Source: Candidatus Aveggerthella stercoripullorum (GTDB taxonomy: Bacteria > Actinomycetota > Coriobacteriia > Coriobacteriales > Eggerthellaceae). Taken from it: a stretch of DNA of 64,000 bases. Below, piece after piece: positions 1 through 64,000 of this stretch (its first letter is position 1; every line of letters starts with the position of its first letter). Where the stretch lies: assembly GCA_018712955.1 (NCBI GenBank), contig DVGB01000089.1, positions 1 through 64,000 of the forward strand. Direction: 5' to 3'. The notes under the pieces were generated by a model. That model saw nothing but the letters and a program-made list of their open reading frames with translations. It made no database searches and was not told where the DNA came from. The position numbers were made by a program, and so were the translations under genes.

Positions 1-377
1 GTGAAGCTCTCCTCGCCGCGGGCGGTGAGGTCGGCCGCCATGCGGTCCAGGAAGTCCTGGATGACCGTCGCCACGTTGTTGGTCATGGTGTGGTGGTCCT
101 TGAAGACCAGGGCCTTCATGCCGGCCTTGGAGGCGTCGATGCAAGTCTGGACCATCGTCGGGCGCCCGGGCAGCCAGCCGCCGAGCGGTGCCCCGTGGAT
201 GTGGACGTCGATGCCGCCCTTCATGATCTCGTCAATCTTTTCGGGCTCGACCGGGAGGCCAGGATTGAAGTACTGATACGGCCATGCAGGATGGGCACGC
301 TCGTGGATTTCTTTCTCAGTAATGACGCGTCCGAACGGATGGGTCTTCCACTCTTCGATAGCCTTCGTCTTCGTCAT
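1..377 (-). CDS. DUF6282-like metal-dependent hydrolase, 3' end off the window
   Basis: Only the first 125 codons are inside the window; the gene runs off the left edge. The start is an ATG at 377 preceded by a purine-rich ribosome site (AAGGGGGAA). The peptide begins MTKTKAIEEWKTHPF and contains DVHIHGAPLGGW around residues 56-67 and FKDHHTMTNN near residue 90. The His-x-His followed by a later His pair is the metal-ligand pattern of amidohydrolase-like TIM barrels. It resembles the DUF6282 family, whose substrate is not known to me. No partner gene is visible. The family call rests on motif memory, so it is moderately sure; a hydrolase role is inferred. Confidence 0.6.
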   Translation of the reverse strand, partial: MTKTKAIEEWKTHPFGRVITEKEIHERAHPAWPYQYFNPGLPVEPEKIDEIMKGGIDVHIHGAPLGGWLPGRPTMVQTCIDASKAGMKALVFKDHHTMTNNVATVIQDFLDRMAADLTARGEESF

Positions 378-800
378 AGCGCATTCCCCCTTGGAATGTC
401 ATATTCACATCTATGCGGGAATCTGCAGAATCCTGATGGCTGTAGTGTAGTTAGAAGAAGATTTTGCATGGAATATTCGTTTTAACGACCTAATGGGAAA
501 ACGGTGGAATTGTGCACTGAACAAGTAGCAGTTCCAAAGCGAAGCAAAGGAGAGCGAAATGTTACTTCCAGACTGAACATTGTAAGGATTGCGTGCTTTT
601 CCACACGGGCTTCTACGACGAAGCACGGCGCGCCGTTCCGGCCCCTGACGCCGTGCAGGCGACAGCCGTCGGAGATGCCGTGCGGGCAAGATAGCGTGCG
701 CGGCGTAGAAGCTTCCATTGCTGGGACCTGCCTGGCTTTGTGCTGCGCGGAGGAGAGGGGCGTGAATAAGCGCAGAGGGGAGAGGTGATGCCAACGGGAG
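378..800. other. intergenic region, no gene supported
   Basis: This 423-bp stretch separates the divergent-looking start of the DUF6282-like gene from the 3' end of the PIN gene. It is more AT-rich around 400-500, which fits a promoter for the minus-strand gene at 377. Open frames here have no ribosome site and no recognisable protein pattern. I see no RNA gene or clear terminator. Confidence 0.4.
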
Positions 801-1169
801 CTATAAAGAGAGGGTGCGCTTGAGAAGCGGCTTGTCGAAGGTCATGACGGATTCGCCGTGCAGAGCATTGCGGGCAACGAGCAGGCAGTCAACGTAGTCG
901 AGCATGCTCGACCCGAACAGGCGGCTGGCATAGCGCACGACGTCTTCGTCGTGGACATAGATGTCTTCAAGAAGGCTGAGCAGTACATAACCGATTTGCG
1001 AACGCGGCACGCGGTAGACATCGCGGAGCGTGACCGCAACGCGGGCCATGATTTCCGGATAGGTGTACGCCTCGCCGCTGCCGATGACGGCGGACGCCTC
1101 CTTGAAGCCTTTCTTATCGTCTTCTAGCAGGTAGCGCAGGATGACGGTCTCGTCGATCAGGATTTTCAC
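801..1169 (-). CDS. PIN-domain toxin (VapC-like ribonuclease)
   Basis: A 122-residue PIN-fold protein, the usual VapC length. PIN toxins are Mg-dependent RNases that cleave tRNA or rRNA and are blocked by a co-encoded antitoxin. The acidic residues expected at the active site are present: D6 in ILIDETVILRYLLEDD, E39 in YTYPEIMARV, D94 in DYVDCLLVARN and D112 in MTFDKPLL. The usual D-T-N near the N-terminus reads D-E-T, a mild change. The start is GTG at 1169 with a strong GGAGG site 4 nt upstream. A RelB/DinJ-type antitoxin gene lies 210 bp upstream on the same strand, an unusual gap for a toxin-antitoxin pair. Confidence 0.8.
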   Translation of the reverse strand: MKILIDETVILRYLLEDDKKGFKEASAVIGSGEAYTYPEIMARVAVTLRDVYRVPRSQIGYVLLSLLEDIYVHDEDVVRYASRLFGSSMLDYVDCLLVARNALHGESVMTFDKPLLKRTLSL

Positions 1170-1310
1170 TGCGCCTCCTCTCTCGTGTTTTCGGGTGGGT
1201 GCTGCAAGCTTCGTGCGCCTGTTTCTGCCGATGTACGGTCATCTGCCGGAAAGCAGTGTGCGCACGCGCTGGGCGATGCGCACGAGCACCGTGAAGCAAG
1301 CTGCTTGGTG

Positions 1311-1344
1311 CAGGTGCTTGGCAGAAAAGAGCACCAAGCACCTG
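1311..1344 (-). promoter_or_regulatory. 11-bp hairpin between antitoxin and toxin genes
   Basis: CAGGTGCTTGG at 1311-1321 is matched perfectly by CCAAGCACCTG at 1334-1344, with a 12-nt loop. It sits in the 210-bp gap between the RelB-type gene and the PIN gene. No T-run follows in the minus-strand direction, so it is not a standard terminator. It could stabilise the antitoxin message or reduce read-through to the toxin. Confidence 0.45.
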
Positions 1345-1379
1345 ATGGCTTCGTCGCGCTGGCGCTTGTTCGCGCGCGG

Positions 1380-1667
1380 TCACCGGTTGAACGTCTCGTA
1401 TTTGTCCGAAAGGGAGCGAATCCATGCCTCGCGTTCGGATTCGCGCATTTCACGGTGGGCGTACATGCGCAAAGCGCCTTGCGCGGCCAAGCTTCCTTTG
1501 CGCGCGTCGTTGACCGGCTGAAACGGGAAGCCGTTTGCTTTGATGGATTGTTTAATAAAGATGCGCGTCGCTTCGGACAGGCTCGTTCCGATGTTGTCGT
1601 AGATCGCTTCAGCGGTCGCCTTGTCGTCTGAGTCTATGCGCACGTGCAGTACCGCGTCTTTGCCCAT
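1380..1667 (-). CDS. RelB/DinJ-family antitoxin
   Basis: A 95-residue protein beginning MGKDAVLHVRIDSDDKATAEAIYDNIGTSLSEATRIFIKQ. This ribbon-helix-helix pattern (short beta strand, then two helices ending in a small-to-medium hydrophobic core) is typical of RelB/DinJ antitoxins, which repress their own operon and neutralise a toxin. I start it at 1667 because AGGAGG lies 5 nt upstream; an ATG at 1691 has no such site. The C-terminal half is charged and probably the toxin-binding part. The downstream same-strand PIN toxin is the probable partner, although RelB/DinJ proteins are more often paired with RelE/YafQ-type toxins. Confidence 0.8.
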   Translation of the reverse strand: MGKDAVLHVRIDSDDKATAEAIYDNIGTSLSEATRIFIKQSIKANGFPFQPVNDARKGSLAAQGALRMYAHREMRESEREAWIRSLSDKYETFNR

Positions 1668-2089
1668 GAAGCCTCCTATGGTTTCTTCCATCCTAGCCGA
1701 AAGCGCCGTGCGCGGCGGGGCAATGCCGCAGGAAGCCGTAGATGAGGGCTGGACGGAAGCGCAGTCGCTCTTTTGCGGGCAAGCGATGTAGAAGGGGCAA
1801 GAGAGGATGATTTCGCGCCTTGTCTTGTTTCTGGACGACCGTGCAAGGGCAGGGCGGAGAGAGCAAAGCAGGAAAAGGGTAGAGTGCTCGACTCTGGACG
1901 TTTTGCCGTATTAATACTTCAACTTTTTTTAGAATCGCGTGTTCAACCTTTCGCAATACGTCATGATTCAAATGTTTAACATAATTCGAGCGTGCGGGGC
2001 GAGGGGCGCATCTGCTTGAGGTGGCGTTCTGGCAAGGGCGGCCTGTCCTTGCGGCATGCCCGCATGCGCAGGTTTACCAGGAGGGGAAC
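1668..2089. other. intergenic region with divergent promoters likely
   Basis: This 422-bp gap lies between divergent genes (RelB-type, minus; solute-binding lipoprotein, plus). The part at 1905-1990 is clearly AT-rich and holds a 10-bp palindrome GTATTAATAC at 1908-1917, which would suit a promoter or operator for the lipoprotein gene. I could not assign -35 and -10 elements with confidence and see no small gene. Confidence 0.35.
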
Positions 2090-2911
2090 GTGGGTAAAGG
2101 TAAGAAGCCGGCGCTGCTGGTCGCCGTGCTGCTTGTCGTCGCCATGCTTGTCTGCCTTACGGGATGCGGCGGTGCCGCCCAAGGCAAAGACGAGGGGAAG
2201 GGCACGCTGCGCATCGGCGTCCGCGACGACATCATGAACTTCAGCGTGCTCAATGAGCAGACGGGAAAGTACTACGGCCTGGAAGTCGACATTGCTAACG
2301 AAATGGCCTCCCGCATGGGCTACGGCAACGTCGAGTTCTCGACCGTTACGTCCGACGATCGCAAAGAGAAGCTGCTGAACGGCGAGATTGACTGCATTGT
2401 CGCATGCTACTCCAAGGCGGAGACGCGCTATAAGAACTTTGACTTCTCGCCCACGTACTACCGCGACCATCCTGTCATCATGGTGGAGAACAGCTCTCTC
2501 ATCACGGACGTCAGCCAGCTTATGGGCGGTGTTATCGGCACCATGTCCGGCGCGAATACTGCGCCCGTCCTTGCTACGTGCCTGTACGAGCAGGGCTACA
2601 TCGGCCCGAACGTCATTTCGAACTCTGATGAAGGCACACAGTACGAAGGCGTTTATGTGAAGAAGATTCCTTCGTACGCAGAGCTTTCCCGTGCTCTCGA
2701 AGAAGGCGTGGTCGACGCCATCGCCATGGACGGCAGCTTCGTGCCGACTTACATCAACGCCGACCGCAGCCTGCTCGACTTCGAGATTACCGAGCAGGAA
2801 TACGGCGTTGCCACGAACAAGGATTCGGAGCTGTCCCAGCCAGTGGCCGATGCCATCCAGTCGATGCTCGACGACGGCACCATTGCCGCATACGTCGATA
2901 AATGGAACTAG
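2090..2911 (+). CDS. amino-acid-type solute-binding lipoprotein
   Basis: A 273-residue periplasmic-binding-type protein (SBP_bac_3 family), which captures small polar ligands outside the membrane. The start is GTG at 2090, eight bases after AGGAGGGG. Residues 7-23 are a hydrophobic signal, and LTGC gives a lipobox with the lipid-modified Cys at 26. GTLRIGVRDD and YYGLEVDIANEMASRMGY are the typical first-lobe motifs, and GEIDCIVACYSKAETRYKNFDFSPTY is the usual ligand-site region. No ABC permease or ATPase gene is adjacent. Instead it is followed 13 bp downstream by an MscS channel with extracytoplasmic sensor domains, so it may feed ligand information to that channel; this is inference. Confidence 0.85.
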   Translation: MGKGKKPALLVAVLLVVAMLVCLTGCGGAAQGKDEGKGTLRIGVRDDIMNFSVLNEQTGKYYGLEVDIANEMASRMGYGNVEFSTVTSDDRKEKLLNGEIDCIVACYSKAETRYKNFDFSPTYYRDHPVIMVENSSLITDVSQLMGGVIGTMSGANTAPVLATCLYEQGYIGPNVISNSDEGTQYEGVYVKKIPSYAELSRALEEGVVDAIAMDGSFVPTYINADRSLLDFEITEQEYGVATNKDSELSQPVADAIQSMLDDGTIAAYVDKWN

Positions 2912-2924
2912 AGGGGGGTGCGCT

Positions 2925-5900
2925 GTGTCCCGTAGGTTGACTATCAAAGTCGCCATCCTGGCGGTGCTGATCGTGGTCAGCATGGTCTGCATGGGCGTGC
3001 TGCTCGCGTCGATGCAGGATAACTTGTCCCTGGAGGATGCCAACGAAGAAATCCGGCTGGAGCAGGAAGACCTGCCCGGCCTGCTCGAGACCGCTCAGCA
3101 GGAGACCACCGAGAACACCACGACCTTCGACGATGTGTACCGTTCGAAGGCGGCGACCATCGCGTTCATGGCGAATAACAACGTGGGCTTCGAGCTGACC
3201 GATGCGAAGATGGCCGAATACCGCGACCTCATGGGCGTCGATAACGTGATCGTCGTCGACCGCGAAGGCAAGGTGCTCGCGCAGGCGCAGGAGTCGTACG
3301 CGAACTTCTCTTACAAGCGCTATAACCAGCTGCGTACGTGCTTCGAGACGGGCAAGCCCTCTCAGGGCATGGAAGTCTTCTTCGCCGACCAGAACAAGGG
3401 CTACCGCTATTATGCCGACGCTATCGACGACGAAAAGATGGTCGTTGTCGGTCAAGACCCTGCATCGCTCGACGCGCTCGTGGCGGAAACCGGCTCGCTG
3501 GAAAGCATCCTGCGCAATATCAGCGTGGGGCAGACCGGTTACGTCATGGCCGTGTCTGCGCAGGATTACACGGTTCTCTACAGCCCTGACGCTTCGCTTG
3601 TGGGGGCAGATGCGTTCGACCGCGGACTGACCGTCGACGAGCTGGAAGAGGGCTATCTAGGCTGGATTGACTTCAATGGGCAGCGCTTCTATGCCGGCGT
3701 GTCCCACATCGACACGACGTACTATGTGAGCATGGTGCCGGAAAGCGATATCGTCGCGTCCCGCAACATCACGCTCGCCGTCATCCTGTTCATCTTCTTC
3801 TCCGTCATGGCGACGGTCATCCTGTACGGCATCTTCGTCTCGCGCGAGGATGAAAAGCGCGGCTACAATCCCGAGAACTATTTGAACGTCGGCCCGCTGC
3901 GCTTCAACAAAGCTATCGGGCGCAAGGCCATCATCCTGTCGTTCCTGGGCTTTTTGGCCGTCATTCTCGTGACGTTCTACATGCAGACGCTCTTTGCGCT
4001 CTCTTCGGAGTCGGTGCGCGGCAAAGAGCTTACGAACGACATGCAGAGCACCATTACACGCGTGAACAAGCAGGCCGACGAGCTTACGGCAATCTCCGAC
4101 GAGCGCTATCTGAACAAGGCGCAGGTGGCTGCTTACATTCTGGACCGCAATCCCGAGCTTGCCACGAAGGAGAAGCTGCAGGAGCTCTCCGATGCCCTCA
4201 TGGTCGAATACGCCTACGTTTTCGACCAGAACGGTACCGCGTTCGCGTCCAATTCGCCGTACGCGACCTTCTCGCTTTCCGAAGACCCGGAGGACCAGAC
4301 GTACGAATTCCGCCAGTTGCTTTCCGGTGTGGACTACGTCGTCCAGGAGCCGATGGCAGACGAACTGACCGGCCAGCTGCGCCAGTACGTCGGCTATACG
4401 CTGCGTAACGCTGACGGCTCTCCGAACGGCTTCGTGGAGTTGAGCATTCGTTCCGAGCGCTTGGAGCGCATGCTTTCCACGGTCCAGATCGAGAACATCC
4501 TTGACGGCGTCAAGGTAGGCGCGGGAGGCTTCGCGTTTGCGGTGAGCAAAGCGGACCAGACGTTCGCGTACTACCCGGACGAAACGGTCGTGGGCAAGAA
4601 CGCCCTGCAGGCAGGCATGGCGGAAAGCCAGCTGAAGGATGGCTATTCTGATTTCGTGACTATCAATGGGGAGCGCCTGTACGCTACGTCGTTGGAAACG
4701 GACGACTACTACGTCTACGTTGCCGAGCCTGAGTCCTCGCTCATGAACAACCGCGTGCCGCTCACGGTCGCGACGGGTGTCGGCGGCCTTATCTGCCAGA
4801 TCATCATCTTCCTGCTGGTTACCTTGAGCACGCGTCGCCCCATGGGCGCGAAGGGCGCTGAAACCGAAGCGGCATTGAAGGCGAAGCTGGAAGAAGGGGC
4901 GGACCCCGAGCAGCTTCTTGCCGCCGAGGAAGCCGAGGAAGAGCGCATGTTTGACGTCGTCATGCCGTCCGGTCGCGTGACAAAGACCGAGTCCGCTGCA
5001 AGCCGTTGGCTGTACCGTTCGCTCAGGTGGGGCGAGCGTTCGGCCGAACAGCGCTTGCTCACGGTCGTGAAGGTCCTCATTACCATTTTCGCGCTGACGG
5101 TATGCGTTGCGGTGATCTTCAATGACCGCTTCTTCCCGCCGGATTCGGTCTTTAACTACATCCTGGGCGGAGAGTGGCAGAAGGGGCTTAACGTCTTTGC
5201 CGTGACGGCATGCCTCATGATCGCATGCGTGGTGATGGTCCTTACCATGCTCCTGCGCCAGCTCCTGCGCCTGCTGGCGAGCGTCTTCGGCGCACGCGGC
5301 GAGACCATGTGCCGTTTGGTCAGCAGCTTTATCAAGTACGCGTGCATCATCGGCATGGTGTACTACTGCTTGATGGTTATCGGCATCGACACGACGACGC
5401 TCCTTGCCTCGGCCGGTATCCTCTCCATCGCCATTTCTTTCGGTGCGAAAGAGCTGGTCGCGGATATCCTGTCCGGCCTGTTCATCATCTTCGAAGGCGA
5501 ATTCCGCGTGGGTGACATCATTTCGGTCGGCTCTCGCAGCGGTACGGTCATGGAGATCGGCATTCGCACGACGAAGATCAACGACGGCAACGGCAACATC
5601 ATCATCGTCCGCAACAGCGAGGTGAGCAACGTGGTCAACATGACCAAGGAGTCCTCGTTCGCTGCCTGCGACCTGCAGATCGAGTACGGCGAGTCGCTCG
5701 TGCGCGTCGAGAATGTGCTGGAGAAGGAGTTCCCGAACATCCGCGAGCGCTTGTCTTCCATCGAAGAGGGCCCGTTCTACCGCGGTGTGGTCTCGCTCGC
5801 TGACAACAGCGTCGTCATTCGCATCGTGGCCCAGTGCGCCGAGCAGAATCGTGCTCCGCTCGAGCGCGACCTGCGCCGCGAGATGAAGCTGATTTTCGAC

Positions 5901-6083
5901 CGGTACGATATCAACATTCCTTACCCGCAGGTGGTCGTGCATGAGCCGAAGGAGTTCAAGAAGGCTACCGCGGCAGAGCAGATGCGCGCCGACCGCTTCA
6001 GGGAGGAGCAGAAGGAGGCATCGCGCAACATCATCGACGACGACAACGATTTCGATCTGGTCGAAGACTCGAGCCGTCGATAA
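2925..6083 (+). CDS. MscS-family channel with two Cache-like extracytoplasmic sensor regions
   Basis: A 1,052-residue protein, far longer than MscS (286) and with a different layout from MscK. GTG at 2925 follows a G-rich site and lies 13 bp after the lipoprotein stop. Residues 5-28 are a membrane helix, followed by a soluble region (about 30-278) and a second helix (280-305). A third helix (334-356) and a second soluble region (about 357-607) follow, then a helix at 610-635. The two soluble parts are flanked by helices and contain GQTGYVMAVS and GAGGFAFAVS, like dCACHE chemoreceptor domains. After a charged linker come three helices (about 714-820) and the MscS core, including SAGILSIAISFGAKELVADI and FRVGDIISVGSRSGTV. 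It probably gates ion flow in response to a ligand as well as tension. Confidence 0.85.
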   Translation: MSRRLTIKVAILAVLIVVSMVCMGVLLASMQDNLSLEDANEEIRLEQEDLPGLLETAQQETTENTTTFDDVYRSKAATIAFMANNNVGFELTDAKMAEYRDLMGVDNVIVVDREGKVLAQAQESYANFSYKRYNQLRTCFETGKPSQGMEVFFADQNKGYRYYADAIDDEKMVVVGQDPASLDALVAETGSLESILRNISVGQTGYVMAVSAQDYTVLYSPDASLVGADAFDRGLTVDELEEGYLGWIDFNGQRFYAGVSHIDTTYYVSMVPESDIVASRNITLAVILFIFFSVMATVILYGIFVSREDEKRGYNPENYLNVGPLRFNKAIGRKAIILSFLGFLAVILVTFYMQTLFALSSESVRGKELTNDMQSTITRVNKQADELTAISDERYLNKAQVAAYILDRNPELATKEKLQELSDALMVEYAYVFDQNGTAFASNSPYATFSLSEDPEDQTYEFRQLLSGVDYVVQEPMADELTGQLRQYVGYTLRNADGSPNGFVELSIRSERLERMLSTVQIENILDGVKVGAGGFAFAVSKADQTFAYYPDETVVGKNALQAGMAESQLKDGYSDFVTINGERLYATSLETDDYYVYVAEPESSLMNNRVPLTVATGVGGLICQIIIFLLVTLSTRRPMGAKGAETEAALKAKLEEGADPEQLLAAEEAEEERMFDVVMPSGRVTKTESAASRWLYRSLRWGERSAEQRLLTVVKVLITIFALTVCVAVIFNDRFFPPDSVFNYILGGEWQKGLNVFAVTACLMIACVVMVLTMLLRQLLRLLASVFGARGETMCRLVSSFIKYACIIGMVYYCLMVIGIDTTTLLASAGILSIAISFGAKELVADILSGLFIIFEGEFRVGDIISVGSRSGTVMEIGIRTTKINDGNGNIIIVRNSEVSNVVNMTKESSFAACDLQIEYGESLVRVENVLEKEFPNIRERLSSIEEGPFYRGVVSLADNSVVIRIVAQCAEQNRAPLERDLRREMKLIFDRYDINIPYPQVVVHEPKEFKKATAAEQMRADRFREEQKEASRNIIDDDNDFDLVEDSSRR

Positions 6084-6160
6084 TGGTCCGGAGGCTTTGC
6101 GCTTGTCCGCGCGATGAGCCGGAAACGAAAGCTTATCCGTCGCTCTAACGGCACGGAGAC

Positions 6161-6195
6161 ACAAAGAAAGCCCTGGACTCCAGGGCTTTCTTTGT
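6161..6195. terminator. bidirectional rho-independent terminator
   Basis: ACAAAGAAAGCCCTGGA at 6161-6177 and TCCAGGGCTTTCTTTGT at 6179-6195 are perfect inverted copies around one base. The GC-rich core is flanked by A-rich and T-rich runs, so the hairpin works on both strands. It separates the converging channel gene (ends 6083) and the PanE-like gene (ends 6258). Confidence 0.9.
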
Positions 6196-6257
6196 GCGGT
6201 GAGAAAAGGCGGCGCTTAGCGCTTGCATGCGGTTTTGTTATGGCGAAGGCGGGTTTC

Positions 6258-7211
6258 CTAGCGGGCGTAGCTTGCTTCGATTTCTTTCAAGCGCGCATTC
6301 AAGAATGCGTTCGTGGGTACCAGCAGGCCATGCTTTGCGGCCAAGCGCAGCATGACGCCGGAGAATTCGTCGACTTCGGTCGGATTGCGGTTGATGACGT
6401 CCTGGCCCATGGAAGGCGTACTGTGCGGATCGAGCGTGCGCAGGAGTGCCACCATGTCCGCAAGGTCTGCTTCGCCCACGTCCACGCCTTCCGCCCGCCC
6501 GACGGCGACGACCTCGCGCATAGCGGCGATGTAGGCGCGCCATGGCTCCGTGCACGGGTCGGTTTTGCCCTCTGCCAAAGAGCGCTCGCTTGCAAGCAGG
6601 GTTTCATAGTCGATGCCGTAGGCGGCGCACACCTGGTTGAGGCCGACGTTTCCCATGAACTTCGCCCACATGCGGTGGCGAATGTCCTTCTCGACGATGC
6701 AGCCTATGCCAGACCGTGTGAAGAACTCCTGGACGGCGTCAAGGGCGGACGGTTCGGTCTGCTCGAACAGCCCGATATGCAGGTTTCCTGCCTGCGAATA
6801 GCTCACGTTCGAACCGAATCGCATGGCGTCCATGCCTTGCGCGACGCAAGGCACGATGCGCTCCCACCCAAAGCGCGCGGCAATGCGCTCTTCGCTCGTC
6901 ACGCCGTTCAAGACGGAGACGAGCAGCGTGCGCTCGCCGACGAGCGGCGCGGCAAGTTCCAGCGCCTCGTCGAGGGCGGGCGCTTTCACAGCGAACAGGA
7001 TGAGGTCCACTGGACCCACGTCGGCGGGCTTTGCCGACCGGAAGGTGCGCTCGATTCCGTTGATGACCGTAACGTCCGTTGCGTGGCGCTGTAAGCGCGC
7101 TTCGTCCATGACGAAGCAGACGGCGTCATCTCCCACATTGCGCGCGATGCAGTCGGCATACAGCACGCCCAGCGCGCCCTTTCCAACGATAGCGGTGCGT
7201 TCTATGCGCAT
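6258..7211 (-). CDS. panE: ketopantoate reductase family (ApbA/PanE)
   Basis: A 317-residue NADPH-dependent 2-dehydropantoate 2-reductase-type protein; the classical enzyme makes pantoate for coenzyme A. The N-terminus has the dinucleotide-binding GxGxxG as VGKGALGVLYAD (residues 8-19). The catalytic-helix pattern W-x-K-x-x-x-N appears in RMWAKFMGNVGLN. SMGQDVINRNPTEVDEFSG matches the conserved SSMxQD...G-x-x-TEID stretch. ATG at 7211 follows AAAGAGGA. No other pantothenate genes are nearby, and this family includes reductases of other 2-oxo acids, so the exact substrate is less sure than the family. Confidence 0.85.
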   Translation of the reverse strand: MRIERTAIVGKGALGVLYADCIARNVGDDAVCFVMDEARLQRHATDVTVINGIERTFRSAKPADVGPVDLILFAVKAPALDEALELAAPLVGERTLLVSVLNGVTSEERIAARFGWERIVPCVAQGMDAMRFGSNVSYSQAGNLHIGLFEQTEPSALDAVQEFFTRSGIGCIVEKDIRHRMWAKFMGNVGLNQVCAAYGIDYETLLASERSLAEGKTDPCTEPWRAYIAAMREVVAVGRAEGVDVGEADLADMVALLRTLDPHSTPSMGQDVINRNPTEVDEFSGVMLRLAAKHGLLVPTNAFLNARLKEIEASYAR

Positions 7212-7441
7212 GGATTCCTCTTTCCTTGTTGGCGATGTTGGTCGTGCACGGCGGCGCAAGCCGAAGAGGACCGGGTTGTGCTCCCGGCTTTCTCGAAGGC
7301 AGCGACCATGACTCCATAATGGCCGTTTCACTGCATTTTGCGGCGTGGGTTCCTTTGAAGGGTATGAAACGTGCGGGCAAAGCGACAGTGCGCACCAGCG
7401 CGTCGGACAGCGCAGAGCCTGGAGCGCACCCAGGCGCGCGC

Positions 7442-8464
7442 TTAGTGGACGGCATGCTCTCCGAAGCTGCACGCAGGGCTTGCTGCCGTATTGGCGCTGG
7501 CTTGGGCGACTGTACGCAAGCAGTGTTCTGCACGCGCGGCTCGTACGATATGGTGCACGTAGCGCGCCAGGACGTAGCACACCATAACGGTGGCCAGTAC
7601 GGCTTCAATGTCCGCGAGGAAGAACAGGGCATGCGGTACCGCCCAGCTTGCGTCCGTCAGGCACGCAAGCGCTTTTCCGAGCGCGGTGGCGCAGATGACG
7701 AAGGGGAAGGTCATCGCTGCGTAGCTTGGGTAGAACGGCAAGCGAAGTAGGCGGGGCAGTTGCGCGACGACCACGGCGAGGAAGCACTGTGCGAACACGG
7801 TGAGCGCGATGACGAACAGGACGTTCGGTTCGTCAGCGACCGCAAGGTAGCCGGCGAGAGACAGGCTCATGGGCGCGGCGTAGATGCAGAAGGTGGGCGC
7901 GGCAGCCTCTGGCAGCCGATGGCGCACATGGCGTGCTGTTACGACAGCGAGCAGTATGAGGTAGCACGCAAAGCCGAAACAGAAGATGGAGAAGCCGAGT
8001 GCTTCGAGACCGAACGCAGGGGAGGTCAAGGTTGCCACGATAATGCCCACGTAGGCGACAAACCATGACGTGAAGACGTTCTGTAGTTTGAATCCGCGCA
8101 CAAAGCGCCAGGTGAACCAGCAAATAAGGAGTGCGTGGCAGCTCACGGCGACAGCCCATACGGCAAACGCCCCAAGGCCAAGGAAAGGCGATGCGTACGA
8201 AGCGAGCTGCATGGCGCACATGAACAGCGTCGCGAACGTGCCTGCGACAACAGGGCTGTTCATGTCGCTTTTGAACAGGTTTGGGAACAGTGCGATCTTT
8301 GCGATTACCAGGATTGCCAAGACGAGCGCCATGGCGGCGCATGCTGCCTGGACGACAGGGAAGAGCGCGCCGTGCAGGCTGCCGAGCGAGACAACGCCCA
8401 GCGCAACGCCCGCGGCGGGGATTGGCGTGCTCTTGACGATAGCGAGCAAGGTTTTCTTTGCCAT
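7442..8464 (-). CDS. TDT/SLAC1-family membrane transporter (TehA-like)
   Basis: A 340-residue, very hydrophobic protein with about ten membrane helices, the size of TehA/SLAC1-type anion channels and C4-dicarboxylate or sulfite exporters (TDT family). It opens MAKKTLLAIVKSTPIPAAGVALG, the usual short cytoplasmic start leading into helix one with its conserved P-x-P-x-A-G-x-A-L-G. ATG at 8464 follows GGAAGGAG; an upstream in-frame extension has no ribosome site. It is divergent from a LysR regulator across 192 bp, an arrangement in which the regulator usually controls the transporter. The transported anion cannot be told from sequence. Confidence 0.8.
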   Translation of the reverse strand: MAKKTLLAIVKSTPIPAAGVALGVVSLGSLHGALFPVVQAACAAMALVLAILVIAKIALFPNLFKSDMNSPVVAGTFATLFMCAMQLASYASPFLGLGAFAVWAVAVSCHALLICWFTWRFVRGFKLQNVFTSWFVAYVGIIVATLTSPAFGLEALGFSIFCFGFACYLILLAVVTARHVRHRLPEAAAPTFCIYAAPMSLSLAGYLAVADEPNVLFVIALTVFAQCFLAVVVAQLPRLLRLPFYPSYAAMTFPFVICATALGKALACLTDASWAVPHALFFLADIEAVLATVMVCYVLARYVHHIVRAARAEHCLRTVAQASANTAASPACSFGEHAVH

Positions 8465-8539
8465 GCGTGACGGCTCCTTCCAGAGAGGTTCGAAGGGCGC
8501 ATGCGTTGCTCGAGCTGCTGCGCGTTTCATGCTGAGATG

Positions 8540-8656
8540 ACAATATTTGCTGGAACCAGTATGCAGTCGTTCGCGGCAAAACAAAACTTATTTATATTGA
8601 TTAAGACATAAAATATATTTATAGCAATCGTCACTAAACCAATCAGGGGAGAAGAC
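8540..8656. promoter_or_regulatory. AT-rich divergent promoter and likely LysR operator
   Basis: The gap between the divergent TDT and LysR genes is strikingly AT-rich at 8585-8630 compared with the surroundings, with AAATATATTT and overlapping TTTAT/ATAAA inverted elements. LysR regulators usually bind such T-N11-A type sites in the shared promoter. The exact operator is not assigned. Confidence 0.5.
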
Positions 8657-9550
8657 ATGCTGGATTTTCGCGCGCGGACGTTTCTTTCTGCCTGTCGTAC
8701 GCGCAATTACACCCGTACTGCGGAAGAGCTTTCTATCACGCAGCCTGCCGTATCGCAGCATATCGCTTATCTCGAGCGTCATTACGGCATGAAGCTGTTC
8801 TCTTACGTCGGAAAGCGCCTTGAGCTGACGACGGCTGGGGAGCTGTTGTACCGTGCGCTTTCGGGCATGGCGCACGATGAGCGCTTGGCGGAAGAGGCGC
8901 TGGCTGATTTGCGCACAGGGCGCGAACGCCTTTCGTTCGGGGTGACGCTTACCGTGGGCGAATACCTTATCGCACGGCCTCTCGCACGGTATTTGAGCAT
9001 GCACCCTCACGTGGACGTTCGTGTGGAGCAGGCAGGGACCGAGGTCCTTTTGCGTCGTCTGCGCGAAGGGGAGATTGACTGCGCGCTTATCGAGGGCTAT
9101 TTCGACAAGCATGACCTTGCATGGAGGGAATTCTGCATGCAAGAGCTCGTGGGCGTCTGCGCCCCTGGGACCGAACTGTCGCTGGGCGGCTCGGTCGGGT
9201 TCGAAGGGCTGCTCGAACGTCACATCCTGGTTAGGGAGCCTGGTTCGGGCACGCGTGCGGTTCTCGAGCACGCGCTTGCAGAGCGCAACCTTTCGCTTGC
9301 AAGCTTTGCTCGCATGACGGAAGTGTCCAGTCTCAATATCATCAAGGCGTTCGTTGCCGCCGACGTCGGTATTTCGTTCCTGTACGAAGCGGCAGTGCGC
9401 GAAGAGCTTGAGGCGGGAAGGCTTGCGCGCATTCCCCTTGCTGGGCCATCGGTCGATCACGCCATCACGTTCGTCCATCTGGCAGGGTCGGTGTTCGAGG
9501 AGCGTTTCGAGCGATTTTTCGAAGAGCTCGCAGCGCTCTCGCGGTCGTAG
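8657..9550 (+). CDS. LysR-family transcriptional regulator
   Basis: A 297-residue regulator of standard LysR length. The N-terminal winged helix-turn-helix is clear: FLSACRTRNYTRTAEELSITQPAVSQHI (residues 8-35), then LERHYGMKLFSYVGKRLELTTAGE. The C-terminal two-lobe effector domain starts near residue 88 (RERLSFGVTLTVGEYLIARPL). ATG at 8657 lies six bases after AGGGGAGAA. Its divergent neighbour is the TDT/SLAC1 transporter, probably its target. The effector is unknown. Confidence 0.9.
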   Translation: MLDFRARTFLSACRTRNYTRTAEELSITQPAVSQHIAYLERHYGMKLFSYVGKRLELTTAGELLYRALSGMAHDERLAEEALADLRTGRERLSFGVTLTVGEYLIARPLARYLSMHPHVDVRVEQAGTEVLLRRLREGEIDCALIEGYFDKHDLAWREFCMQELVGVCAPGTELSLGGSVGFEGLLERHILVREPGSGTRAVLEHALAERNLSLASFARMTEVSSLNIIKAFVAADVGISFLYEAAVREELEAGRLARIPLAGPSVDHAITFVHLAGSVFEERFERFFEELAALSRS

Positions 9551-9588
9551 CGGCTATTTCCGCTGCGCTGATGCGGCCTGTGTGCAGG

Positions 9589-10332
9589 CTAAGGAAGACC
9601 CGTCTTCTTGGCGGAAGGTGCGTCTTTGCTCGCGGTCTCTCGCCGAGGGATTTCGCCGAGAAAGAGCGGCGCGACAAGGTGGGTGTAGAGCGCAAGCCAG
9701 GCAAGCGAGACGCAGAAACCCCCGATCACGTCGGAAGCATAGTGAACGCCAAGGTAGATCCTGCTCAAACCGATAAGGACGATGATGAGCGAAAATGCTC
9801 CTGCGCACATCCAGCGCATAGCGCGGTCGCGCTTGTAGTGCCACACTATCCAGACGAGCAGCCCGAAGAACGCCATAGCTGCCATGGAGTGTCCGGACGG
9901 AAAGCTGAAGCCAGTCTCGGCAGCGAGGGCAAAGCCTTCCGGGCGTGGACGCTGGATGAGGAATTTGAGCGTTTGGTTGAGCGCCACTACGAGCACAAGA
10001 TTGAGGGCGCAGCACGCGCCTGGCCGACGGCCAGGCGCGAATGCGGCGATCATGAGCAAGAAGGCAATGAGCGACACCGGCGTTGCAAGCGCTGAAAACG
10101 CTTCCATAAAGGGCGTGAGCTGTTCTGATCTCAGCGTTTGCACCATGATCAGGTACGCTGCCTGGTCTATGCGCATCAGGTCGCCCTCGAGGACGTCCTC
10201 GAGGAGCGCCACGAACACGATGGCGCATACGGCAACGATGGCAATCCTCCGGTTTCGGTGCGCGAGCTCTCCTGCAGCAGCGATCAGCTGGCGCATGCTG
10301 CGTCGCTCGGTGCGATCTGTTGCGTTCGTCAT
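9589..10332 (-). CDS. PAP2-family membrane phosphatase
   Basis: A 247-residue membrane protein with the three-part phosphatase signature of the PAP2 superfamily: KFLIQRPRP, FPSGHSMAAM and SRIYLGVHYASDVIGG. These motifs hold the catalytic His residues and phosphate-binding Arg/Lys on the outer face of the membrane. Relatives dephosphorylate undecaprenyl diphosphate or phosphatidate. About five to six helices are visible (residues 29-50, 84-102, 107-125, 155-170, 177-195, 208-226). ATG at 10332 follows GAGAAGG; an in-frame ATG at 10296 is an alternative. It ends 39 bp from the convergent LysR gene. Confidence 0.88.
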   Translation of the reverse strand: MTNATDRTERRSMRQLIAAAGELAHRNRRIAIVAVCAIVFVALLEDVLEGDLMRIDQAAYLIMVQTLRSEQLTPFMEAFSALATPVSLIAFLLMIAAFAPGRRPGACCALNLVLVVALNQTLKFLIQRPRPEGFALAAETGFSFPSGHSMAAMAFFGLLVWIVWHYKRDRAMRWMCAGAFSLIIVLIGLSRIYLGVHYASDVIGGFCVSLAWLALYTHLVAPLFLGEIPRRETASKDAPSAKKTGLP

Positions 10333-10547
10333 GCCTTCTCTCTTCGCGGTGCAGCTTTGCGCTGACGGGCTGTGTCCTTGTTGCGTATACGTTGTCGATT
10401 GTACCGTTCAGGACGGCATGTGCATTCTGCAGAAGCGATTTTGCTATAGGGGCGTTACGAAAGGCAGTAGAGGGGAAGCGGCCGGGCGCACGCGCCCTTG
10501 CCCTGCCGAAGGGCATGCAAGCGAGAGCGCTTTGCGCTCGGAGAGGA

Positions 10548-11786
10548 TTAGGCGGGCTTTTTGATGATGCGGGCAGCTGCGAAGGCGACTGCTGCGAACA
10601 GCACAAGGGCAAGGTAGCAGGCAAGATAGCTGCCGGTTGCCGATCGGACGGCGCCTGCCATCATCGGGCCGACGAGAGCGGCGGCCATCAGGTTGCACTG
10701 TGCGCAGGCGTAGTTCGCGCTGTAGTGGCGCGCCCCGAAGAACGTGCGGACAAGCGCTGACGTCACGGACTGCGACGCGCCATGCGCCATGCCGAGCAGC
10801 AGGAAGCCTGCGACAAGAACGGGGAACAGTGCAGTGAGGGACCCCGCCGCACAGAGCACCATGGAAAGAGCGTAGACGGCAGGTATGACGCGCAGTGGAA
10901 TGCGGCTTCCTGCGCGATCCCAAGTCCATCCGGCAAAGGGACGCGCCAGACCGTTCAGTACGGAGATGGCGCCCATGGCAAGCGTGGCGGGCATGACCGC
11001 TGCATTTGCGTCCATGCCGCTTGCTACGAGTACGTCCTGTGCTGCAGGGACGGCGTTGCCGACGACTGCAAGGCCGCCGGCGCCGATAAGCGCTGCCCAG
11101 GCGAAGAATCCCCAGAAGGCCGAACTCCTCAGCATCGAGCGCGTGTCGATTTCCGCCGCGGTGCGCGGTACGGCGGTTTGGGACGCAGCGCTGGATTGCT
11201 GCCTGTCCGCGCAGGCGGCAGGAATTGCGGAAGGTCGAGGTTCGTGCAGGACGAGCGCGCCAATGCCAAGGAGCGCGCCAAATGCTACACCGAGCAGGCG
11301 GAAGGTCACGCGCCAGCCCGCGAATCCCAGCAGTGCCGTTACCGCCGGGCCGAGCAGCAGGCTCCCGAACCCGATGCCCATGAGCAGCATGCCGGAGGCG
11401 GCGCCTTGCCGGTCCGGAAACCAGGGAAGGACGATGCTCATGACCCCGTTCGTGCCCATGCCGACGGCGATGCCGCACAGCACGCCGTAGCTCACGTAAA
11501 TGAAGGGAAGCGTCGTGGTGAACGATGCGAGGACGAAGCCTGCGGCAGAGAGGGCGGCCGCAATCCCCAGGCCGACGCGTGCTGACGTGCGTGCCGAGAG
11601 CGCTCCGGCAGCAAGGTTGCCAATGCAAAAACAGCACATGGTCACGGTGAACACAGACGAGGTTTGCGTGCGCTGCCAACCGAATTCTGCTTCGAGCGGC
11701 CCGATGAAAACTGACCAGGAATTGATGGTTCCGAACAACAGCAGGAGAAGAAAGCCGAGCGCAAGGTAAAGAAAGCGGCGATGCAT
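10548..11786 (-). CDS. MFS transporter, OFA (oxalate/formate antiporter)-like
   Basis: A 412-residue carrier with 12 predicted helices and a central hydrophilic loop near residues 190-225, as in the major facilitator superfamily. The start LGFLLLLLFGTINSWSVFIGPLEAEFGWQR matches the first helix and loop of OFA-type monocarboxylate carriers. FPDRQGAASGMLLMGIGFGSLLLGP is helix four to five, and GLARPFAGWTWDRAG is the repeated loop 8-9 motif. I start at 11786 because AAAGGG lies six bases upstream; an in-frame ATG six bases earlier is too close to that site. The substrate is unknown. It is followed at 215 bp by the PAP2 gene. Confidence 0.85.
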   Translation of the reverse strand: MHRRFLYLALGFLLLLLFGTINSWSVFIGPLEAEFGWQRTQTSSVFTVTMCCFCIGNLAAGALSARTSARVGLGIAAALSAAGFVLASFTTTLPFIYVSYGVLCGIAVGMGTNGVMSIVLPWFPDRQGAASGMLLMGIGFGSLLLGPAVTALLGFAGWRVTFRLLGVAFGALLGIGALVLHEPRPSAIPAACADRQQSSAASQTAVPRTAAEIDTRSMLRSSAFWGFFAWAALIGAGGLAVVGNAVPAAQDVLVASGMDANAAVMPATLAMGAISVLNGLARPFAGWTWDRAGSRIPLRVIPAVYALSMVLCAAGSLTALFPVLVAGFLLLGMAHGASQSVTSALVRTFFGARHYSANYACAQCNLMAAALVGPMMAGAVRSATGSYLACYLALVLFAAVAFAAARIIKKPA

Positions 11787-12058
11787 GGTCATCCCTTTCG
11801 TTTGCAGGCGGCGCTTTGCGCGACAGCGAGGCGGCGTTTCGAAGGAAGCATGCGGACGAAGGCGCAACAAAGCGCGGCAGTCATCTGTTGAGCCCAGCGT
11901 ATCACCGCCTCACCGTGCAGAAGCGCTGTGCGCGCGTAGTTTGTGGGAGCAACCGTGCGCAGGCCGCAAGGTCGTGCAAAGTACAAAGCATGGGGTGCTT
12001 GGCGCTTGGCGCTTGGTGCGCGACTGGCCGCTTGGCAGTCTTTCGCACCGTAAAGTAA
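11787..12058. other. intergenic region
   Basis: About 270 bp upstream of the MFS gene and downstream of the phosphodiesterase gene, both on the minus strand. It carries short GCTTGGC direct repeats at 12000-12016 and no plausible gene. The MFS promoter probably lies here but I cannot place it. Confidence 0.3.
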
Positions 12059-12077
12059 AGGCGGCATCTTGCCGCCT
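12059..12077 (-). terminator. rho-independent terminator of the phosphodiesterase gene
   Basis: AGGCGGCA at 12059-12066 pairs with TGCCGCCT at 12070-12077 around a 3-nt loop. Read on the minus strand it is followed by TTTACTTTAC. It lies 33 bp after the stop of the gene at 12110. Confidence 0.75.
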
Positions 12078-12109
12078 GCGCCAAGCGCACAGGCGGTAAG
12101 ATCGGCGCA

Positions 12110-12625
12110 CTACGACAGCGTCTTGAGGGCGAACGCACCGTCTTCGTAGACGGCATAACTGTGCGATCCGTCTTTCGGGATGCTCACGCTTCCTGGGTTC
12201 ACGTACAGGATGCCGTCCCGCTCTTCGTGCGTTTTCACGTGCGTGTGGCCGGACAGGAACACCGATCCTTTCGGCAGGGCAGGGGGTGCTTCCGGCGTGT
12301 GGACGTGCCCGTGGGTGCAGAATATCGTGCGCGCCTGCTCGTCCAAGACGATGGCGTAGTCCGCCATGCAGGGGAAGGCGAGCACCATTTGGTCCACTTC
12401 CGAATCACAGTTGCCGCGTACCGCGACGATAAGCTCGCGGGCATCGTTGAGCATGGCGGCGACTTCTTTCGGGGCGTACTCGTCTGGAAGGGGGTTGCGC
12501 GGTCCGTGATAGAGGAGGTCGCCCAGCAAAATGAGCTTGTCAGGCGACTCCCTTTCCAGCATTTCCCCAAGCTTGCGGCACCAGAATGCCGAACCGTGGA
12601 TGTCAGATGCCACCATGAGCTTCAT
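12110..12625 (-). CDS. yfcE: YfcE-type metallophosphodiesterase
   Basis: A 171-residue calcineurin-like phosphoesterase, close to the length of E. coli YfcE. All metal-binding blocks are present: ASDIHGS (residues 6-12), LGDLLYHGPRN, VRGNCDSE, CTHGHVH and SGHTHV. YfcE hydrolyses phosphodiester model substrates and its physiological substrate is unknown. The GDLLYHGPRN sequence is characteristic of this subgroup rather than of cAMP phosphodiesterases. ATG at 12625 follows GGAAGGAACGG. It stands alone with its own terminator. Confidence 0.9.
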   Translation of the reverse strand: MKLMVASDIHGSAFWCRKLGEMLERESPDKLILLGDLLYHGPRNPLPDEYAPKEVAAMLNDARELIVAVRGNCDSEVDQMVLAFPCMADYAIVLDEQARTIFCTHGHVHTPEAPPALPKGSVFLSGHTHVKTHEERDGILYVNPGSVSIPKDGSHSYAVYEDGAFALKTLS

Positions 12626-12905
12626 GCGTCTTCTCCGTTCCTTCCTGATTGCCTGTCATGCCAGCCAGTATATCCTTCTTGGGGCACATTCGTGCTGCAT
12701 GACATGCATGATGCTTTTGAACAGGCATTATGCAATTCATACTCAACTTGCATGACAGACGGTTTTTCTGTTGGGCGGCAGGAATCATGAGTCTGCACGA
12801 TAGCCAGGAGTCCTTTGCTGGCCCAAGATGAGCCCATCACGCAAACGAGAGCGCCAGGGGACGTGCCTAGGCGCCTCCCCGACGAGAACAACGGAGGAAA
12901 GTACA

Positions 12906-13154
12906 ATGCGCATCTTCGGAATGGGTCTTCCCGAGCTTTTGGTCATCCTGGGCATCGCCCTTCTCATCTTCGGCCCCAAGCAGCTTCCCAAGCTGGGCAG
13001 CGCGCTGGGCAAGACGGTGAAGGGCCTGCGCGAAGGCCTGGGCTCTAACGAGCAGGATGCAGAGGAGACCGAGCAGGAGAACGCCGTCGAGGCTCTCGAA
13101 GAGGCCCCGAAGCAGAAGCCTGCGCCGAAGAAGACTGCTGCTCAGAGCGAATAG
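12906..13154 (+). CDS. tatA: TatA, twin-arginine translocase pore subunit
   Basis: An 82-residue protein with the TatA layout: a short N-tail, one membrane helix (LPELLVILGIALLIFG, residues 8-23), the FGPKQLPKLGSALGK hinge and amphipathic helix, then an acidic and Lys/Pro-rich tail. TatA oligomers form the passage for folded, cofactor-bearing proteins. ATG at 12906 follows GGAGG. No tatC or tatB is in the window, so this is an orphan copy. Upstream in-frame codons to 12828 lack a ribosome site. A strong hairpin follows. Confidence 0.92.
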   Translation: MRIFGMGLPELLVILGIALLIFGPKQLPKLGSALGKTVKGLREGLGSNEQDAEETEQENAVEALEEAPKQKPAPKKTAAQSE

Positions 13155-13218
13155 CAGCCTGACTGCCGGGCTGCCTTGGCAAAGACATTCCCCTGAGACA
13201 CCGTTTCCATACGGTTGG

Positions 13219-13254
13219 GCGAAGCCGCCGGAACCTCCTGACCGGCGGCTTCGC
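13219..13254 (+). terminator. hairpin downstream of tatA
   Basis: GCGAAGCCGCCGG at 13219-13231 and CCGGCGGCTTCGC at 13242-13254 form a perfect 13-bp stem with a 10-nt loop. The T-tail is poor, so it is a likely but atypical terminator between tatA and the LuxR gene. Confidence 0.65.
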
Positions 13255-13347
13255 TGTATCCTGGCCCGCGTTCCGCGCGGGCCTTCTGCTATCATGGGTG
13301 CGTCTTTTTGTGCGAGATGCCGAAGCGAACGGTCGAGAGGAGGGGTT

Positions 13348-14778
13348 GTGGGCAAGCTGCGCTCTAGTGCAGGGGTGTCGCCGCGTCGTGTGGCGGGATT
13401 CGCTTGCCACCAAGGATTCCTCTATTCTCTTTTCTACATGGGCATGAACCGTGAGTACAGCATCGGCTCCTTCGCGGTCGAGCGCGTGGAGCTTCTAGGG
13501 ACGCTTGCTGCCATGGTGGTCACGCTCGTCGTCATGAACGTGATGGCGCGCCGTGCCCCCTCGGTACGCGAGGTCATGCTCGAGCGCCATTCCGTTATTG
13601 CGTACGCGGTTGCACTGGTGATCGGTGCGTTCGTTCCTGTCGTGATGGGAAGTCTCCAGACCGACGAATTGGTCTTCGAGTCCATCATGGTGGGCGTTCC
13701 GTGGGCTCTCATGCTGCTTGCATGGACGCGGCGCTTGGCGCGCGGCACCACGGAGAAGAGCACGGTGGAGGTCTTCGTCGGCGCCGGGGTGGGCGCGGCT
13801 TTGTGCTTTCTCGTGTATCTTGTGCCAGCACCCCAGGCCCAGTGGGCTTTGAAGCTGCTGGCGATACCAAGCGCCGTCTTGTTGGCGGTCGATATGCGCA
13901 AGGTGGACGCCGAAGCGGAAGAAGCGCGTCCCGAGGCGTCTGTCTCGACGTCAGCTGCCACGGACTTCTCCGTGAAGGTGCTTGCGGGGACGGTCTGTTT
14001 CGGCCTCGCTGCCGGTTTCATGGAGGCGTACAACTCTAATCCGGGGACGGCGGCTATGGCGTCGTTTCCTGCGAGCCTGCTTTTGTTCGTGCTGTTCTGC
14101 GCAGGCGCGCTGCAGGCGCTCCTTGCTTCCGACGTCCGTGTACGCGGGGGATTGGACGGAGCCTACCGTTTGGCGCTTTTGGTCATGATGGCGGGCTTTT
14201 TGTTCTCCCCCGTGTTGGAAGGGTCCGGCGTGCCGGGCGGCGCTATCGTGCTGGCAGGGTATCTGGGGCTGACGTCCACGCTTGTTTCTCTGTTTCTGGC
14301 GTTTTCGAAAATCGTGGCCGAAGATCCCGCCCGTACGGTTGCGCGCGGTTTTCTGGCGTTGTTCGGGGGCGAAGCGGCGGGCGTCATGTTGGCGAACGTC
14401 TCGAACGCGTTCGCTCTTTCCGGCACCACGCCGTACGTCATCGTGTGTTTTGCCGGATTGGCCACGTTGTTCGCTTATCTCTTCCTGTTCACCGAGCGCG
14501 ATTTCAAGACACTTTCCGAAATAGCGCGCACCGCGGACTATTTCGAGGAAGCGTGCGCCGTCATCGCAAAAGAAGCGGGGCTTTCCAAGCGCGAAGCGGA
14601 GATTCTGCCGCTTGCACTGCGAGGCCGTACGAGCGAGCGCATTGCGGGAGAGCTTTTCATCTCGAAGAGCACCGTGGACACGCATCTAAGGCGCATTTAT
14701 GCGAAGGCGGATGTGCACGGCCGTCAGGAGCTCATCGACCTCGGAGAGAAGACGGCGGAGCGCATAGCGTCTCGCTGA
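13348..14778 (+). CDS. membrane-embedded LuxR-family regulator
   Basis: A 476-residue regulator with about twelve membrane helices (residues 20-400) joined to a C-terminal LuxR/GerE helix-turn-helix (about 410-470: LSKREAEILPLALRGRTSERIAGELF, then ISKSTVDTHLRRIYAKADVHGR). Such membrane-LuxR proteins are abundant in Eggerthella-type bacteria and often sit by the respiratory or transport genes they control. The start is GTG at 13348, just after GAGGAGGGG; longer in-frame versions overlap tatA. There is no obvious target next to it: the next gene downstream is a converging AraC regulator. Signal and targets are unknown. Confidence 0.85.
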   Translation: MGKLRSSAGVSPRRVAGFACHQGFLYSLFYMGMNREYSIGSFAVERVELLGTLAAMVVTLVVMNVMARRAPSVREVMLERHSVIAYAVALVIGAFVPVVMGSLQTDELVFESIMVGVPWALMLLAWTRRLARGTTEKSTVEVFVGAGVGAALCFLVYLVPAPQAQWALKLLAIPSAVLLAVDMRKVDAEAEEARPEASVSTSAATDFSVKVLAGTVCFGLAAGFMEAYNSNPGTAAMASFPASLLLFVLFCAGALQALLASDVRVRGGLDGAYRLALLVMMAGFLFSPVLEGSGVPGGAIVLAGYLGLTSTLVSLFLAFSKIVAEDPARTVARGFLALFGGEAAGVMLANVSNAFALSGTTPYVIVCFAGLATLFAYLFLFTERDFKTLSEIARTADYFEEACAVIAKEAGLSKREAEILPLALRGRTSERIAGELFISKSTVDTHLRRIYAKADVHGRQELIDLGEKTAERIASR

Positions 14779-14928
14779 TGGCTCGAATTCGTTGTCTTTG
14801 CCCTGTTCGTGCGGAAGGCAGCGGTATGAGCAGGGCGTCTCGCAGCGTGTACTATCGGATGCCTGCCCAGGATGTCTCGAGGTGATGTGCTGCGAGCGAC
14901 AGAGCCGCCACGGCGGTCGGAGCGCTGC

Positions 14929-15966
14929 TCAGCGTTCGCTTGCGAGATTGCGGTATTCGCGCGGGGTGATACGGAAGCGATCCTTGAAAGCCTCCGAGAA
15001 GCTGCCTTGCCGTCGGAAACCAAGCTGGGATGCGATGGCGGAAAGCGGCAGGTCGGTCCGTGCCAGCAGCTTGCATGCCTGCTCCATGCGAAGGGCGCGC
15101 GCGTACTCTTGGGGCGTGACGCCTTCTGTCGCTTTGAACAGTCCGGTCAGCTTGCTTGCGCTCATGCAGGCAACAGCGCACAGTTCGTCGGTCGGAACAG
15201 TGCGGTCAAGGTTGTCCGCAAGATGGCGGCGCGTGCGGTTGAGCGCGGTGCGGTCCACGGCGCTCAACGATTTGTGCGAGGCTCCCGCTGCTTTCAGGCT
15301 CCAATCCACAATAAGCGACGCCGCTTCGGTGACCTTGCTCTCATAGTATGCGCGCGCAACAACAGCGGACGGACGAGCGCGCTCGATGTCGTCGAGGACT
15401 TCCGGCAACCCCCTCACCGTTTTCGTGCCGTCTAACGCGGCAATCGCGCCTGCAAGCATGAGCGGGTCGCACTGGCAGCGCAAGCTCAGGCGCTGGAGTG
15501 CGCGGGGGAGCAGAATGATGCCGACTGTGCGCAGGCGCTCTCTTTCCCGCGGCCCCGCGATGAACGCTTGGCCCTTCCATGCAGATCCGACGACGGTTGC
15601 GTGCTCGTAACGTGTTACCGTCGTGGGCGGCTTTGCTTGCGCACAGTCCGCCAGCCGCTGCCTTGTCATCTGCGTGCGTCGTCGAAGGACGATGCTGAAA
15701 TAGTCGGGCGTCAGGCAGGCCAGGTTCGATTCCGCAGTGCGCGAAAGCTCGCACGAGAACACGGCCATGTCGTCATCGAGCGCATAATGCCAGAACGAGC
15801 CTTGTCCCCAGGCGGGGTCGACTTTCAGGTGCACGCCAGGTCGCGTGGCAACGTCCGGTTCTGCCGCCTGCAGGTGCAGGCAGCAAACGTGCATGCGGAG
15901 CACGCGCGCAAGGGGACTTTCTGTTTGCGAAGGGTTCTTTTGTCCGCCTGCAATACCGTCTCCCAT
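14929..15966 (-). CDS. AraC-family transcriptional regulator
   Basis: A 345-residue protein with an uncharacterised N-terminal sensing region and an AraC DNA-binding domain at about residues 245-340. Both helix-turn-helices are visible: PTDELCAVACMSASKLTGLFKATEG, then LSAIASQLGFRRQGSFSEAFKDRFRITPREYR, which matches the family signature. ATG at 15966 follows AAAGGAG. A perfect 7-bp palindrome overlaps its predicted promoter just upstream, so it may regulate itself. The metal-ATPase locus begins about 0.5 kb upstream; regulation of that locus is possible but unproven. Confidence 0.88.
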   Translation of the reverse strand: MGDGIAGGQKNPSQTESPLARVLRMHVCCLHLQAAEPDVATRPGVHLKVDPAWGQGSFWHYALDDDMAVFSCELSRTAESNLACLTPDYFSIVLRRRTQMTRQRLADCAQAKPPTTVTRYEHATVVGSAWKGQAFIAGPRERERLRTVGIILLPRALQRLSLRCQCDPLMLAGAIAALDGTKTVRGLPEVLDDIERARPSAVVARAYYESKVTEAASLIVDWSLKAAGASHKSLSAVDRTALNRTRRHLADNLDRTVPTDELCAVACMSASKLTGLFKATEGVTPQEYARALRMEQACKLLARTDLPLSAIASQLGFRRQGSFSEAFKDRFRITPREYRNLASER

Positions 15967-15993
15967 GCGTGCTCCTTTCGTTAGTAGCGCATG

Positions 15994-16036
15994 GCTAACT
16001 AATAGTTAGCATAGACAAACTACTTCCATAATGCAA
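15994..16036 (-). promoter_or_regulatory. promoter and palindromic operator of the AraC gene
   Basis: On the minus strand, TTGCAT (16031-16036) and TATGCT (16008-16013) are spaced by exactly 17 nt. A perfect inverted repeat, GCTAACT-AAT-AGTTAGC (15994-16010), overlaps the -10 element and the likely transcription start. This geometry suits repression at the promoter, perhaps by the AraC protein or a dimeric repressor encoded elsewhere. Confidence 0.65.
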
Positions 16037-16074
16037 GGGTGTTTTGTCGGAGCGGGAGCAACGTGCATGGCTGC

Positions 16075-16155
16075 CTACAGGTGTTTTTTGCCCGTCCAGA
16101 TGCAAAGCGCCATGCAGGCGAAGCCTGCCCAGGCGAAAAAGCGATGCCATTTCAT
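16075..16155 (-). CDS. 26-residue hydrophobic small protein
   Basis: A short gene with an ideal ribosome site (AAAGGAGG, 9 nt before ATG at 16155) encodes a peptide beginning MKWHRFFAWAGFACMALCI and ending TGKKHL. The middle is one membrane-spanning helix with a positive start and end, containing two Cys. It lies between the AraC promoter and the divergent DUF6110-ATPase operon. I do not know a characterised homologue. The strong start, the coherent membrane pattern and the position support a real gene that may belong to the metal-transport locus, but only conservation would prove it. Confidence 0.6.
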   Translation of the reverse strand: MKWHRFFAWAGFACMALCIWTGKKHL

Positions 16156-16500
16156 GTCGTAAAACCTCCTTTGCGCACGATGCTTGCACGTTGCGCGGTT
16201 CCCGTGCGCTTTTCATTTTCACCGAGCATGCCGCCTGCGCTGTTATGACTTTTTCGGCTTTGGAATCGAATGTCGGCCTGTTCCGAAGGGTATTTCGGAA
16301 CGGTTGCACGGTGGCCTTCCGAACGGTTGCGGCAGGATTTCGATGGTGTAAAAGAGGGAAGGAATGCCCGCATACGCAATGCGAGGCGTTTCATAACCGG
16401 CCGTCTATGACAGTGCGGTACGCCGTTCGTCCCGCTTGGCAAATGTTCTGCGGACGCGGTCGACGGTCGATTCCCGCGCGAACGAAGAAGGAGGAAGAAC
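16156..16500. promoter_or_regulatory. divergent regulatory region of the metal-ATPase locus
   Basis: This 345-bp gap lies between the 26-residue gene (minus) and the DUF6110-ATPase operon (plus). It holds an inverted repeat, GTTCCGAA-N6-TTCGGAAC, at 16280-16301, and a related direct repeat of CGAACGGTTGC/GGAACGGTTGC at 16297-16328. The inverted repeat could be an operator for a metal-sensing regulator. I see no further gene here. Confidence 0.45.
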
Positions 16501-16791
16501 GTGAAATCAAGAACGCGCAATGGCCTGTTGCTCGGTGGCGGCTTTCTGCTCGGCACGCTCGGCCTGAAGGCTCTAACGAGCGAGGCTGCCAAAAAATGCT
16601 ATGTCCAGGGCATCGCTCAGGGCATGCGTGCCAAGTCTGCGTACGAGACCATGGTAGAACAGGCGAAAGCGCAGGTGGACGACATGATGGCTGAAGCGAC
16701 CTACATCAACGTCGTGGCTGCCGAGGAGAAGGCCGCGCGCACCGACGCCGTCGAGGTGGAAGCGGTGGACGTCGCCTCGCAGCAGAAGTAG
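16501..16791 (+). CDS. DUF6110-family protein of a metal-ATPase operon
   Basis: A 96-residue protein starting at GTG 16501 after GAAGGAGGAAGAAC. It has one N-terminal membrane helix (GLLLGGGFLLGTLGLKAL, residues 8-25), then a soluble, helical and acidic tail. The sequence LTSEAAKKCYVQGIAQGMRAK is the recognisable part of small proteins placed directly upstream of heavy-metal P-type ATPases (DUF6110). Only 7 bp separate it from the ATPase gene, so the two are co-transcribed. It may be an accessory or regulatory subunit; no function is established to my knowledge. Confidence 0.75.
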   Translation: MKSRTRNGLLLGGGFLLGTLGLKALTSEAAKKCYVQGIAQGMRAKSAYETMVEQAKAQVDDMMAEATYINVVAAEEKAARTDAVEVEAVDVASQQK

Positions 16792-16798
16792 CCGCGCT

Positions 16799-18880
16799 AT
16801 GAGACTTCGCATGCAGAACGAGCATCCGGGACGCATGCGCCTGCTTTTGGACGGGCGCGTCCCAGATGCTGACCTGGACGCGCTTGAGCGTGCGGCGATG
16901 GAATGCCCGTTCGTGCGCAAAGTCACCGTTTACGGCAGGATCGGCAGCATGGCGGTCTTCTACCAGCCTGTCGCAGGTGCGCGGGAACGAGTGCTCGCGC
17001 ACCTGTGCGCTCTCGACGCTGCCGCCATTGCCAAAGCCCGCGCGGCCTGCTCGGTCTCGATCGCGCCGCGTACGGGCGCTTTGCTCATGGACCTTGCGGG
17101 GCTTGTTGGAGCCTATCTGCTCAAGCGGTGGTTTTTGCCTCGCCCTGTCGCTGCGCTTGTTGCAGCATGGAACTTCAGGCATTTCTTGAAGGCCGGACTC
17201 CGCTCCCTTGCGCACGGCAGGCTGGATGTGCCGGTATTGGACATGTCGGCTATCGGCCTTTCCTTCGTGCGTCGCGACCCGCGTACCGCAGGCCAGACCA
17301 TGCTGCTGCTCAACGTGGGCGAGACCATGGAGGAGTACACGCGTGCTCGCTCGGAGCACGAGTTGGTAAGCTCGCTGCTCAATCTGCCCGAGACTGCCCA
17401 AAAAGTCGTGGACGGGGAAGAGGTCACGGTTCATGCCAGCCAGCTTTCTCCCGGCGACCTCATCGCCGTTCGCACTGGCATGCCGATCAGCGTTGATGGT
17501 GCGGTGGTGGAGGGCACGGTCATGGTCAACCAGTCTTCGCTGACCGGCGAACCGCTCGCGGTAGAGCGCACTGTTGGCGACGACGTGTTCGCAGGCACTG
17601 CCGTCGAAGAAGGCAGCGCCCTCGTCCGTGTCAAGGCTGCAGCGGGCAGCACGAAACTGCGCTCGATCGTCAGGCTGGTCGAACAGTCCGAGAGCCTGAA
17701 GTCGGAAAGCGAGCAGCGTATGGCGCGCCTTGCCGACAAGGTGGTGCCGTGGAACTTCCTGCTGGCGGGCGTGGTGGCGCTTGCGACCCGCAGTCTTGTG
17801 AAAACGGCGGCAACCCTCATGGTGGACTATTCGTGCGCGCTCAAGCTGACCGGCTCCATCGCGTCGCTTACGGCCATGAGCCAGAGCGCCAAACTTGGCT
17901 TCACCGTGAAGGGGTCTAAGCATTTCGAGTCCGTCGCGCAGGCGGACACGGTGGTGTTCGACAAGACGGGCACGCTCACCGAAGCAACGCCGAAGGTAGC
18001 ATGCGTGCTGCCGTTCGACGGCTGGGAAGAAGACGAGGTCTTGCGTCTTGCCGCCTGCCTCGAAGAGCACTTTCCGCATCCTGTTGCGCGCGCGGTCGTG
18101 AACGCGGCGTCTGAGCGCGGGCTTGAACATCGCGAACGGCATGCGGCAGTCGAGTACATCGTTGCCCACGGCATCGCGTCGTCGCTCGACGGGAAGCGCG
18201 TGGTCATCGGGTCGGAGCATTTTGTCAGGGGCGATGAGGGCGTCGAGGTTCCAGACCGCCTGTCGTGCCGTATCGCGCAGGAAACCGAGGGGCTTTCGCC
18301 GTTGTATTTGGCGGTTGACGGCACGTTGGCGGGCGTGATCGGCGTGCAGGACCCGCTTAAGGCCGGCGTTGCAGAGGCGATTGCCGACTTGCGTCGCGAG
18401 GGCATTAAGCGCGTGGTCATGCTGACCGGCGACAACGCGCGCGCGGCAGCCCGCACTGCGGAGTTGGCGGGCGTGACCGAATTCCGCGCCGAAATGCTGC
18501 CGGAGGAAAAGCATGCGTACGTTCAACAGCTGAAAGCGGAAGGTGCGCGCGTGATCATGGTGGGGGACGGCGTGAACGATTCGCCGGCGCTCTCTTTGGC
18601 GGACGTCGGTATAGCGATGGGAGCGGGTACCGCTGTCGCGAAAGAGGTTGCCGACATTACCATGGCGAGTACGAACCTTCATGCGCTGGTGCAGCTCAGG
18701 CGTCTGAGCGTACAGCTTATGGCGCGCATGGACGCGTCGTATGCGCGAGTGCTCGGGTTCAATTCGCTGCTGTTGGCAGGGGGCATTGCCGGGGCTATCC
18801 AGCCGCAAACGTCCTCGCTGCTCCATAACGCGTCCACGATCGCGTTCAGCGCCCAGAATGTGCGAAGGTATGCCGTGTAG
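16799..18880 (+). CDS. heavy-metal P1B-type ATPase with Ser-Cys-Ala in the transport motif
   Basis: A 693-residue metal-transporting P-type ATPase. The first 80 residues form a ferredoxin-like HMA-type domain without a CxxC metal site. SSLTGEP is the phosphatase loop, FDKTGTLTE holds the phosphorylated Asp (388), HPVAR the P1B-specific His-Pro (427-428), and TGDNARAA and GDGVNDSPALSLADVGIAMG complete the catalytic domain. In the helix before DKTG the usual Cys-Pro-Cys is replaced by VDYSCALKL (Cys 346), so the transported metal is not the standard Cu or Zn/Cd set; Mn or Fe are options. It follows the DUF6110 gene by 7 bp and ends in a strong hairpin. Confidence 0.88.
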   Translation: MRLRMQNEHPGRMRLLLDGRVPDADLDALERAAMECPFVRKVTVYGRIGSMAVFYQPVAGARERVLAHLCALDAAAIAKARAACSVSIAPRTGALLMDLAGLVGAYLLKRWFLPRPVAALVAAWNFRHFLKAGLRSLAHGRLDVPVLDMSAIGLSFVRRDPRTAGQTMLLLNVGETMEEYTRARSEHELVSSLLNLPETAQKVVDGEEVTVHASQLSPGDLIAVRTGMPISVDGAVVEGTVMVNQSSLTGEPLAVERTVGDDVFAGTAVEEGSALVRVKAAAGSTKLRSIVRLVEQSESLKSESEQRMARLADKVVPWNFLLAGVVALATRSLVKTAATLMVDYSCALKLTGSIASLTAMSQSAKLGFTVKGSKHFESVAQADTVVFDKTGTLTEATPKVACVLPFDGWEEDEVLRLAACLEEHFPHPVARAVVNAASERGLEHRERHAAVEYIVAHGIASSLDGKRVVIGSEHFVRGDEGVEVPDRLSCRIAQETEGLSPLYLAVDGTLAGVIGVQDPLKAGVAEAIADLRREGIKRVVMLTGDNARAAARTAELAGVTEFRAEMLPEEKHAYVQQLKAEGARVIMVGDGVNDSPALSLADVGIAMGAGTAVAKEVADITMASTNLHALVQLRRLSVQLMARMDASYARVLGFNSLLLAGGIAGAIQPQTSSLLHNASTIAFSAQNVRRYAV

Positions 18881-18960
18881 CGCTGCCGCACGTTGAGCGG
18901 TCGAGCAAAAGGGGCTCGATCGAACGGACTTTACGGGCACTGTTTGCGGTCCTGTGGAGA

Positions 18961-18993
18961 AGAAGGCGGGCTCGATGTTCGAGTCCGCCTTCT
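18961..18993. terminator. bidirectional hairpin terminator
   Basis: AGAAGGCGG-g-CTCGA and TCGAG-t-CCGCCTTCT form a 15-bp stem with one G-T pair and a 3-nt loop. It sits between the ATPase gene and the convergent flavodoxin gene. Confidence 0.8.
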
Positions 18994-19060
18994 GTGCACA
19001 GTGCGCCTGCTTTCGAGGTGCGGTCAATTTGCAAACGTTTGGCCAACGCTCTCGATAGCT

Positions 19061-19480
19061 CTATGCCAGCAAGCCTCCAAGCCTTTTGCATTCAGTCGCC
19101 GCGGCCGCGTCGGGATAGTCCTTCGCGATGACGGAATCCACGATGTCGATGCCTGCTTCGGCAGCGCGTTGCTCCCAGAGCTCCATCCATTCGCCGTCAT
19201 TCCAATCGTACGATCCGAACAATGCCACTTTCTCTCCTGCAAGAAGCGGCTCGATTTCTTCGTAAACAGGCAAGAACTCCGCATCTTCCAATTCTTCGTC
19301 TCCCATAGCGGGACAGCCAAAGGCAAAGGCATCGTAGTCGGGAAAGCGTTCTGCGCCGAATTCGCTGCACCAGATGACGTCAGCTTGCGCGCCGGATTCT
19401 CGCGCGCCTTCGGCGATGAGCTTCGCCATCTCTTCCGTGTTTCCGGTGCCGCTCCAGTACACCACTGCAAGTTTGCTCAT
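19061..19480 (-). CDS. flavodoxin
   Basis: A 139-residue short-chain flavodoxin, an FMN electron carrier that can replace ferredoxin. The FMN phosphate loop is WSGTGNTEEMAK (residues 9-20); FGCPAMGDEELED and FGSYDWNDGEWM are the isoalloxazine-binding loops typical of anaerobe flavodoxins. ATG at 19480 follows CAGGAG. It lies 165 bp downstream of a DUF3793 gene on the same strand, a pairing seen in other anaerobes. A palindromic site upstream of that pair may be a metalloregulator operator, which would fit induction under iron limitation; this is inference. Confidence 0.92.
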   Translation of the reverse strand: MSKLAVVYWSGTGNTEEMAKLIAEGARESGAQADVIWCSEFGAERFPDYDAFAFGCPAMGDEELEDAEFLPVYEEIEPLLAGEKVALFGSYDWNDGEWMELWEQRAAEAGIDIVDSVIAKDYPDAAAATECKRLGGLLA

Positions 19481-19644
19481 GGGATTCTCCTGTTCTGTGG
19501 CTCGATAGCTTGCTTGGTATGCGTTCGGGACGTTTCCAGTCCTTCGTGCTGAAAGGTTTGTTCTTGCATGCGGGTTTTGCCTGCAAGGGGTTGGTGTCGC
19601 CTTGACCTTCGGGGGTAGGCATCGTGCATGTGGCGTGGGCGAGA

Positions 19645-20244
19645 TCATGCGGCCCACGCCGGCTGTGCGAGCTGTTCAATGCGCGCGCCTTCGTCGAATA
19701 GGCGCATCAGATGGGCAGTGCAGGCGCGGTAGCGTTTGAACTGGTCGCGCGCCCCTGCCTCGTTGCTGTACGCTTTCCAGCAGCCGCAGGCAACGCAGTC
19801 AGCATCGTTTCGGATAAAGGCCATGACGTCTTCGAAGGGGTAGCCCAAAAGCAGCCCGATTTCGTGAGGGAATTCGCACCCGGTGATTTTTTTGCGGTCC
19901 GACAATGCTATCCGCTTGCTCAAGCAGGCGACGCATGATTCGACCGATGTCGGGTCGTAACCGAGCGACCGCATGAATCTGCATGCCCCGTCATGGCAGA
20001 GTGCTGCCTTGACGAGCGATTTGCGGCAGACGAACAGAAGAGTCGATGCTTCGCGCTCTGCTAGGGCATCGAGCGAGATGCCTTTGTCGGCCAAGCGCTC
20101 TCGGCAGTCGTGGAACCGTTCTTCGAGGCGTGCGAACGGCTCTCGGCAACTGAACAGACTGGCTGGCTTGAGACCCGCGAGCGTAGGGGCAGCATGCTTG
20201 ACGATACTGCGCTCGAAGTCCCTGATCTCTCCAGGGCGGTTCAT
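19645..20244 (-). CDS. DUF3793-family protein
   Basis: A 199-residue cysteine-rich soluble protein. The family pattern is clear in CEFPHEIGLLLGYPFEDVMAFI and CVACGCWKAYSNEAGARDQFKRY. The family lacks a known function and is often found beside flavodoxin and iron-uptake genes in anaerobes. ATG at 20244 follows GGTGAGAC. A 9-bp hairpin (19632-19640 with 19652-19660) covers the stop codon, which could reduce read-through to flavodoxin. Confidence 0.85.
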   Translation of the reverse strand: MNRPGEIRDFERSIVKHAAPTLAGLKPASLFSCREPFARLEERFHDCRERLADKGISLDALAEREASTLLFVCRKSLVKAALCHDGACRFMRSLGYDPTSVESCVACLSKRIALSDRKKITGCEFPHEIGLLLGYPFEDVMAFIRNDADCVACGCWKAYSNEAGARDQFKRYRACTAHLMRLFDEGARIEQLAQPAWAA

Positions 20245-20355
20245 GTCTCACCTCGCATTCTTCTGGCTCGATGCTCGCAGGAGCGGTCATGGAAGGAGCC
20301 TTCTCCGATCGTTCGCAACGTTTCCTGCCGCGCTGCGCTCAGTGATGTCGTTGGT

Positions 20356-20381
20356 GATAAGTAAGCTTTAGATAACTTATC
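20356..20381. promoter_or_regulatory. inverted repeat GATAAGT-N12-ACTTATC
   Basis: Perfect 7-bp arms at 20356-20362 and 20375-20381 lie in the AT-rich gap between the divergent DUF3793 and HD-GYP genes. The arms resemble the ends of Fur-type boxes (GATAAT...ATTATC). With flavodoxin downstream, an iron-responsive operator is a reasonable guess. Confidence 0.4.
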
Positions 20382-20517
20382 TTGCAGTGTTTATATCCAA
20401 CCAGCATGCTTGCGTCAAGACAAAAGTTATATATAGTTAACTAGTGGCAACAACGAGATGGAGAAAAGAAGCGAAGCTGCAGCACAGTACGCTCAGACAT
20501 GACGGAGGAAGGTGCAG

Positions 20518-21267
20518 ATGGGCCGAGAATACAGTGCGTGGCATACAGGGATGCAGCCTTCCGGGCGCAGTGCGCACGAGCAGACGGCAGCGTTCGGCCT
20601 TGACCTCTATCACGATGTCATCCAGAGCATCGTCTCCGCGCTTGAAGCGCGCGATCCTCATACTGCGGAGCATTCGCTGCGCGTTGGGGACATGGCCGAG
20701 CGCACGTGTGCGCTTCTCGGGATTCCTCTCCACGAGGCCATGGCCGTCCACATGGCGGCGCACGTACATGACATAGGGAAAATTGGCATACGCGATGCGG
20801 TCCTGCTGAAGCGTGCGCGGCTGACGGAAGAGGAGCACGCGCTTTTGCGCGAACATCCCCGCATCGGCTACGAAATCCTTTCCGGCTGTCCGACCCTTTC
20901 TGACGTTGCGCTCATGGTGCTCCATCATCATGAGCGTTGGGACGGTCGGGGCTACCCGTGCGGGCTTGCTGGAGAGGAGATTCCTTTCGGCGCGCGGGTA
21001 ATCGCAGTGTGCGACTCCATTGATGCAATGCTTGGGAAACGGCTGTACCGCAAGTCGCTCACCATGGAGGCATGCCGGGAAGAGATCAGGTCGAACGCTG
21101 GCATCATGTACGATCCCGGCATTGCGGAGTTTGTGTGCGCGCAGTGGGACAAGATCGTGGGTCCTGTTCGCTTTCCTCGCTACGATGACGAGCTCCATGC
21201 CGTTTGCGGACGTCTGCACTGCAACGTGCCGTGCTTGGCGAGGAAGGATATCGCCTATCCCGCGTAG
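20518..21267 (+). CDS. HD-GYP domain phosphodiesterase
   Basis: A 249-residue stand-alone HD-GYP protein; the family hydrolyses cyclic di-GMP or related cyclic dinucleotides. RDPHTAEHSLRV, AAHVHDIGKIGI (the HD), LREHPRIGYEIL, HHHERWDGRGYP (the GYP) and GARVIAVCDSIDAM are in the correct order and intact. There is no receiver or sensory domain; only about 35 residues precede the catalytic part. ATG at 20518 lies eight bases after GGAGGA; a GTG six bases earlier is too close. It ends 25 bp from the convergent Xer gene. Confidence 0.88.
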   Translation: MGREYSAWHTGMQPSGRSAHEQTAAFGLDLYHDVIQSIVSALEARDPHTAEHSLRVGDMAERTCALLGIPLHEAMAVHMAAHVHDIGKIGIRDAVLLKRARLTEEEHALLREHPRIGYEILSGCPTLSDVALMVLHHHERWDGRGYPCGLAGEEIPFGARVIAVCDSIDAMLGKRLYRKSLTMEACREEIRSNAGIMYDPGIAEFVCAQWDKIVGPVRFPRYDDELHAVCGRLHCNVPCLARKDIAYPA

Positions 21268-21292
21268 CACCTTCCCCGTGATTGCGTTTCCG

Positions 21293-22357
21293 CTATCCGC
21301 GCGGATGGGCGCGGCGGTGGACGTCGGCCAAGCGGTCGATGGAGACGTGCGTGTAGATTTGGGTGGTGGACAAGCTTGCATGCCCAAGAAGCTCCTGGAC
21401 GGTACGCAGGTCGGCACCGCCTTCCAGCATGTCGCTTGCGAACGTATGGCGCATATCGTGCGGCGTGTACTGCGGGTCGACTCCTGCTGCCGCGAGCGTT
21501 GCCTTGAACATACGGCGCATGACGTCAGGGTTGTAGCGTTTTCCGTGCGCAGAGACGAAGAAGTACGGGCAGTCCTTCTCAGCCGTAAGCTTCGGGCGTG
21601 CAAAGTCGTGATAGGCGCGCATGCTCTCGAGCGCGAAGGGGTGCAGGGGGACGATGCGCTCTTTTCCTCCCTTGCCGAAGAGGCGTGCCTGCCCTTGGGC
21701 GAAGTCGACGTCCTTTTCAAGCAATCCGGCGGACTCCGAAATGCGTGCGCCGCAAGCGTACCAGAATTCGAGCAATGCCTGGTCGCGGTATTCTTCCGGC
21801 GTGCGGTCGCAGGGCTTTCCTGCATGCGCACGGCTGCCGTGCACGCGCAGGATGGCTGCCATGTCGTGCGCTGAAATGCGGTGCGGCAGTCGTTTGGCGA
21901 GTTTGGGGCCTTGCAGGACGGAGGCGGGGTCGACGTCTGCACGTCCCGTCTGCTCCAGCCAGCGATACCATGCTTTCAGCGAGCTGAGGCGGCGGTTCAC
22001 GGTCGTGCGCGCATAGCGGGCGCGACCAAGCTCCGCTAGATATCCGCGCAGAGCACGGTGGGATGCATGGAGCAAGTCGACGTCCGCGCGCTTTGCCCAG
22101 CGTGCGCAGTCGAGCAGGTCTCCACGGTAGGCTCGGACGGTATGCGCAGAGAAATTTCGCTCCGTGCGCAGGGAAGCGCAGAATTCCTCGATGAGCGCCA
22201 GGACGGTGTCGTCTACAGCGGGCTCTGCAGGATGCTCGGCCGCAGATGACGCGGAGGCGTTGCTGTATGGGCCATCGGGCAGCGCTGCGGCGCGCTTTGC
22301 CGGGCTGCGGCGCGCTTTGCCTGAAGAGGACGGCTGTGTTTCTGCACGCTTATCCAC
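21293..22357 (-). CDS. xerC: Xer-type tyrosine recombinase
   Basis: A 354-residue recombinase of the XerC/XerD type, which resolves chromosome dimers. Residues 50-140 are the core-binding domain. The catalytic residues are all present: Arg in ACGARISE, Lys in LFGKGGKER, His-x-x-Arg in PHDMRHTFA, His in LLGHASL and Tyr in TTQIYTHV. The first 50 residues are an Ala/Pro-rich extension encoded partly by an 18-bp tandem repeat (22285-22320). Its ATG overlaps the end of trmFO by 8 bp, so the two are translationally coupled. The trmFO neighbour argues for a housekeeping Xer rather than a phage integrase. Confidence 0.88.
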   Translation of the reverse strand: MDKRAETQPSSSGKARRSPAKRAAALPDGPYSNASASSAAEHPAEPAVDDTVLALIEEFCASLRTERNFSAHTVRAYRGDLLDCARWAKRADVDLLHASHRALRGYLAELGRARYARTTVNRRLSSLKAWYRWLEQTGRADVDPASVLQGPKLAKRLPHRISAHDMAAILRVHGSRAHAGKPCDRTPEEYRDQALLEFWYACGARISESAGLLEKDVDFAQGQARLFGKGGKERIVPLHPFALESMRAYHDFARPKLTAEKDCPYFFVSAHGKRYNPDVMRRMFKATLAAAGVDPQYTPHDMRHTFASDMLEGGADLRTVQELLGHASLSTTQIYTHVSIDRLADVHRRAHPRG

Positions 22358-23930
22358 GGCGCATGGTGCCTTCGGAAGCGGTGAAAGCGACGTTTCGTCC
22401 TAAGCCGTCGACCTTTGCGCAGACCGCAGGGGAGACCGTCGCGGGCGCATCCTGCCCTGCAGCGTTGTCTGCGTGCAAATGCGCGCTCTCTTCCCCTGTG
22501 CTTTCTGCGAGCAGCCCGAGACTTTGCAGGCGGGCGACGTGCGCTTCGAGCGCTTTCGTACCGCGCGCCGCGTAGGCAGCGTAGCGGTCCTTTTTATTGC
22601 GGACGCGCGCCTCCAACGGCGGGATGATGCCGAAGTTCACATGCATGGGCTGGTAGTCGACGGTTGCAGGGTCGGTTGCCCATGCCAGGAGCGCGCCGAA
22701 GGCGGTTTCTGCAGGCGGAATCGGGGCAGGGACGTCGGCAAGCTCTGCGCAGGTGCACAGTGCGGCATGCAGGCCCGACCGCATCGCTTCGCAGTAGCCT
22801 TCCGTCCCAGCCAGCTGTCCCGCGATGCGCACGGGGATGCGCGCAATAGGGCGTTTCAAGCGCAAGGTGGCGTCCAGAAGGCGCGGGGCGTCGACGAACG
22901 TGTTGCGGTGCATGACCCCATAGCGCGCGAACTCGGCGTGCTCAAGCCCGGGAATCAGGCGGAAAACGCGCTGCTGCTCCCCGAACGTCAGGTTCGTCTG
23001 AAAGCCGACGAGGTTGTACGCCATGCCATGCGCGTCCTCGGCGCGCAGCTGCAAGGCGGCCCAAGGACGTCGGCCGGTGCGCGGGTCGGTAAGGCCGACT
23101 GGCTTGAGCGCTCCGAACCGTGGCGCGTCCGTGCCCTTGCGGGCTATCTCCTCGATAGGCTGGCATGCCTGGAACAGTTCGCGCGTTTCGAAATCCTTTG
23201 CGATAACGCGGCGGGCTGCCACGAGCTCGGCGATGAACCGTTCGTACTCGTCTTTCGTGAAAGGCGCGTTCAGGTAGTCGCCCGCACCTTCGTCCTCATA
23301 GCGGCTCTGACGGAACAGGACGTCTCCGTTCAGCGAGTCTGCCATCACGATGGGGGCGGCGGCGTCGTAGAAGGCAAGCGATTCGGCGCCGGTCGCCTGC
23401 TGCAGCGAGGCGGCAAGGGCATCCGAGGTAAGCGGGCCGCTTGCAACGATAAGCGCATCGGGAGCGGGGGAAAGGGCGTTTGCTGCGGACGATTCCTCTG
23501 GCCCACTGCCTTCGTCGCGGACGAGCAGGGCGCCGTCGTCGCGGACGCCCACGACCTCTGCGCGGACGACCTGAATGTTGCTAAAGCTTGCGACGGATCC
23601 CTCGATGGCGCACGAGAAGCGCTCACGGTCGACCGCGAGCGCCCCGCCTGCTGGCACAGCGCACGAAAGCGCGGCGTTGAGCAGGAACGATCCGAGCGCT
23701 GCAAGCTCGCCTTTCAGCATTCCTGCGGCGCTGTCGGGCTTCTGGCTTTTGAGCGAGTTCGAGCAGACAAGCTCGGCGAGCGAACTGCCTGCATGGACCG
23801 GCGTCGGCGTATTCGGGCGCATTTCGACCAGGCGCACGCTGATGCCGCGTGCTGCCAGCTGAAGTGCCGCCTCGCATCCTGCCAATCCGCCGCCTACGAC
23901 GTCGACGCGCTTTCCTGCCAGCGTCTCCAT
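22350..23930 (-). CDS. trmFO: TrmFO, folate-dependent tRNA m5U54 methyltransferase
   Basis: A 526-residue FAD and methylenetetrahydrofolate-dependent enzyme that methylates U54 in the tRNA T-loop. The FAD site is VVGGGLAGCEAALQLA (residues 10-25), followed by LVEMRP. LAELVCSNSLKS and YLNAPFTKDEYERF are family-specific, and the catalytic Cys region is in the former. It is longer than the usual 435-450 residues because of a roughly 60-residue C-terminal tail and an insertion near residue 155. ATG at 23930 follows AAAGGAA. It is coupled to xer downstream, as in the Firmicute topA-trmFO-xerC order, but topA is not here. Confidence 0.93.
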   Translation of the reverse strand: METLAGKRVDVVGGGLAGCEAALQLAARGISVRLVEMRPNTPTPVHAGSSLAELVCSNSLKSQKPDSAAGMLKGELAALGSFLLNAALSCAVPAGGALAVDRERFSCAIEGSVASFSNIQVVRAEVVGVRDDGALLVRDEGSGPEESSAANALSPAPDALIVASGPLTSDALAASLQQATGAESLAFYDAAAPIVMADSLNGDVLFRQSRYEDEGAGDYLNAPFTKDEYERFIAELVAARRVIAKDFETRELFQACQPIEEIARKGTDAPRFGALKPVGLTDPRTGRRPWAALQLRAEDAHGMAYNLVGFQTNLTFGEQQRVFRLIPGLEHAEFARYGVMHRNTFVDAPRLLDATLRLKRPIARIPVRIAGQLAGTEGYCEAMRSGLHAALCTCAELADVPAPIPPAETAFGALLAWATDPATVDYQPMHVNFGIIPPLEARVRNKKDRYAAYAARGTKALEAHVARLQSLGLLAESTGEESAHLHADNAAGQDAPATVSPAVCAKVDGLGRNVAFTASEGTMRRG

Positions 23931-24311
23931 GCCGTTCCTTTCTCGCTCAAGATTCGAGCTGCCATTGTAGCCCATTGCAGGGAATCGTGCGGTCGAGGCC
24001 GTACGCAGCGCGAGCCGACTGCGGTTTCCTTGCCGTTCGCTTCGGCCTTTCAAGCGCACGGATTGGCCGTTTTGCCGAGGGCGGGTCGGCTTGATGCGTC
24101 AAGACTGCGCGGTAAGAGGTGCATGCGCGGGGCACGCGTGGAAAACGTGCAAGGTCTGTTGGAATCTGCGCAGAAATTCGATGCGACGGGCGGTAAGGCC
24201 GCTTTCCTACGATGCCGCCAGGTCGGCACGGCGCTGCGTGCGCGTAGCGCTGGCGACGCAAGAGCGCACCCGCCTTTGTCGCGAAGTGCCCAACGAGAGT
24301 AAGGAGGCAGC
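23931..24311. other. divergent intergenic region
   Basis: This 381-bp gap separates trmFO (minus) from the YraN gene (plus). It holds a short inverted repeat CTTGA-TGCG-TCAAG at 24090-24103 and no convincing gene. Promoters for both sides must be here but are not assigned. Confidence 0.35.
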
Positions 24312-25112
24312 ATGACGGCAGTTTTGAAACGTGCGCCCGGCACGTGCACCGTGCGCACGAAGGAGCGCGTGTCCCGCACTTCAAGCAGGGAGGAGGTAAG
24401 GACGTTCGACGAGCAGGATTTCGAGGACGCGTACGGTATCTGGGAGGATGCCATTTCCGAAGGCGTCGATCTCTACGATATCGAGTTGAGCGATCTTGAC
24501 AAAGACGACCTCCTCACCGTTTCCGGAGAGGCTTTCTGCCTGGACGACGAATGCCCGCAAGACGAGGGCTCAGGGCCGTCCAACGGGGGCCGAACCAAGC
24601 CATCGTGCGAAGGCGATGATTGCGGGGACGGCGAGGGATCATCCGAAGCGTCCGAGAGCGCGGATGATTGCGTTGCGGCGGAGCAGGAGGACAAAGGCGG
24701 ACAGGCGTCTCCCGCAGCGCGCAAAGCCTCGTCGGGCTGCGCGCAGAAAGTGCTCGGTATGCGAGGGGAGGATGCTGCAGCGTTGTTCCTTGAGCGGCGC
24801 GGCTACGAGGTGATCGAACGAAACTGGCGCTGTCCGGCAGGGGAAGCAGACATCGTTGCGCGCGATGAAGACGGAACGGTCGTGTTCGTCGAGGTGAAGG
24901 CGCGCAGCGGTGTGCGGTTCGGTTTTCCCGAAGAGGCAGTCACCTCTGTGCGCCGTCGTCGGTACGAACGCATTGCCGGGTACTACCTGAGCGACCATGT
25001 GTTCGAAGACGCGCGCGTGCGGTTCGACATCGTCGCGATTCTCGTTCTCGAGCCGAGCAACCGTCTGTACATACGTCATCACATCAACGCGTTCGGCTCC
25101 GATTTCTGCTAG
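24312..25112 (+). CDS. YraN/UPF0102-family nuclease-like protein with acidic N-terminal extension
   Basis: A 266-residue protein; UPF0102 proteins are normally about 120 residues. Residues 143-266 carry the family fold: LGMRGEDAAALFLERRGYEVIERNW, then GEADIVARDEDGTVVFVEVKARSG with the Asp and E-x-K of an endonuclease-like core. The first 142 residues are highly acidic and Ser/Gly-rich with no known domain. ATG at 24312 follows TAAGGAGG. It leads a YraN-YifB-DprA cluster linked in many bacteria to DNA uptake and recombination. Confidence 0.85.
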   Translation: MTAVLKRAPGTCTVRTKERVSRTSSREEVRTFDEQDFEDAYGIWEDAISEGVDLYDIELSDLDKDDLLTVSGEAFCLDDECPQDEGSGPSNGGRTKPSCEGDDCGDGEGSSEASESADDCVAAEQEDKGGQASPAARKASSGCAQKVLGMRGEDAAALFLERRGYEVIERNWRCPAGEADIVARDEDGTVVFVEVKARSGVRFGFPEEAVTSVRRRRYERIAGYYLSDHVFEDARVRFDIVAILVLEPSNRLYIRHHINAFGSDFC

Positions 25113-25121
25113 GAGGACGCC

Positions 25122-26627
25122 GTGCGCATGCAGTGCAGCGTGATGAGCGCTGCGATCGTCGGGGTGAAGGCGGTTCCGGTCGAAGTGGAGGTCGTAGTCT
25201 CGTCCGGGATGCCCGGCATGTCCATCGTCGGGATGCCAGACACGGCAGTGCAGGAGGCGCGCGAGCGCGTGCGCGCTGCCGTGCGAAGCTGCGGCTTTTC
25301 TATGCCTGCAGAAAAGATCGTGGTGAACCTTGCTCCCGGTTCGCTGAGGAAGACCGGATCCGGCTTCGATCTGCCTATCGCGGCGGGCATTCTTGCCGCG
25401 ACCGGACAGATTTCTCCGTCGTCGGTGCGCGGGCGTGTGCTGGCAGGCGAGCTGTCGCTCGAAGGTCGCGTGCGGCCGGTCACCGGGCTGCTTGCCTACG
25501 AGGTCTGCGCGCGCGAGGCAGGCTTGTCGGTCGTCTGCTCGTCGGAATGCCACGATGCGGTGCCGCTTGACGGGCTCGAGGTCCATACCGTGCGCACGTT
25601 GCGCGATTTGAAATCCGGCACGTTTGGGGGCGTGGGGACGCACCTGCCGAGCGCAAAGGAGCGCTCGCCCGATTTTGCGGACGTGGCGGGGCATGAGTAC
25701 GAAAAGCGTGCATTCCAGGTTGCGGCGGTGGGAGGTCTGGGCCTGCTCATGATGGGACCGCCCGGATCGGGCAAGACGATGCTTGCATCGCGCATGCCCT
25801 CTATCCTGCCTCCTTTGGACGAAGACGAGCGCTTGGAGACCGCGCTGGTGTACTCGGTCGCAGGCGAAAGTCCCCAGCATGCGCTTGCGGGCGTGCGTCC
25901 TTTCCGCGCCCCTCATCACGGCACGACGCTGGCAGGCCTTGTCGGCGGCGGCAATCCGCCGCGGCCAGGGGAAGTTTCGCTCGCTCATAACGGCGTTTTG
26001 TTCCTTGATGAGCTGGCGGAGTTCAAGGGGTCGGTGCTCCAGGGCATTCGTCAGCCCCTCGAGTCGGGGGAGGTGAGCTTGGTAAGGGCGGCGTACCGGC
26101 TGAGATTCCCGGCGCGTTTCATGCTCCTTGCGGCGAGCAATCCATGTCCCTGCGGCTATTTCGGGGATCCCGAGGTGCCATGCCGCTGTCCTGCCGCACG
26201 CGTAGAGTCCTATCAAGGGCGTATAGGCGGGCCCCTCATGGACCGTATCGACATTCATCTTGACGTGTCGAGGCCTCGGCCGAACGAACTGCTGCGCGCC
26301 GTCGCGGGCGCAAGCTCCGATGCGTTGCGCGAAGGCGTGCTTGCCGGTCGGTCGTTCGCGTCCTGGAGGCGTGCGCGGGAGCATTCCGAGGGGCCGCTTC
26401 TCGAGCGTTTGCTCGCGTCGTGCCGCATGACGAATCAGGCGCGCGACCTCCTGGAGGACATGGCGCGCACGGCGAACATGAGCGCGCGCGGCATCGTCCG
26501 CACGCTTCGGATAGCACGGGCGATTGCCGATTTGGAGGAAAGAGAATGCACGGGAGAGGACGCGGTCGCCGAAGCGCTGGGCTACCGGGTGCGCGATGGC
26601 GTTGGGGGCGCTGGAAACGGCGCCTGA
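25122..26627 (+). CDS. comM: YifB/ComM-type Mg-chelatase-like AAA ATPase
   Basis: A 501-residue AAA+ ATPase of the YifB/ComM family; ComM is a branch-migration helicase that extends DNA integration during transformation. The N-terminal Lon-protease-like domain includes GMPGMSIVGMPDTAVQEARERV. The ATPase core has GPPGSGKTML (about residues 211-220), FRAPHHGTTLAGLVGG and LFLDELAEF. A Cys-rich loop, CPCGYFGDPEVPCRC, is typical. GTG at 25122 follows AGGAGGACGCC; an ATG two codons later is an alternative. It lies 9 bp after the YraN gene and 110 bp before dprA. Confidence 0.92.
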   Translation: MRMQCSVMSAAIVGVKAVPVEVEVVVSSGMPGMSIVGMPDTAVQEARERVRAAVRSCGFSMPAEKIVVNLAPGSLRKTGSGFDLPIAAGILAATGQISPSSVRGRVLAGELSLEGRVRPVTGLLAYEVCAREAGLSVVCSSECHDAVPLDGLEVHTVRTLRDLKSGTFGGVGTHLPSAKERSPDFADVAGHEYEKRAFQVAAVGGLGLLMMGPPGSGKTMLASRMPSILPPLDEDERLETALVYSVAGESPQHALAGVRPFRAPHHGTTLAGLVGGGNPPRPGEVSLAHNGVLFLDELAEFKGSVLQGIRQPLESGEVSLVRAAYRLRFPARFMLLAASNPCPCGYFGDPEVPCRCPAARVESYQGRIGGPLMDRIDIHLDVSRPRPNELLRAVAGASSDALREGVLAGRSFASWRRAREHSEGPLLERLLASCRMTNQARDLLEDMARTANMSARGIVRTLRIARAIADLEERECTGEDAVAEALGYRVRDGVGGAGNGA

Positions 26628-26737
26628 GCTGTCGTGCGGCTGGAGGCGCATCCGCTTGCGCAAAGGAAGGGCTTCATAGGGCAGCGCCTTTCCGCCTGCT
26701 TTATTCGGGCAGGCGGCGACAAGAGAAAGGAGAACAC

Positions 26738-27802
26738 GTGGAAGGAGAGCATGCGAACGGGAGCGGCTGCTCTACTGTCGCCTTGGTGCGCGAAAAGCCC
26801 GTGCGCGCTTCACGCCAGACGCTGGAAGAGGCGCGCGCTTCCCATCGGGAGCAGGGGTTTGCGCGCTATGGCGGACCGAAGCTTGCGGGAGAGCGCACCG
26901 TGCTCGAACATGGCGAAGAAGGCTACCCCGATGCGCTCATGAGCGTGAAAAACCCTCCAAAGCGCCTGTTCGTCGTAGGCGACCCTGGCGCTTTGCAAGA
27001 CGGGCTTGCCGTTGTCGGGGCGCGCAAGGCCACACCGTACGGGCTTTCCTGCGCACGCCGGTTCGCGCGCATGGCGGCGGAAGCGGGCGTCTGCGTCATT
27101 TCCGGCGGCGCGCGCGGGTGCGACGCCCAAGCGCACCAGGGGGCGCTCGAAGGCGGCGGGCGCACGGTCGTCGTGCTCGGGTCGGGCTGCGACGAGCTGT
27201 ATCCCGCTGAGCATTACGCGCTCTTCCAAAAGGTGATAGACCAAGGAGGCGCGGTCGTTTCGGAGCAGGAGTGGGGGTTTCCTCCTTTGCCCTATGCGTT
27301 CCGTGCGCGGAATAGGATTATTGCAGGCTTAAGCCGCGGCACTCTGGTTGTCGAAGCGGGGCTTCCGTCCGGGACTTTCAGCACGGCAGATGCCGCGCTT
27401 GCGGCCGGGCGCGATGTGCTTGCCGTGCCCGGCGCTATCACGGCCAAAACGTCGCGCGGCTGCAATCGCCTGATCGCACAAGGCGCCGTTCCCATTATCG
27501 ACGACGAGTCGTTCCACGATGCGCTGTTCGCTGCGTTCGGGCGTTTGCGCCAAGAGACGACTGCCGCAGGTGCGCGCGACTCGGAAGAAAAGCCAGAAGA
27601 GGGCGTTGCGTTCGGAGACAGCGAGCGTACGGTGCTCGAAGCGCTTGCCGCGGCGCCAGCCACGGCGGAACAGCTCACGAGGCTTTCGTACGCGGGGACG
27701 CTGCCGATCGCGGCGGCAAGCATCCCGACCGCGCTCGCGAACCTCCAGCGCAAAGGGGCGATCCAACGTTGGCGGGACGGCAGCTACGGCATGGCGCGAT
27801 AG
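26738..27802 (+). CDS. dprA: DprA, DNA-processing protein
   Basis: A 354-residue DprA/Smf protein, which loads RecA on incoming single-stranded DNA. The Rossmann-like core includes VVGARKATPYGLSCARRFA, ISGGARGCDAQAHQGAL, VVLGSGCDELYP, FRARNRIIAGLSRGTLVVEA and SGTFSTADAALAAGRDVLAVPG in the right order. The last 60 residues form a winged-helix domain (RTVLEALAAAPATAEQLTRL). I use GTG at 26738 because AAAGGAG lies nearby; an in-frame reading from 26420 would overlap the YifB gene. It ends 23 bp from the convergent rnhB. Confidence 0.92.
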   Translation: MEGEHANGSGCSTVALVREKPVRASRQTLEEARASHREQGFARYGGPKLAGERTVLEHGEEGYPDALMSVKNPPKRLFVVGDPGALQDGLAVVGARKATPYGLSCARRFARMAAEAGVCVISGGARGCDAQAHQGALEGGGRTVVVLGSGCDELYPAEHYALFQKVIDQGGAVVSEQEWGFPPLPYAFRARNRIIAGLSRGTLVVEAGLPSGTFSTADAALAAGRDVLAVPGAITAKTSRGCNRLIAQGAVPIIDDESFHDALFAAFGRLRQETTAAGARDSEEKPEEGVAFGDSERTVLEALAAAPATAEQLTRLSYAGTLPIAAASIPTALANLQRKGAIQRWRDGSYGMAR

Positions 27803-27825
27803 CCAAGGAAGGCGCCAAAAGGCAA

Positions 27826-28620
27826 TTAAAACAGCGTCTCTTGCGTCCAGGCAGTGCAGAAGGAAACGCGGTGCAGCGGGCAAAGCCCATGCTCTTTGAT
27901 GGCGGCGATGTGCTCTGCAGAGGCATAGCCTTTGTTGTGCTCGAAGCCGTACGCGGGGTATTTGAGCGCCCACTGGTCCATGAGCGCATCGCGCTCGACC
28001 TTCGCGACGATAGAGGCGGCGGAAATCGAGGCGCAGGCGGCGTCGCCTTTGACGACGTTCACTTCCCGCGGGTCGACATGAAGCGGGTTGCCGTCGAGGA
28101 GGACGGTCGAGACGTGGGCACCCTGCGCTTCCACTGCTTTGATGACGCGCGCGAAGGCGGCGCGCAAGCACGCGGTCATGCCGTGCGCGTCAACGTCGGA
28201 AGGCTCGGTGTGGTCGACTGCCCACGCAAGCGCAACGTGCTTGATAGCGCCTGCGAGCTCTTGGCGTTTTTCAGGGGAAAGCTGCTTGGAATCGTTAAGG
28301 CCGGGAATGCGAGGGGACGGGGGAAGCACGACGGCGCCGACCGTCAACGGTCCGGCGACCGGCCCGCGTCCGACCTCGTCAAGCCCGACGATGTGCTCGA
28401 GCGGCCCCCATGCTTGCTCGGTGGTATAGAGCGCCGCAAGCCGCCGTGCTTCGGCCGCTTCCGCGTCCAAGCGCCTGCGCGCCGTTCTGACGGCCTGCTG
28501 CACTCCCTTGCGCGGGTCTGCGGCCAGTGCACGCTCGAGCGCGCAGAACTCTGCTTCGTCGGCGCAGGCAAGGCGCGCTTTGATGTCGGCGACGGTAGTA
28601 GGGACGTTGGGAGCGGCCAT
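27826..28620 (-). CDS. rnhB: ribonuclease HII
   Basis: A 264-residue RNase HII, which nicks RNA in RNA-DNA hybrids and single ribonucleotides. The catalytic acid residues lie in GLDEVGRGPVAGP, VLLDGN and SISAASIVAKVERDALM. The N-terminal 75 residues are the helical extension found in Gram-positive RnhB. ATG at 28620 follows AAAGGAAAG. It starts 17 bp after a large TPR-like gene, so the two form an operon. Confidence 0.93.
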   Translation of the reverse strand: MAAPNVPTTVADIKARLACADEAEFCALERALAADPRKGVQQAVRTARRRLDAEAAEARRLAALYTTEQAWGPLEHIVGLDEVGRGPVAGPLTVGAVVLPPSPRIPGLNDSKQLSPEKRQELAGAIKHVALAWAVDHTEPSDVDAHGMTACLRAAFARVIKAVEAQGAHVSTVLLDGNPLHVDPREVNVVKGDAACASISAASIVAKVERDALMDQWALKYPAYGFEHNKGYASAEHIAAIKEHGLCPLHRVSFCTAWTQETLF

Positions 28621-28637
28621 GCGTCTTTCCTTTGCTG

Positions 28638-31376
28638 CTACAGCGATTGGGTCAGCGATTCCAGGACCGGATAGAACGCGTCGTCGCGCACAGTGCGCAA
28701 TCCGGCGGCAAGCAAGTTTCCGGCAAGCGAGAGGTTTCCGTTGTCGGCGGCGATGCGCGCAGTCTCGATCAGACGCCGTGCGTTGCGCTCGGTGCACGAA
28801 AGCGGGAATCCTGCCGCTTCCACCATGTCGGCGCTTTCCATGACGCTTGCCAGGCGCAAGCGCGGATTCTCGCGCAAGAGCTCGTCGAGCTCGCGCGTGG
28901 CTATGTCGCGCATTGTCTGATCGTGCTTGATGGCCTGAAGGTAGCATGCGGCGCCCGTCGCGGCATCGCCTGTTTTCCAGAGGGCGAAAGCAAGCCAGTA
29001 CATGCCAAGCCCCACGTCCGAGGGATTCCAAGTCCACTGCAGCATGGTGCGTATCGTCTCGATTTCCGACGGGTAGTCTCCTGCCAGGAAATAGGCGCGC
29101 GCAAGCGTCAGGTATCCGGCGGCAGCGCTGGGGGCAAGCTCGGTGCATTTGCGCGCATGCTCGAGCGCCACTTCGTGCTCTTCGAAAGACCCATGCAGCA
29201 GGTTTGCAATGCCGTGATGGGCTGCGAACAGCTCGTCGGGCAAGGGTCGCACCGGGCGCGGGTCGTCGTCTTCCCAGGCGAACAGTGCGCGGGAAGCGTA
29301 GCTGTCGAAGTAACGCCACCGTTCGCGGTCGGTGTCCGCGAAGGAGCCGTCCGCTTCGGCGAGCAGTACGATCTCTTCCAGCGTTTGCCGTGCGCTTGCG
29401 GGGTCTTCCTCTGCCTGCGCCGTCGCCCGTGCGCGGAGCGCGCGCAGACCCCAGGCGTCGGCGAACAGGTCTTCCAGCGCACGTCGCGGGTCTTCGCCCA
29501 GCGCACCTTCGCTGATGGCAAGCTCGGCTTTCGTGCAGCTGGCGCGAACGGTCAAATCCTCGGTCCGGTCGTGCATGTCTTTCAGCAGAGACAGGGCGCC
29601 ATCCCGCCCGCGGGATTCGTAGGCGTCGGCTACCTCCGCTGCAAGCTTCGCCCGGTCGGCGCCTTCGTTGATGGCCAGGTCTTCGATTCGCACGATGCCG
29701 TGAAGCACGCCGCGGTGCACGTTGACAGGCCGCTCGTCGGTTTCAGGGGAGACGTAGCGCTGCGGGGGGCACAGCTCTTCGCACTCAAGCTCGCGTGCCG
29801 AAGGTATTTCGTCCAGGCGGCCAAGGACGCCTGCGCTTGAGGCAAGCCCGCAGCGTTCGCAGAATACGGCAGGGTCGACAGGCCCGAAGCCAGCATAGGA
29901 CGCATCTCGCTCTTCGGCTCCTTCAAGGGCAGCGAAGCACGCCTTGCGGGAAACGACGCCCGACAGCACGCGCTCGCGCGCGGGGATGTCGCGCACGACG
30001 TCGATCGAGACCGTTTCCAGGGAGCTTTCCGCATCGAAGGCGGCGGCAAGAACCAGCCGTGCGGTATTTGCTGCGTAAGCTGCCTCGTTGGCGTAGCGCG
30101 CTTCGTCGGGCTGCTCTATCCACATGCCGCCTTCGGCAGACCACTGCACCTGCAGTAGATGGGCGTCGATCGGGCAGGTGACCTCGATGCCCATAGTGGC
30201 GGCGTCCAGGTTCACGCGCATGCGGTAGGACAGGCGGTAGGGCAGCTTGAACTGCTCGCAGGTCTGCGCGAAGCGAAGGCGTGCGTCCCATTCGCTCGAT
30301 TCGGGGAGGCGCGGTGTCGTTTCGGCGCAGAAGAACGGGGCCTGCATGCCGATGCCGTCGACGATCTCGCGGTCGGTGCGCTCGCATTCCTGCTCGGTGG
30401 CGGAGGCTACTGTGCCGCGCTTGCTGAGCTCTTCGGTCAGAAGCCAGAACCGGTTGAGGACCGACTCAAGGCACAAGAGCTTGCTGCGCCCTTCGGGGGT
30501 GACGGCGTCCTGGTCGAACCCAAGGTAGAACGCGTTCGCGTACGCGCGCGTGCGCGCTAAGCGCACGTCGACGGCTCCAGGGAGCAGGGGGTCTTGCTCG
30601 CGTCCCGGAACGCGCCGCGGCAGCTCATGCGGATCAAGCTGGTCAAGGCCGTAGGACTGCAAAAGCCGGACCAGATAGGCGACCGTTCCCGCGGGCGCTT
30701 GCAGCGGGCTTTCCTCCACCGTCCGCTCGGTCTCGACGATGCGCGCAATCGCGGAAAAGACGTCTTCGGACGCCAGCGCTTCGAAGACCTCCGTCGGGCC
30801 GAAAGGCACAAGCGGGATGCCGAGCTCTTCGGGGAAAACGCAGGCAGCCAAGTACAGCCGGGCGAACAGCTCATCGTAGGTCAGCGAGGTCGTTTTTTCT
30901 CCCATGCGCACGAGCATGCTTTCAAGCGCGTAGCGACGTCCGGTCTGGCGGAATTCGCCAATGCGGTGCTCGGCGCCGTCGTCGGTCCGAACGGTCACGC
31001 AGCCGGTGCGATCGTCGCGGTCTTCGTAGACGGAAAGCGCGAGTGCGGGGGCGTAGGCGGGCGGCATGCGGAGTTCCTCGCTTGCGCGGAATGCCCGCCC
31101 GAACTTGTCGACGTATCCCAGCACGCGAACCTGCGAGCTCTCAAGGAACTCGACAATATAGCAGGCGCCTTCGGCGGGCATCTGGATGCCGCCCGACACG
31201 AAGCCGAACTGGCGGCCTTCAGGCGTGCCCGGCAGCGGGTCAAGGTGTGTGCGCTTGGCAAACGGCGAAAGGCGGAACGACGCGCCGCCTTCCTTCCGGC
31301 CGCTTTCTGCGCTCGGGAAGGAGAAGGCGTGCTGTGGCGTTTTCGGCAATGTTTCTGTTTCGGTCGTAAAGCTCAT
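28638..31376 (-). CDS. large TPR-like protein of unknown function
   Basis: A 912-residue soluble protein without signal peptide or membrane helix. I use ATG at 31376 because AAGAGG lies 6 nt upstream. The N-terminal two thirds match no family I recognise; a Cys-rich patch, CERCGLASS and CEELCPPQ, lies near residues 498-540 and may bind metal. From about residue 590 the protein is helical and repetitive, with TPR-like units such as EHARKCTELAPSAAAGYLTLARAYFLAGDY and LAFALWKTGDAATGAACYLQAIKHD. A scaffold or interaction role is plausible. It is co-transcribed with rnhB. Confidence 0.6.
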   Translation of the reverse strand: MSFTTETETLPKTPQHAFSFPSAESGRKEGGASFRLSPFAKRTHLDPLPGTPEGRQFGFVSGGIQMPAEGACYIVEFLESSQVRVLGYVDKFGRAFRASEELRMPPAYAPALALSVYEDRDDRTGCVTVRTDDGAEHRIGEFRQTGRRYALESMLVRMGEKTTSLTYDELFARLYLAACVFPEELGIPLVPFGPTEVFEALASEDVFSAIARIVETERTVEESPLQAPAGTVAYLVRLLQSYGLDQLDPHELPRRVPGREQDPLLPGAVDVRLARTRAYANAFYLGFDQDAVTPEGRSKLLCLESVLNRFWLLTEELSKRGTVASATEQECERTDREIVDGIGMQAPFFCAETTPRLPESSEWDARLRFAQTCEQFKLPYRLSYRMRVNLDAATMGIEVTCPIDAHLLQVQWSAEGGMWIEQPDEARYANEAAYAANTARLVLAAAFDAESSLETVSIDVVRDIPARERVLSGVVSRKACFAALEGAEERDASYAGFGPVDPAVFCERCGLASSAGVLGRLDEIPSARELECEELCPPQRYVSPETDERPVNVHRGVLHGIVRIEDLAINEGADRAKLAAEVADAYESRGRDGALSLLKDMHDRTEDLTVRASCTKAELAISEGALGEDPRRALEDLFADAWGLRALRARATAQAEEDPASARQTLEEIVLLAEADGSFADTDRERWRYFDSYASRALFAWEDDDPRPVRPLPDELFAAHHGIANLLHGSFEEHEVALEHARKCTELAPSAAAGYLTLARAYFLAGDYPSEIETIRTMLQWTWNPSDVGLGMYWLAFALWKTGDAATGAACYLQAIKHDQTMRDIATRELDELLRENPRLRLASVMESADMVEAAGFPLSCTERNARRLIETARIAADNGNLSLAGNLLAAGLRTVRDDAFYPVLESLTQSL

Positions 31377-31628
31377 GTGCATCCTCTTACGTGTGCTCTC
31401 ATCTCTCAACGAGCATTCTCCCACAAATACGGCAAAGCGGCCGGAAACAAAGCGGTCGGAAAGGGGGCAGGTGTGCAAAGCCATGCTTTGAGCGCACCGT
31501 TCCGTTTGCGCAAGAGAAAGCCTATCGGGGTTTTCGGTCTTTCTTTCCGTCTGTGCCTTTTTCCAGGCTGGGTATGCTAGCCTGCCTGCTCAAGACAACG
31601 TGGGCAACGCGAGGAGAGAGGGGTACGC
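31377..31628. other. divergent intergenic region
   Basis: About 250 bp between the TPR-like gene (minus) and the YgbA-type gene (plus). TATGCT at 31572-31577 could be a -10 element for the plus-strand gene. Nothing else was recognised. Confidence 0.3.
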
Positions 31629-31973
31629 GTGGAGGACGCACCGCGGGAAGCGCGCCGTCGCGAGCGCGAGAAAAGGGTCATCTCCCAGATGGTATGCATT
31701 TTCTGCGCGGGCAACCATGACGCTTCCGCGCGCACGGAGACGGCGTTTTGCGGCGAGCAGTTGTGTCCTGCCTGCAAAGAGCTTGACGAGTACGCCGTGG
31801 AACGGACTCAGCGATGCCGCAAGATGGGCGCGAAAACAAGCTGCGAGGAGTGCGGAAACCACTGTTATGCGCCGCAGATGCGCGAGCGCATACGCGCCGT
31901 CATGCGCTATGCGGGCCCGCGCATGATCACGCGGCATCCTGTTGCAGCGGTGCGGCATCTTTTGGGGAAATAA
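31629..31973 (+). CDS. YgbA-type 'nitrous oxide-stimulated promoter' family protein
   Basis: A 114-residue cysteine-rich protein. REREKRVISQMVCIFCAGNH, LCPACKELDEYA, RCRKMGAKTSCEECGNHCY and MRERIRAVMRYAGPRM are the conserved blocks of the YgbA_NO family, named for a gene induced by nitrogen oxides in enterobacteria. At least eight Cys in CxxC-like pairs suggest metal binding. GTG at 31629 follows GAGAGGGG. In other bacteria YgbA responds to NO stress; the role here is inferred only from family. Confidence 0.85.
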   Translation: MEDAPREARRREREKRVISQMVCIFCAGNHDASARTETAFCGEQLCPACKELDEYAVERTQRCRKMGAKTSCEECGNHCYAPQMRERIRAVMRYAGPRMITRHPVAAVRHLLGK

Positions 31974-32005
31974 CCCCGAGGGCGGAGCCAGGCCAGAGGG
32001 GTTTA
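31970..32005 (+). terminator. possible terminator after the YgbA-type gene
   Basis: AACCCC at 31972-31977 pairs with GGGGTT at 31998-32003 and is followed by a short T-rich stretch. The stem overlaps the stop codon, and a secondary stem fills the loop. A modest terminator. Confidence 0.45.
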
Positions 32006-32227
32006 TCGCACGTGCCGAACGCCCGCCATTTTCGCGGGGATGCGCCAGAAGCAGCCGACCGTTCGCTTCCGCGGTGATGCCAGCCTGCCGCCTTTGTGGG
32101 CTTGCTCTTGCGAAGGCGAACAAAACGCGCAGATTCGATGGCGAAGGGCGCACGTTTGTTCGAGAGGTTTCTCTTCGGCTATGATGAGACGTTGCAAGAA
32201 ACTTCGGCGAAGGAAGAGCACGCAGTT

Positions 32228-35134
32228 ATGGCACAGAACGCTATCGTCATCAAAGGCGCCCGCGAGCACAACCTGAAAAACATCGACGTGACCATCCCGC
32301 GCGACAAGCTGGTCGTCATTACCGGCCTGTCCGGATCGGGCAAGTCGAGCCTTGCCTTCGACACGATGTACGCGGAAGGGCAGCGCCGCTATGTGGAGAG
32401 CCTCTCCAGCTACGCGCGCCAATTTTTGGGCCAGATGAACAAGCCTGACCTGGACAGTATCGACGGTCTTTCGCCGGCTGTGTCCATCGACCAGAAGACC
32501 ACGAGCAAAAACCCGCGCTCGACCGTGGGCACCACCACGGAAATCTACGACTACCTGCGCCTGCTCTTCGCCCGCGTGGGCACGCCGCATTGTCCTGAGT
32601 GCGGACGCGAGATCAAAAAACAGACGACCGACCAGGTCACGGATGAGATTCTGGCTTTGGGCGAAGGCGTTCGTGCGCTCATCATGGCTCCGGTCGTGGT
32701 CGGGCGCAAGGGCGAGTTCACGAAGCTGTTCCAGGATTTGCAGAAGGAGGGCTTCTCGCGCGTGCGCGTCGACGGTGAGGTGCTGCGCCTCGAAGGCGAA
32801 CCGCTCGTGCTCAACAAGAAGATCAAGCACTTCATCGACGTGGTCGTCGACCGCGTCGTCCTGAAAAAGGACGCGACGGCGCGCATTGCGGAGGCGGTGG
32901 AGACGGCGACGAAGCTGGCCGACGGCCGCGTGCTCGTGCAGACGGTCGACCGTTCGGCGCGAGGGGAAGGCAGCGCAGAGGCGCCTTCTTCCGACGACGC
33001 TTCGAAGAAAACGAGCTCGGGCGCTACGGGCGGCCTGGCGGACAACGAGCACCTCTACTCGCTTGCGCTGGCCTGCCCTGAGCACGGGCATTCTATGGAC
33101 GAGCTGCAACCGCGCGACTTTTCCTTCAATGCACCGTACGGAGCATGTCCAGACTGCCTGGGCATCGGCAGCAGGGAAGAGGTCGATCCCGCCCTCGTGG
33201 TGCCGGATCCTTCGCTTTCGCTCAATGAAGGCGCTATCGCGCCGTTTACGACCGGGAATTACTATCCGCAGGTCATTCGCGCAGTCGCGCACCACCTGGG
33301 CGTGGATGCCGACACTCCCTGGGAGGACATGCCGAAGAAGGCGCGCGACGGCATCATGTTCGGCGTGCGCAAAGAGAAGGTGCGCGTGGACTACGTCACC
33401 GTCGACGGCAGGGAGACCTACTGGTACGTGGAGTGGGACGGCGTGGTCGACGCGGTCATGCACCGCTACAAAGAGGCCACGTCCGACATGCAGCGGGAGA
33501 AGTACGAGCAGTACTTCTCCATCGTTCCGTGCCAAACGTGCGGCGGCAAGCGCCTCAAGCCCGAAATCCTCGCGGTCACGGTCGGCGGTAAGAGCATCCA
33601 TGACGTCTGCGAGCTTTCGGCGCGCGATTCCCTCGAATTCTTCGAGTCGCTGTCGTTCCAAGGCGCGCAGGACCAGATTGCCGGCCCTATCGTGAAGGAG
33701 ATTCGCGCTCGCTTGCGCTTCCTGGTGGACGTGGGGTTGGACTACCTGACGCTCGAGCGCGCTACAGCAACGCTTTCGGGCGGCGAAGCGCAGCGTATTC
33801 GCCTTGCAACGCAGATCGGCGCGGGGCTTATGGGCGTGCTGTATATCCTTGACGAGCCGTCCATCGGCCTTCACCAGCGTGACAACGAGCGGCTTATCGC
33901 CACGCTCGAACGCCTGCGGGATCTGGGCAACACCGTTATCGTCGTCGAGCACGACGAGGACACGATTCGTCACGCGGATTATGTCATCGACATGGGCCCG
34001 GGCGCGGGCGAGAACGGCGGCGAGGTCGTGGCGGCGGGCACGCCCAAGCAGATCGAACGCTCACGGCGCTCGCTTACGGCGGACTATCTTTCGGGACGTC
34101 GTCGCATCGAGGTGCCTGCGGAACGCCGCCATCCCGGCAGGGGTGCGCTCGTGCTCAAAGGCGCGACCGAGAACAACCTCAAGAACGTGGACGTGAGCGT
34201 GGAGTTCGGCACCCTCACGGTCGTGACCGGCGTTTCGGGCTCTGGCAAAAGCTCGCTGGTGACCGATACGCTTGCTCCCGCGCTCGCAAACCGTGTGAAC
34301 CGGGCGCGCCGTCGTACCGGCGCCTATCGCAAGCTGGAGGGCGTTTCCGCCATCGACAAGGTCATCAACATCGACCAGAGCCCTATCGGGCGCACGCCGC
34401 GTTCGAACCCTGCTACGTACATCGGCCTGTGGGACGACGTGCGCGCGCTTTTCGCGTCGACGCCCGAGGCGAAGGCGCGTGGCTACAGCCCAGGCCGTTT
34501 CAGCTTCAACGTGTCCGGAGGCCGCTGCGAAGCGTGCAAGGGCGACGGGCAGATCAAGATCGAGATGCACTTCCTGCCGGACATCTACGTCCCGTGCGAA
34601 GTGTGCGACGGCAAGCGCTACAACCGCGAGACGCTGCAGGTCACTTACCGCGGCAAGAACGTGTTCGACGTGCTGGACATGACGGTGGACGAGGCGCTCG
34701 CGTTCTTCGAGAGCATCCCGGGTATCAAGCGCAAGCTGCAGACCTTGCACGACGTCGGGCTCGGTTACATTCGCCTGGGGCAGCCCGCCACGACGCTTTC
34801 GGGCGGCGAAGCGCAGCGCGTGAAGCTTTCGAGCGAGCTGCAGCGCCGTCAGACCGGCCGCACGTTCTATATTCTGGACGAACCCACGACCGGTCTGCAC
34901 TTCGAGGACGTGCGCCAACTGCTCGACGTGCTGCAGAGGCTTGTGGACGCGGGCAATACCGTCTTGGTCATCGAGCACAACCTTGATGTCATCAAGTGCG
35001 CCGACCGCCTTATCGACATGGGGCCGGAAGGCGGCGACCGGGGAGGTCAGGTGGTTGCGGCGGGCACTCCGGAGGAGGTCGCACGCTGCGAAGCCAGCCA
35101 TACGGGACGCTTTTTGCGGCACCTGGGCCTGTAA
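32228..35134 (+). CDS. uvrA: UvrA, excision nuclease subunit A
   Basis: A 968-residue nucleotide-excision-repair damage sensor with two ABC ATPase modules. Module one has [12 protein letters not shown] (about residue 32) and [14 protein letters not shown]; module two has [13 protein letters not shown] and [13 protein letters not shown]. The structural zinc sites are CPEC, CPEHGH and CPDC in the first half and CEAC and CEVC in the second. The insert at 243-268 is Ser/Ala-rich. I use ATG at 32228 ([15 protein letters not shown]), which begins exactly where the family does; its ribosome site (GAAGGAAGAG) is rather distant. No uvrB or uvrC is in the window. Confidence 0.95.
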
Positions 35135-35450
35135 TTTACGTAACTGCTTGCTTTCTCCTGCCTTGTGCACTTTGCATAAAGCAGGCAAGGCCAATTCGTC
35201 TTTCGCAGCGTTCACGACCTGGTGCTTAGGTAGTGAAATGAGCGAAGCGCTCTGCTACGATGCCTATGTGCACTCCGCGGCCGCGCGCTCTTACAAGGCG
35301 CGAAGGCCAAGGAGCAGACCGCACACGTTCGCGCGCCCGCCGGGCGCGCTTCTTCCGTAGGGAGCGGGACTTCCTGCCTTCGTTCCTGCGGTAGACCGGA
35401 CGGGCATCTACGCGAGGATGTCCGTGAGCGCTGACAAAAGGAGGACGCTC
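35135..35450. other. intergenic region between uvrA and the EamA-GNAT gene
   Basis: This 316-bp gap contains a GCCTTG/CAAGGC inverted pair near 35160-35193, which may end uvrA transcription, and a strong GC hairpin (GCGCGCCC-GCC-GGGCGCGC) near 35331-35349. I see no gene and no recognisable riboswitch. Confidence 0.35.
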
Positions 35451-37028
35451 ATGGCAGAAGTAGAGAAGGCAGTGGAGGAGGGCGCCGACGGGCTTGCGGC
35501 AAGCTCGGAGAGCCCTGCGTCCGAAAAGAAGTCGAAGCAGGTCGAATACCCCCACCTGATGCGCGGCATTCTGTGCGCGTTCATCGGCGCGTGCTGTTGG
35601 GGATTCTCCGGCACGTGCTCTTCGCTTATGACCAGCCAGTATGGCATTCCGGTTCCTTGGATCACGTGCGTGCGCCTTCCGCTTGCGGCGCTGTTGTTCT
35701 TTGTCATCGTGATCGTGAAGGACTATCGTACCCTGCTTGCGGTCGTGCGCGACGGGCGCAGCATGATGCGCATCGCCGGCTTTGGCATCCTGGGCGTGCT
35801 GCTTACTCAGGTCAGCTATCTGTCCGCTATCGCGTACACTAATGCCGGTATCGGCACGGTGCTCGAGCGTTTAGGTCTTATCGTCATCATGTTCTGGACG
35901 TGCTTCCAGATGTGGCGCAAGCCGAAGCTCCGCGAGATTGCAGGGTTGGTGCTCGCGCTCACCGGCACTGCGCTTATCGCAACGAAAGGCCAGCTGGGCG
36001 GGCTTCAGATTCCTGCAGAAGGCCTCTTCTTCGGCGTGGTGAGCGCGTTTGCGCTTGCGTTCTACACCTTGATGCCGGTCAAGCCGCTTAAGAAATGGGG
36101 CCCCATCCTTGTCACGGGCCTTGCCATGTTCATGGGCGGTATCGTTGCAATCGTCATCTTCCAGCCGTGGACCATCCAGGTGCAGGTCACGCCGCCGGTC
36201 ATGTTCGCTATGGGCGGCATGGTGGTCGTCGGCACGCTGGGAGCCTACGTGTTCTACCTGCAGGGCGTTACGGACGCAGGTCCTGTCCGCGCAAGCCTCA
36301 TCGGCTGCATGGAGCCGGTTTCCGCGCTTGTCATCTCGGCGCTGTGGCTTGGCACGCCGGTGGTTCCTATCGACGTTGCGGGCATTGCGCTCATCTTGGC
36401 GATGGTCCCCTTCGTGACGGAAAAGCAGGCGGCGGGCGCGCCGCGCAAGGAAGGCGATGTGCCCCTGTTCCGCGGCCGTGCGTCCGAGCTTGGCTACCTG
36501 ACGAGCCGAAAGGCGACGAAAGCCGACCTGCCCTCCATCACGGACATCCTAAACGATGGGCATGCGTACCTCGAAGAGCTGGGCGTGGAGCAGGGGAACA
36601 AGAAGTACCCCACGTTCCGCCAGCTCAAAAAAGCTATCGACGACGGAACCTGCTATGTGGTGGAGAGCCAGGCGGGAGAGGACGTCGCGGTATTCTCGCT
36701 CACGTTCGACCCCGAGAGCCAGTACCGCGCTAAGCACATGATATCGGGCGCGTGGCTGCAGACCGGCCAGCCGTACGCCATCCTGCATTGGGCGACCGTC
36801 GTGGGGTCGGCACGCCGCCGCGGTGTCGGTTCGTTCATCCTGGGCGAGGCCGAGCATCTGGCGCGCACGGGCGGCGCGCGCAGCATCGTGGGCGACACGT
36901 TCCCGGAGAACTATCCGATGCGCCAGGCTGCCTTGCAGCATGGGTGGTCGGAATGCGGCGTCCTGAAGGTGGGCACGCCGGTCGTCGAGCCTGACCGCCA
37001 GCGTATCGCTTTCGAAAAGATGCTGTAG
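35451..37028 (+). CDS. EamA/DMT-family transporter fused to a GNAT acetyltransferase
   Basis: A 525-residue fusion. Residues 30-325 are a ten-helix DMT transporter with two EamA repeats (GILCAFIGACCWGFSGTCSSL opens the first; GLFFGVVSAFALAFYTLMPVKPL the second). A short linker leads to a GNAT domain from about 348: LTSRKATKADLPSITDIL, then ILHWATVVGSARRRGVGSFIL, the acetyl-CoA loop, and NYPMRQAALQHGWSECG. ATG at 35451 lies six bases after AAAGGAGG. EamA proteins export or import amino acids and similar metabolites; the attached transferase may acetylate the cargo or a related amine in the cytoplasm. Confidence 0.88.
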   Translation: MAEVEKAVEEGADGLAASSESPASEKKSKQVEYPHLMRGILCAFIGACCWGFSGTCSSLMTSQYGIPVPWITCVRLPLAALLFFVIVIVKDYRTLLAVVRDGRSMMRIAGFGILGVLLTQVSYLSAIAYTNAGIGTVLERLGLIVIMFWTCFQMWRKPKLREIAGLVLALTGTALIATKGQLGGLQIPAEGLFFGVVSAFALAFYTLMPVKPLKKWGPILVTGLAMFMGGIVAIVIFQPWTIQVQVTPPVMFAMGGMVVVGTLGAYVFYLQGVTDAGPVRASLIGCMEPVSALVISALWLGTPVVPIDVAGIALILAMVPFVTEKQAAGAPRKEGDVPLFRGRASELGYLTSRKATKADLPSITDILNDGHAYLEELGVEQGNKKYPTFRQLKKAIDDGTCYVVESQAGEDVAVFSLTFDPESQYRAKHMISGAWLQTGQPYAILHWATVVGSARRRGVGSFILGEAEHLARTGGARSIVGDTFPENYPMRQAALQHGWSECGVLKVGTPVVEPDRQRIAFEKML

Positions 37029-37082
37029 GCGCATTCCGATGCGAGGACAGCGCGTTCTCGCCGTTGAAGAAACGCGCGTTTT

Positions 37083-37120
37083 CGAAGGCCGCGATGCCGA
37101 AGGGCGCATCGCGGCCTTCG
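37083..37120 (+). terminator. terminator-like 15-bp hairpin
   Basis: CGAAGGCCGCGATGC at 37083-37097 pairs perfectly with GCATCGCGGCCTTCG at 37106-37120 around an 8-nt loop and is followed by TCTAT. It separates the EamA-GNAT gene from priA. Confidence 0.65.
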
Positions 37121-37135
37121 TCTATACTGGGGAGC

Positions 37136-39727
37136 ATGAAACTTGCATCCGTCATCCTGGACATACCTGCGCAGGCGCTCGATTCCGCCTACACCTATGT
37201 CGTGCCCGAAAGCCTCTATGACCTGGAGGTAGGCAGCGCCGTGCTCGTTCCCTTCGGAGGAAGGCAGGCAATCGGCTATGTCGTGGGGATTTCAGAGGCG
37301 GAAGACGAGGGGCTTGCGGAAGGCCGTGATGCCGGCTATGCCGCAGACGGTGAAGAGTCGCCATCGTTCGGGGCGCTCGTCGCCCGTGCGGAAGGCGAGA
37401 CGTACTCTGCGGGACGATGCCTTCCTGACGGTATCGAAGCGCGCAAGCTCAAGGCGGTGCAGCGAACGCTGGGCGGTCCGTACTTCGACGAAGAGGGCGC
37501 TGCGTGCGCGCAGTATTTGAGCGAGGCTTATATTGCTCCGCTGTCCGCCTGCGTGCGCCTGTTCACGCCGCCTGGCGGTGTTCCGCGGATGGTGCGCGGG
37601 CAGCGCGGATGGCGTATCGAGGAGCCTTCGGTGGGCTCGGTAGACGACCGATGGGTGCGCCTTGGCCCGAAGGCGTCCGAGTTCACTCCGCGCAAAACCG
37701 CCGTCAAACAGAGTGCGGTGCTCGCGGCGCTTTCGCAAGGGGAGCTGCGCATGGCAGAGCTGTCTCTCGAGTTCGGGTCCATATCTTCTGTCGTCAGCAA
37801 TCTTGCAGCAAAAGGCGTGGTCGAAGTGTTCTCGCGGCGGCGCTTCCGCAATCCTGAGGACGGTGCGGGGTTTCAGGCGGCAAAAGATCCCGCCAACTCT
37901 ACTGCGCCGAACGCGTCTTCCTTCGTTCCCAGCCGCAAGCCTGAGCTGACGGAAGGGCAGGTGCGCGCGCTTGAGGCCATTGCGTGCGCACAGGACGCGG
38001 CGTGCGGGCAGGTGGTAGTCCTTGACGGCGTGACGGGATCCGGCAAGACGGAGGTGTACCTACAGGCCATCGAGCGAACGCTTCAAGCAGGACAGTGCGC
38101 TCTCGTGCTTGTGCCCGAGATCTCCCTCACACCGCAGACGGTAGCCCGGTTCCGCGGGCGTTTCGGCAACATCGTCGCGGTCATGCATTCCCGCATGAGC
38201 CAGGGCGAACGGTTCGACCAGTGGGACATCATACGGGCTGGCGGTGCACGGGTGGTCGTGGGCGCTCGCAGCGCGCTTTTCACGCCGCTTGCGAACGTCG
38301 GCCTTATCGTGGTGGACGAAGCGCACGAAGGCTCGTACAAACAGGACCAGGCTCCGCGCTATGACGCGTGCGAGGTGGCGGAGTGGATGATGCGCCGCCG
38401 TGGCGGCACGCTGGTGCTGGGCTCTGCCACGCCGCGCGTCGAGCATCTGTACAACTGCGACAAACGGCAGGACTGGACGCTCGTCCGGCTGCCGGAGCGC
38501 GCCAACGGGAAGCCCCTTCCTCGTATCGAGGTCGTCGACATGGCGCGCGAGTTCGGCAGTGGGCATCGCTCCATGTTTTCGCGCCGTCTGCAGAAGGAGC
38601 TGTGCGCGGTGTTGGATGCCGGGCAGAAGGCGGTTCTTCTGCTCAACCAGCGCGGTTTCGCGAAATTCCTGCTCTGCCGCGATTGCGGGTTCGTCCCCGA
38701 GTGCCCGCATTGTGCCACATCGCTTACCTACCACGAACAGGGCAACGTGCTCGTGTGCCACCATTGCGACTACCGCGTGCCTGCACCGCCTCGCTGCCCG
38801 CAATGCGGCAGCCCTTACTTGAAGAAGTTCGGCGCGGGCACGCAGCGCGTTGAGGCGGAGTTGCGCGTGCTGTTGGCGGAACGTTACGACGTCGACGGCG
38901 CGGCGGAGCAGGAGGGGAACGGTCGGTTCGTCGCGGCACGTCCGCAGCCGTCGAGCGCCTCTTCGCTGCTGCACGGGCAGCAGGCTGTTCCTTCCGACGG
39001 CGCCGATTGCGCAGGCGCTTCGAAGGATGACAGGATTTCCGTCAAAGTGGTGCGCATGGATGCTGACACTACGCGGACGAAAGGCGCTCACCAGCGGCTT
39101 TTGGAAGCGTTCGCGGCTGCGGAAGCAGGCGTGCTTTTAGGGACGCAGATGATCGCGAAGGGGCTTGATTTCGAAGACGTGACGCTGGTGGGGGTCATCA
39201 ACGCCGACACCCAGCTTTGCTTGCCGGACTTTCGTGCGGGAGAGCGCACATTCGCGCTTATCGAGCAGGTTGCCGGCCGTGCCGGTCGCGCAAACCTTCC
39301 CGGTCGCGTGCTCGTGCAGACCTATGCAGCGGATGCAGTTCCCGTTGTGGCGGCCGCGCGCTATGACCGCGCCCTGTTCCTGCGCGACGACCTGCCAAAG
39401 CGAAAAGCGTTGGGCTATCCGCCGTACACCAGGCTTGCGAACATCCTCATCTGGGGCGAGGACGAGACAGCGGTGGAGGCGGTCGGCCGCGAGCTCACCG
39501 ACGAGCTCGAACAGCTGGTGCGCGACGAAGTGGGGGATGCCTGGACGGTGTTTCCGGCTACGCCGTGCGTGCTTTCGAAGCTGCGCAATACGTACCGCCG
39601 CCATATCCTCGTGAAGGCGCCGCGCGATGCCGACGTGGCAGCGTCCCTGCTGCCGCTCTTCCGTCGCCGCAAGCCGCATAAGACCGTGAACGTTGCCGTC
39701 GACATCGATCCGCGCAGCCTGCTCTAA
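37136..39727 (+). CDS. priA: PriA, primosomal helicase
   Basis: An 863-residue replication-restart helicase. The N-terminal DNA-binding domain begins VILDIPAQALDSAYTYVVPESL. The helicase core has GVTGSGKTEVYLQ (Walker A), VVDEAHEGSYKQD (DEAH) and HSRMSQGERFDQW. Zinc ligands are in CRDCGFVPECPHC and CHHCDYRVPAPPRCPQC. A 40-residue Ser/Ala/Gly insert follows the zinc region near residue 590. ATG at 37136 is the family start. TATACT at 37123-37128 is only seven bases away, so the transcript may be leaderless. Confidence 0.94.
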   Translation: MKLASVILDIPAQALDSAYTYVVPESLYDLEVGSAVLVPFGGRQAIGYVVGISEAEDEGLAEGRDAGYAADGEESPSFGALVARAEGETYSAGRCLPDGIEARKLKAVQRTLGGPYFDEEGAACAQYLSEAYIAPLSACVRLFTPPGGVPRMVRGQRGWRIEEPSVGSVDDRWVRLGPKASEFTPRKTAVKQSAVLAALSQGELRMAELSLEFGSISSVVSNLAAKGVVEVFSRRRFRNPEDGAGFQAAKDPANSTAPNASSFVPSRKPELTEGQVRALEAIACAQDAACGQVVVLDGVTGSGKTEVYLQAIERTLQAGQCALVLVPEISLTPQTVARFRGRFGNIVAVMHSRMSQGERFDQWDIIRAGGARVVVGARSALFTPLANVGLIVVDEAHEGSYKQDQAPRYDACEVAEWMMRRRGGTLVLGSATPRVEHLYNCDKRQDWTLVRLPERANGKPLPRIEVVDMAREFGSGHRSMFSRRLQKELCAVLDAGQKAVLLLNQRGFAKFLLCRDCGFVPECPHCATSLTYHEQGNVLVCHHCDYRVPAPPRCPQCGSPYLKKFGAGTQRVEAELRVLLAERYDVDGAAEQEGNGRFVAARPQPSSASSLLHGQQAVPSDGADCAGASKDDRISVKVVRMDADTTRTKGAHQRLLEAFAAAEAGVLLGTQMIAKGLDFEDVTLVGVINADTQLCLPDFRAGERTFALIEQVAGRAGRANLPGRVLVQTYAADAVPVVAAARYDRALFLRDDLPKRKALGYPPYTRLANILIWGEDETAVEAVGRELTDELEQLVRDEVGDAWTVFPATPCVLSKLRNTYRRHILVKAPRDADVAASLLPLFRRRKPHKTVNVAVDIDPRSLL

Positions 39728-40027
39728 CGGCGGAGGCTTACGCCTGCCTGCTGTGGTGGCAGGGGTGCTTGCATGCCTCTTTTGCAGGGGTTTTCACGGG
39801 TAACGGCATGTCTTCCCATTGTGCGTACGACCTTCGAGGTACCGTGTTTCTGTTCCTTGGCACAAATTGCCGATTTCTCCGACAAAGGGATACCGGCACC
39901 GTCATACAATCTCGCCAAGCCGTCGAAGGGTGATGGAAGGGTGCGAAAGCGCACCTGCCTTGGCGGCGGTTCGAACAAGACGAGTTTTGACGCGCGAAGG
40001 GCGCGTCGCGGAAAGGGGGATGATAGC
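39728..40027. promoter_or_regulatory. leader region of the ferredoxin gene
   Basis: The 300-bp gap contains a -10-like TACAAT at 39905-39910 and a stable hairpin GGTGCG-AAAG-CGCACC at 39940-39955 in the presumed leader. No second gene is seen. A clear -35 element at normal spacing is missing. Confidence 0.4.
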
Positions 40028-40201
40028 ATGGCGGCTGTTACCGTGAATGCTGACGATTGCTTGGGTTGCGGAGTGTGCGTTGATGCGTGCCCGTCCGAGG
40101 CCCTTTCCGTCGAGGACGGCGTTGCCGTTGTCGACGAGGGTTCTTGCGTCGAGTGCGGCGCCTGCGTGGACGAGTGCCCGGTGGGGGCTCTCGCTCTTTA
40201 G
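40028..40201 (+). CDS. 2[4Fe-4S] ferredoxin
   Basis: A 57-residue bacterial ferredoxin with two complete cluster motifs: [12 protein letters not shown] and [12 protein letters not shown]. It shuttles low-potential electrons between redox enzymes in the cytoplasm. ATG at 40028 follows AAAGGGGG. It is monocistronic, with a promoter region of its own and rpoD downstream behind a separate promoter. The length and compact spacing are typical of clostridial-type ferredoxins. Confidence 0.95.
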
Positions 40202-40384
40202 AATCCGGCTCTGAAGAGTGCCCCGCCTGTAAAGGGCGGTCATCCAGACGCACACGACGCGCCCAGCTGGCAGCGTCGGTGCGCACGGCGACGGGGTTCG
40301 CCGCTTCGGCGGCGGGCTCCGTCTTCGTTTTTATGCAGTCACGCCTCGCGAAATTATCCCTGCGAAGAAAATTCAAAATAATAG

Positions 40385-40416
40385 TTGAGTCGTTTTCGAA
40401 AAAACGGTAGTAAACT
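40385..40416 (+). promoter_or_regulatory. rpoD promoter
   Basis: TTGAGT at 40385-40390 is followed after 17 nt by TAGTAA (40408-40413), with overlapping TAAACT. The stretch 40370-40470 is much more AT-rich than its surroundings. Spacer bases CGTTTT-CGAA-AAAACG form an inverted repeat. Confidence 0.55.
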
Positions 40417-40486
40417 TTACGGATGTATTTTTGCGCCCAAAATCAAATAGACTCCTGGGTGCGCCGTTTGTTTGAAAGGACGTCGC

Positions 40487-41728
40487 GTGGCTGAAGCCTC
40501 AAAGAAGAAATCCTCAAGCAAAGCAAAAACCACCCCTGCCCATGACGCCATGGAAGACATCATGGACGACGACGCCGACATCTTGGAGGAGGCGGGGCCT
40601 TCTTCCGAGTCTGCGATGACCTCTTCCGTTTCCGACGGGCTGGACGAGGACAAGGTCGACTCCGACATCTCTGATGACGAGGACCTGCTGGAAGGCATTC
40701 CCGAGGAGGAGCTGAAAGCGACCGTCGACACCGTGCTGCCGAAGGTGGGCAAGTCGAAGGTTCGTTCGCGCGGAAAGCGCACTGCCGACACGTCCGTCAC
40801 CATGCTGACCGGCGACCCTGTGCGCATGTACCTGAAAGAGATCGGCAAGGTTCCACTGCTCAACGCGGCGGAAGAGATTGACCTTGCCATGAAGATCGAG
40901 GCGGGCGTTGCTGCGACCGAAGAGCTTGAGAAGGCCGAGGACGAAGGACGCGAGCTTTCGCGCGCCGAACGCCGCCGCCTTTCTCGCGTGGAACAGGTCG
41001 GGCTCGACGCCAAGCAGCAGCTTATCGAAGCGAACTTGCGTTTGGTCGTCTCCATCGCGAAGCGCTATGTCGGCCGCGGCATGCTGTTTTTGGATCTTAT
41101 CCAGGAAGGCAACCTTGGCTTGATCCGTGCGGTCGAAAAGTTCGACTACAAGAAGGGCTTCAAGTTCTCGACGTACGCGACGTGGTGGATTCGCCAGGCC
41201 ATCACGCGTGCGATCGCGGACCAGGCGCGCACCATCCGCATCCCGGTCCATATGGTCGAGACCATCAATAAACTGGTGCGCGTGCAGCGCCAGCTGCTCC
41301 AGCAGAACGGCTACGAGCCTTCTCCGAAGCAGATTGCCGACGAGATGGGCCTGCCGGAAGAGCGCGTGCGCGAAATCCAGAAGATCAGCCAGGAGCCGGT
41401 CTCTTTGGAGACCCCTATCGGCGAAGAAGAGGATTCCCAGCTGGGAGACTTCATCGAAGACGACGCTGCCGTGGTGCCGCCTGACGCCGCGAGTTTCTCC
41501 ATGCTGCAGGAGCAGCTTGCAAAAGTGCTCGACGGGCTGGCAGAGCGCGAACGCCGCGTCATCACGCTGCGCTTCGGCCTGGAAGACGGCCATCCGCGCA
41601 CGCTCGAGGAAGTAGGCCGTACGTTCGGGGTTACGCGCGAGCGTATTCGTCAGATCGAAAGCAAGACGCTTGCGAAGCTGCGGCATCCTTCCCGGTCTTC
41701 GAAACTGAAGGACTATCTGGAAGATTAG
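40487..41728 (+). CDS. rpoD: RpoD, primary sigma factor
   Basis: A 413-residue group 1 sigma-70 factor, which directs RNA polymerase to housekeeping promoters. An acidic, Lys-rich N-terminal region (1-100) precedes region 1.2 ([16 protein letters not shown]). Region 2 holds [36 protein letters not shown] and [14 protein letters not shown]; region 4 holds [17 protein letters not shown] and [23 protein letters not shown] at 40487 lies six bases after AAAGGA. The rlmKL-like gene begins 55 bp downstream. Confidence 0.95.
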
Positions 41729-41783
41729 GGCATATCGGTCGAGCCGCTTCGCCGTGGAGCGGCTCTTTTCTTGCGAGGAACGA

Positions 41784-44700
41784 ATGGAACACAACAAACA
41801 TAACGATAACGGGGGATACCGCGGCCGCGGCGGTGACGGCCGTCGTTCGGGCGGTTTCGGCCGGGGCGGCTCTGACCGTCGTTCGGGCGGTCGTCGAGGC
41901 CATGATGGCGATCGCCGCGATGGCGGTCGGAAGTTCGACCGCGACGGGAAGCGTTTCGAGCGGGGCGACCGCAAGGGCGGTTTCGACCGTCGCGATTCCC
42001 ACGACGGCGGGCGCAGGTTCGACCGCGATGACCGCGGCGGCAAGCGCTTCGACCGCAATGGGCGTCCGGGCGGCAAGCGGTACGACCGCGATGGCGAGCG
42101 CGGCGGCAAGCGCTTCGATCGCGACGGCGAGCGCCGCGGGTTCGACCGGGGCGACCGCAAGGGCGGTTTCGACCGTCGTGGGCCGCGCGATGGCGCAAAA
42201 CGCTTCGAAAGCAGAGACGGCGGCAAGCGCTTCGACCGCGATGCGCGCGGTTTCGGCGCGAAGCGTTCGGACAGCCTGTACCGTCGCGAGGGGCAGCCTG
42301 ATTTCAAAAAGCGGGCTCCTTTGCAGGACGACCTTGACTTCGCATACGACAAAGAGATTGACGAGTGGGTGAACGACGGTTCGCTCATGGAGTTTTTTGC
42401 GAGCTGCGCTGGCGGCATGGAGTTCTCGCTTGCCAACGAGCTCAAAGAGCAGATCGGCATCAAGCGCACCCGTCCGCTGCGCGGCGGGGTCGCTTTCTAC
42501 GGCGAACTCCGCGACGCGTACAAAGCGTGCCTGTGGTCGCGCCTTGCGTCGCGCGTGTTCTACGTGGTCGGTCGCTGTGATGCGAAGAACGAGACCGAAC
42601 TGTACGAAGGCGTGAAGGCGATGGCCTGGTCGCGGCAGATTCCGGTCGGAAAGACCATCAGCGTGTTCGGCCATGGCACGAACGACGAACTGCGCAATAC
42701 CCAGTTCACGGCGCTGCGCGCAAAGGACGGCCTGTGCGATGCCTTGCGTGCGGGCCGCGGCAAGCGCCCCGACGTGGACCTGTCCCGGCCTGACGTGCTG
42801 ATCGACGTCAACATTCGCGGGGATCGTGCGACCATCTCCATCGACCTGGTCGGGACCTCCCTGCACCACCGTTCCTATGAGCGTCCTGGCGTGGGCGGCG
42901 ACGGCACGAAAAGCGCCCTCGCGGCCGCTGCGCTCGAATCCTCTTGGTGGCAGCGTGCGGCCAGCGAAGGAAAGCCGTTCATCGACCCGCTGTGCCGCGA
43001 CGGCTACCTGGTGACGGAAGCCGCCATGGTCGCTGCCGACATGGCGCCTAACCTGGCGCGCTCCCGGTGGGGATTCATGGGATGGAACGGCCATGACGAG
43101 GACGTTTGGAACGAGCTGCTCGAAGAGGCCGAGGACCGGCTTGATGCCGCGCTTGAAAACATGCCGCCGCTCTATGCGCTTGCGTTGGACGATCGCGTTC
43201 AGGAGAACGTTGTCGCCATGCTCAAGCGTGCGGGCCTTGCCCAGTATGTGACGGTGGTCGACGGACAGGACGAAAAGGCTGTCGCGCGCGTCATGAAAAT
43301 GCTCGATGCCACGTTGGGCGGCCTGGAGGCTGCCGAGCTCGCACGCCTGGAGCAAGAGGCCGCCGACGAGGCGCAGCGCTCGTCCGATGCTGCGGATTCT
43401 GCCGAGACGACCGACATCTCGGCTGTCGAGCAGGACGTTCCCGAAGATGCCTTGGCGGACGAAATGCCCGACGATGATGCTGCTGACCTGGAGCATGCGG
43501 GGGATTCCGACGCACCGTCTGCAAACGATGAGGCGGACGCATCCAGCGACGAACGGGCTGAGGCTGCTCCTGCCGACGCTTCCGACGCGCGCAAGGGCGA
43601 CGAGCCTGCGCCGGAGCACCGCGTCTCGGTGCGCGGTATTGCGGCGACGGTCTTGCCTTTCGGCCAGGATTCCGCCGATGCGCTGGGACTGGAAACCTAC
43701 CGCAGGCTGCTTGACGTGCTCATGGCGCTGCCGCGCAGCTGGAAATACGTGATCGTGTCCGACGACGATGCCATCGAGCGCTATATCGCTTCGCGCACGG
43801 TGGTGCGTCCGGAGAGCATCCGCCTGGGCAAGGTGAAGGCGTACGTGCGCCGTTACGTCCGCATCGAGGCCGCAGAGCGGTGCGAGGTCACCGTCTTCGA
43901 CGTCCTGGCGAACCGCGAGCGCGTCGTTCCGGTGCTCGAGCAGACTTCCGAGCAGTTCGCCGCGCGTCTGAAGAAGAGCGCGAAAGAACGCCGCAAGTGG
44001 GCGGAAAAGAACCATATCACCTGCTATCGCGTATACGACGCCGATTTGCCCGACTACGCGGTCGCCATTGACGTCTACCATGGCGCCGAAGAATCGCGCG
44101 GGCAGACGTACCTGGTCATCGCCGAGTACCAGGCGCCGCGCGGCGTGGACATGCAGCGGGCGGAGCGAAGGATGCGCGACATCCTGACGCTTACGCCGAT
44201 CGTGCTCGGCGTCGACGCCGACAAGGTCTTCAACCGCGTTCGCAAGCACGAGAAGGGCGGCGGGCAGTACCGCAGCGTCGCCACGCGCTCTCGCAAGGCG
44301 ACGGTGGAGGAGAACGGCTGCATGTTCGAAGTCGACTTCGGCTCGTACCTTGACACCGGCTTGTTCCTCGACCATCGCACGACGCGCGCGAAGGTCGCGG
44401 AGCTTGCGGTCGGCCGGAGCTTCCTGAACCTGTTTGCGTACACGGGCACGGCGTCCGTCCACGCGGCGGTGGCAGGCGCGAAGAGCACGCTTACCATCGA
44501 CCTTTCCCAGACCTACCTCGACTGGGCTGAACGCAACATGCTGAAGAACGGCATTGAAGGCCGTGCGCACCGTTATCTTCGCACGGACGTCATGACGTGG
44601 ATTCGCAACGAAGTCCGCGTGGGACGCACCTACGGCGTCATCTTCGTGGACCCGCCCACGTTCTCGAACTCGAAGTCCATGGGCAAGGACACGTGGAGCG

Positions 44701-45227
44701 TCCAGCGCGACCATGTGGAGATGCTTTCGGGCGTGAGCAGGCTTCTGGAGGACGACGGTATTGCAGTCTTCTCCTGCAACCTGCGGACGTTCCGTCCTGA
44801 CGTGGAGGAGATTCGCGGGCTGGGGCTTGTCATGTGCGATGTCACCGCGGCCACGATTCCGCATGACTTCGAGCGCACGCCCCGTATCCATAAATGCTAT
44901 CTGCTGGCGAAGGAGGGCCATGAGGACGCTCTCGCGCGCGCCTGCGCGGTGTTTGGCGCCGACATGGTCGTGATGGAGCCGGAAGCGGAAGAGGCTGAGG
45001 AGAAGGAGCGTTTCGAAGAGGCACAAGCTTTTGAGTCCGAGCCCGATTTCCTGGATGCCGCTGAGGCTGCGCTCGAAGAGGACAGCGCTGTCGATGCGGA
45101 CGATAAGGCTGCAGCGAAGGAAGCGGAGCATCCTGCAATGGAAGCGTTGCAGGACGATGCCGAGGCCGCTGCGGACGTAGAAGCTGTCGAGGACGCTGCA
45201 GACGACGAGGAAAGTGCGCTTCAATAG
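41784..45227 (+). CDS. rlmKL: RlmKL-like 23S rRNA methyltransferase with degenerate RlmL half and Arg/Gly-rich tail
   Basis: A 1,147-residue relative of E. coli RlmKL (702 residues), which makes m2G2445 with its RlmL half and m7G2069 with RlmK. Residues 1-175 are a low-complexity tail of RFDRDGER and GDRKGGFDRR repeats. A THUMP-type region follows (from about 202). In the RlmL half, motif I reads DPLCRDGYLVTEAA (401-414) instead of DPMCGSGTLLIEAA, and the NPPYGER motif is replaced by VLPFGQD near 623. Residues 517-612 are a long acidic insert. The RlmK half is intact: NLFAYTGTASVHAA (882) and FVDPPTFSNSKSM (956). The last 100 residues are acidic. ATG at 41784 follows GAGGA. Confidence 0.85.
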   Translation: MEHNKHNDNGGYRGRGGDGRRSGGFGRGGSDRRSGGRRGHDGDRRDGGRKFDRDGKRFERGDRKGGFDRRDSHDGGRRFDRDDRGGKRFDRNGRPGGKRYDRDGERGGKRFDRDGERRGFDRGDRKGGFDRRGPRDGAKRFESRDGGKRFDRDARGFGAKRSDSLYRREGQPDFKKRAPLQDDLDFAYDKEIDEWVNDGSLMEFFASCAGGMEFSLANELKEQIGIKRTRPLRGGVAFYGELRDAYKACLWSRLASRVFYVVGRCDAKNETELYEGVKAMAWSRQIPVGKTISVFGHGTNDELRNTQFTALRAKDGLCDALRAGRGKRPDVDLSRPDVLIDVNIRGDRATISIDLVGTSLHHRSYERPGVGGDGTKSALAAAALESSWWQRAASEGKPFIDPLCRDGYLVTEAAMVAADMAPNLARSRWGFMGWNGHDEDVWNELLEEAEDRLDAALENMPPLYALALDDRVQENVVAMLKRAGLAQYVTVVDGQDEKAVARVMKMLDATLGGLEAAELARLEQEAADEAQRSSDAADSAETTDISAVEQDVPEDALADEMPDDDAADLEHAGDSDAPSANDEADASSDERAEAAPADASDARKGDEPAPEHRVSVRGIAATVLPFGQDSADALGLETYRRLLDVLMALPRSWKYVIVSDDDAIERYIASRTVVRPESIRLGKVKAYVRRYVRIEAAERCEVTVFDVLANRERVVPVLEQTSEQFAARLKKSAKERRKWAEKNHITCYRVYDADLPDYAVAIDVYHGAEESRGQTYLVIAEYQAPRGVDMQRAERRMRDILTLTPIVLGVDADKVFNRVRKHEKGGGQYRSVATRSRKATVEENGCMFEVDFGSYLDTGLFLDHRTTRAKVAELAVGRSFLNLFAYTGTASVHAAVAGAKSTLTIDLSQTYLDWAERNMLKNGIEGRAHRYLRTDVMTWIRNEVRVGRTYGVIFVDPPTFSNSKSMGKDTWSVQRDHVEMLSGVSRLLEDDGIAVFSCNLRTFRPDVEEIRGLGLVMCDVTAATIPHDFERTPRIHKCYLLAKEGHEDALARACAVFGADMVVMEPEAEEAEEKERFEEAQAFESEPDFLDAAEAALEEDSAVDADDKAAAKEAEHPAMEALQDDAEAAADVEAVEDAADDEESALQ
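41830..42290 (+). repeat. degenerate tandem repeats encoding an Arg/Gly/Asp-rich tail
   Basis: This coding stretch is built of short units such as GACCGCGATGGCGAGCGCGG and GGGGCGACCGCAAGGGCGGT that recur at 41955, 42010, 42090, 42120 and 42150. The encoded peptide alternates KRFDRDG and RKGGFDRR. It probably grew by slippage within the gene. Confidence 0.7.
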
Positions 45228-45299
45228 CGACGGGCCGACGACGGCATAGTGCGAAATCCGTCCGGTAAGCGCGGACCGACCGCATGAGCTTACTACGCG

Positions 45300-45334
45300 A
45301 AGGGAGCTCCGAAGTTGTTCGGAGCTCCCTTTTG
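45300..45334 (+). terminator. rho-independent terminator after rlmKL
   Basis: AAGGGAGCTCCGAA at 45300-45313 pairs with TTCGGAGCTCCCTT at 45318-45331 around a 4-nt loop, followed by TTTTG. It may also serve the convergent ppc gene through its A-rich side. Confidence 0.92.
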
Positions 45335-45468
45335 TATGCGCGCTCTTGTAGCGTGCGTTATGGGGCTGTCGAGAGCGATAGGCTGATAGCTCTCTGCGTC
45401 GGCGTAGTCCAGGCGTTTTGCGTGCCAGCAAGCGAGTCGGCAAAGGCTCATACGTCTTGTGCGCCGTC

Positions 45469-48258
45469 CTATCCCGTATTCTGGAGGCCGGCGGCGATAC
45501 CGGGCACGGTGGAGAGGATGAGGCCGAGGCAGCGTTCGCGCTCGGCGGGCGTCATGGCCACGGCGCGCTCTTCACCCGTCCGCAGGCGTTTGAGGGCGCA
45601 GACCTGCATCACGGACAGCGCGTCGACGTAGGGAGAGCGGAAGCGCACCATACGCCCGAGGACACGTCGGTTCTGCAGCGGCCAGTCAGCTCCCGTGATG
45701 GCGAGCACCCAAGCGCGCGTCAGGCGCATTTCCTCGAGCACCTGGGCGGCAAGGTCGCTGCGGTCGCCGAGCGCCAGGTAGCGCTGTGCAACGCGCTCGT
45801 TGGTTTTCGCAATGGACATTTCCACGTTGTCCACGAAGGTCGCGAACAGGGGCCACTCGGCGTACGCGCGCTGCAGCAGCTCCAGGTCTCCAAGCTGCTC
45901 GCAGGCAGTTCCCAGGCCGTACCATGCCGCCAGGTTCACGCGCGCTTGCGACCAGGAGAACACCCAGGGAATCGTCCGAAGATCGTCCAGGGACGATGCG
46001 CCAAGCCCACGCTTTGCGGGGCGCGATCCCATGGGAAGCAGGCCGATCTCAGCAAGCGGCGTGACCGTGGAGAACCACGGTGCGAATCCTTCGCTTCCCA
46101 ACAGCGCGAGGTAGCGTTCATGAGATGCGCGGTCCAGCTGTTGGGCCATCCCTGCATACTTTTCGGTCATTGTCGTGTTGACGTGCTCGATGGAAGGAGC
46201 GGCGTGCAGAAGCGTCGCGGCCGCGACCGATTCGATATGACGGCGGGCGAGCGTCGGGTTTCCATAGCGGGCGAAGATGACCTCGCCCTGCTCGGTCAGC
46301 TTGAAGCGACAATTGACCGAACCGCTCGGCTGGGCGAGCACGGCTTTGTTCGCCGGTCCACCACCGCGGCCGACGGCGCCGCCGCGACCATGGAAGAGCG
46401 TGAGGTCGATATCGTGCGCCTCAGCCCAACGGGCAATGCGGTCTTGTGCGGTGTGGAGCGCAAGCGTTGCGGTGGTCGGGCCGGCGTCCTTCGAAGAGTC
46501 GGAGTATCCCAGCATGATCTCCATGCTGCGTCCGTTGTGCGCCAGCAGGTTTTGAACCGCAGGGATTGCGAGCATGTCGTCGAGGATGTCGACGGCGTGC
46601 TCCAGGTCTTCCAGCTGTTCGAACAGCGGGATGACCTCGATGGTCGGCACGTCTTCCGGGTGGGCGAAGGCAAGCTCGTTGAGCCGGTAGACGTTGGCGA
46701 TATCTTGCGCCGACTTCGTGAAGGAGACGATATAACGGCGTGCGGCAGAAAACCCGCCGCGTTTTTGGATGGCGCCGAGCGCACGGAAAGTGTTGAGCAC
46801 TTCGGTGGTCATAGGGTCGAGCTGCCCGCGCTCTCCCTGCCGTCCGTTCTGTTCGATGTCCGCCAACGCGCGCGCATGGACCGTCGAATGCTGGCGGAAT
46901 TCCATCTCCACCATATGGAACCCGAACGTCTCCACCTGCCACGCAAGCGTTTGCAGGAGTCCGTAGGCAATGCGCGGAGCGCCGCCTTCGGCAAGCGAGC
47001 GCTGTACGCACCGCAGGTCGGCAAGGAAATCGGCGGCAGAACGGTACATGCAGTCTGCGTTTCGCTTCACCGTCTCGTCAAGGCGGCTTGCCATGACAGA
47101 AAGGACGGCACGGTGCGGTTCGCGCTCCCAGATGCCGGCAGGGTGTGCCGTCAGGGATTCGCTCATTTCCAGCTGGCGGCTCCAGAGGTTGCGCAGCTCG
47201 GCGGACGGCGGCGTGGTGTTCGCGTCCTCGGTCAGGCGGCGTGCGAGCCGGTGCGTCTCCGCGGCGAGCGTGCTCACCATATGGTCGGAGAACTTGCGCG
47301 CAATGGCGCGGCTGACGGCTGCGGTGACGTTAGGGTTGCCGTCGCGGTCCGATCCGACCCAGCAGCCGGGATGGACGAACGCCGGGCATACCGGCGGGAC
47401 CGTGCCGCTTTTTGCGCCGAGCAGCCAGTCGTCGAAACGGCGATAGACCTGCGGAATAGCACGGAAGAGCGTGTGGTCGAAAATGTCGATGATCGAGTCC
47501 GCTTCCTCTACAGGAGTCGGCTTGTGCGGCGCGACGAGCGAGGTGCGGAACAGCGCATCCACTTCAGCGGTCAGCAGTCGCGAGTTTTCGGCAAGGTCGA
47601 GCCCGCCAAGCTGCTTGCGGGCGTCGAGGAGCACCGAGATGCGGCGGATCTTCGCTTCGACGCTTTTGCGTCGTGCTTCGGTGGGATGCGCCGTCAAAAC
47701 GGGGCGGAACTCCAGCTTCGCAAGAATCTCCGCCGCGCGACGTACGCCCACCTCTTCGGTGAGGCGTCGGTAGGTGCGGGCAAGCTCGTTGGTCGAGTCG
47801 TCCTGGGCGTTTTCGCCGACTGCCCGTTCGCGCGTGCGCAGCGATTCGACGCGATAATGCTCTTCGCAGAGGTTCACGAGATGGAAGTACGTGGCAAGCG
47901 CGCGGGTGACCAGCTGCGCGTCCTCGATGGAGAGGGACTCTACCAGGCGCACGGCATCTTCGAAACCGTGGGCGGCGGGAGAGTCTGCGTCCTCGTCTTG
48001 CGCAGCGCGTGCTTCCTCGATGTTCGCTTCGACCGCGTCTGCCACGAGCGCGTCGAATTTCGCGAGGATGTTCTCGTCGTATTCCGCGAGGACTTGGCGC
48101 AGCGCGCGCAAGAACAGGTCCATGCTCTCGCGCAGGATGGCAGGCACTTCCTCGTTGTCGGGGCCCTTCGTGCGGAATGCGTTCACGGCGGCGACCGCGT
48201 CCGCTACCATCTGCGAGACGGGCTGCTGGCCTTGCGGCTGCTGTGCGCTTTCGGTCAT
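45469..48258 (-). CDS. ppc: phosphoenolpyruvate carboxylase
   Basis: A 929-residue enzyme that carboxylates PEP to oxaloacetate, refilling the C4 pool for biosynthesis or fumarate respiration. The catalytic His is in VLTAHPTEARRKS; the glycine-rich and Lys motifs GYSDSSKDAGP and LFHGRGGAVGRGGGP are intact, as are the C-terminal Arg region and the final residues LQNTG. ATG at 48258 follows AGAAAGGAA. It is a single-gene unit, convergent with rlmKL and downstream of the tRNA-Asn array on the same strand. Confidence 0.95.
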   Translation of the reverse strand: MTESAQQPQGQQPVSQMVADAVAAVNAFRTKGPDNEEVPAILRESMDLFLRALRQVLAEYDENILAKFDALVADAVEANIEEARAAQDEDADSPAAHGFEDAVRLVESLSIEDAQLVTRALATYFHLVNLCEEHYRVESLRTRERAVGENAQDDSTNELARTYRRLTEEVGVRRAAEILAKLEFRPVLTAHPTEARRKSVEAKIRRISVLLDARKQLGGLDLAENSRLLTAEVDALFRTSLVAPHKPTPVEEADSIIDIFDHTLFRAIPQVYRRFDDWLLGAKSGTVPPVCPAFVHPGCWVGSDRDGNPNVTAAVSRAIARKFSDHMVSTLAAETHRLARRLTEDANTTPPSAELRNLWSRQLEMSESLTAHPAGIWEREPHRAVLSVMASRLDETVKRNADCMYRSAADFLADLRCVQRSLAEGGAPRIAYGLLQTLAWQVETFGFHMVEMEFRQHSTVHARALADIEQNGRQGERGQLDPMTTEVLNTFRALGAIQKRGGFSAARRYIVSFTKSAQDIANVYRLNELAFAHPEDVPTIEVIPLFEQLEDLEHAVDILDDMLAIPAVQNLLAHNGRSMEIMLGYSDSSKDAGPTTATLALHTAQDRIARWAEAHDIDLTLFHGRGGAVGRGGGPANKAVLAQPSGSVNCRFKLTEQGEVIFARYGNPTLARRHIESVAAATLLHAAPSIEHVNTTMTEKYAGMAQQLDRASHERYLALLGSEGFAPWFSTVTPLAEIGLLPMGSRPAKRGLGASSLDDLRTIPWVFSWSQARVNLAAWYGLGTACEQLGDLELLQRAYAEWPLFATFVDNVEMSIAKTNERVAQRYLALGDRSDLAAQVLEEMRLTRAWVLAITGADWPLQNRRVLGRMVRFRSPYVDALSVMQVCALKRLRTGEERAVAMTPAERERCLGLILSTVPGIAAGLQNTG

Positions 48259-48366
48259 GGCGTTCCTTTCTACAAAGGTGAAGGCACCATTATAGGCAGC
48301 ATACACGGCGAAAGAAGCAGCGGTGCGCCGACGGCGGCGTGTACGGCAGGGAAGGGCGGATGATTC

Positions 48367-48393
48367 TTGCTCTGCCTTGGGCTAACGGGGCTG
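48367..48393 (-). pseudogene. fragment of a tRNA-Asn copy
   Basis: Read on the minus strand, this is the acceptor and D-arm half of the same decayed tRNA-Asn sequence as at 48486-48511. The anticodon and T-arm are missing, replaced by the sequence upstream of ppc. It marks the far edge of the array. Confidence 0.6.
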
Positions 48394-48400
48394 GGACGCG

Positions 48401-48429
48401 AAAAAGCCCCCGACTTCCGTCAGGGGCTT
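48401..48429 (-). terminator. terminator of the decayed tRNA-Asn copy
   Basis: GCCCCCGAC (48406-48414) pairs with GTCAGGGGC (48419-48427) around TTCC; on the minus strand it ends in five Ts. It is the duplicate of the terminator at 48519-48547. Confidence 0.85.
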
Positions 48430-48437
48430 GGAGTTCC

Positions 48438-48511
48438 TGGCTCCCCGGGCAGGATTCGAGCCGACAGCCCTCCGGTTAACAGCTTTTGCTCTGCCTTGGG
48501 CTAACGGGGCT
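48438..48511 (-). pseudogene. decayed tRNA-Asn copy
   Basis: This sequence keeps the CCA end, most of the 3' acceptor strand and the GTT anticodon loop of the intact gene at 48556-48630. Its stems are broken: the 5' anticodon strand reads AAAGC where TCCGG is needed, the T-stem has a C-T mismatch, the D-arm is one base short and the 5' acceptor strand no longer matches. It cannot fold as a normal tRNA. Confidence 0.75.
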
Positions 48512-48518
48512 GGGAGCG

Positions 48519-48547
48519 AAAAAGCCCCCGACTTCCGTCAGGGGCTT
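48519..48547 (-). terminator. terminator of tRNA-Asn
   Basis: GCCCCCGAC (48524-48532) pairs with GTCAGGGGC (48537-48545) around TTCC, with a run of five Ts on the minus strand. It lies 9 bp after the CCA end of the intact tRNA gene. Confidence 0.9.
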
Positions 48548-48555
48548 GGAGTTCC

Positions 48556-48630
48556 TGGCTCCCCGGGTAGGATTCGAACCTACAACCCTCCGGTTAACAG
48601 CCGGATGCTCTGCCGTTGAGCTACCGAGGA
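48556..48630 (-). tRNA. tRNA-Asn (anticodon GTT)
   Basis: A complete 75-nt cloverleaf with encoded CCA. The acceptor stem is TCCTCGG/CCGGGGA (one G-T pair), the D-arm GCTC-AACGGCA-GAGC, the anticodon arm TCCGG-CTGTTAA-CCGGA and the T-arm GTAGG-TTCGAAT-CCTAC. The GTT anticodon reads AAC and AAT. A promoter lies just upstream on the minus strand and a strong terminator downstream. Confidence 0.96.
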
Positions 48631-48661
48631 ATTTGTTTCGCTCTCTTTGGCGCAAGACGAA

Positions 48662-48689
48662 ATTATACAGGACTTCGAAACGAGCGCAA
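48662..48689 (-). promoter_or_regulatory. promoter of tRNA-Asn
   Basis: On the minus strand a consensus TATAAT (48662-48667) is preceded at 16 nt by TTGCGC (48684-48689). The predicted start is about 25 nt before the mature tRNA. Confidence 0.7.
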
Positions 48690-48702
48690 GCACTTTTTGA
48701 AA

Positions 48703-48725
48703 CTTTTTCTCATGACGAGAAAAAG
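48703..48725 (-). terminator. AT-rich hairpin after the C1 protease gene
   Basis: CTTTTTCTC (48703-48711) pairs with GAGAAAAAG (48717-48725) around a 5-nt loop, 28 bp after the protease stop. The stem is AT-rich, so it is a moderate terminator. Confidence 0.55.
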
Positions 48726-48753
48726 CGGTCCTGCAGCCATCGTCAAGGCGGCG

Positions 48754-51156
48754 TTACAGCTGGTACCAGCGCATCAGCATGGTGGCAATCTCGGCGCGCG
48801 TGATGTCACGCTGAGGCTGGATCATGCCGTTTTCGCCCTTGATGACGCCGTTCTGCACGAGCGAGGCGACCGCATGCTGTGCGAACTCGCTCACGTTCGC
48901 GCGGTCGCTATAGCCGTCGAGCGCGGACAAGTCGGCTTCTCCGCCGTCTTCGGCACGCCAGACAATCGTCGCGAACTCTTCTCGGTCGATGGCATCGCCC
49001 ACGCCAAATGCTCCGGAGCCGTCGTCGCTGCCGTATCCGGTCATGATTCCGTTTTTATATGCCCAGTTCACAGCCGGGGTGTAATACTGGCCGTCGAGAA
49101 CGTCGGGCTTGCCGGTCTCGTTGGCGATGTTGGCGTACACGGCGGGATCGCTCGTCTGAGCCTCGTCGGCAGGCGCGAGCATGCGGTACAGCACGAGCGC
49201 CGCATCCTGACGCTGCATGGTGTCGTTCGGACCGAACAGGCCGGCGGAGTCGCCGCCGTAGCCCTCGATGAGACCTGCGTAGGCAGCGAACTGTACGGCG
49301 TCGTAGAACCAGTCGCCTTCGCTCACGTCGGAGAATTCGACCGGCGCAGGGTCAAGGTATGCCTTGATGGGGAAGTTGTCGACCGTGATGAGGCTGGCTG
49401 CGCCGGGCGAGATTATTTCGTTGACGATCGTGCGCGAGTCAGCCCAGTCCTGCCATTCGCCTTTGTCGTACAGGAAGCTTTCGCCTTCGTTCACCACGGC
49501 GACGCCGTAACGTGTGACGTTCAGGCCTGCCGCTGCAAGCGCCTCCGCGCCTTCGCGCGTCATGCCGGCGTCGACGGGCATGGTATAGGTGCCGCCAGGC
49601 GCCTCTTCGGTCACCACGACGGCGTAGCGGGCGCCGTCCGGCAAGGCAACCGGCTCCGAAAGGTCGACGCGGTGGTAGCCGCCGAACTCGTACGTTTCCT
49701 CCGTGGTCAGCAGGAGCGTGCCGTCGTCCGGGTTCACAGCGCTTTCGGCGAGCAGGTAGACCTCATAGGTGACCTTCGTGTTCGGGGTCGACGTCTCGCA
49801 GCTCAGCGAGCGCAGAAGAGAGTCGCCGCTGTCCACCGTGAAGACGTTCGCGGCCTTCATGGCGGTCTGGCTCGTGAGCGGGGTCGAGCCGGTGGACGGC
49901 AAAAGGTCGTACTGGTCTATCGTGAAGTAAGGCGAATGGTCGGGCATGTTGTCGATGTAGTAGTTGAAGGTCTCAGGGGTGCCGATCGTCTGGTCGTAGT
50001 AGGACAGGTAGAAGTATCCCGAGCCGTCGATGCCCCAATTGTTCCTGTTGGGAAACTCCTGGTCGTTCGCGCCCCAGCTGTTCTTCGCAATCCAGGCGCC
50101 GTCCTCAGGAGGCTGATGGCCTTCGTTGAAGTTCTCCTTCGGGTAATCGTCGTCCCAGCCGACGATGGTGACCGCATGGTTTCCGGCTGTCTGCTCGTAG
50201 GTGTACTGAGCCCACGTCTCCGGATTGATGTAATAGTGTTCAGGGTCGGCTATCTGGCCAGGGCTCGACTGGTCCGCTCGGTACGTGATGCTTACGGCAT
50301 TTCCCTTCGCGACCTCGCTCTTAATAGCCAGCGTGCCGGCTTCGTTGTACGTGTACGCACCGTTCTCGTCGGTGCCGGCGGGCGAGGGAAGGATCGAGCT
50401 CTCTTCAAGCTCTGCGGAGGTGGCGAAGCGGTCGCTTTCGTCAAGCGACCAATCGTCCTCGTCCGAATAGTATGCCGGCTGCCCGGATGGCGTGTAGACG
50501 ATCGTCGGCTCTCCGGTTTCCGAGTTGACGCCGTGGTAGGGGGCACTGCTCTCCGGGACAGGCCCGATGCCGCTCGACAGGACCGAGGTAGCGGTGAGGC
50601 CCGAAGCGGGGGCGAGGACGGAAGCTTGCGAGCCGTCCAAGGTATAGTAGCCTTCGCCTGCTTGGCTCGGGTACATCGCAGTGTCTTCGGGCAAAGCCGT
50701 GAACGAAAACCAGGCGAGATGATGTTCGGACAGATCGAGCGGGTTTTCGGCGTAAGTGGTGCCGAGTTCGGAGAGGATGCTTGTCTCCGATGCAGCGATG
50801 GCAGCGAAGCCCCAGCATGTCGCCCACGGGTTCTGCAGTTTGACCGGGGTGACGACGCCTTGGTCGCGCAGGTCGAATGTCGCGGGCAGGGTCTCGCGTG
50901 CGTTTGCGATGGAGTCGTCGCCGTCCGCGTAATCGTAGGCATCGCTTGCGTTGAAGAGCGGGGTCTCGCTTCCGATGGTGATCGCCTTCTCGATGCGCTC
51001 TGCAAAGTCGGCCGCAAAGGCTTCCACTGCGGGCGTGGCGGCATGGTCTGCTTCGTTCGACGGAGCGGCGAAGGCTGCGGTCGGGGCAAGCCCGATGGCG
51101 AGCGCGGCTCCGAGCGCGCCGTGGGCGAAGCTCCTTGTCAGGTGTCGAAGGTTCAT
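48754..51156 (-). CDS. secreted papain-like (C1) peptidase with SLH cell-wall anchor
   Basis: An 800-residue exported protease. The Sec signal ends at AAFAAPS near residue 30. The C1 catalytic residues are Cys in NPWATCWGFAA (about 113), His in GNHAVTIVGWDDDY and Asn in IAKNSWGAND. After the protease comes a beta-rich domain of the type often linked to C1 enzymes (residues 400-590). Three SLH repeats close the protein (FSDVSEGDWFYDAVQFAAYAGLIEGYG, YTPAVNWAYKNGIMTGYG, FAQHAVASLVQNGVIKGENG), which bind wall polymers. It may degrade host or environmental proteins at the cell surface. ATG at 51156 follows AAAGGA. Confidence 0.9.
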   Translation of the reverse strand: MNLRHLTRSFAHGALGAALAIGLAPTAAFAAPSNEADHAATPAVEAFAADFAERIEKAITIGSETPLFNASDAYDYADGDDSIANARETLPATFDLRDQGVVTPVKLQNPWATCWGFAAIAASETSILSELGTTYAENPLDLSEHHLAWFSFTALPEDTAMYPSQAGEGYYTLDGSQASVLAPASGLTATSVLSSGIGPVPESSAPYHGVNSETGEPTIVYTPSGQPAYYSDEDDWSLDESDRFATSAELEESSILPSPAGTDENGAYTYNEAGTLAIKSEVAKGNAVSITYRADQSSPGQIADPEHYYINPETWAQYTYEQTAGNHAVTIVGWDDDYPKENFNEGHQPPEDGAWIAKNSWGANDQEFPNRNNWGIDGSGYFYLSYYDQTIGTPETFNYYIDNMPDHSPYFTIDQYDLLPSTGSTPLTSQTAMKAANVFTVDSGDSLLRSLSCETSTPNTKVTYEVYLLAESAVNPDDGTLLLTTEETYEFGGYHRVDLSEPVALPDGARYAVVVTEEAPGGTYTMPVDAGMTREGAEALAAAGLNVTRYGVAVVNEGESFLYDKGEWQDWADSRTIVNEIISPGAASLITVDNFPIKAYLDPAPVEFSDVSEGDWFYDAVQFAAYAGLIEGYGGDSAGLFGPNDTMQRQDAALVLYRMLAPADEAQTSDPAVYANIANETGKPDVLDGQYYTPAVNWAYKNGIMTGYGSDDGSGAFGVGDAIDREEFATIVWRAEDGGEADLSALDGYSDRANVSEFAQHAVASLVQNGVIKGENGMIQPQRDITRAEIATMLMRWYQL

Positions 51157-51437
51157 AGGCGTGTCCTTTCTGGTCGCTAATCCGCGCTATGGCGCCCCGC
51201 TTTCCTGCCTGCTGGGTGTTCGGATTCGCATACGTTGAGCGGAACGCCCGGTGCGCACGCATGCCATGCAGGCGAGAAGCTTCGTGGGCTTCCGCCTTAT
51301 TGTATCCGGTATTTTTTGTGCTCTGCCTACGAATTTACATCGCTATGCATAGCTTCAGTACCTGGCTCGCCGTTTCCGTGCATGCTGCCCGAACGGAAAC
51401 AGCAAAGCGGAAAGAGGCCTGCATGACCGGGGTTTGG
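51157..51437. other. intergenic region
   Basis: About 280 bp between two minus-strand genes. A -10-like TACAAT is read on the minus strand at 51299-51304 and could serve the protease gene, giving a leader of about 135 nt. AT content is raised at 51305-51355. No gene is seen. Confidence 0.35.
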
Positions 51438-54400
51438 CTAACGTGTCCGTGCGAGGTGCGCGGTCTCGTTCTTTTCTGTCGTGACCGTCGGCGCCGCAGA
51501 ACGCGCTCGTGCGTTCATGACGAGCATTTGCAGGCGGTTTTCGATGTTAGCGAAGCTCACGTCGGGGTCGTAGTCGAGCGAAAGGATCTGCGCGTCGGGA
51601 TGGAGCTCTTTGAGCTTCTTCACGATACCGCGGCCGACGACGTGGTTCGGCAGGCAGCCGAACGGCTGGAGGATGATGAAGTTCTCGCAACCTTTCGCGG
51701 CATGGTGCAGGATCTCTCCTGGGATAAGGACTCCTTCGCCCGCATCGAACGTGTGGTGGATGATCGGGTCGCTTTCTTTCACGAGGTCGCCCATGCGGCA
51801 TGCCGGCTCGTAGAGCGGGTGTTTGGCGGCTATCCGATCGCAGCGGTCGTGGGCGATCTCGAACGCCCTGTCGGCTATGGCGTACCATGCCCGTTTGTCC
51901 AGCGGACGATGGACGCGGTATTCCGTGTCCTGTGCGTGCTGGTAGAAGTAGGTCTTGCGGATGACGTCGGTCATGCGCGCCTCGATGACTTCCAGCCCGT
52001 TTTCTTCCAGGTACGCTTCGATGTCGTGGTTGGCGCCTGGGTGGAAGTTCAGGAGGTATTCGCCCACGATGAGCACGCGCGGTTTGAGCACGGTGCGGTC
52101 GTAGGGGACTGCAGCCATCAGGTCGATGGCCTGCTTGAAGCCTGCTGTCGCTCCGCGCGTTCCGCTCTTTTCCAATCCTTCGATGACCAGGTCGAGCGCA
52201 TGTTCGAACGCGGTGTCCGCCGCGCCCTTCTCCAGTTCGTACGGGCGCATTTTCCGCAGCAGCTCTTCCAGCACGTCGATCATGGGCAGTGTCATGGCGA
52301 TGCGCAAGGCCGTGGCAATGTTCATTTTGAAGCCGGGATGCAGATCGTGCGAGTCGACGTCGTCGTTCGTGATAATGGGGACTTGCGCGTACCCCGCGTC
52401 GTCGAGCGCTTTGCGAAGCAACGCGGCGTAATGGGTCAGACGGCAGTCGCCGATATACTTGCCGGTGCCGATGGCCACGCGGTCAAGGTCGTACTTTCCC
52501 GTCTCCAGCTCTGCGAGCGCTTCGCCGATGGTCATCTGCGCTGGAAAGCAAATGTCGTTGTGGACGTACTTCTTTCCGAGACGGATGGCTTCGTCGCGTC
52601 CGATATCGAGCGGTACCGCCCGCACGCCCTGCTTGGAGAACGCGGCGGCCATCAGGCGCGCGAACGCATGGGAGGTGTTCGGGACGAGTATGGTGCGCAC
52701 GCCGCGGTCTTCGGGGCGGAATTTGACCGCATAGGGATCGCTCAGAGCGTGGACAGGGCGATCGCTTTGCGCTTCACGGCGCATGTTGACGGTCTCGATG
52801 AACGAGTTCGTGCGAATGCGCAAAGGCCCTGCGATGTCGCTTTCGTCCACTTTCAGGATAAGCGGCGTCTTGCCGGAGACCTCTTTCATGAGGCGGACGA
52901 TCTCGTCCGAAAGGTAGGCATCATGCCCGCAGCCGAAGCTCACGATCTGCACGTACTCAAGGTGCGGGTTTTCTGCCGCGATGACGGCGGAGGCGAGCAT
53001 GCGCGCATGGTAGTTGTTCACGATGTCCAGGCGAGAGCGCGAAAGGTCGACCTCGCGCACGCCCGGTACGGCGTCTGCCGTGAGCACGGCGATACCGCGG
53101 TTTGCGAACAGCTGCGGCAGGTCGTGGTTCACGAGGGCGTCGTTGTGGTAAGGGCGCCCCGCGAGCACGACCGCATAGCTGCCGGACTCTTCCGCTTCGA
53201 AAAGCACCTGCTCGCCCGCGTGCTCAAGTTCGGTCTGGAACGCCTGTTGGGCAGCGTCTCCTTCGGCGATGGCCGCGCGCACGGTGTCGCGCCCGATGCC
53301 GAAAATCTTGTCCATCCACGCGGCGAGCTGTACTTCGCGGTCGCGTGCGCTATGCCAGTGGAACAGCGGGTCGTCGAAGGCGATGTCAAAGCGGCGCGAA
53401 GGGTCGTCGGAATTCCTCATGACGATAGGGTAGCCCTTGAGCACCGCGCACATGGACTCGCTCGTCTCTGCCGGGTTTTCCGAAGGCACGGCGGTGATGG
53501 TGGGCATGAAGACGCGGTCGACTCCTTGCGCGGCAAGGTCGCGCACGTGGCCGTGGACAAGCTTCGCCGGGAAGCAAACGGTGTCGGAGGCGACGCCCGA
53601 AAGGCCGCTTTCATAGAGCGCGCGCGAGCTTTGCCGGGAGATCTTTACCGAGAAGCCGAGCGAGCGGAAAAACGACGACCAGAACGGCATGCTGTCCCAG
53701 AACTGCAGGACGCGCGGGATGCCGATGGTTATCCCGTTGTCCGGCAGAAGGGCCGTGACCGGCCGCTCTTCGAAGAGCAGGTGTGCGCGCACGTCGAACA
53801 GGTTCGTCGTGCGCTGCTCCTGCGCTTTCATGCGGACTTGGCGAATGACCGCTGCGTCGTTCGGGTCGCCGACGATTTCGCCGCGCGGGCAGCGGTTGCC
53901 GGTCACGAAGGTGCCGCCGTCCGAGAAGCGGACAAGGGTGCGGCTGCAATGGTTGGCGCAGAAGGGGCACCGGACGTTGGCGGTCTGTTCGTAGGAGAAG
54001 TGCTTCAGCGCATCGAATCCGATAAAGGCGGTTGCGGGCTCGCCGTTCTGCTCGTAGCGGCGCTTTGCCAGCAGCGCGGTGCCCAGCGCGCCCATGATGC
54101 CGGGGTAGGGAGCGCGCACGACGTCGCGCCCGAGGTGCTCTTCGAGCGCGCGCAATACCGCGTCGTTGCGGAACGTGCCGCCTTGCACGACGATGCGCTC
54201 GCCAAGCGAGTCCAGGTTCGACACGCGGATGACCTTGGTGAAGACATTTTCGATGATCGAACGGCAGAGTCCTGCCATGATGTCTTCGGGGGATTTGCCA
54301 TTGCGCTGTTCGGTGACGATGCTGCTGTTCATGAAGACGGTGCAACGGCTTCCCAGGTCAGCGGGACGCAGCGACTTGAAGGCCGCTTCGGCAATCCCCT

Positions 54401-55877
54401 CGACCGGAATGTTCAGCGTGGAGGCGAAGTTTTCCAGGAACGAGCCGCATCCCGACGAGCAGGCTTCGTTCACCACGATATCCGTGATGATGCCGTCGTC
54501 GATCCAGATGGCCTTCATGTCCTGTCCGCCGATGTCCAGGATGAACGTCACGTCGGGGACGTACTTCGCTGCTGCCTGCGCGTGCGCGACCGTTTCGACG
54601 ACGTGGACGTCCGCATGGAGCGCGCGAGCGAACAGAAGCTCGCCGTAGCCGGTGGTGCCGACGCTCTTCACGACAAGCTCTGTGCCGCGTGCACGGTACG
54701 CATCGCGCATTTCCACGAGCGCACGGCGAGCGACCTCAAGCGGCTCGCCCTCGTTGGATGCGTAGAATTCGTCGATAAGCTCTTCGTCCTCGCCGATGAG
54801 TGCGAACTTCGTCGTGGTCGACCCCGAGTCGATTCCCAAAAAGACCGGCAGTTCCTTCGGAAGGGCACGGTCGCGAGCAGGATGGGGGTCGCGCCGACGA
54901 TGCCGCATTTCGAAGTCCGCGCGTTCGCGGTCGTTCGCGAAGAAGGGGCGGTAGCCTTCCGCCGTCTCGCTTTCGTGCAGGTCGTCAAGGAGTTGCGCTG
55001 CGTTGTCGGTGTCAACGAACGCAGGCGCGTCAGCGAACATGCCGGACAGCGAAAGTGCCGTTCCATAGGCCATGATGGTCTCGGGGTGCGCAGGGCGGAT
55101 GATGTCGCCTTCTTCCAGGCGCAGGCGTTCGGCGAACGCGTCGACAAGGTGCGGGTTGAACGTGAGCGGGCCGCCTTCGAAGACCACCGGTGCGGTGATG
55201 TCGGCGCCTTGGGCAAGACCGCCAATGGTCTGCTTGGCGATAGCGTGGAACAGCGACCAGGCGATGTCCTCTTTCGGGACGCCTTGGTTCAAGAGGGGCT
55301 GGATGTCCGTTTTCGCGTAGACGCCGCAGCGGCCGGAGATGTCGTAGAGGGCGCTTGCCTGCTCGGCAAGGCCGTTGAAGCTTTCCACCGGCACGCGCAG
55401 AAGGGTGGCGATTTCGTCCACGAGGGCGCCCGTGCCTCCAGCGCAGGTGCCGTTCATGCGCATGTCGGCGACGGTGGGCGCGCCCGTCGTTTCGTCGGGG
55501 CGGAAGAAGATGACCTTCGCGTCCTGACCGCCGAGCTCGATGGCGGTGCGGGCGGTGGGGTACAGCTCTTGCAGTGCAAGCGCGTTCGCCACCACTTCCT
55601 GGATGTAGGGCAGACCGAGCGCATCGGCGATGGGGCGCGCGCCGGATCCGCAGAGCGCGGCGCGTATCCGCGAATGGGGAAAGCGTTTGAGCAGATCGTC
55701 GAGCTCTCGCTCCACGCTGTGCGCCTGGCGTGACCCGTGGCGGCGGTAGGAAGAGTACAGGGTGCTTCCGTCGCGCGGGTCGAGCGCGACGGCTTTCGTG
55801 GTCGTGGATCCTACGTCGATGCCTACGTGTACGATGCCTGGGTCTGCTTCAAGCGCCGTCGCAAGCTGCTGTTCCAT
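51438..55877 (-). CDS. giant acyl-CoA dehydratase activase (double BcrAD/BadFG plus DUF2229)
   Basis: A 1,479-residue protein with two ASKHA ATPase modules. Module one: GIDVGSTTTKAVALD (residue 19), ELGGQDAKVIFF, and cluster-ligand Cys in MNGTCAGGTGALVDEIA and SGRCGVYAKTD. Module two from about 344: GIDSGSTTTKFALIG, DIGGQDMKAIW, EACSSGCGSFLENFA and LGSRCTVFMNSS. The rest, from about 710, is a DUF2229/CoA-dehydratase-like region (GIPRVLQFWDSMPFWSSFF). Small relatives use ATP to drive electrons into 2-hydroxyacyl-CoA dehydratases or benzoyl-CoA reductase. No dehydratase gene is adjacent, so the partner is unknown. ATG at 55877 follows TTGGGGC. Confidence 0.88.
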   Translation of the reverse strand: MEQQLATALEADPGIVHVGIDVGSTTTKAVALDPRDGSTLYSSYRRHGSRQAHSVERELDDLLKRFPHSRIRAALCGSGARPIADALGLPYIQEVVANALALQELYPTARTAIELGGQDAKVIFFRPDETTGAPTVADMRMNGTCAGGTGALVDEIATLLRVPVESFNGLAEQASALYDISGRCGVYAKTDIQPLLNQGVPKEDIAWSLFHAIAKQTIGGLAQGADITAPVVFEGGPLTFNPHLVDAFAERLRLEEGDIIRPAHPETIMAYGTALSLSGMFADAPAFVDTDNAAQLLDDLHESETAEGYRPFFANDRERADFEMRHRRRDPHPARDRALPKELPVFLGIDSGSTTTKFALIGEDEELIDEFYASNEGEPLEVARRALVEMRDAYRARGTELVVKSVGTTGYGELLFARALHADVHVVETVAHAQAAAKYVPDVTFILDIGGQDMKAIWIDDGIITDIVVNEACSSGCGSFLENFASTLNIPVEGIAEAAFKSLRPADLGSRCTVFMNSSIVTEQRNGKSPEDIMAGLCRSIIENVFTKVIRVSNLDSLGERIVVQGGTFRNDAVLRALEEHLGRDVVRAPYPGIMGALGTALLAKRRYEQNGEPATAFIGFDALKHFSYEQTANVRCPFCANHCSRTLVRFSDGGTFVTGNRCPRGEIVGDPNDAAVIRQVRMKAQEQRTTNLFDVRAHLLFEERPVTALLPDNGITIGIPRVLQFWDSMPFWSSFFRSLGFSVKISRQSSRALYESGLSGVASDTVCFPAKLVHGHVRDLAAQGVDRVFMPTITAVPSENPAETSESMCAVLKGYPIVMRNSDDPSRRFDIAFDDPLFHWHSARDREVQLAAWMDKIFGIGRDTVRAAIAEGDAAQQAFQTELEHAGEQVLFEAEESGSYAVVLAGRPYHNDALVNHDLPQLFANRGIAVLTADAVPGVREVDLSRSRLDIVNNYHARMLASAVIAAENPHLEYVQIVSFGCGHDAYLSDEIVRLMKEVSGKTPLILKVDESDIAGPLRIRTNSFIETVNMRREAQSDRPVHALSDPYAVKFRPEDRGVRTILVPNTSHAFARLMAAAFSKQGVRAVPLDIGRDEAIRLGKKYVHNDICFPAQMTIGEALAELETGKYDLDRVAIGTGKYIGDCRLTHYAALLRKALDDAGYAQVPIITNDDVDSHDLHPGFKMNIATALRIAMTLPMIDVLEELLRKMRPYELEKGAADTAFEHALDLVIEGLEKSGTRGATAGFKQAIDLMAAVPYDRTVLKPRVLIVGEYLLNFHPGANHDIEAYLEENGLEVIEARMTDVIRKTYFYQHAQDTEYRVHRPLDKRAWYAIADRAFEIAHDRCDRIAAKHPLYEPACRMGDLVKESDPIIHHTFDAGEGVLIPGEILHHAAKGCENFIILQPFGCLPNHVVGRGIVKKLKELHPDAQILSLDYDPDVSFANIENRLQMLVMNARARSAAPTVTTEKNETAHLARTR

Positions 55878-56192
55878 CGTGCCCCAATCCTATCTGTGCC
55901 CTGCCTTGCGCCAGGAGTGGCCGCGAAGCGCTCTGCAGCGGGGGCGAAGGGCGGCCATGCCGTTTCCTCGCTTGCACGCTGGACGGCCTGCAAGGCAGGG
56001 AGCAGACCGGGCAAAGCGCGCGCGACTTGCAAGTTGTTTTCTTCCCTTATTTTATTCGACACTGTGTTCAATAACAGGGGGAATTCGCATCAAATTGCCT
56101 TGTCATCTTCTGGTTGCCTTCGCCAAGTTCACCGTTTGGTTTCAAACGTCGACCGTGCAGGAATACGGTTGTGCCGGTGAGAAAATGGACAC
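55878..56192. other. divergent intergenic region
   Basis: This 315-bp gap separates the activase (minus) and the CmpB-like gene (plus). It becomes AT-rich at 56030-56110. No gene, clear operator or RNA element was recognised. Confidence 0.35.
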
Positions 56193-56936
56193 ATGGGGAA
56201 ATTTGCACATAACACATCTTTTTTCACTGCTACCATTCCTGCCGAGCGTGCACGAGAGCGCTCGGCGCATGCGGTTCCTGCCGCCACGTCGCCCTATGCG
56301 CTGTTCTGGCTTTTCGTCATTGCAAGCGTGGTCGGGCTGCTCGTGGAGACGATCGTGAGCTATCCCATCGACGGCGTGTGGAAGGACCGCGCAGGCCTCG
56401 TGTGGGGGCCGTTCTCGCCGATTTACGGCGTCGGCGCGGTCCTTATGACATTGGCGGTCGGGCGGCTGAAGGATGCGTCGCCCCTTCGCGTGTTCTTATC
56501 GTGCGCAGTGGTGGGCGCAGGGTTCGAGTTCATTGCCGGATGGTTCTTCAAGCATGCGTTCGGAATCGTAGCTTGGGACTATTCCAGCCAGCCGTTCAAC
56601 CTGTGCGGGCATACGTGCCTGGGCATCGCCATTTGCTGGGGCGTGCTCGGCCTTCTGTGGGCGAAGGCATTCTTGCCGTTCGCGCTCAAGCTCATCGCGC
56701 GCATTCCCGAAAGCGTCCGCACCCTTGCAACGACGGGGCTCGCGCTGTTTTTGGCGGTCGACGTCGCCGCAACCCTTGTAGCGTTCGACTGTTGGTACGA
56801 ACGTTTGGGAGGGGAGGCGCCGGACACGCCGGTCGAGCAGTATTTCGAGGCGAACTTCGGAAACGACTTCATGGCCGAACGGTTCCAGACGATGTCGCTG
56901 TACCCCGAGATCGCTTCTTTGCAGGAAGGGCGCTAG
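56193..56936 (+). CDS. CmpB-type putative ABC transporter permease (PF06541-like)
   Basis: A 247-residue membrane protein with about five to six helices. [18 protein letters not shown] and [26 protein letters not shown] are the signature blocks of the 'putative ABC transporter permease' family, whose function remains unclear. About 35 polar residues precede the first helix, longer than usual, so the true start may be internal; ATG at 56193 has only a weak ribosome site (GTGAG). The ABC-F gene downstream has its own promoter. Confidence 0.75.
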
Positions 56937-57045
56937 AAGCAGGCTTCGGGTGCTTTCCGGCGCGCCGTGCGTTCCGTGCGGACGCCACAGCGGCTTTGCA
57001 TGCTGCGCAGGAGGGGCGTGCCGTATCGTGCACAACTCGGTCATT

Positions 57046-57054
57046 TGCTATAAT
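57046..57054 (+). promoter_or_regulatory. extended -10 promoter of the ABC-F gene
   Basis: TGCTATAAT is a perfect extended -10 element, although no good -35 is present at the usual distance. It predicts a start near 57061, about 120 nt before the ABC-F start codon. Confidence 0.6.
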
Positions 57055-57079
57055 TCCGTATTTGCGCCTGGCGAAAGGC

Positions 57080-57155
57080 CGGGTGTTTCACCCGATGCGC
57101 CTGACCATGGTCGGGCGGCGAGAACGAAACGTACGCCCGCTTCCGCGGGCGTTTT
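57080..57155 (+). promoter_or_regulatory. transcription attenuator upstream of the ABC-F gene
   Basis: The leader can form three hairpins. H1 is CGGGTG/CACCCG (57080-57094). H2 is CGCCTGAC/GTCGGGCG (57098-57105 with 57110-57117). The terminator H3 is ACGCCCGC/GCGGGCGT (57133-57140 with 57145-57152), followed by TTTT. The right arm of H2 (GGGCG, 57113-57117) can also pair with the left arm of H3 (CGCCC, 57134-57138), so H2 plus H3 and an antiterminator are mutually exclusive. A leader peptide starts at the foot of H2. Confidence 0.65.
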
Positions 57156-57187
57156 CCTGTCATTCGAAAGGAGAGACCGCGCCATGA
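57095..57187 (+). CDS. putative leader peptide overlapping the ABC-F start
   Basis: A 30-codon frame begins at ATG 57095 and ends at TGA 57185-57187, overlapping the ABC-F start codon as ATGA. The peptide begins [11 protein letters not shown] and is rich in Arg. Its start directly follows H1 and immediately precedes H2, and it runs through the terminator stem. Regulatory leader peptides of ABC-F and erm genes often contain Arg/Lys-x-Arg/Lys stall motifs; here RER fits. No clear ribosome site is visible, which lowers confidence. Confidence 0.45.
57133..57155 (+). terminator. intrinsic terminator inside the ABC-F leader
   Basis: An 8-bp GC-rich stem (ACGCCCGC/GCGGGCGT) with a TTCC loop is followed by TTTTCC. 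It lies 29 bp before the ABC-F start and after the promoter at 57046, so it can only act as an attenuator for this gene. Confidence 0.7.
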
Positions 57188-59316
57188 TCATGCAGCTTGA
57201 ACATCTTACGAAGTCGTTCGGCAGCCGCGTGCTTTTCGAGGACGTGAACCTTCGGTTGGAGGAGTACGACCGGTTGGCGCTTGTCGGCCCTAACGGTGCG
57301 GGCAAGACCACGATGCTCAACATTATTTCAGGGGAGGACGACGCCGATGCGGGCCGCGTGCTCTTCGCAAAGGGCGCTCAGGTGGGCTACCTGGAGCAGG
57401 AGGCCATCGAAATGCAGGAGCGTCCCATCTTCGAAGAGGTCATCTCGTCGCAGACGGAAATTCTCGAGGCAGAGCAGCGCCTGCGCCGTTTGGAGGCCGA
57501 GCTCGGGGAGGATCCGACGCCTGCGCAGCTCGCTGCATGCGGCCGGGCGCGCGATGCCTACGAGGCCATGGGCGGCTACACCCTTGAGCCGTTGGTGCGT
57601 TCTGTGCTCTTCGGCTTGGGCTTTGGCGAAGCGGACATGCGTCGGCTTACCACGGAGTTCTCCGGCGGCTGGCAGATGCGCATTGCGCTGGCGAAGCTGC
57701 TCATCCGCAATCCAGAAGTGCTGCTGCTCGACGAGCCGACGAACCATTTGGACCTGGAGTCCGTCAAATGGCTCGAAGGCTTCCTGCGCGGTTACAAGGG
57801 CACCGTTGTCGTGGTCAGCCACGACCGTGCGTTCATGGACAACATGGTGGACCGTGTGGCGGAGATCGACAACGGCCACGTGACGGTCTACCGCGGCAAC
57901 TACAGCGCGTACTTGCGCCAGCGCGCCGAGCGCATCGAGCAGCTCAAGGCAGAGGCGGCAAAGCAGCAAGCGGAGATCGCGCATTTGGAGGCGTTCGTCG
58001 AGCGCTTCCGCTACAAGGCCACGAAAGCCAAGCAAGCGCAGGACCGCCTGGCAAAGCTCGAGCGCATCAAAGCGCACCGTATCGTCGTGCCCGAAGAGCG
58101 CAAGACCGTGCATTTCAATTTCCAGCAGCCTCCCCGTACGGGCGATACCGTCGTGAAGGTAGAGGGCGTGAAGAAGTCCTTCGGCGACAAGCACGTCTAC
58201 GATGGGCTTGACCTTACCATCTACCGCGGCGACAAGGTGGCGCTCGTCGGACCGAACGGCGCTGGCAAGTCCACGCTGCTTAAGATGATCGCTGGCGTGT
58301 ACGCGCCTGATGCGGGCTCTATCGGGTATGGCGTCCATGTGGACAAGACCTACTTCGCCCAACATCAGCTGGAGGAACTGCATCCGGGCAACACCGTGTT
58401 CGAGGAGCTCGATCGCGTGGCGCCCGGCTGGACCATCTCGCAAGTGCGCACGCTGCTCGGTGCGTTTCTGTTCGAGGGCGATGCCGTGGACAAGAAGGTG
58501 AGCGTGCTCTCCGGCGGCGAGAAGTGCCGCCTGGCTTTGGCGAAAATGCTCGTGGCTCCAAAACCGCTTTTGTGCCTCGACGAGCCGACGAACCATTTGG
58601 ACATCGCGAGCGCCGACATCCTCGAGCAGGCGCTCAAGGCGTTCGAGGGCACCATCGTGCTCATCACGCACGATAGGCATCTGATTCGCAGCGTGGCGAA
58701 CCGCATCATCGAGATCAAGCCCGGCAGCGTGACGAACTACGACGGCGACTACGACTATTACCTGTTCAAAAGCGGACAGGCGGACACGCCGGAAGCGGTC
58801 GGCGGGTCTTTGGTTGACGAGCTGTTCTCCAAAGGCGGCACGTCGGAGGCTTCCTCGAAGAGCGCGAAGGCCCCGGGCAGCACGCGTGCAGCAGGCGGCG
58901 GCAAGAAGGCGAAGGGCTCCTCAGCGAGCTCGCCGACGAAGGCCAAGGGCAGCTCAGGCGCGCTGGCGAAATCCGGTAATCCCACCCAGCTTACGGCACC
59001 GCGCGGTAGCGCCCCGAAGACGAAAGAGCAGAAGCGTCGCGAAGCGGAAGCGCGCAACCGTGCGTACGCTGCGCTCAAGGGGCATCGCAAGCGCTTGGAA
59101 GAGCTCGACCGCCAGATGGAGCGCGATCGCAAGCGCCTTGACGAAGTGCTCGAAACGCTTGCCGACCCGGACTTCTACACCTCGGAGGCCTCTACGAGCG
59201 ACGTCATTGCCGAGCACGCGCAGCTCAAGCAGCGGCTTGCGGCGGCGGAAGAGGAATGGCTGCTTCTCTCCGAGGAACTCGAGGAGGAAATGGCACGCCA
59301 ACAGGAGATGGTGTAG
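57184..59316 (+). CDS. ABC-F family ribosome-associated ATPase
   Basis: A 710-residue protein with two ABC ATPase domains and no membrane segment. Domain one has [13 protein letters not shown] (about 34-46) and [14 protein letters not shown]; domain two has [13 protein letters not shown] and [13 protein letters not shown]. Both Walker B regions read LDEPTNHLD. The linker between them (about 250-310) is the charged helical P-site tRNA interaction motif. The C-terminal end has a Ser/Ala/Lys-rich stretch and a coiled coil, as in Uup. ABC-F proteins rescue stalled or antibiotic-bound ribosomes or support translation. The attenuator upstream suggests inducible expression. Confidence 0.9.
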
Positions 59317-59550
59317 AGGCCGGGCGTACGACCAGGCGGCTCGTCCGGAAGGCCCCGGGCGGGCTGAGGGTGCTCAGGTGCGCCGCTCTGCTGTTCGGCT
59401 TTCGAATTGCACGCAATTCGAAAGCCTCATGCGCTCCGCTGCTTCATGCTTTGGAAAGCGCGCTTCGCGCGCGGTCAGGAATGGTGTTCAGACGACACCT
59501 TCGACCCTCAGCCCGCCCGGGGCCTTCCGGACGGTCAGAAAGGATTCCGC
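59317..59550. other. intergenic region occupied by an inverted-repeat element
   Basis: Most of this gap is the structured element at 59342-59533. Outside it only the ribosome site of trmL (AAAGGA) is recognised. Confidence 0.6.
59342..59533. repeat. 192-bp element with perfect 30-bp terminal inverted repeats
   Basis: The 30 bases at 59342-59371 (beginning CGTCCGGAAGGCCCCGGGCG) are the exact reverse complement of 59504-59533. Between them are a 14-bp hairpin (GGCTTTCGAATTGC/GCAATTCGAAAGCC, 59397-59426), GCGCGC-TTC-GCGCGC (59458-59472) and GGTGT/ACACC (59483-59499). It could fold as a long closing stem with a branched interior. No target-site duplication is evident at its edges, and no coding frame is plausible. 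Confidence 0.75.
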
Positions 59551-60021
59551 ATGATCAACGTCGTGCTTTTCGAGCCGGAGATTCCCCAGAACACGGGCAA
59601 TATTGCGCGGACGTGCGCGTGCACGGGAGCGCGCCTGCATTTGGTGGAGCCGCTGGGATTCCGCCTTACGCAGAAGTACCTGGCGCGCGCGGGCATGGAC
59701 TACTGGGACGACGTCGAGGTCGTGCGCCATGCCTGCACGCGGGATTTCCTGGCTGCGCACGCCGCCGACGAGCTGTGGTTCTATACGGGGCATGCGTCCC
59801 GTCTGCATACGGACGTGGACCTTTCGGATGCAGGGCAGGAGATCTACCTTGTTTTCGGGCGTGAAAGCCGCGGCATCGATTCGGACATCCTGCACGAGCA
59901 CGAGGGCCGGTGCGTGCGTTTGCCCATGGTGCCGGGCATGAGGAGCTTGAACCTTTCGAACGCGGTGGCGATAGCCGTCTACGACGCCCTTCGGCAGCAG
60001 GGATTCCCCGGACTGGCCTGA
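59551..60021 (+). CDS. trmL: TrmL, tRNA 2'-O-methyltransferase (SPOUT)
   Basis: A 156-residue SPOUT methyltransferase that modifies the wobble position (C34/U34) of tRNA-Leu. It has the family start VVLFEPEIPQNTGNIARTCACTGARLHLVEPLGF, then LVFGRESRGID and the knot motif VPGMRSLNLSNAVAIAVYDALRQ. ATG at 59551 lies six bases after AAAGGA. The upstream neighbour is the inverted-repeat element, whose right arm ends 17 bp before the start codon. Confidence 0.93.
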   Translation: MINVVLFEPEIPQNTGNIARTCACTGARLHLVEPLGFRLTQKYLARAGMDYWDDVEVVRHACTRDFLAAHAADELWFYTGHASRLHTDVDLSDAGQEIYLVFGRESRGIDSDILHEHEGRCVRLPMVPGMRSLNLSNAVAIAVYDALRQQGFPGLA

Positions 60022-60114
60022 AAGGCAGCAAAAGAAAACGATTTGATGAAGCTTCGGGCGCTCGGTGCTTCCAGCGGGCGGCGAAGCTTTTAGATAGGAT
60101 ACACTGAACGGACT

Positions 60115-60792
60115 ATGGACCAGCTTACCTATGTCATCATCAGCATTCTGTGCTTCGTTCCTGCCATCGTGTTCCACGAGATGGCGCATGGTTTCGCGGC
60201 CTGGCGCCTGGGGGACCCGACGGCAAAGCGCCAGGGTCGTCTGAGCGTGAACCCGCTCAACCATATCGACCCGTTCGGCACCGTGATCTTGCCGGGCATC
60301 ATGATGCTTGCGGGCGGTCCGGTCTTCGGCTATGCGAAGCCGGTGCCGTACAATCCTTCGTACTTCAAGAACCCGAAGACGGGAGACGTCATCGTGGGAT
60401 TGGCAGGCCCTCTGGCCAATCTGCTCATGGCAGTCCTGGCTGCTGTCGTCTCCTGGCTTCTCTATCCGACGGCACAGTCGCTTGTCTTGGGAAACGAAGT
60501 GTTCCTGTATTTCTATGCGCTGTTCTTGCCCATGTTCGCGCTCATCAACCTGTACCTGATGTTTTTCAACCTTATACCCATCCCGCCGCTTGACGGCTCG
60601 AGCATTATCGCCCTGTTCGTGCCGCGCAAGTACATGCGCCAGTACTACCAGGTGCAGCGCTACGCGTTCCCGATTCTTATGGTGGTGCTCGTCCTGTTGC
60701 CGTACCTGTTCCACGTCAACCCGGTAGGCGCGTATCTGGACGTCACGGCGGGCACGGTGGCGAACCTGCTGTTCCCGTACCGTATCGCATAA
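60115..60792 (+). CDS. site-2 protease family (M50) membrane protease
   Basis: A 225-residue membrane metalloprotease-like protein. The zinc site HEMAH (residues 21-25) lies in the first helix region, followed by GRLSVNPLNHIDPFGT, GLAGPLANLLMA and NLIPIPPLDGSSII, where the Asp is the third metal ligand. Such short members lack a PDZ domain and commonly precede scpA in Gram-positive genomes. ATG at 60115 has no ribosome site, and TACACT at 60100-60105 suggests a nearly leaderless transcript. scpA begins 10 bp after it. Confidence 0.9.
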   Translation: MDQLTYVIISILCFVPAIVFHEMAHGFAAWRLGDPTAKRQGRLSVNPLNHIDPFGTVILPGIMMLAGGPVFGYAKPVPYNPSYFKNPKTGDVIVGLAGPLANLLMAVLAAVVSWLLYPTAQSLVLGNEVFLYFYALFLPMFALINLYLMFFNLIPIPPLDGSSIIALFVPRKYMRQYYQVQRYAFPILMVVLVLLPYLFHVNPVGAYLDVTAGTVANLLFPYRIA

Positions 60793-60802
60793 GGCGGCAA
60801 GC

Positions 60803-61690
60803 GTGTCCTACCGCGTTCGCACAGAGAGCTTCGAGGGCCCGTTCGACCTGCTGCTGTACTTGGTCAGCCGCCAGCGGGTTGCCATCGGCGCCATTTCGAT
60901 CACGGCCATTGCCGACCAGTACCTTGCCGAAGTCTCGCGCATGCGCTCGCTTGACCTGGACGTTGCGAGCGACTTTCTTCTCGTGGCGTCCACGCTGCTC
61001 GAGATCAAGGCGGCGAGCCTTCTTCCCAAGCCGTCCGATGCCGTGGTCGAAGAGCTGGACGAGCTGTCCCCGAACGAAGCGCGCGATATTCTGGTCGAGC
61101 GGTTGCTTCTGTACAAGCAGCATAAGAACGCGTCGGCGGGGCTCGGGTCGCGGCTTGCTGCGGAAGGCCGCATGCATGCCCGGCCGTTCGGGCCGGACGC
61201 GTCGTTTCTGGGCCTTCTCCCGGACTTTTTGCGCGACGTGAGCCTCGATGCCTTGGCGTATTTGTGCATGCAGGCGTTCGCCCGCCGTGAACGGGCGCTT
61301 TTGGAGTCGGAACACATCGCGGCGAAGCCCATCCCGGTCGAAACGCACGTGCGGGCAATCCATGCGCGCGTGCGCAACGAAAAGCACCTGAGGTTTTCGG
61401 ACTTGGCAGGAGAAGGCGCGTCCACGCCGGTCGTCGTCGTGTCCTTCCTGGCCATCTTGGAGCTGTACAAGCGCGCGATGGTGACCTTGCGCCAGGACGA
61501 AACGTTCGGTGACATCCAGATAGACTATATCGAAGGGTCTGGCGAGCTGTTCTTGGACGGAGACGACGCGGTGACTTCGGACGACCCTGCAAGCGAAACG
61601 ACGGATAATGCGGATGAAGCGCATGCGGGGCATGCGACGCTGGAGGCTCTGCAGGATAGGGCGGCAGCGCAGGCGGCCTCTGCGGGCTAG
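60803..61690 (+). CDS. scpA: ScpA, condensin kleisin subunit
   Basis: A 295-residue kleisin that bridges the SMC heads with ScpB to organise and segregate the chromosome. The N-terminal SMC-neck-binding part starts YRVRTESFEGPFDLLLYLVSRQ, continuing DQYLAEVSRMRSLDLDVASDFLLVASTLLEIKAASLLP. The C-terminal winged helix includes LAILELYKRAMVTLRQDETFGDI. The final 40 residues are acidic and Ala-rich, beyond the usual end. GTG at 60803 follows the protease gene by 10 bp. Confidence 0.92.
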   Translation: MSYRVRTESFEGPFDLLLYLVSRQRVAIGAISITAIADQYLAEVSRMRSLDLDVASDFLLVASTLLEIKAASLLPKPSDAVVEELDELSPNEARDILVERLLLYKQHKNASAGLGSRLAAEGRMHARPFGPDASFLGLLPDFLRDVSLDALAYLCMQAFARRERALLESEHIAAKPIPVETHVRAIHARVRNEKHLRFSDLAGEGASTPVVVVSFLAILELYKRAMVTLRQDETFGDIQIDYIEGSGELFLDGDDAVTSDDPASETTDNADEAHAGHATLEALQDRAAAQAASAG

Positions 61691-61697
61691 CGCGCAG

Positions 61698-61726
61698 GAC
61701 GGAAGGTGCGGTATGCACCTTCCGTC
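61698..61726 (+). promoter_or_regulatory. 12-bp hairpin between scpA and scpB
   Basis: GACGGAAGGTGC (61698-61709) pairs perfectly with GCACCTTCCGTC (61715-61726) around a 5-nt loop. No T-run follows, so it is more likely an mRNA-processing or stabilising structure than a terminator. Confidence 0.5.
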
Positions 61727-61747
61727 GGCAATCAAGAGGAGGACGGT

Positions 61748-62638
61748 TTGTTCCAAGGTTTACAGAGCGACCAGCTTGAAGGCGCGCTCGAAGCGCTTTT
61801 GTTCGTGACCGACGAGCCGGTCAACGCCATCGTCATGGCGGACATGCTGGAGATCGAGCCTGCGCAGGCCGAGGAAGCCTTGGGTCGCTTGCGCGACCGT
61901 CTGGCATCCGAAGGCAGCGGCATCGTGCTGCGCGAGGTCGCGGGAGGCTGGCGGCTGTTCACGCATCCTGCTTACCATGAGCTGGTCGAAAAGTACGTCG
62001 TCTCTTGGGATACGCGCAAGCTTTCGCAGGCAGCGCTGGAGACTTTGTCCATCGTCGCGTACTCCCAGCCCATCACCCGCGCGCGCATTTCCGCCGTTCG
62101 CGGCGTGAATTCGGACAGTTCAGTGAACTCGCTGGTCGAAAAGGGGCTCCTGCGCGAGGTCGGGACGGAAGATGCTCCCGGCAACCCGGTGCTCTATGCG
62201 ACGACGCAGACGTTCCTGGAAAAGTTCGGCCTGCGCTCGGTTGCGGATTTGCCGCCGCTCGAGTCGTTCGCTCCCGACGAAGAGACACGGCGCTTTGTGG
62301 CCGAGCGTTTGTCCGCTTCCCGCATGACGGAGGGGCTTTCGGTTCCGGAAGGCCTTGCTGCGGGCGAAGCGAACGAGGACGCCGCGGCGCTTTTGGCGTT
62401 CGAGGGCGAAGGGCCGAACGGGGAAGAAGTCCACGGGGAGCGGAACGGCGCGGGGCAAGCGTCCTTGTTCGAAGGCGAAGAAGTGCGGTCGGAAGAGGGC
62501 GATACGCCGCTTTCGTTCGAAGGAGAAGAGAACCCTGACGTGCAGGATGCGATGCGTCGGACAATGGCCCGCGCGTTCGCGCAAGCGTCGGGCGCGGTGG
62601 AGAAGATTGATTTCAATGAGCTCAGATTCGAAGACTAG
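61748..62638 (+). CDS. scpB: ScpB, condensin accessory subunit
   Basis: A 296-residue partner of ScpA with two winged-helix domains: LEGALEALLFVTDEPVNAIVMADML, then LSQAALETLSIVAYSQPITRARISAVRGVNSDSSVNSLVEKGLLREVG, the family hallmark. I place the start at TTG 61748 because GAGGAGG lies five bases upstream and the protein then starts like its family; an ATG at 61706 lies inside a hairpin. The last 110 residues are an acidic, Gly/Glu-rich tail longer than in most ScpB. The pseudouridine synthase gene follows after about 50 bp. Confidence 0.9.
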   Translation: MFQGLQSDQLEGALEALLFVTDEPVNAIVMADMLEIEPAQAEEALGRLRDRLASEGSGIVLREVAGGWRLFTHPAYHELVEKYVVSWDTRKLSQAALETLSIVAYSQPITRARISAVRGVNSDSSVNSLVEKGLLREVGTEDAPGNPVLYATTQTFLEKFGLRSVADLPPLESFAPDEETRRFVAERLSASRMTEGLSVPEGLAAGEANEDAAALLAFEGEGPNGEEVHGERNGAGQASLFEGEEVRSEEGDTPLSFEGEENPDVQDAMRRTMARAFAQASGAVEKIDFNELRFED

Positions 62639-62687
62639 ACAGCAGGGTGCCTATCCGCGCGATTTCGCCTCGACGCAGGAACGGATT

Positions 62688-63437
62688 GTGCCCATGAGAC
62701 TGCAGAAGTTCCTTGCGCGCGCAGGCGCTGCGAGCAGGCGAGGGTCCGAGGCGCTTATGACGGCAGGCCGCGTGACGGTGAACGGCGTCGTGGTGACGGA
62801 GCTCGGGAGCAAGGTCGACCCGTCGGCGGACGTGGTGGCCGTGGACGGCAAGGTCGTTCGCCTGACCGACGTGCCCGTTACGCTCATGCTGAACAAGCCA
62901 GCAGGATACGTGACCACCATGTCGGACCCCCATGCGCGCCATACGGTGGCAGAGCTTGTGCCGACCGACCGGTTCCCGGGGTTGTTTCCTATCGGGCGGC
63001 TCGACCAGGACACGACCGGTCTTCTGCTGTTCTCGACCGACGGGGAGCTCGGCAACAGGCTCCTTCATCCGCGGCATCATGTGGAGAAGACCTACGAGGC
63101 CCTGGTCGAAGGCGTGCCGCGCGAAGAGGCGCTCGAGGCATTGCGGTGCGGCATACAGCTTGAGGACGGGATGACCGCTCCTGCGCGCGTCGGCCTTGTG
63201 CCGTCGTGCGCGGGCGACCCGAAAGGTTCCGCGCGCCTTGAGCTTGCCATCCACGAAGGGCGCAAAAGGCAGGTCCGCCGCATGTGCGAGGCGGTCGGCC
63301 ATCCCGTGGTCGCGCTTCATCGCGAGTGGTTCGGGCCCTTGACGCTTGATGGCCTTGAGCCGGGCGCGTGGAGGCTGCTTGATGCCGCCGAGCTTGCGGC
63401 GTTGGGCGAAGCGGCGGGGCTGGGAGCATCGTGCTAG
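62688..63437 (+). CDS. rluB: RluB-family 23S rRNA pseudouridine synthase
   Basis: A 249-residue RsuA/RluB-type synthase. An S4 RNA-binding domain (MRLQKFLARAGAASRRGSEALMTAGRVTVNG) leads to the catalytic domain with the nucleophilic Asp in FPIGRLDQDTTGLLLFSTDG. LNKPAGYVTTMSD and HEGRKRQVRRMCEAVGHPV are further family blocks. I choose GTG at 62688 because AGGA lies seven bases before it; an ATG at 62619 overlapping scpB is also in frame but poorly placed. scpA-scpB-rluB is a conserved order in Gram-positive genomes. Confidence 0.92.
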   Translation: MPMRLQKFLARAGAASRRGSEALMTAGRVTVNGVVVTELGSKVDPSADVVAVDGKVVRLTDVPVTLMLNKPAGYVTTMSDPHARHTVAELVPTDRFPGLFPIGRLDQDTTGLLLFSTDGELGNRLLHPRHHVEKTYEALVEGVPREEALEALRCGIQLEDGMTAPARVGLVPSCAGDPKGSARLELAIHEGRKRQVRRMCEAVGHPVVALHREWFGPLTLDGLEPGAWRLLDAAELAALGEAAGLGASC

Positions 63438-63478
63438 AATTTTCCGAAAACAAGCGTTGAGCGAAGAAAGGTACAACG

Positions 63479-64000
63479 TGAGCAATCTGCCCTTTGAGAA
63501 GATTGCGGTCGTGGGAATGGGCCTGATAGGCGCCTCGTTTGCGGGCGCTCTCAAGGAAGCCTGCCCCGAAGTGGCCGTCATGGGCGTCGACGTGGCGCCC
63601 GAGGCGCTTGCTGGCGCCGTGGAGCGTGGCTGGGTCGACCATTCTGCCACGCCGAACGATCCCGGTTTCGAAGCGTTCGTGCGAGAAGGGTGCGACCTTG
63701 TCGTCGTTGCCACGCCCGTTGCTGCCGTGCGCGATTACTTTGAAAAGCTTGCGGCATGGGGTTTCGAAGGCGTCGTTACGGACACTATCTCCACCAAACG
63801 CCTCATTCTCCGGCTTGCTGCCGAGCTGCTTCCGTACCCGGAGCGCTATGTGCCGGGCCATCCGATGGCGGGATCCGAGAAAAGCGGCATCGAAGGTGCC
63901 CGCATCGAGCTTTTCCGCGGCGCCCATTGGGTTTTGTGCCCGGACGAGAACACCCCGGCCGAATATTTCCCGCGTCTGCATACGCTGCTCACGTCGATCG
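63479..64000 (+). CDS. tyrA: prephenate dehydrogenase, 3' part off the window
   Basis: The first 174 codons are present; the gene continues past the right edge. GTG at 63479 follows GAAAGG. The NAD-binding loop is VVGMGLIGASFAGAL (residues 11-25). DTISTKRLI and the substrate-binding GHPMAGSEKSGIEGA (with the conserved His) identify TyrA, which oxidatively decarboxylates prephenate to 4-hydroxyphenylpyruvate in tyrosine synthesis. It sits directly after rluB. Confidence 0.92.

Follow-up and report, generated by a model that had tools for sequence, protein, structure and literature searches.

A dispersed palindromic repeat of Eggerthellaceae with conserved inner blocks and copy-specific stems

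The gap between the ABC-F gene and trmL in the window, the 64-kb stretch of DNA analysed here, holds a palindromic structure that we consider probably to be a young copy of a dispersed, non-autonomous mobile element of the REP/MITE-like kind, nearly confined to Eggerthellaceae. Copies of the element share short conserved blocks, and their long stems are paired within each copy and different between copies. No Rfam family or described repeat that we found matches it, nor did literature searches for repeats or small RNAs of Eggerthella, Adlercreutzia, and Gordonibacter turn up anything relevant, and this repeat family of gut Eggerthellaceae is apparently undescribed so far. As an undescribed family in common gut bacteria it will confuse the annotation of noncoding RNAs and terminators. 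It is also a natural data set, with stems that are free in sequence and strictly paired, among them orthologues whose two arms have changed together, so that the origin and upkeep of long perfect palindromes, by template switching or by selection, becomes testable in bacteria.

Architecture of the window copy

The ABC-F stop codon ends at 59316 and trmL starts at 59553, and the element occupies the gap of 59317-59552 between them, as a reading of the letters alone had described. That sequence-only reading had also reported a perfect 30-bp inverted repeat around further hairpins, one of them of 14 bp, and both features are present. The outer stem, P1, is formed by a left arm at 59342-59371 and a right arm at 59504-59533 (+ strand, as for all parts below), which are complementary at 30 of 30 positions across a spacer of 132 nt and constitute the longest perfect inverted repeat of the window when repeats within 400 bp are compared. 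This stem is locus specific, the arms of other copies being unrelated to it. Inside it follow conserved block A at 59383-59396 (CCGCTCTGCTGTTC; family consensus CCGCTCCGCTGYTC in an alignment of 52 copies), the P2 hairpin at 59397-59426, a 14-bp palindrome that is hypervariable across the family yet self-complementary, conserved block B at 59427-59449 (TCATGCGCTCCGCTGCTTCATGC; family consensus TCRKGCGCTBCRCTSCTTCATGY), the P3 hairpin at 59458-59472 (GCGCGCTTCGCGCGC), which is variable in other genera, and conserved block C at 59476-59493 (CAGGAATGGTGTTCAGAC; consensus GGTGTTCAGA in the same 52-copy alignment). A weak hairpin, GGTGT..ACACC at 59483-59499, lies outside the conserved structure of the family. 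The whole structure, with its 30-bp outer stem and internal hairpins, measures 192 bp, and the region folded as RNA reaches -138 kcal/mol, whereas shuffled versions average -97 (z = -8). The earlier statements that the element has no coding frame and no target-site duplication are both upheld, in that no conserved coding frame was found in the element and no duplication is visible at the window copy when it is compared with the empty site of the sister species. Against Rfam 15 at gathering/curated thresholds the window gave tRNA only and nothing relevant to the element, and a permissive Rfam scan of seven copies returned chance hairpin hits only.

Copies and distribution of the family

The search for second copies that had been proposed gave a divided answer: in the draft genome of the window (2.18 Mb, 115 contigs) there is a single instance of the arms, and the interior recurs at three other places, two on contig C42 and one on contig C66. 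The two C42 copies are inverted relative to each other and have inverted arms of their own that are unrelated; closely spaced inverted pairs of copies occur in the family. Further core copies were found in genus-mates and in other Eggerthellaceae; a covariance model of the core, which is essentially sequence based with 9 pairs, matched 41 of 138 Eggerthellaceae genomes in 20 of 48 genera, with 1 to at least 25 copies per genome, no more than 25 candidates having been scored in any one genome. The exact 23-base block B pattern was present in 1-11 copies in 25 of the 138 family genomes, and control patterns gave zero matches in every genome listed. Matches in GTDB come nearly all from Eggerthellaceae (Adlercreutzia, Gordonibacter, Anaerotardibacter, Enteroscipio, and uncultured members); the four hits outside the family, in Myxococcales, Pseudomonas, Sulfurovum, and Hydrogenedentes, were set aside as chance, three having weak arms and one being unparsable near a locus end. 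An exact core match was also sought among the viral contigs of IMG/VR and not found, and a viral origin was rejected on that ground. The existence of a dispersed family excludes the purely local regulatory palindrome that had been among the first suggestions.

About 80 parsed copies share one plan, in which a left tag, a P1 arm, block A, P2, block B, P3, block C, the second P1 arm, and a right tag follow each other. The left tag is (T/C)GTCC or CTCC and the right tag TAC or TGC; the left arm of P1 usually measures 29-33 bp, P1 encloses about 90-130 nt, and element size across the family ranges from 150 to 230 bp. The outer end of the left arm in the window, CGTCC, resembles the left tag TGTCC/CGTCC of other copies.

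Insertion and dispersal together with the arms

In both sister species ABC-F and trmL nearly abut (TAACGAAAGGACCCGCATG), and neither a palindrome nor any arm sequence stands between them. The comparison of trmL loci with and without the element, which the sequence-only reading had recommended, thus shows two species that lack the entire insert: the flanks match them at 79-86%, and the segment without counterpart spans about 59317-59537, arms included (query 617-838 unmatched). Since palindrome and arms are both missing from the sisters, insert and arms either arrived together or disappeared together, and the perfect arms make insertion simpler than loss. On this simpler reading of the aligned sequences, the element would have been inserted after the split from two sister species of the same genus.

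Further copies, in Adlercreutzia, have empty counterparts too. In Candidatus Gordonibacter avicola, five near-identical copies with the same arms stand beside different genes, and the copies L140 and L197 have arms that are 95/90% identical and flanks that are 42/52% identical; the recurrence of the same arms at unrelated loci shows dispersal with the arms. One copy (L141) is apparently nested within another.

Dispersed copies, the empty site in the sisters, and near-identical copies at unrelated loci favor the miniature transposable element among the options first put forward, but the element is not a classical MITE. Small noncoding repeats of about 100-200 bp dispersed in bacterial genomes include ERIC and RUP. 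Like these and like MITEs, our element is of about 100-200 bp, noncoding, dispersed, and polymorphic in presence between related species; MITEs, in contrast, have terminal inverted repeats common to all copies and target duplications, whereas the arms of the element are copy specific and no duplication is visible.

Stems paired within copies and different between them

The 80 copies fall into 63 distinct P1 arm clusters, and mean pairwise identity is 34% for the P1 arms and 89% for block B over distinct copies. Among 59 distinct P1 arms, the inner 18 bp are Watson-Crick paired at 89% of positions, against 35% after arms are shuffled between copies. Held-out copies, which the core model identified afterwards, likewise have long, locus-specific perfect arms (e.g., 46, 31, 30, 29, 29, and 26 bp). 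Concerted changes on the two sides of a stem are seen at two orthologous sites and in one duplicate. At an orthologous site of two Gordonibacter species (L341/L342), one P1 base pair was lost or gained on both arms together and P2 shows two compensatory pairs; at one Adlercreutzia site in two species (L085/L219) the arms are 68/74% identical and still paired; and in a recent duplicate within one genome (L036/L049) P1 is 97% identical, with P2 and P3 swapped for other self-complementary sequence. In some other orthologous arms changes have occurred on one side only, as in decay, and pairing is not always kept. From these paired changes, tallied by eye in a small set of copy pairs, we read the stems as diversifying fast with occasional re-pairing.

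Template switching is documented as a source of multinucleotide, concerted two-sided changes in stems (Monttinen and Loytynoja 2022, PMC8794818). The stems described there resemble ours in being perfect and in changing on both sides together, although they belong to rRNA and microRNA genes and not to a bacterial dispersed repeat. Template switching or selection for a hairpin would each yield stems such as those seen here, and our data do not separate the two.

A proposed mechanism

In the working model that we favor, the element would have entered the ABC-F/trmL junction after the lineage split from two genus-mates, and the unit of movement would run from tag to tag with the arms included. The conserved junction blocks, perhaps with a GTAG-like foot tag, would be recognized by an enzyme acting in trans, presumably on the element folded as single-stranded DNA. 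For the stems, self-complementarity would suffice and the sequence would be free. One arm would be copied onto the other by template switching during replication (quasipalindrome correction), whether or not the hairpin is also under selection, which would explain how stems diverge fast yet stay paired. A bolder version makes the stems copy-specific, self-matching barcodes: template switching would diversify each copy while complementarity is kept, so that a copy pairs only with itself, and the element would stand for a whole class of mobile elements whose unrelated cores, the one described so far (core A) and a second one (core B, CGCTCARACAGTCCTCGCTY), share one architecture. We regard this version as tentative and rather doubtful.

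Structured RNA as an alternative

The strongest competitor to a mobile element is a functional structured RNA or 3'-end element (a terminator, an mRNA-stability element, or an RNase III substrate) whose stems are kept by compensatory selection and whose copies spread by being useful behind genes. We think it unlikely, even though it would account for the strong compensatory covariation in the stems and for the many copies at gene 3' ends, right behind stop codons and between convergent genes. By the counts of a crude home-made gene finder that misses trmL in the window, and which are therefore approximate, 31 copies are in convergent, 24 in codirectional, 12 in antisense, and 3 in divergent settings. 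This context resembles the one reported for REP elements (PMC3733652) and would also fit selection against the disruption of promoters; for an RNA, a codirectional-to-antisense ratio of only 24:12 is a weak bias, and synteny across species is generally absent. In 25 of 72 copies a run of at least four T's stands between P3 and block C; it is intrinsic-terminator-like in many Adlercreutzia copies, some of which may terminate transcription; in the window copy P3 is followed by no such run, and by this criterion that copy would not. Mismatches in P1 on the + strand comprise 79 AC/CA and 45 GT/TG, so that they give no support to an RNA read in the trmL direction; a G-U bias as proof of the RNA strand was rejected, the mismatches leaning mildly the opposite way. 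The absence of Rfam matches also counts against this alternative. Its specific form in the sequence-only reading, a structured RNA transcribed with trmL, is unsupported, given the many unrelated neighbor genes, the absence of the element from the sister trmL loci, and the lack of a G-U bias on the trmL strand. In favor of this alternative, the five Adlercreutzia species compared at one intergenic site all have a palindromic element there, and different palindromic elements at one site in different species (the L077 locus) could mean a function of the site, e.g., termination, and not random insertion.

Relation to REP elements and the candidate mobilizer

The mobile element that we prefer could also be a member or derivative of the GTAG REP superfamily (IS200/IS605 or RAYT type) whose loop has been enlarged and whose movement depends on a RAYT transposase, an explanation to which we give little credence. 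GTAG (on the reverse strand; CTAC on the + strand) stands exactly at the foot of P1 in 20 of 80 copies, and TCCG at the other side of the foot in 26 of 80, against 0.4 expected in either case; tag words at the exact foot are at least 50 times commoner than expected. GCAG occupies this position in 9 of 80 copies, which brings those with GTAG or GCAG to 29 of 80, and the window copy is without a GTAG foot tag. GTAG REPs measure 20-40 bp, have stems of 5-13 bp, and are associated with RAYT transposases (Di Nocera et al. 2013, PMC3733652). The element shares with them a palindromic, intergenic nature, a position at gene 3' ends where genes are convergent or codirectional, and inverted pairs, and part of its copies have a GTAG-like tag at one foot. 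It differs from them in its size of 150-230 bp, in a stem of about 30 bp around conserved blocks and two hairpins, in having its conserved motifs inside and not in the stem, and in a stem sequence that differs between nearly all copies.

We considered RAYT-type Y1 transposases as the mobilizer because of the gene context and the GTAG-like tag. The window genome has two RAYT-like Y1 transposase genes (C97:16937, L255; C77:11845, L256), and such genes are found in many relatives, yet they are absent from most Adlercreutzia genomes, though these are rich in copies, and in none of the Y1/RAYT loci fetched, whether from the window genome or from others of the family, does the core flank the gene. 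With most of the copy-rich Adlercreutzia genomes devoid of RAYT and the fetched loci unflanked, a RAYT/Y1 transposase is not assignable as the mobilizer and was rejected for want of any association with the element; no mobilizing gene was found, which counts against a mobile element, and it has possibly been lost. In G. avicola, four copies (L131, L133, L142, and L189) are followed in their right flank by a short repeat, GTGACGCGCTTACGCGCTAC, and a Y1 transposase gene of the same genome has similar sequence in its vicinity (L257:852-873 and 1159-1180); this type of repeat may be the REP of that transposase.

CGTC REPs, known from Proteobacteria, Chlorobi, Bacteroidetes, Spirochaetes, and Thermotogae, have 8-9 bp stems and 4-5 nt loops (PMC3733652). 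Like the element they have no known dedicated transposase, some of them lie within longer palindromes, and their tag variants TGTC/CCTC resemble its left edge TGTCC/CTCC; unlike the element they have short stems and loops, and they have not been reported from Eggerthellaceae (PMC3733652). The element is thus of the REP/MITE type by its behavior and falls outside both the GTAG REPs (by size and RAYT) and the classical MITEs (by arms and target duplication).

That the core alone is mobile and inserts into pre-existing palindromes, so that the arms are target sequence, would fit arms that differ at nearly every locus and the REP dimers known inside longer palindromes in other bacteria (PMC3733652), and is most improbable, being disfavored for the window copy by a sister site without palindrome or arm sequence and more generally by near-identical copies with the same arms at unrelated loci and by empty Adlercreutzia sites which, where examined, had no matching palindrome. 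The arms as a duplicated flank or a pre-existing target palindrome were rejected because the empty site has neither.

A second family and other repeats

A second dispersed family, core B (CGCTCARACAGTCCTCGCTY ... TCGCTGCGGAACTCGCTCGG), is unrelated to core A and has the same plan, with arms of 19-24 bp and a variable inner hairpin. It occurs in 43 of 138 Eggerthellaceae genomes, with up to 37 copies in Adlercreutzia and zero control matches; copies lie at L293:6592, L293:18538, L277:10390, L345-L350 (about position 1500), L216:386, and L217:383. At one intergenic site 3' of the same gene (L215:240-560, L216, L217, L218, and L077), three Adlercreutzia species have core A and two others have core B. 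An abundant, MITE-like repeat of about 160 bp with the ends GTCCGACAGGTGCCTGG / CCAGGTGCCTGTCGGA is found at many places per genome (in G060 and other Adlercreutzia, e.g., L206 and L207), and it occupies the same intergenic site where other species have a core A element. At 6160-6196 the window itself contains a perfect palindrome, CACAAAGAAAGCCCTGGA / TCCAGGGCTTTCTTTGTG, whose 18-bp stem closes on a loop of 1 nt; this hairpin may be a terminator.
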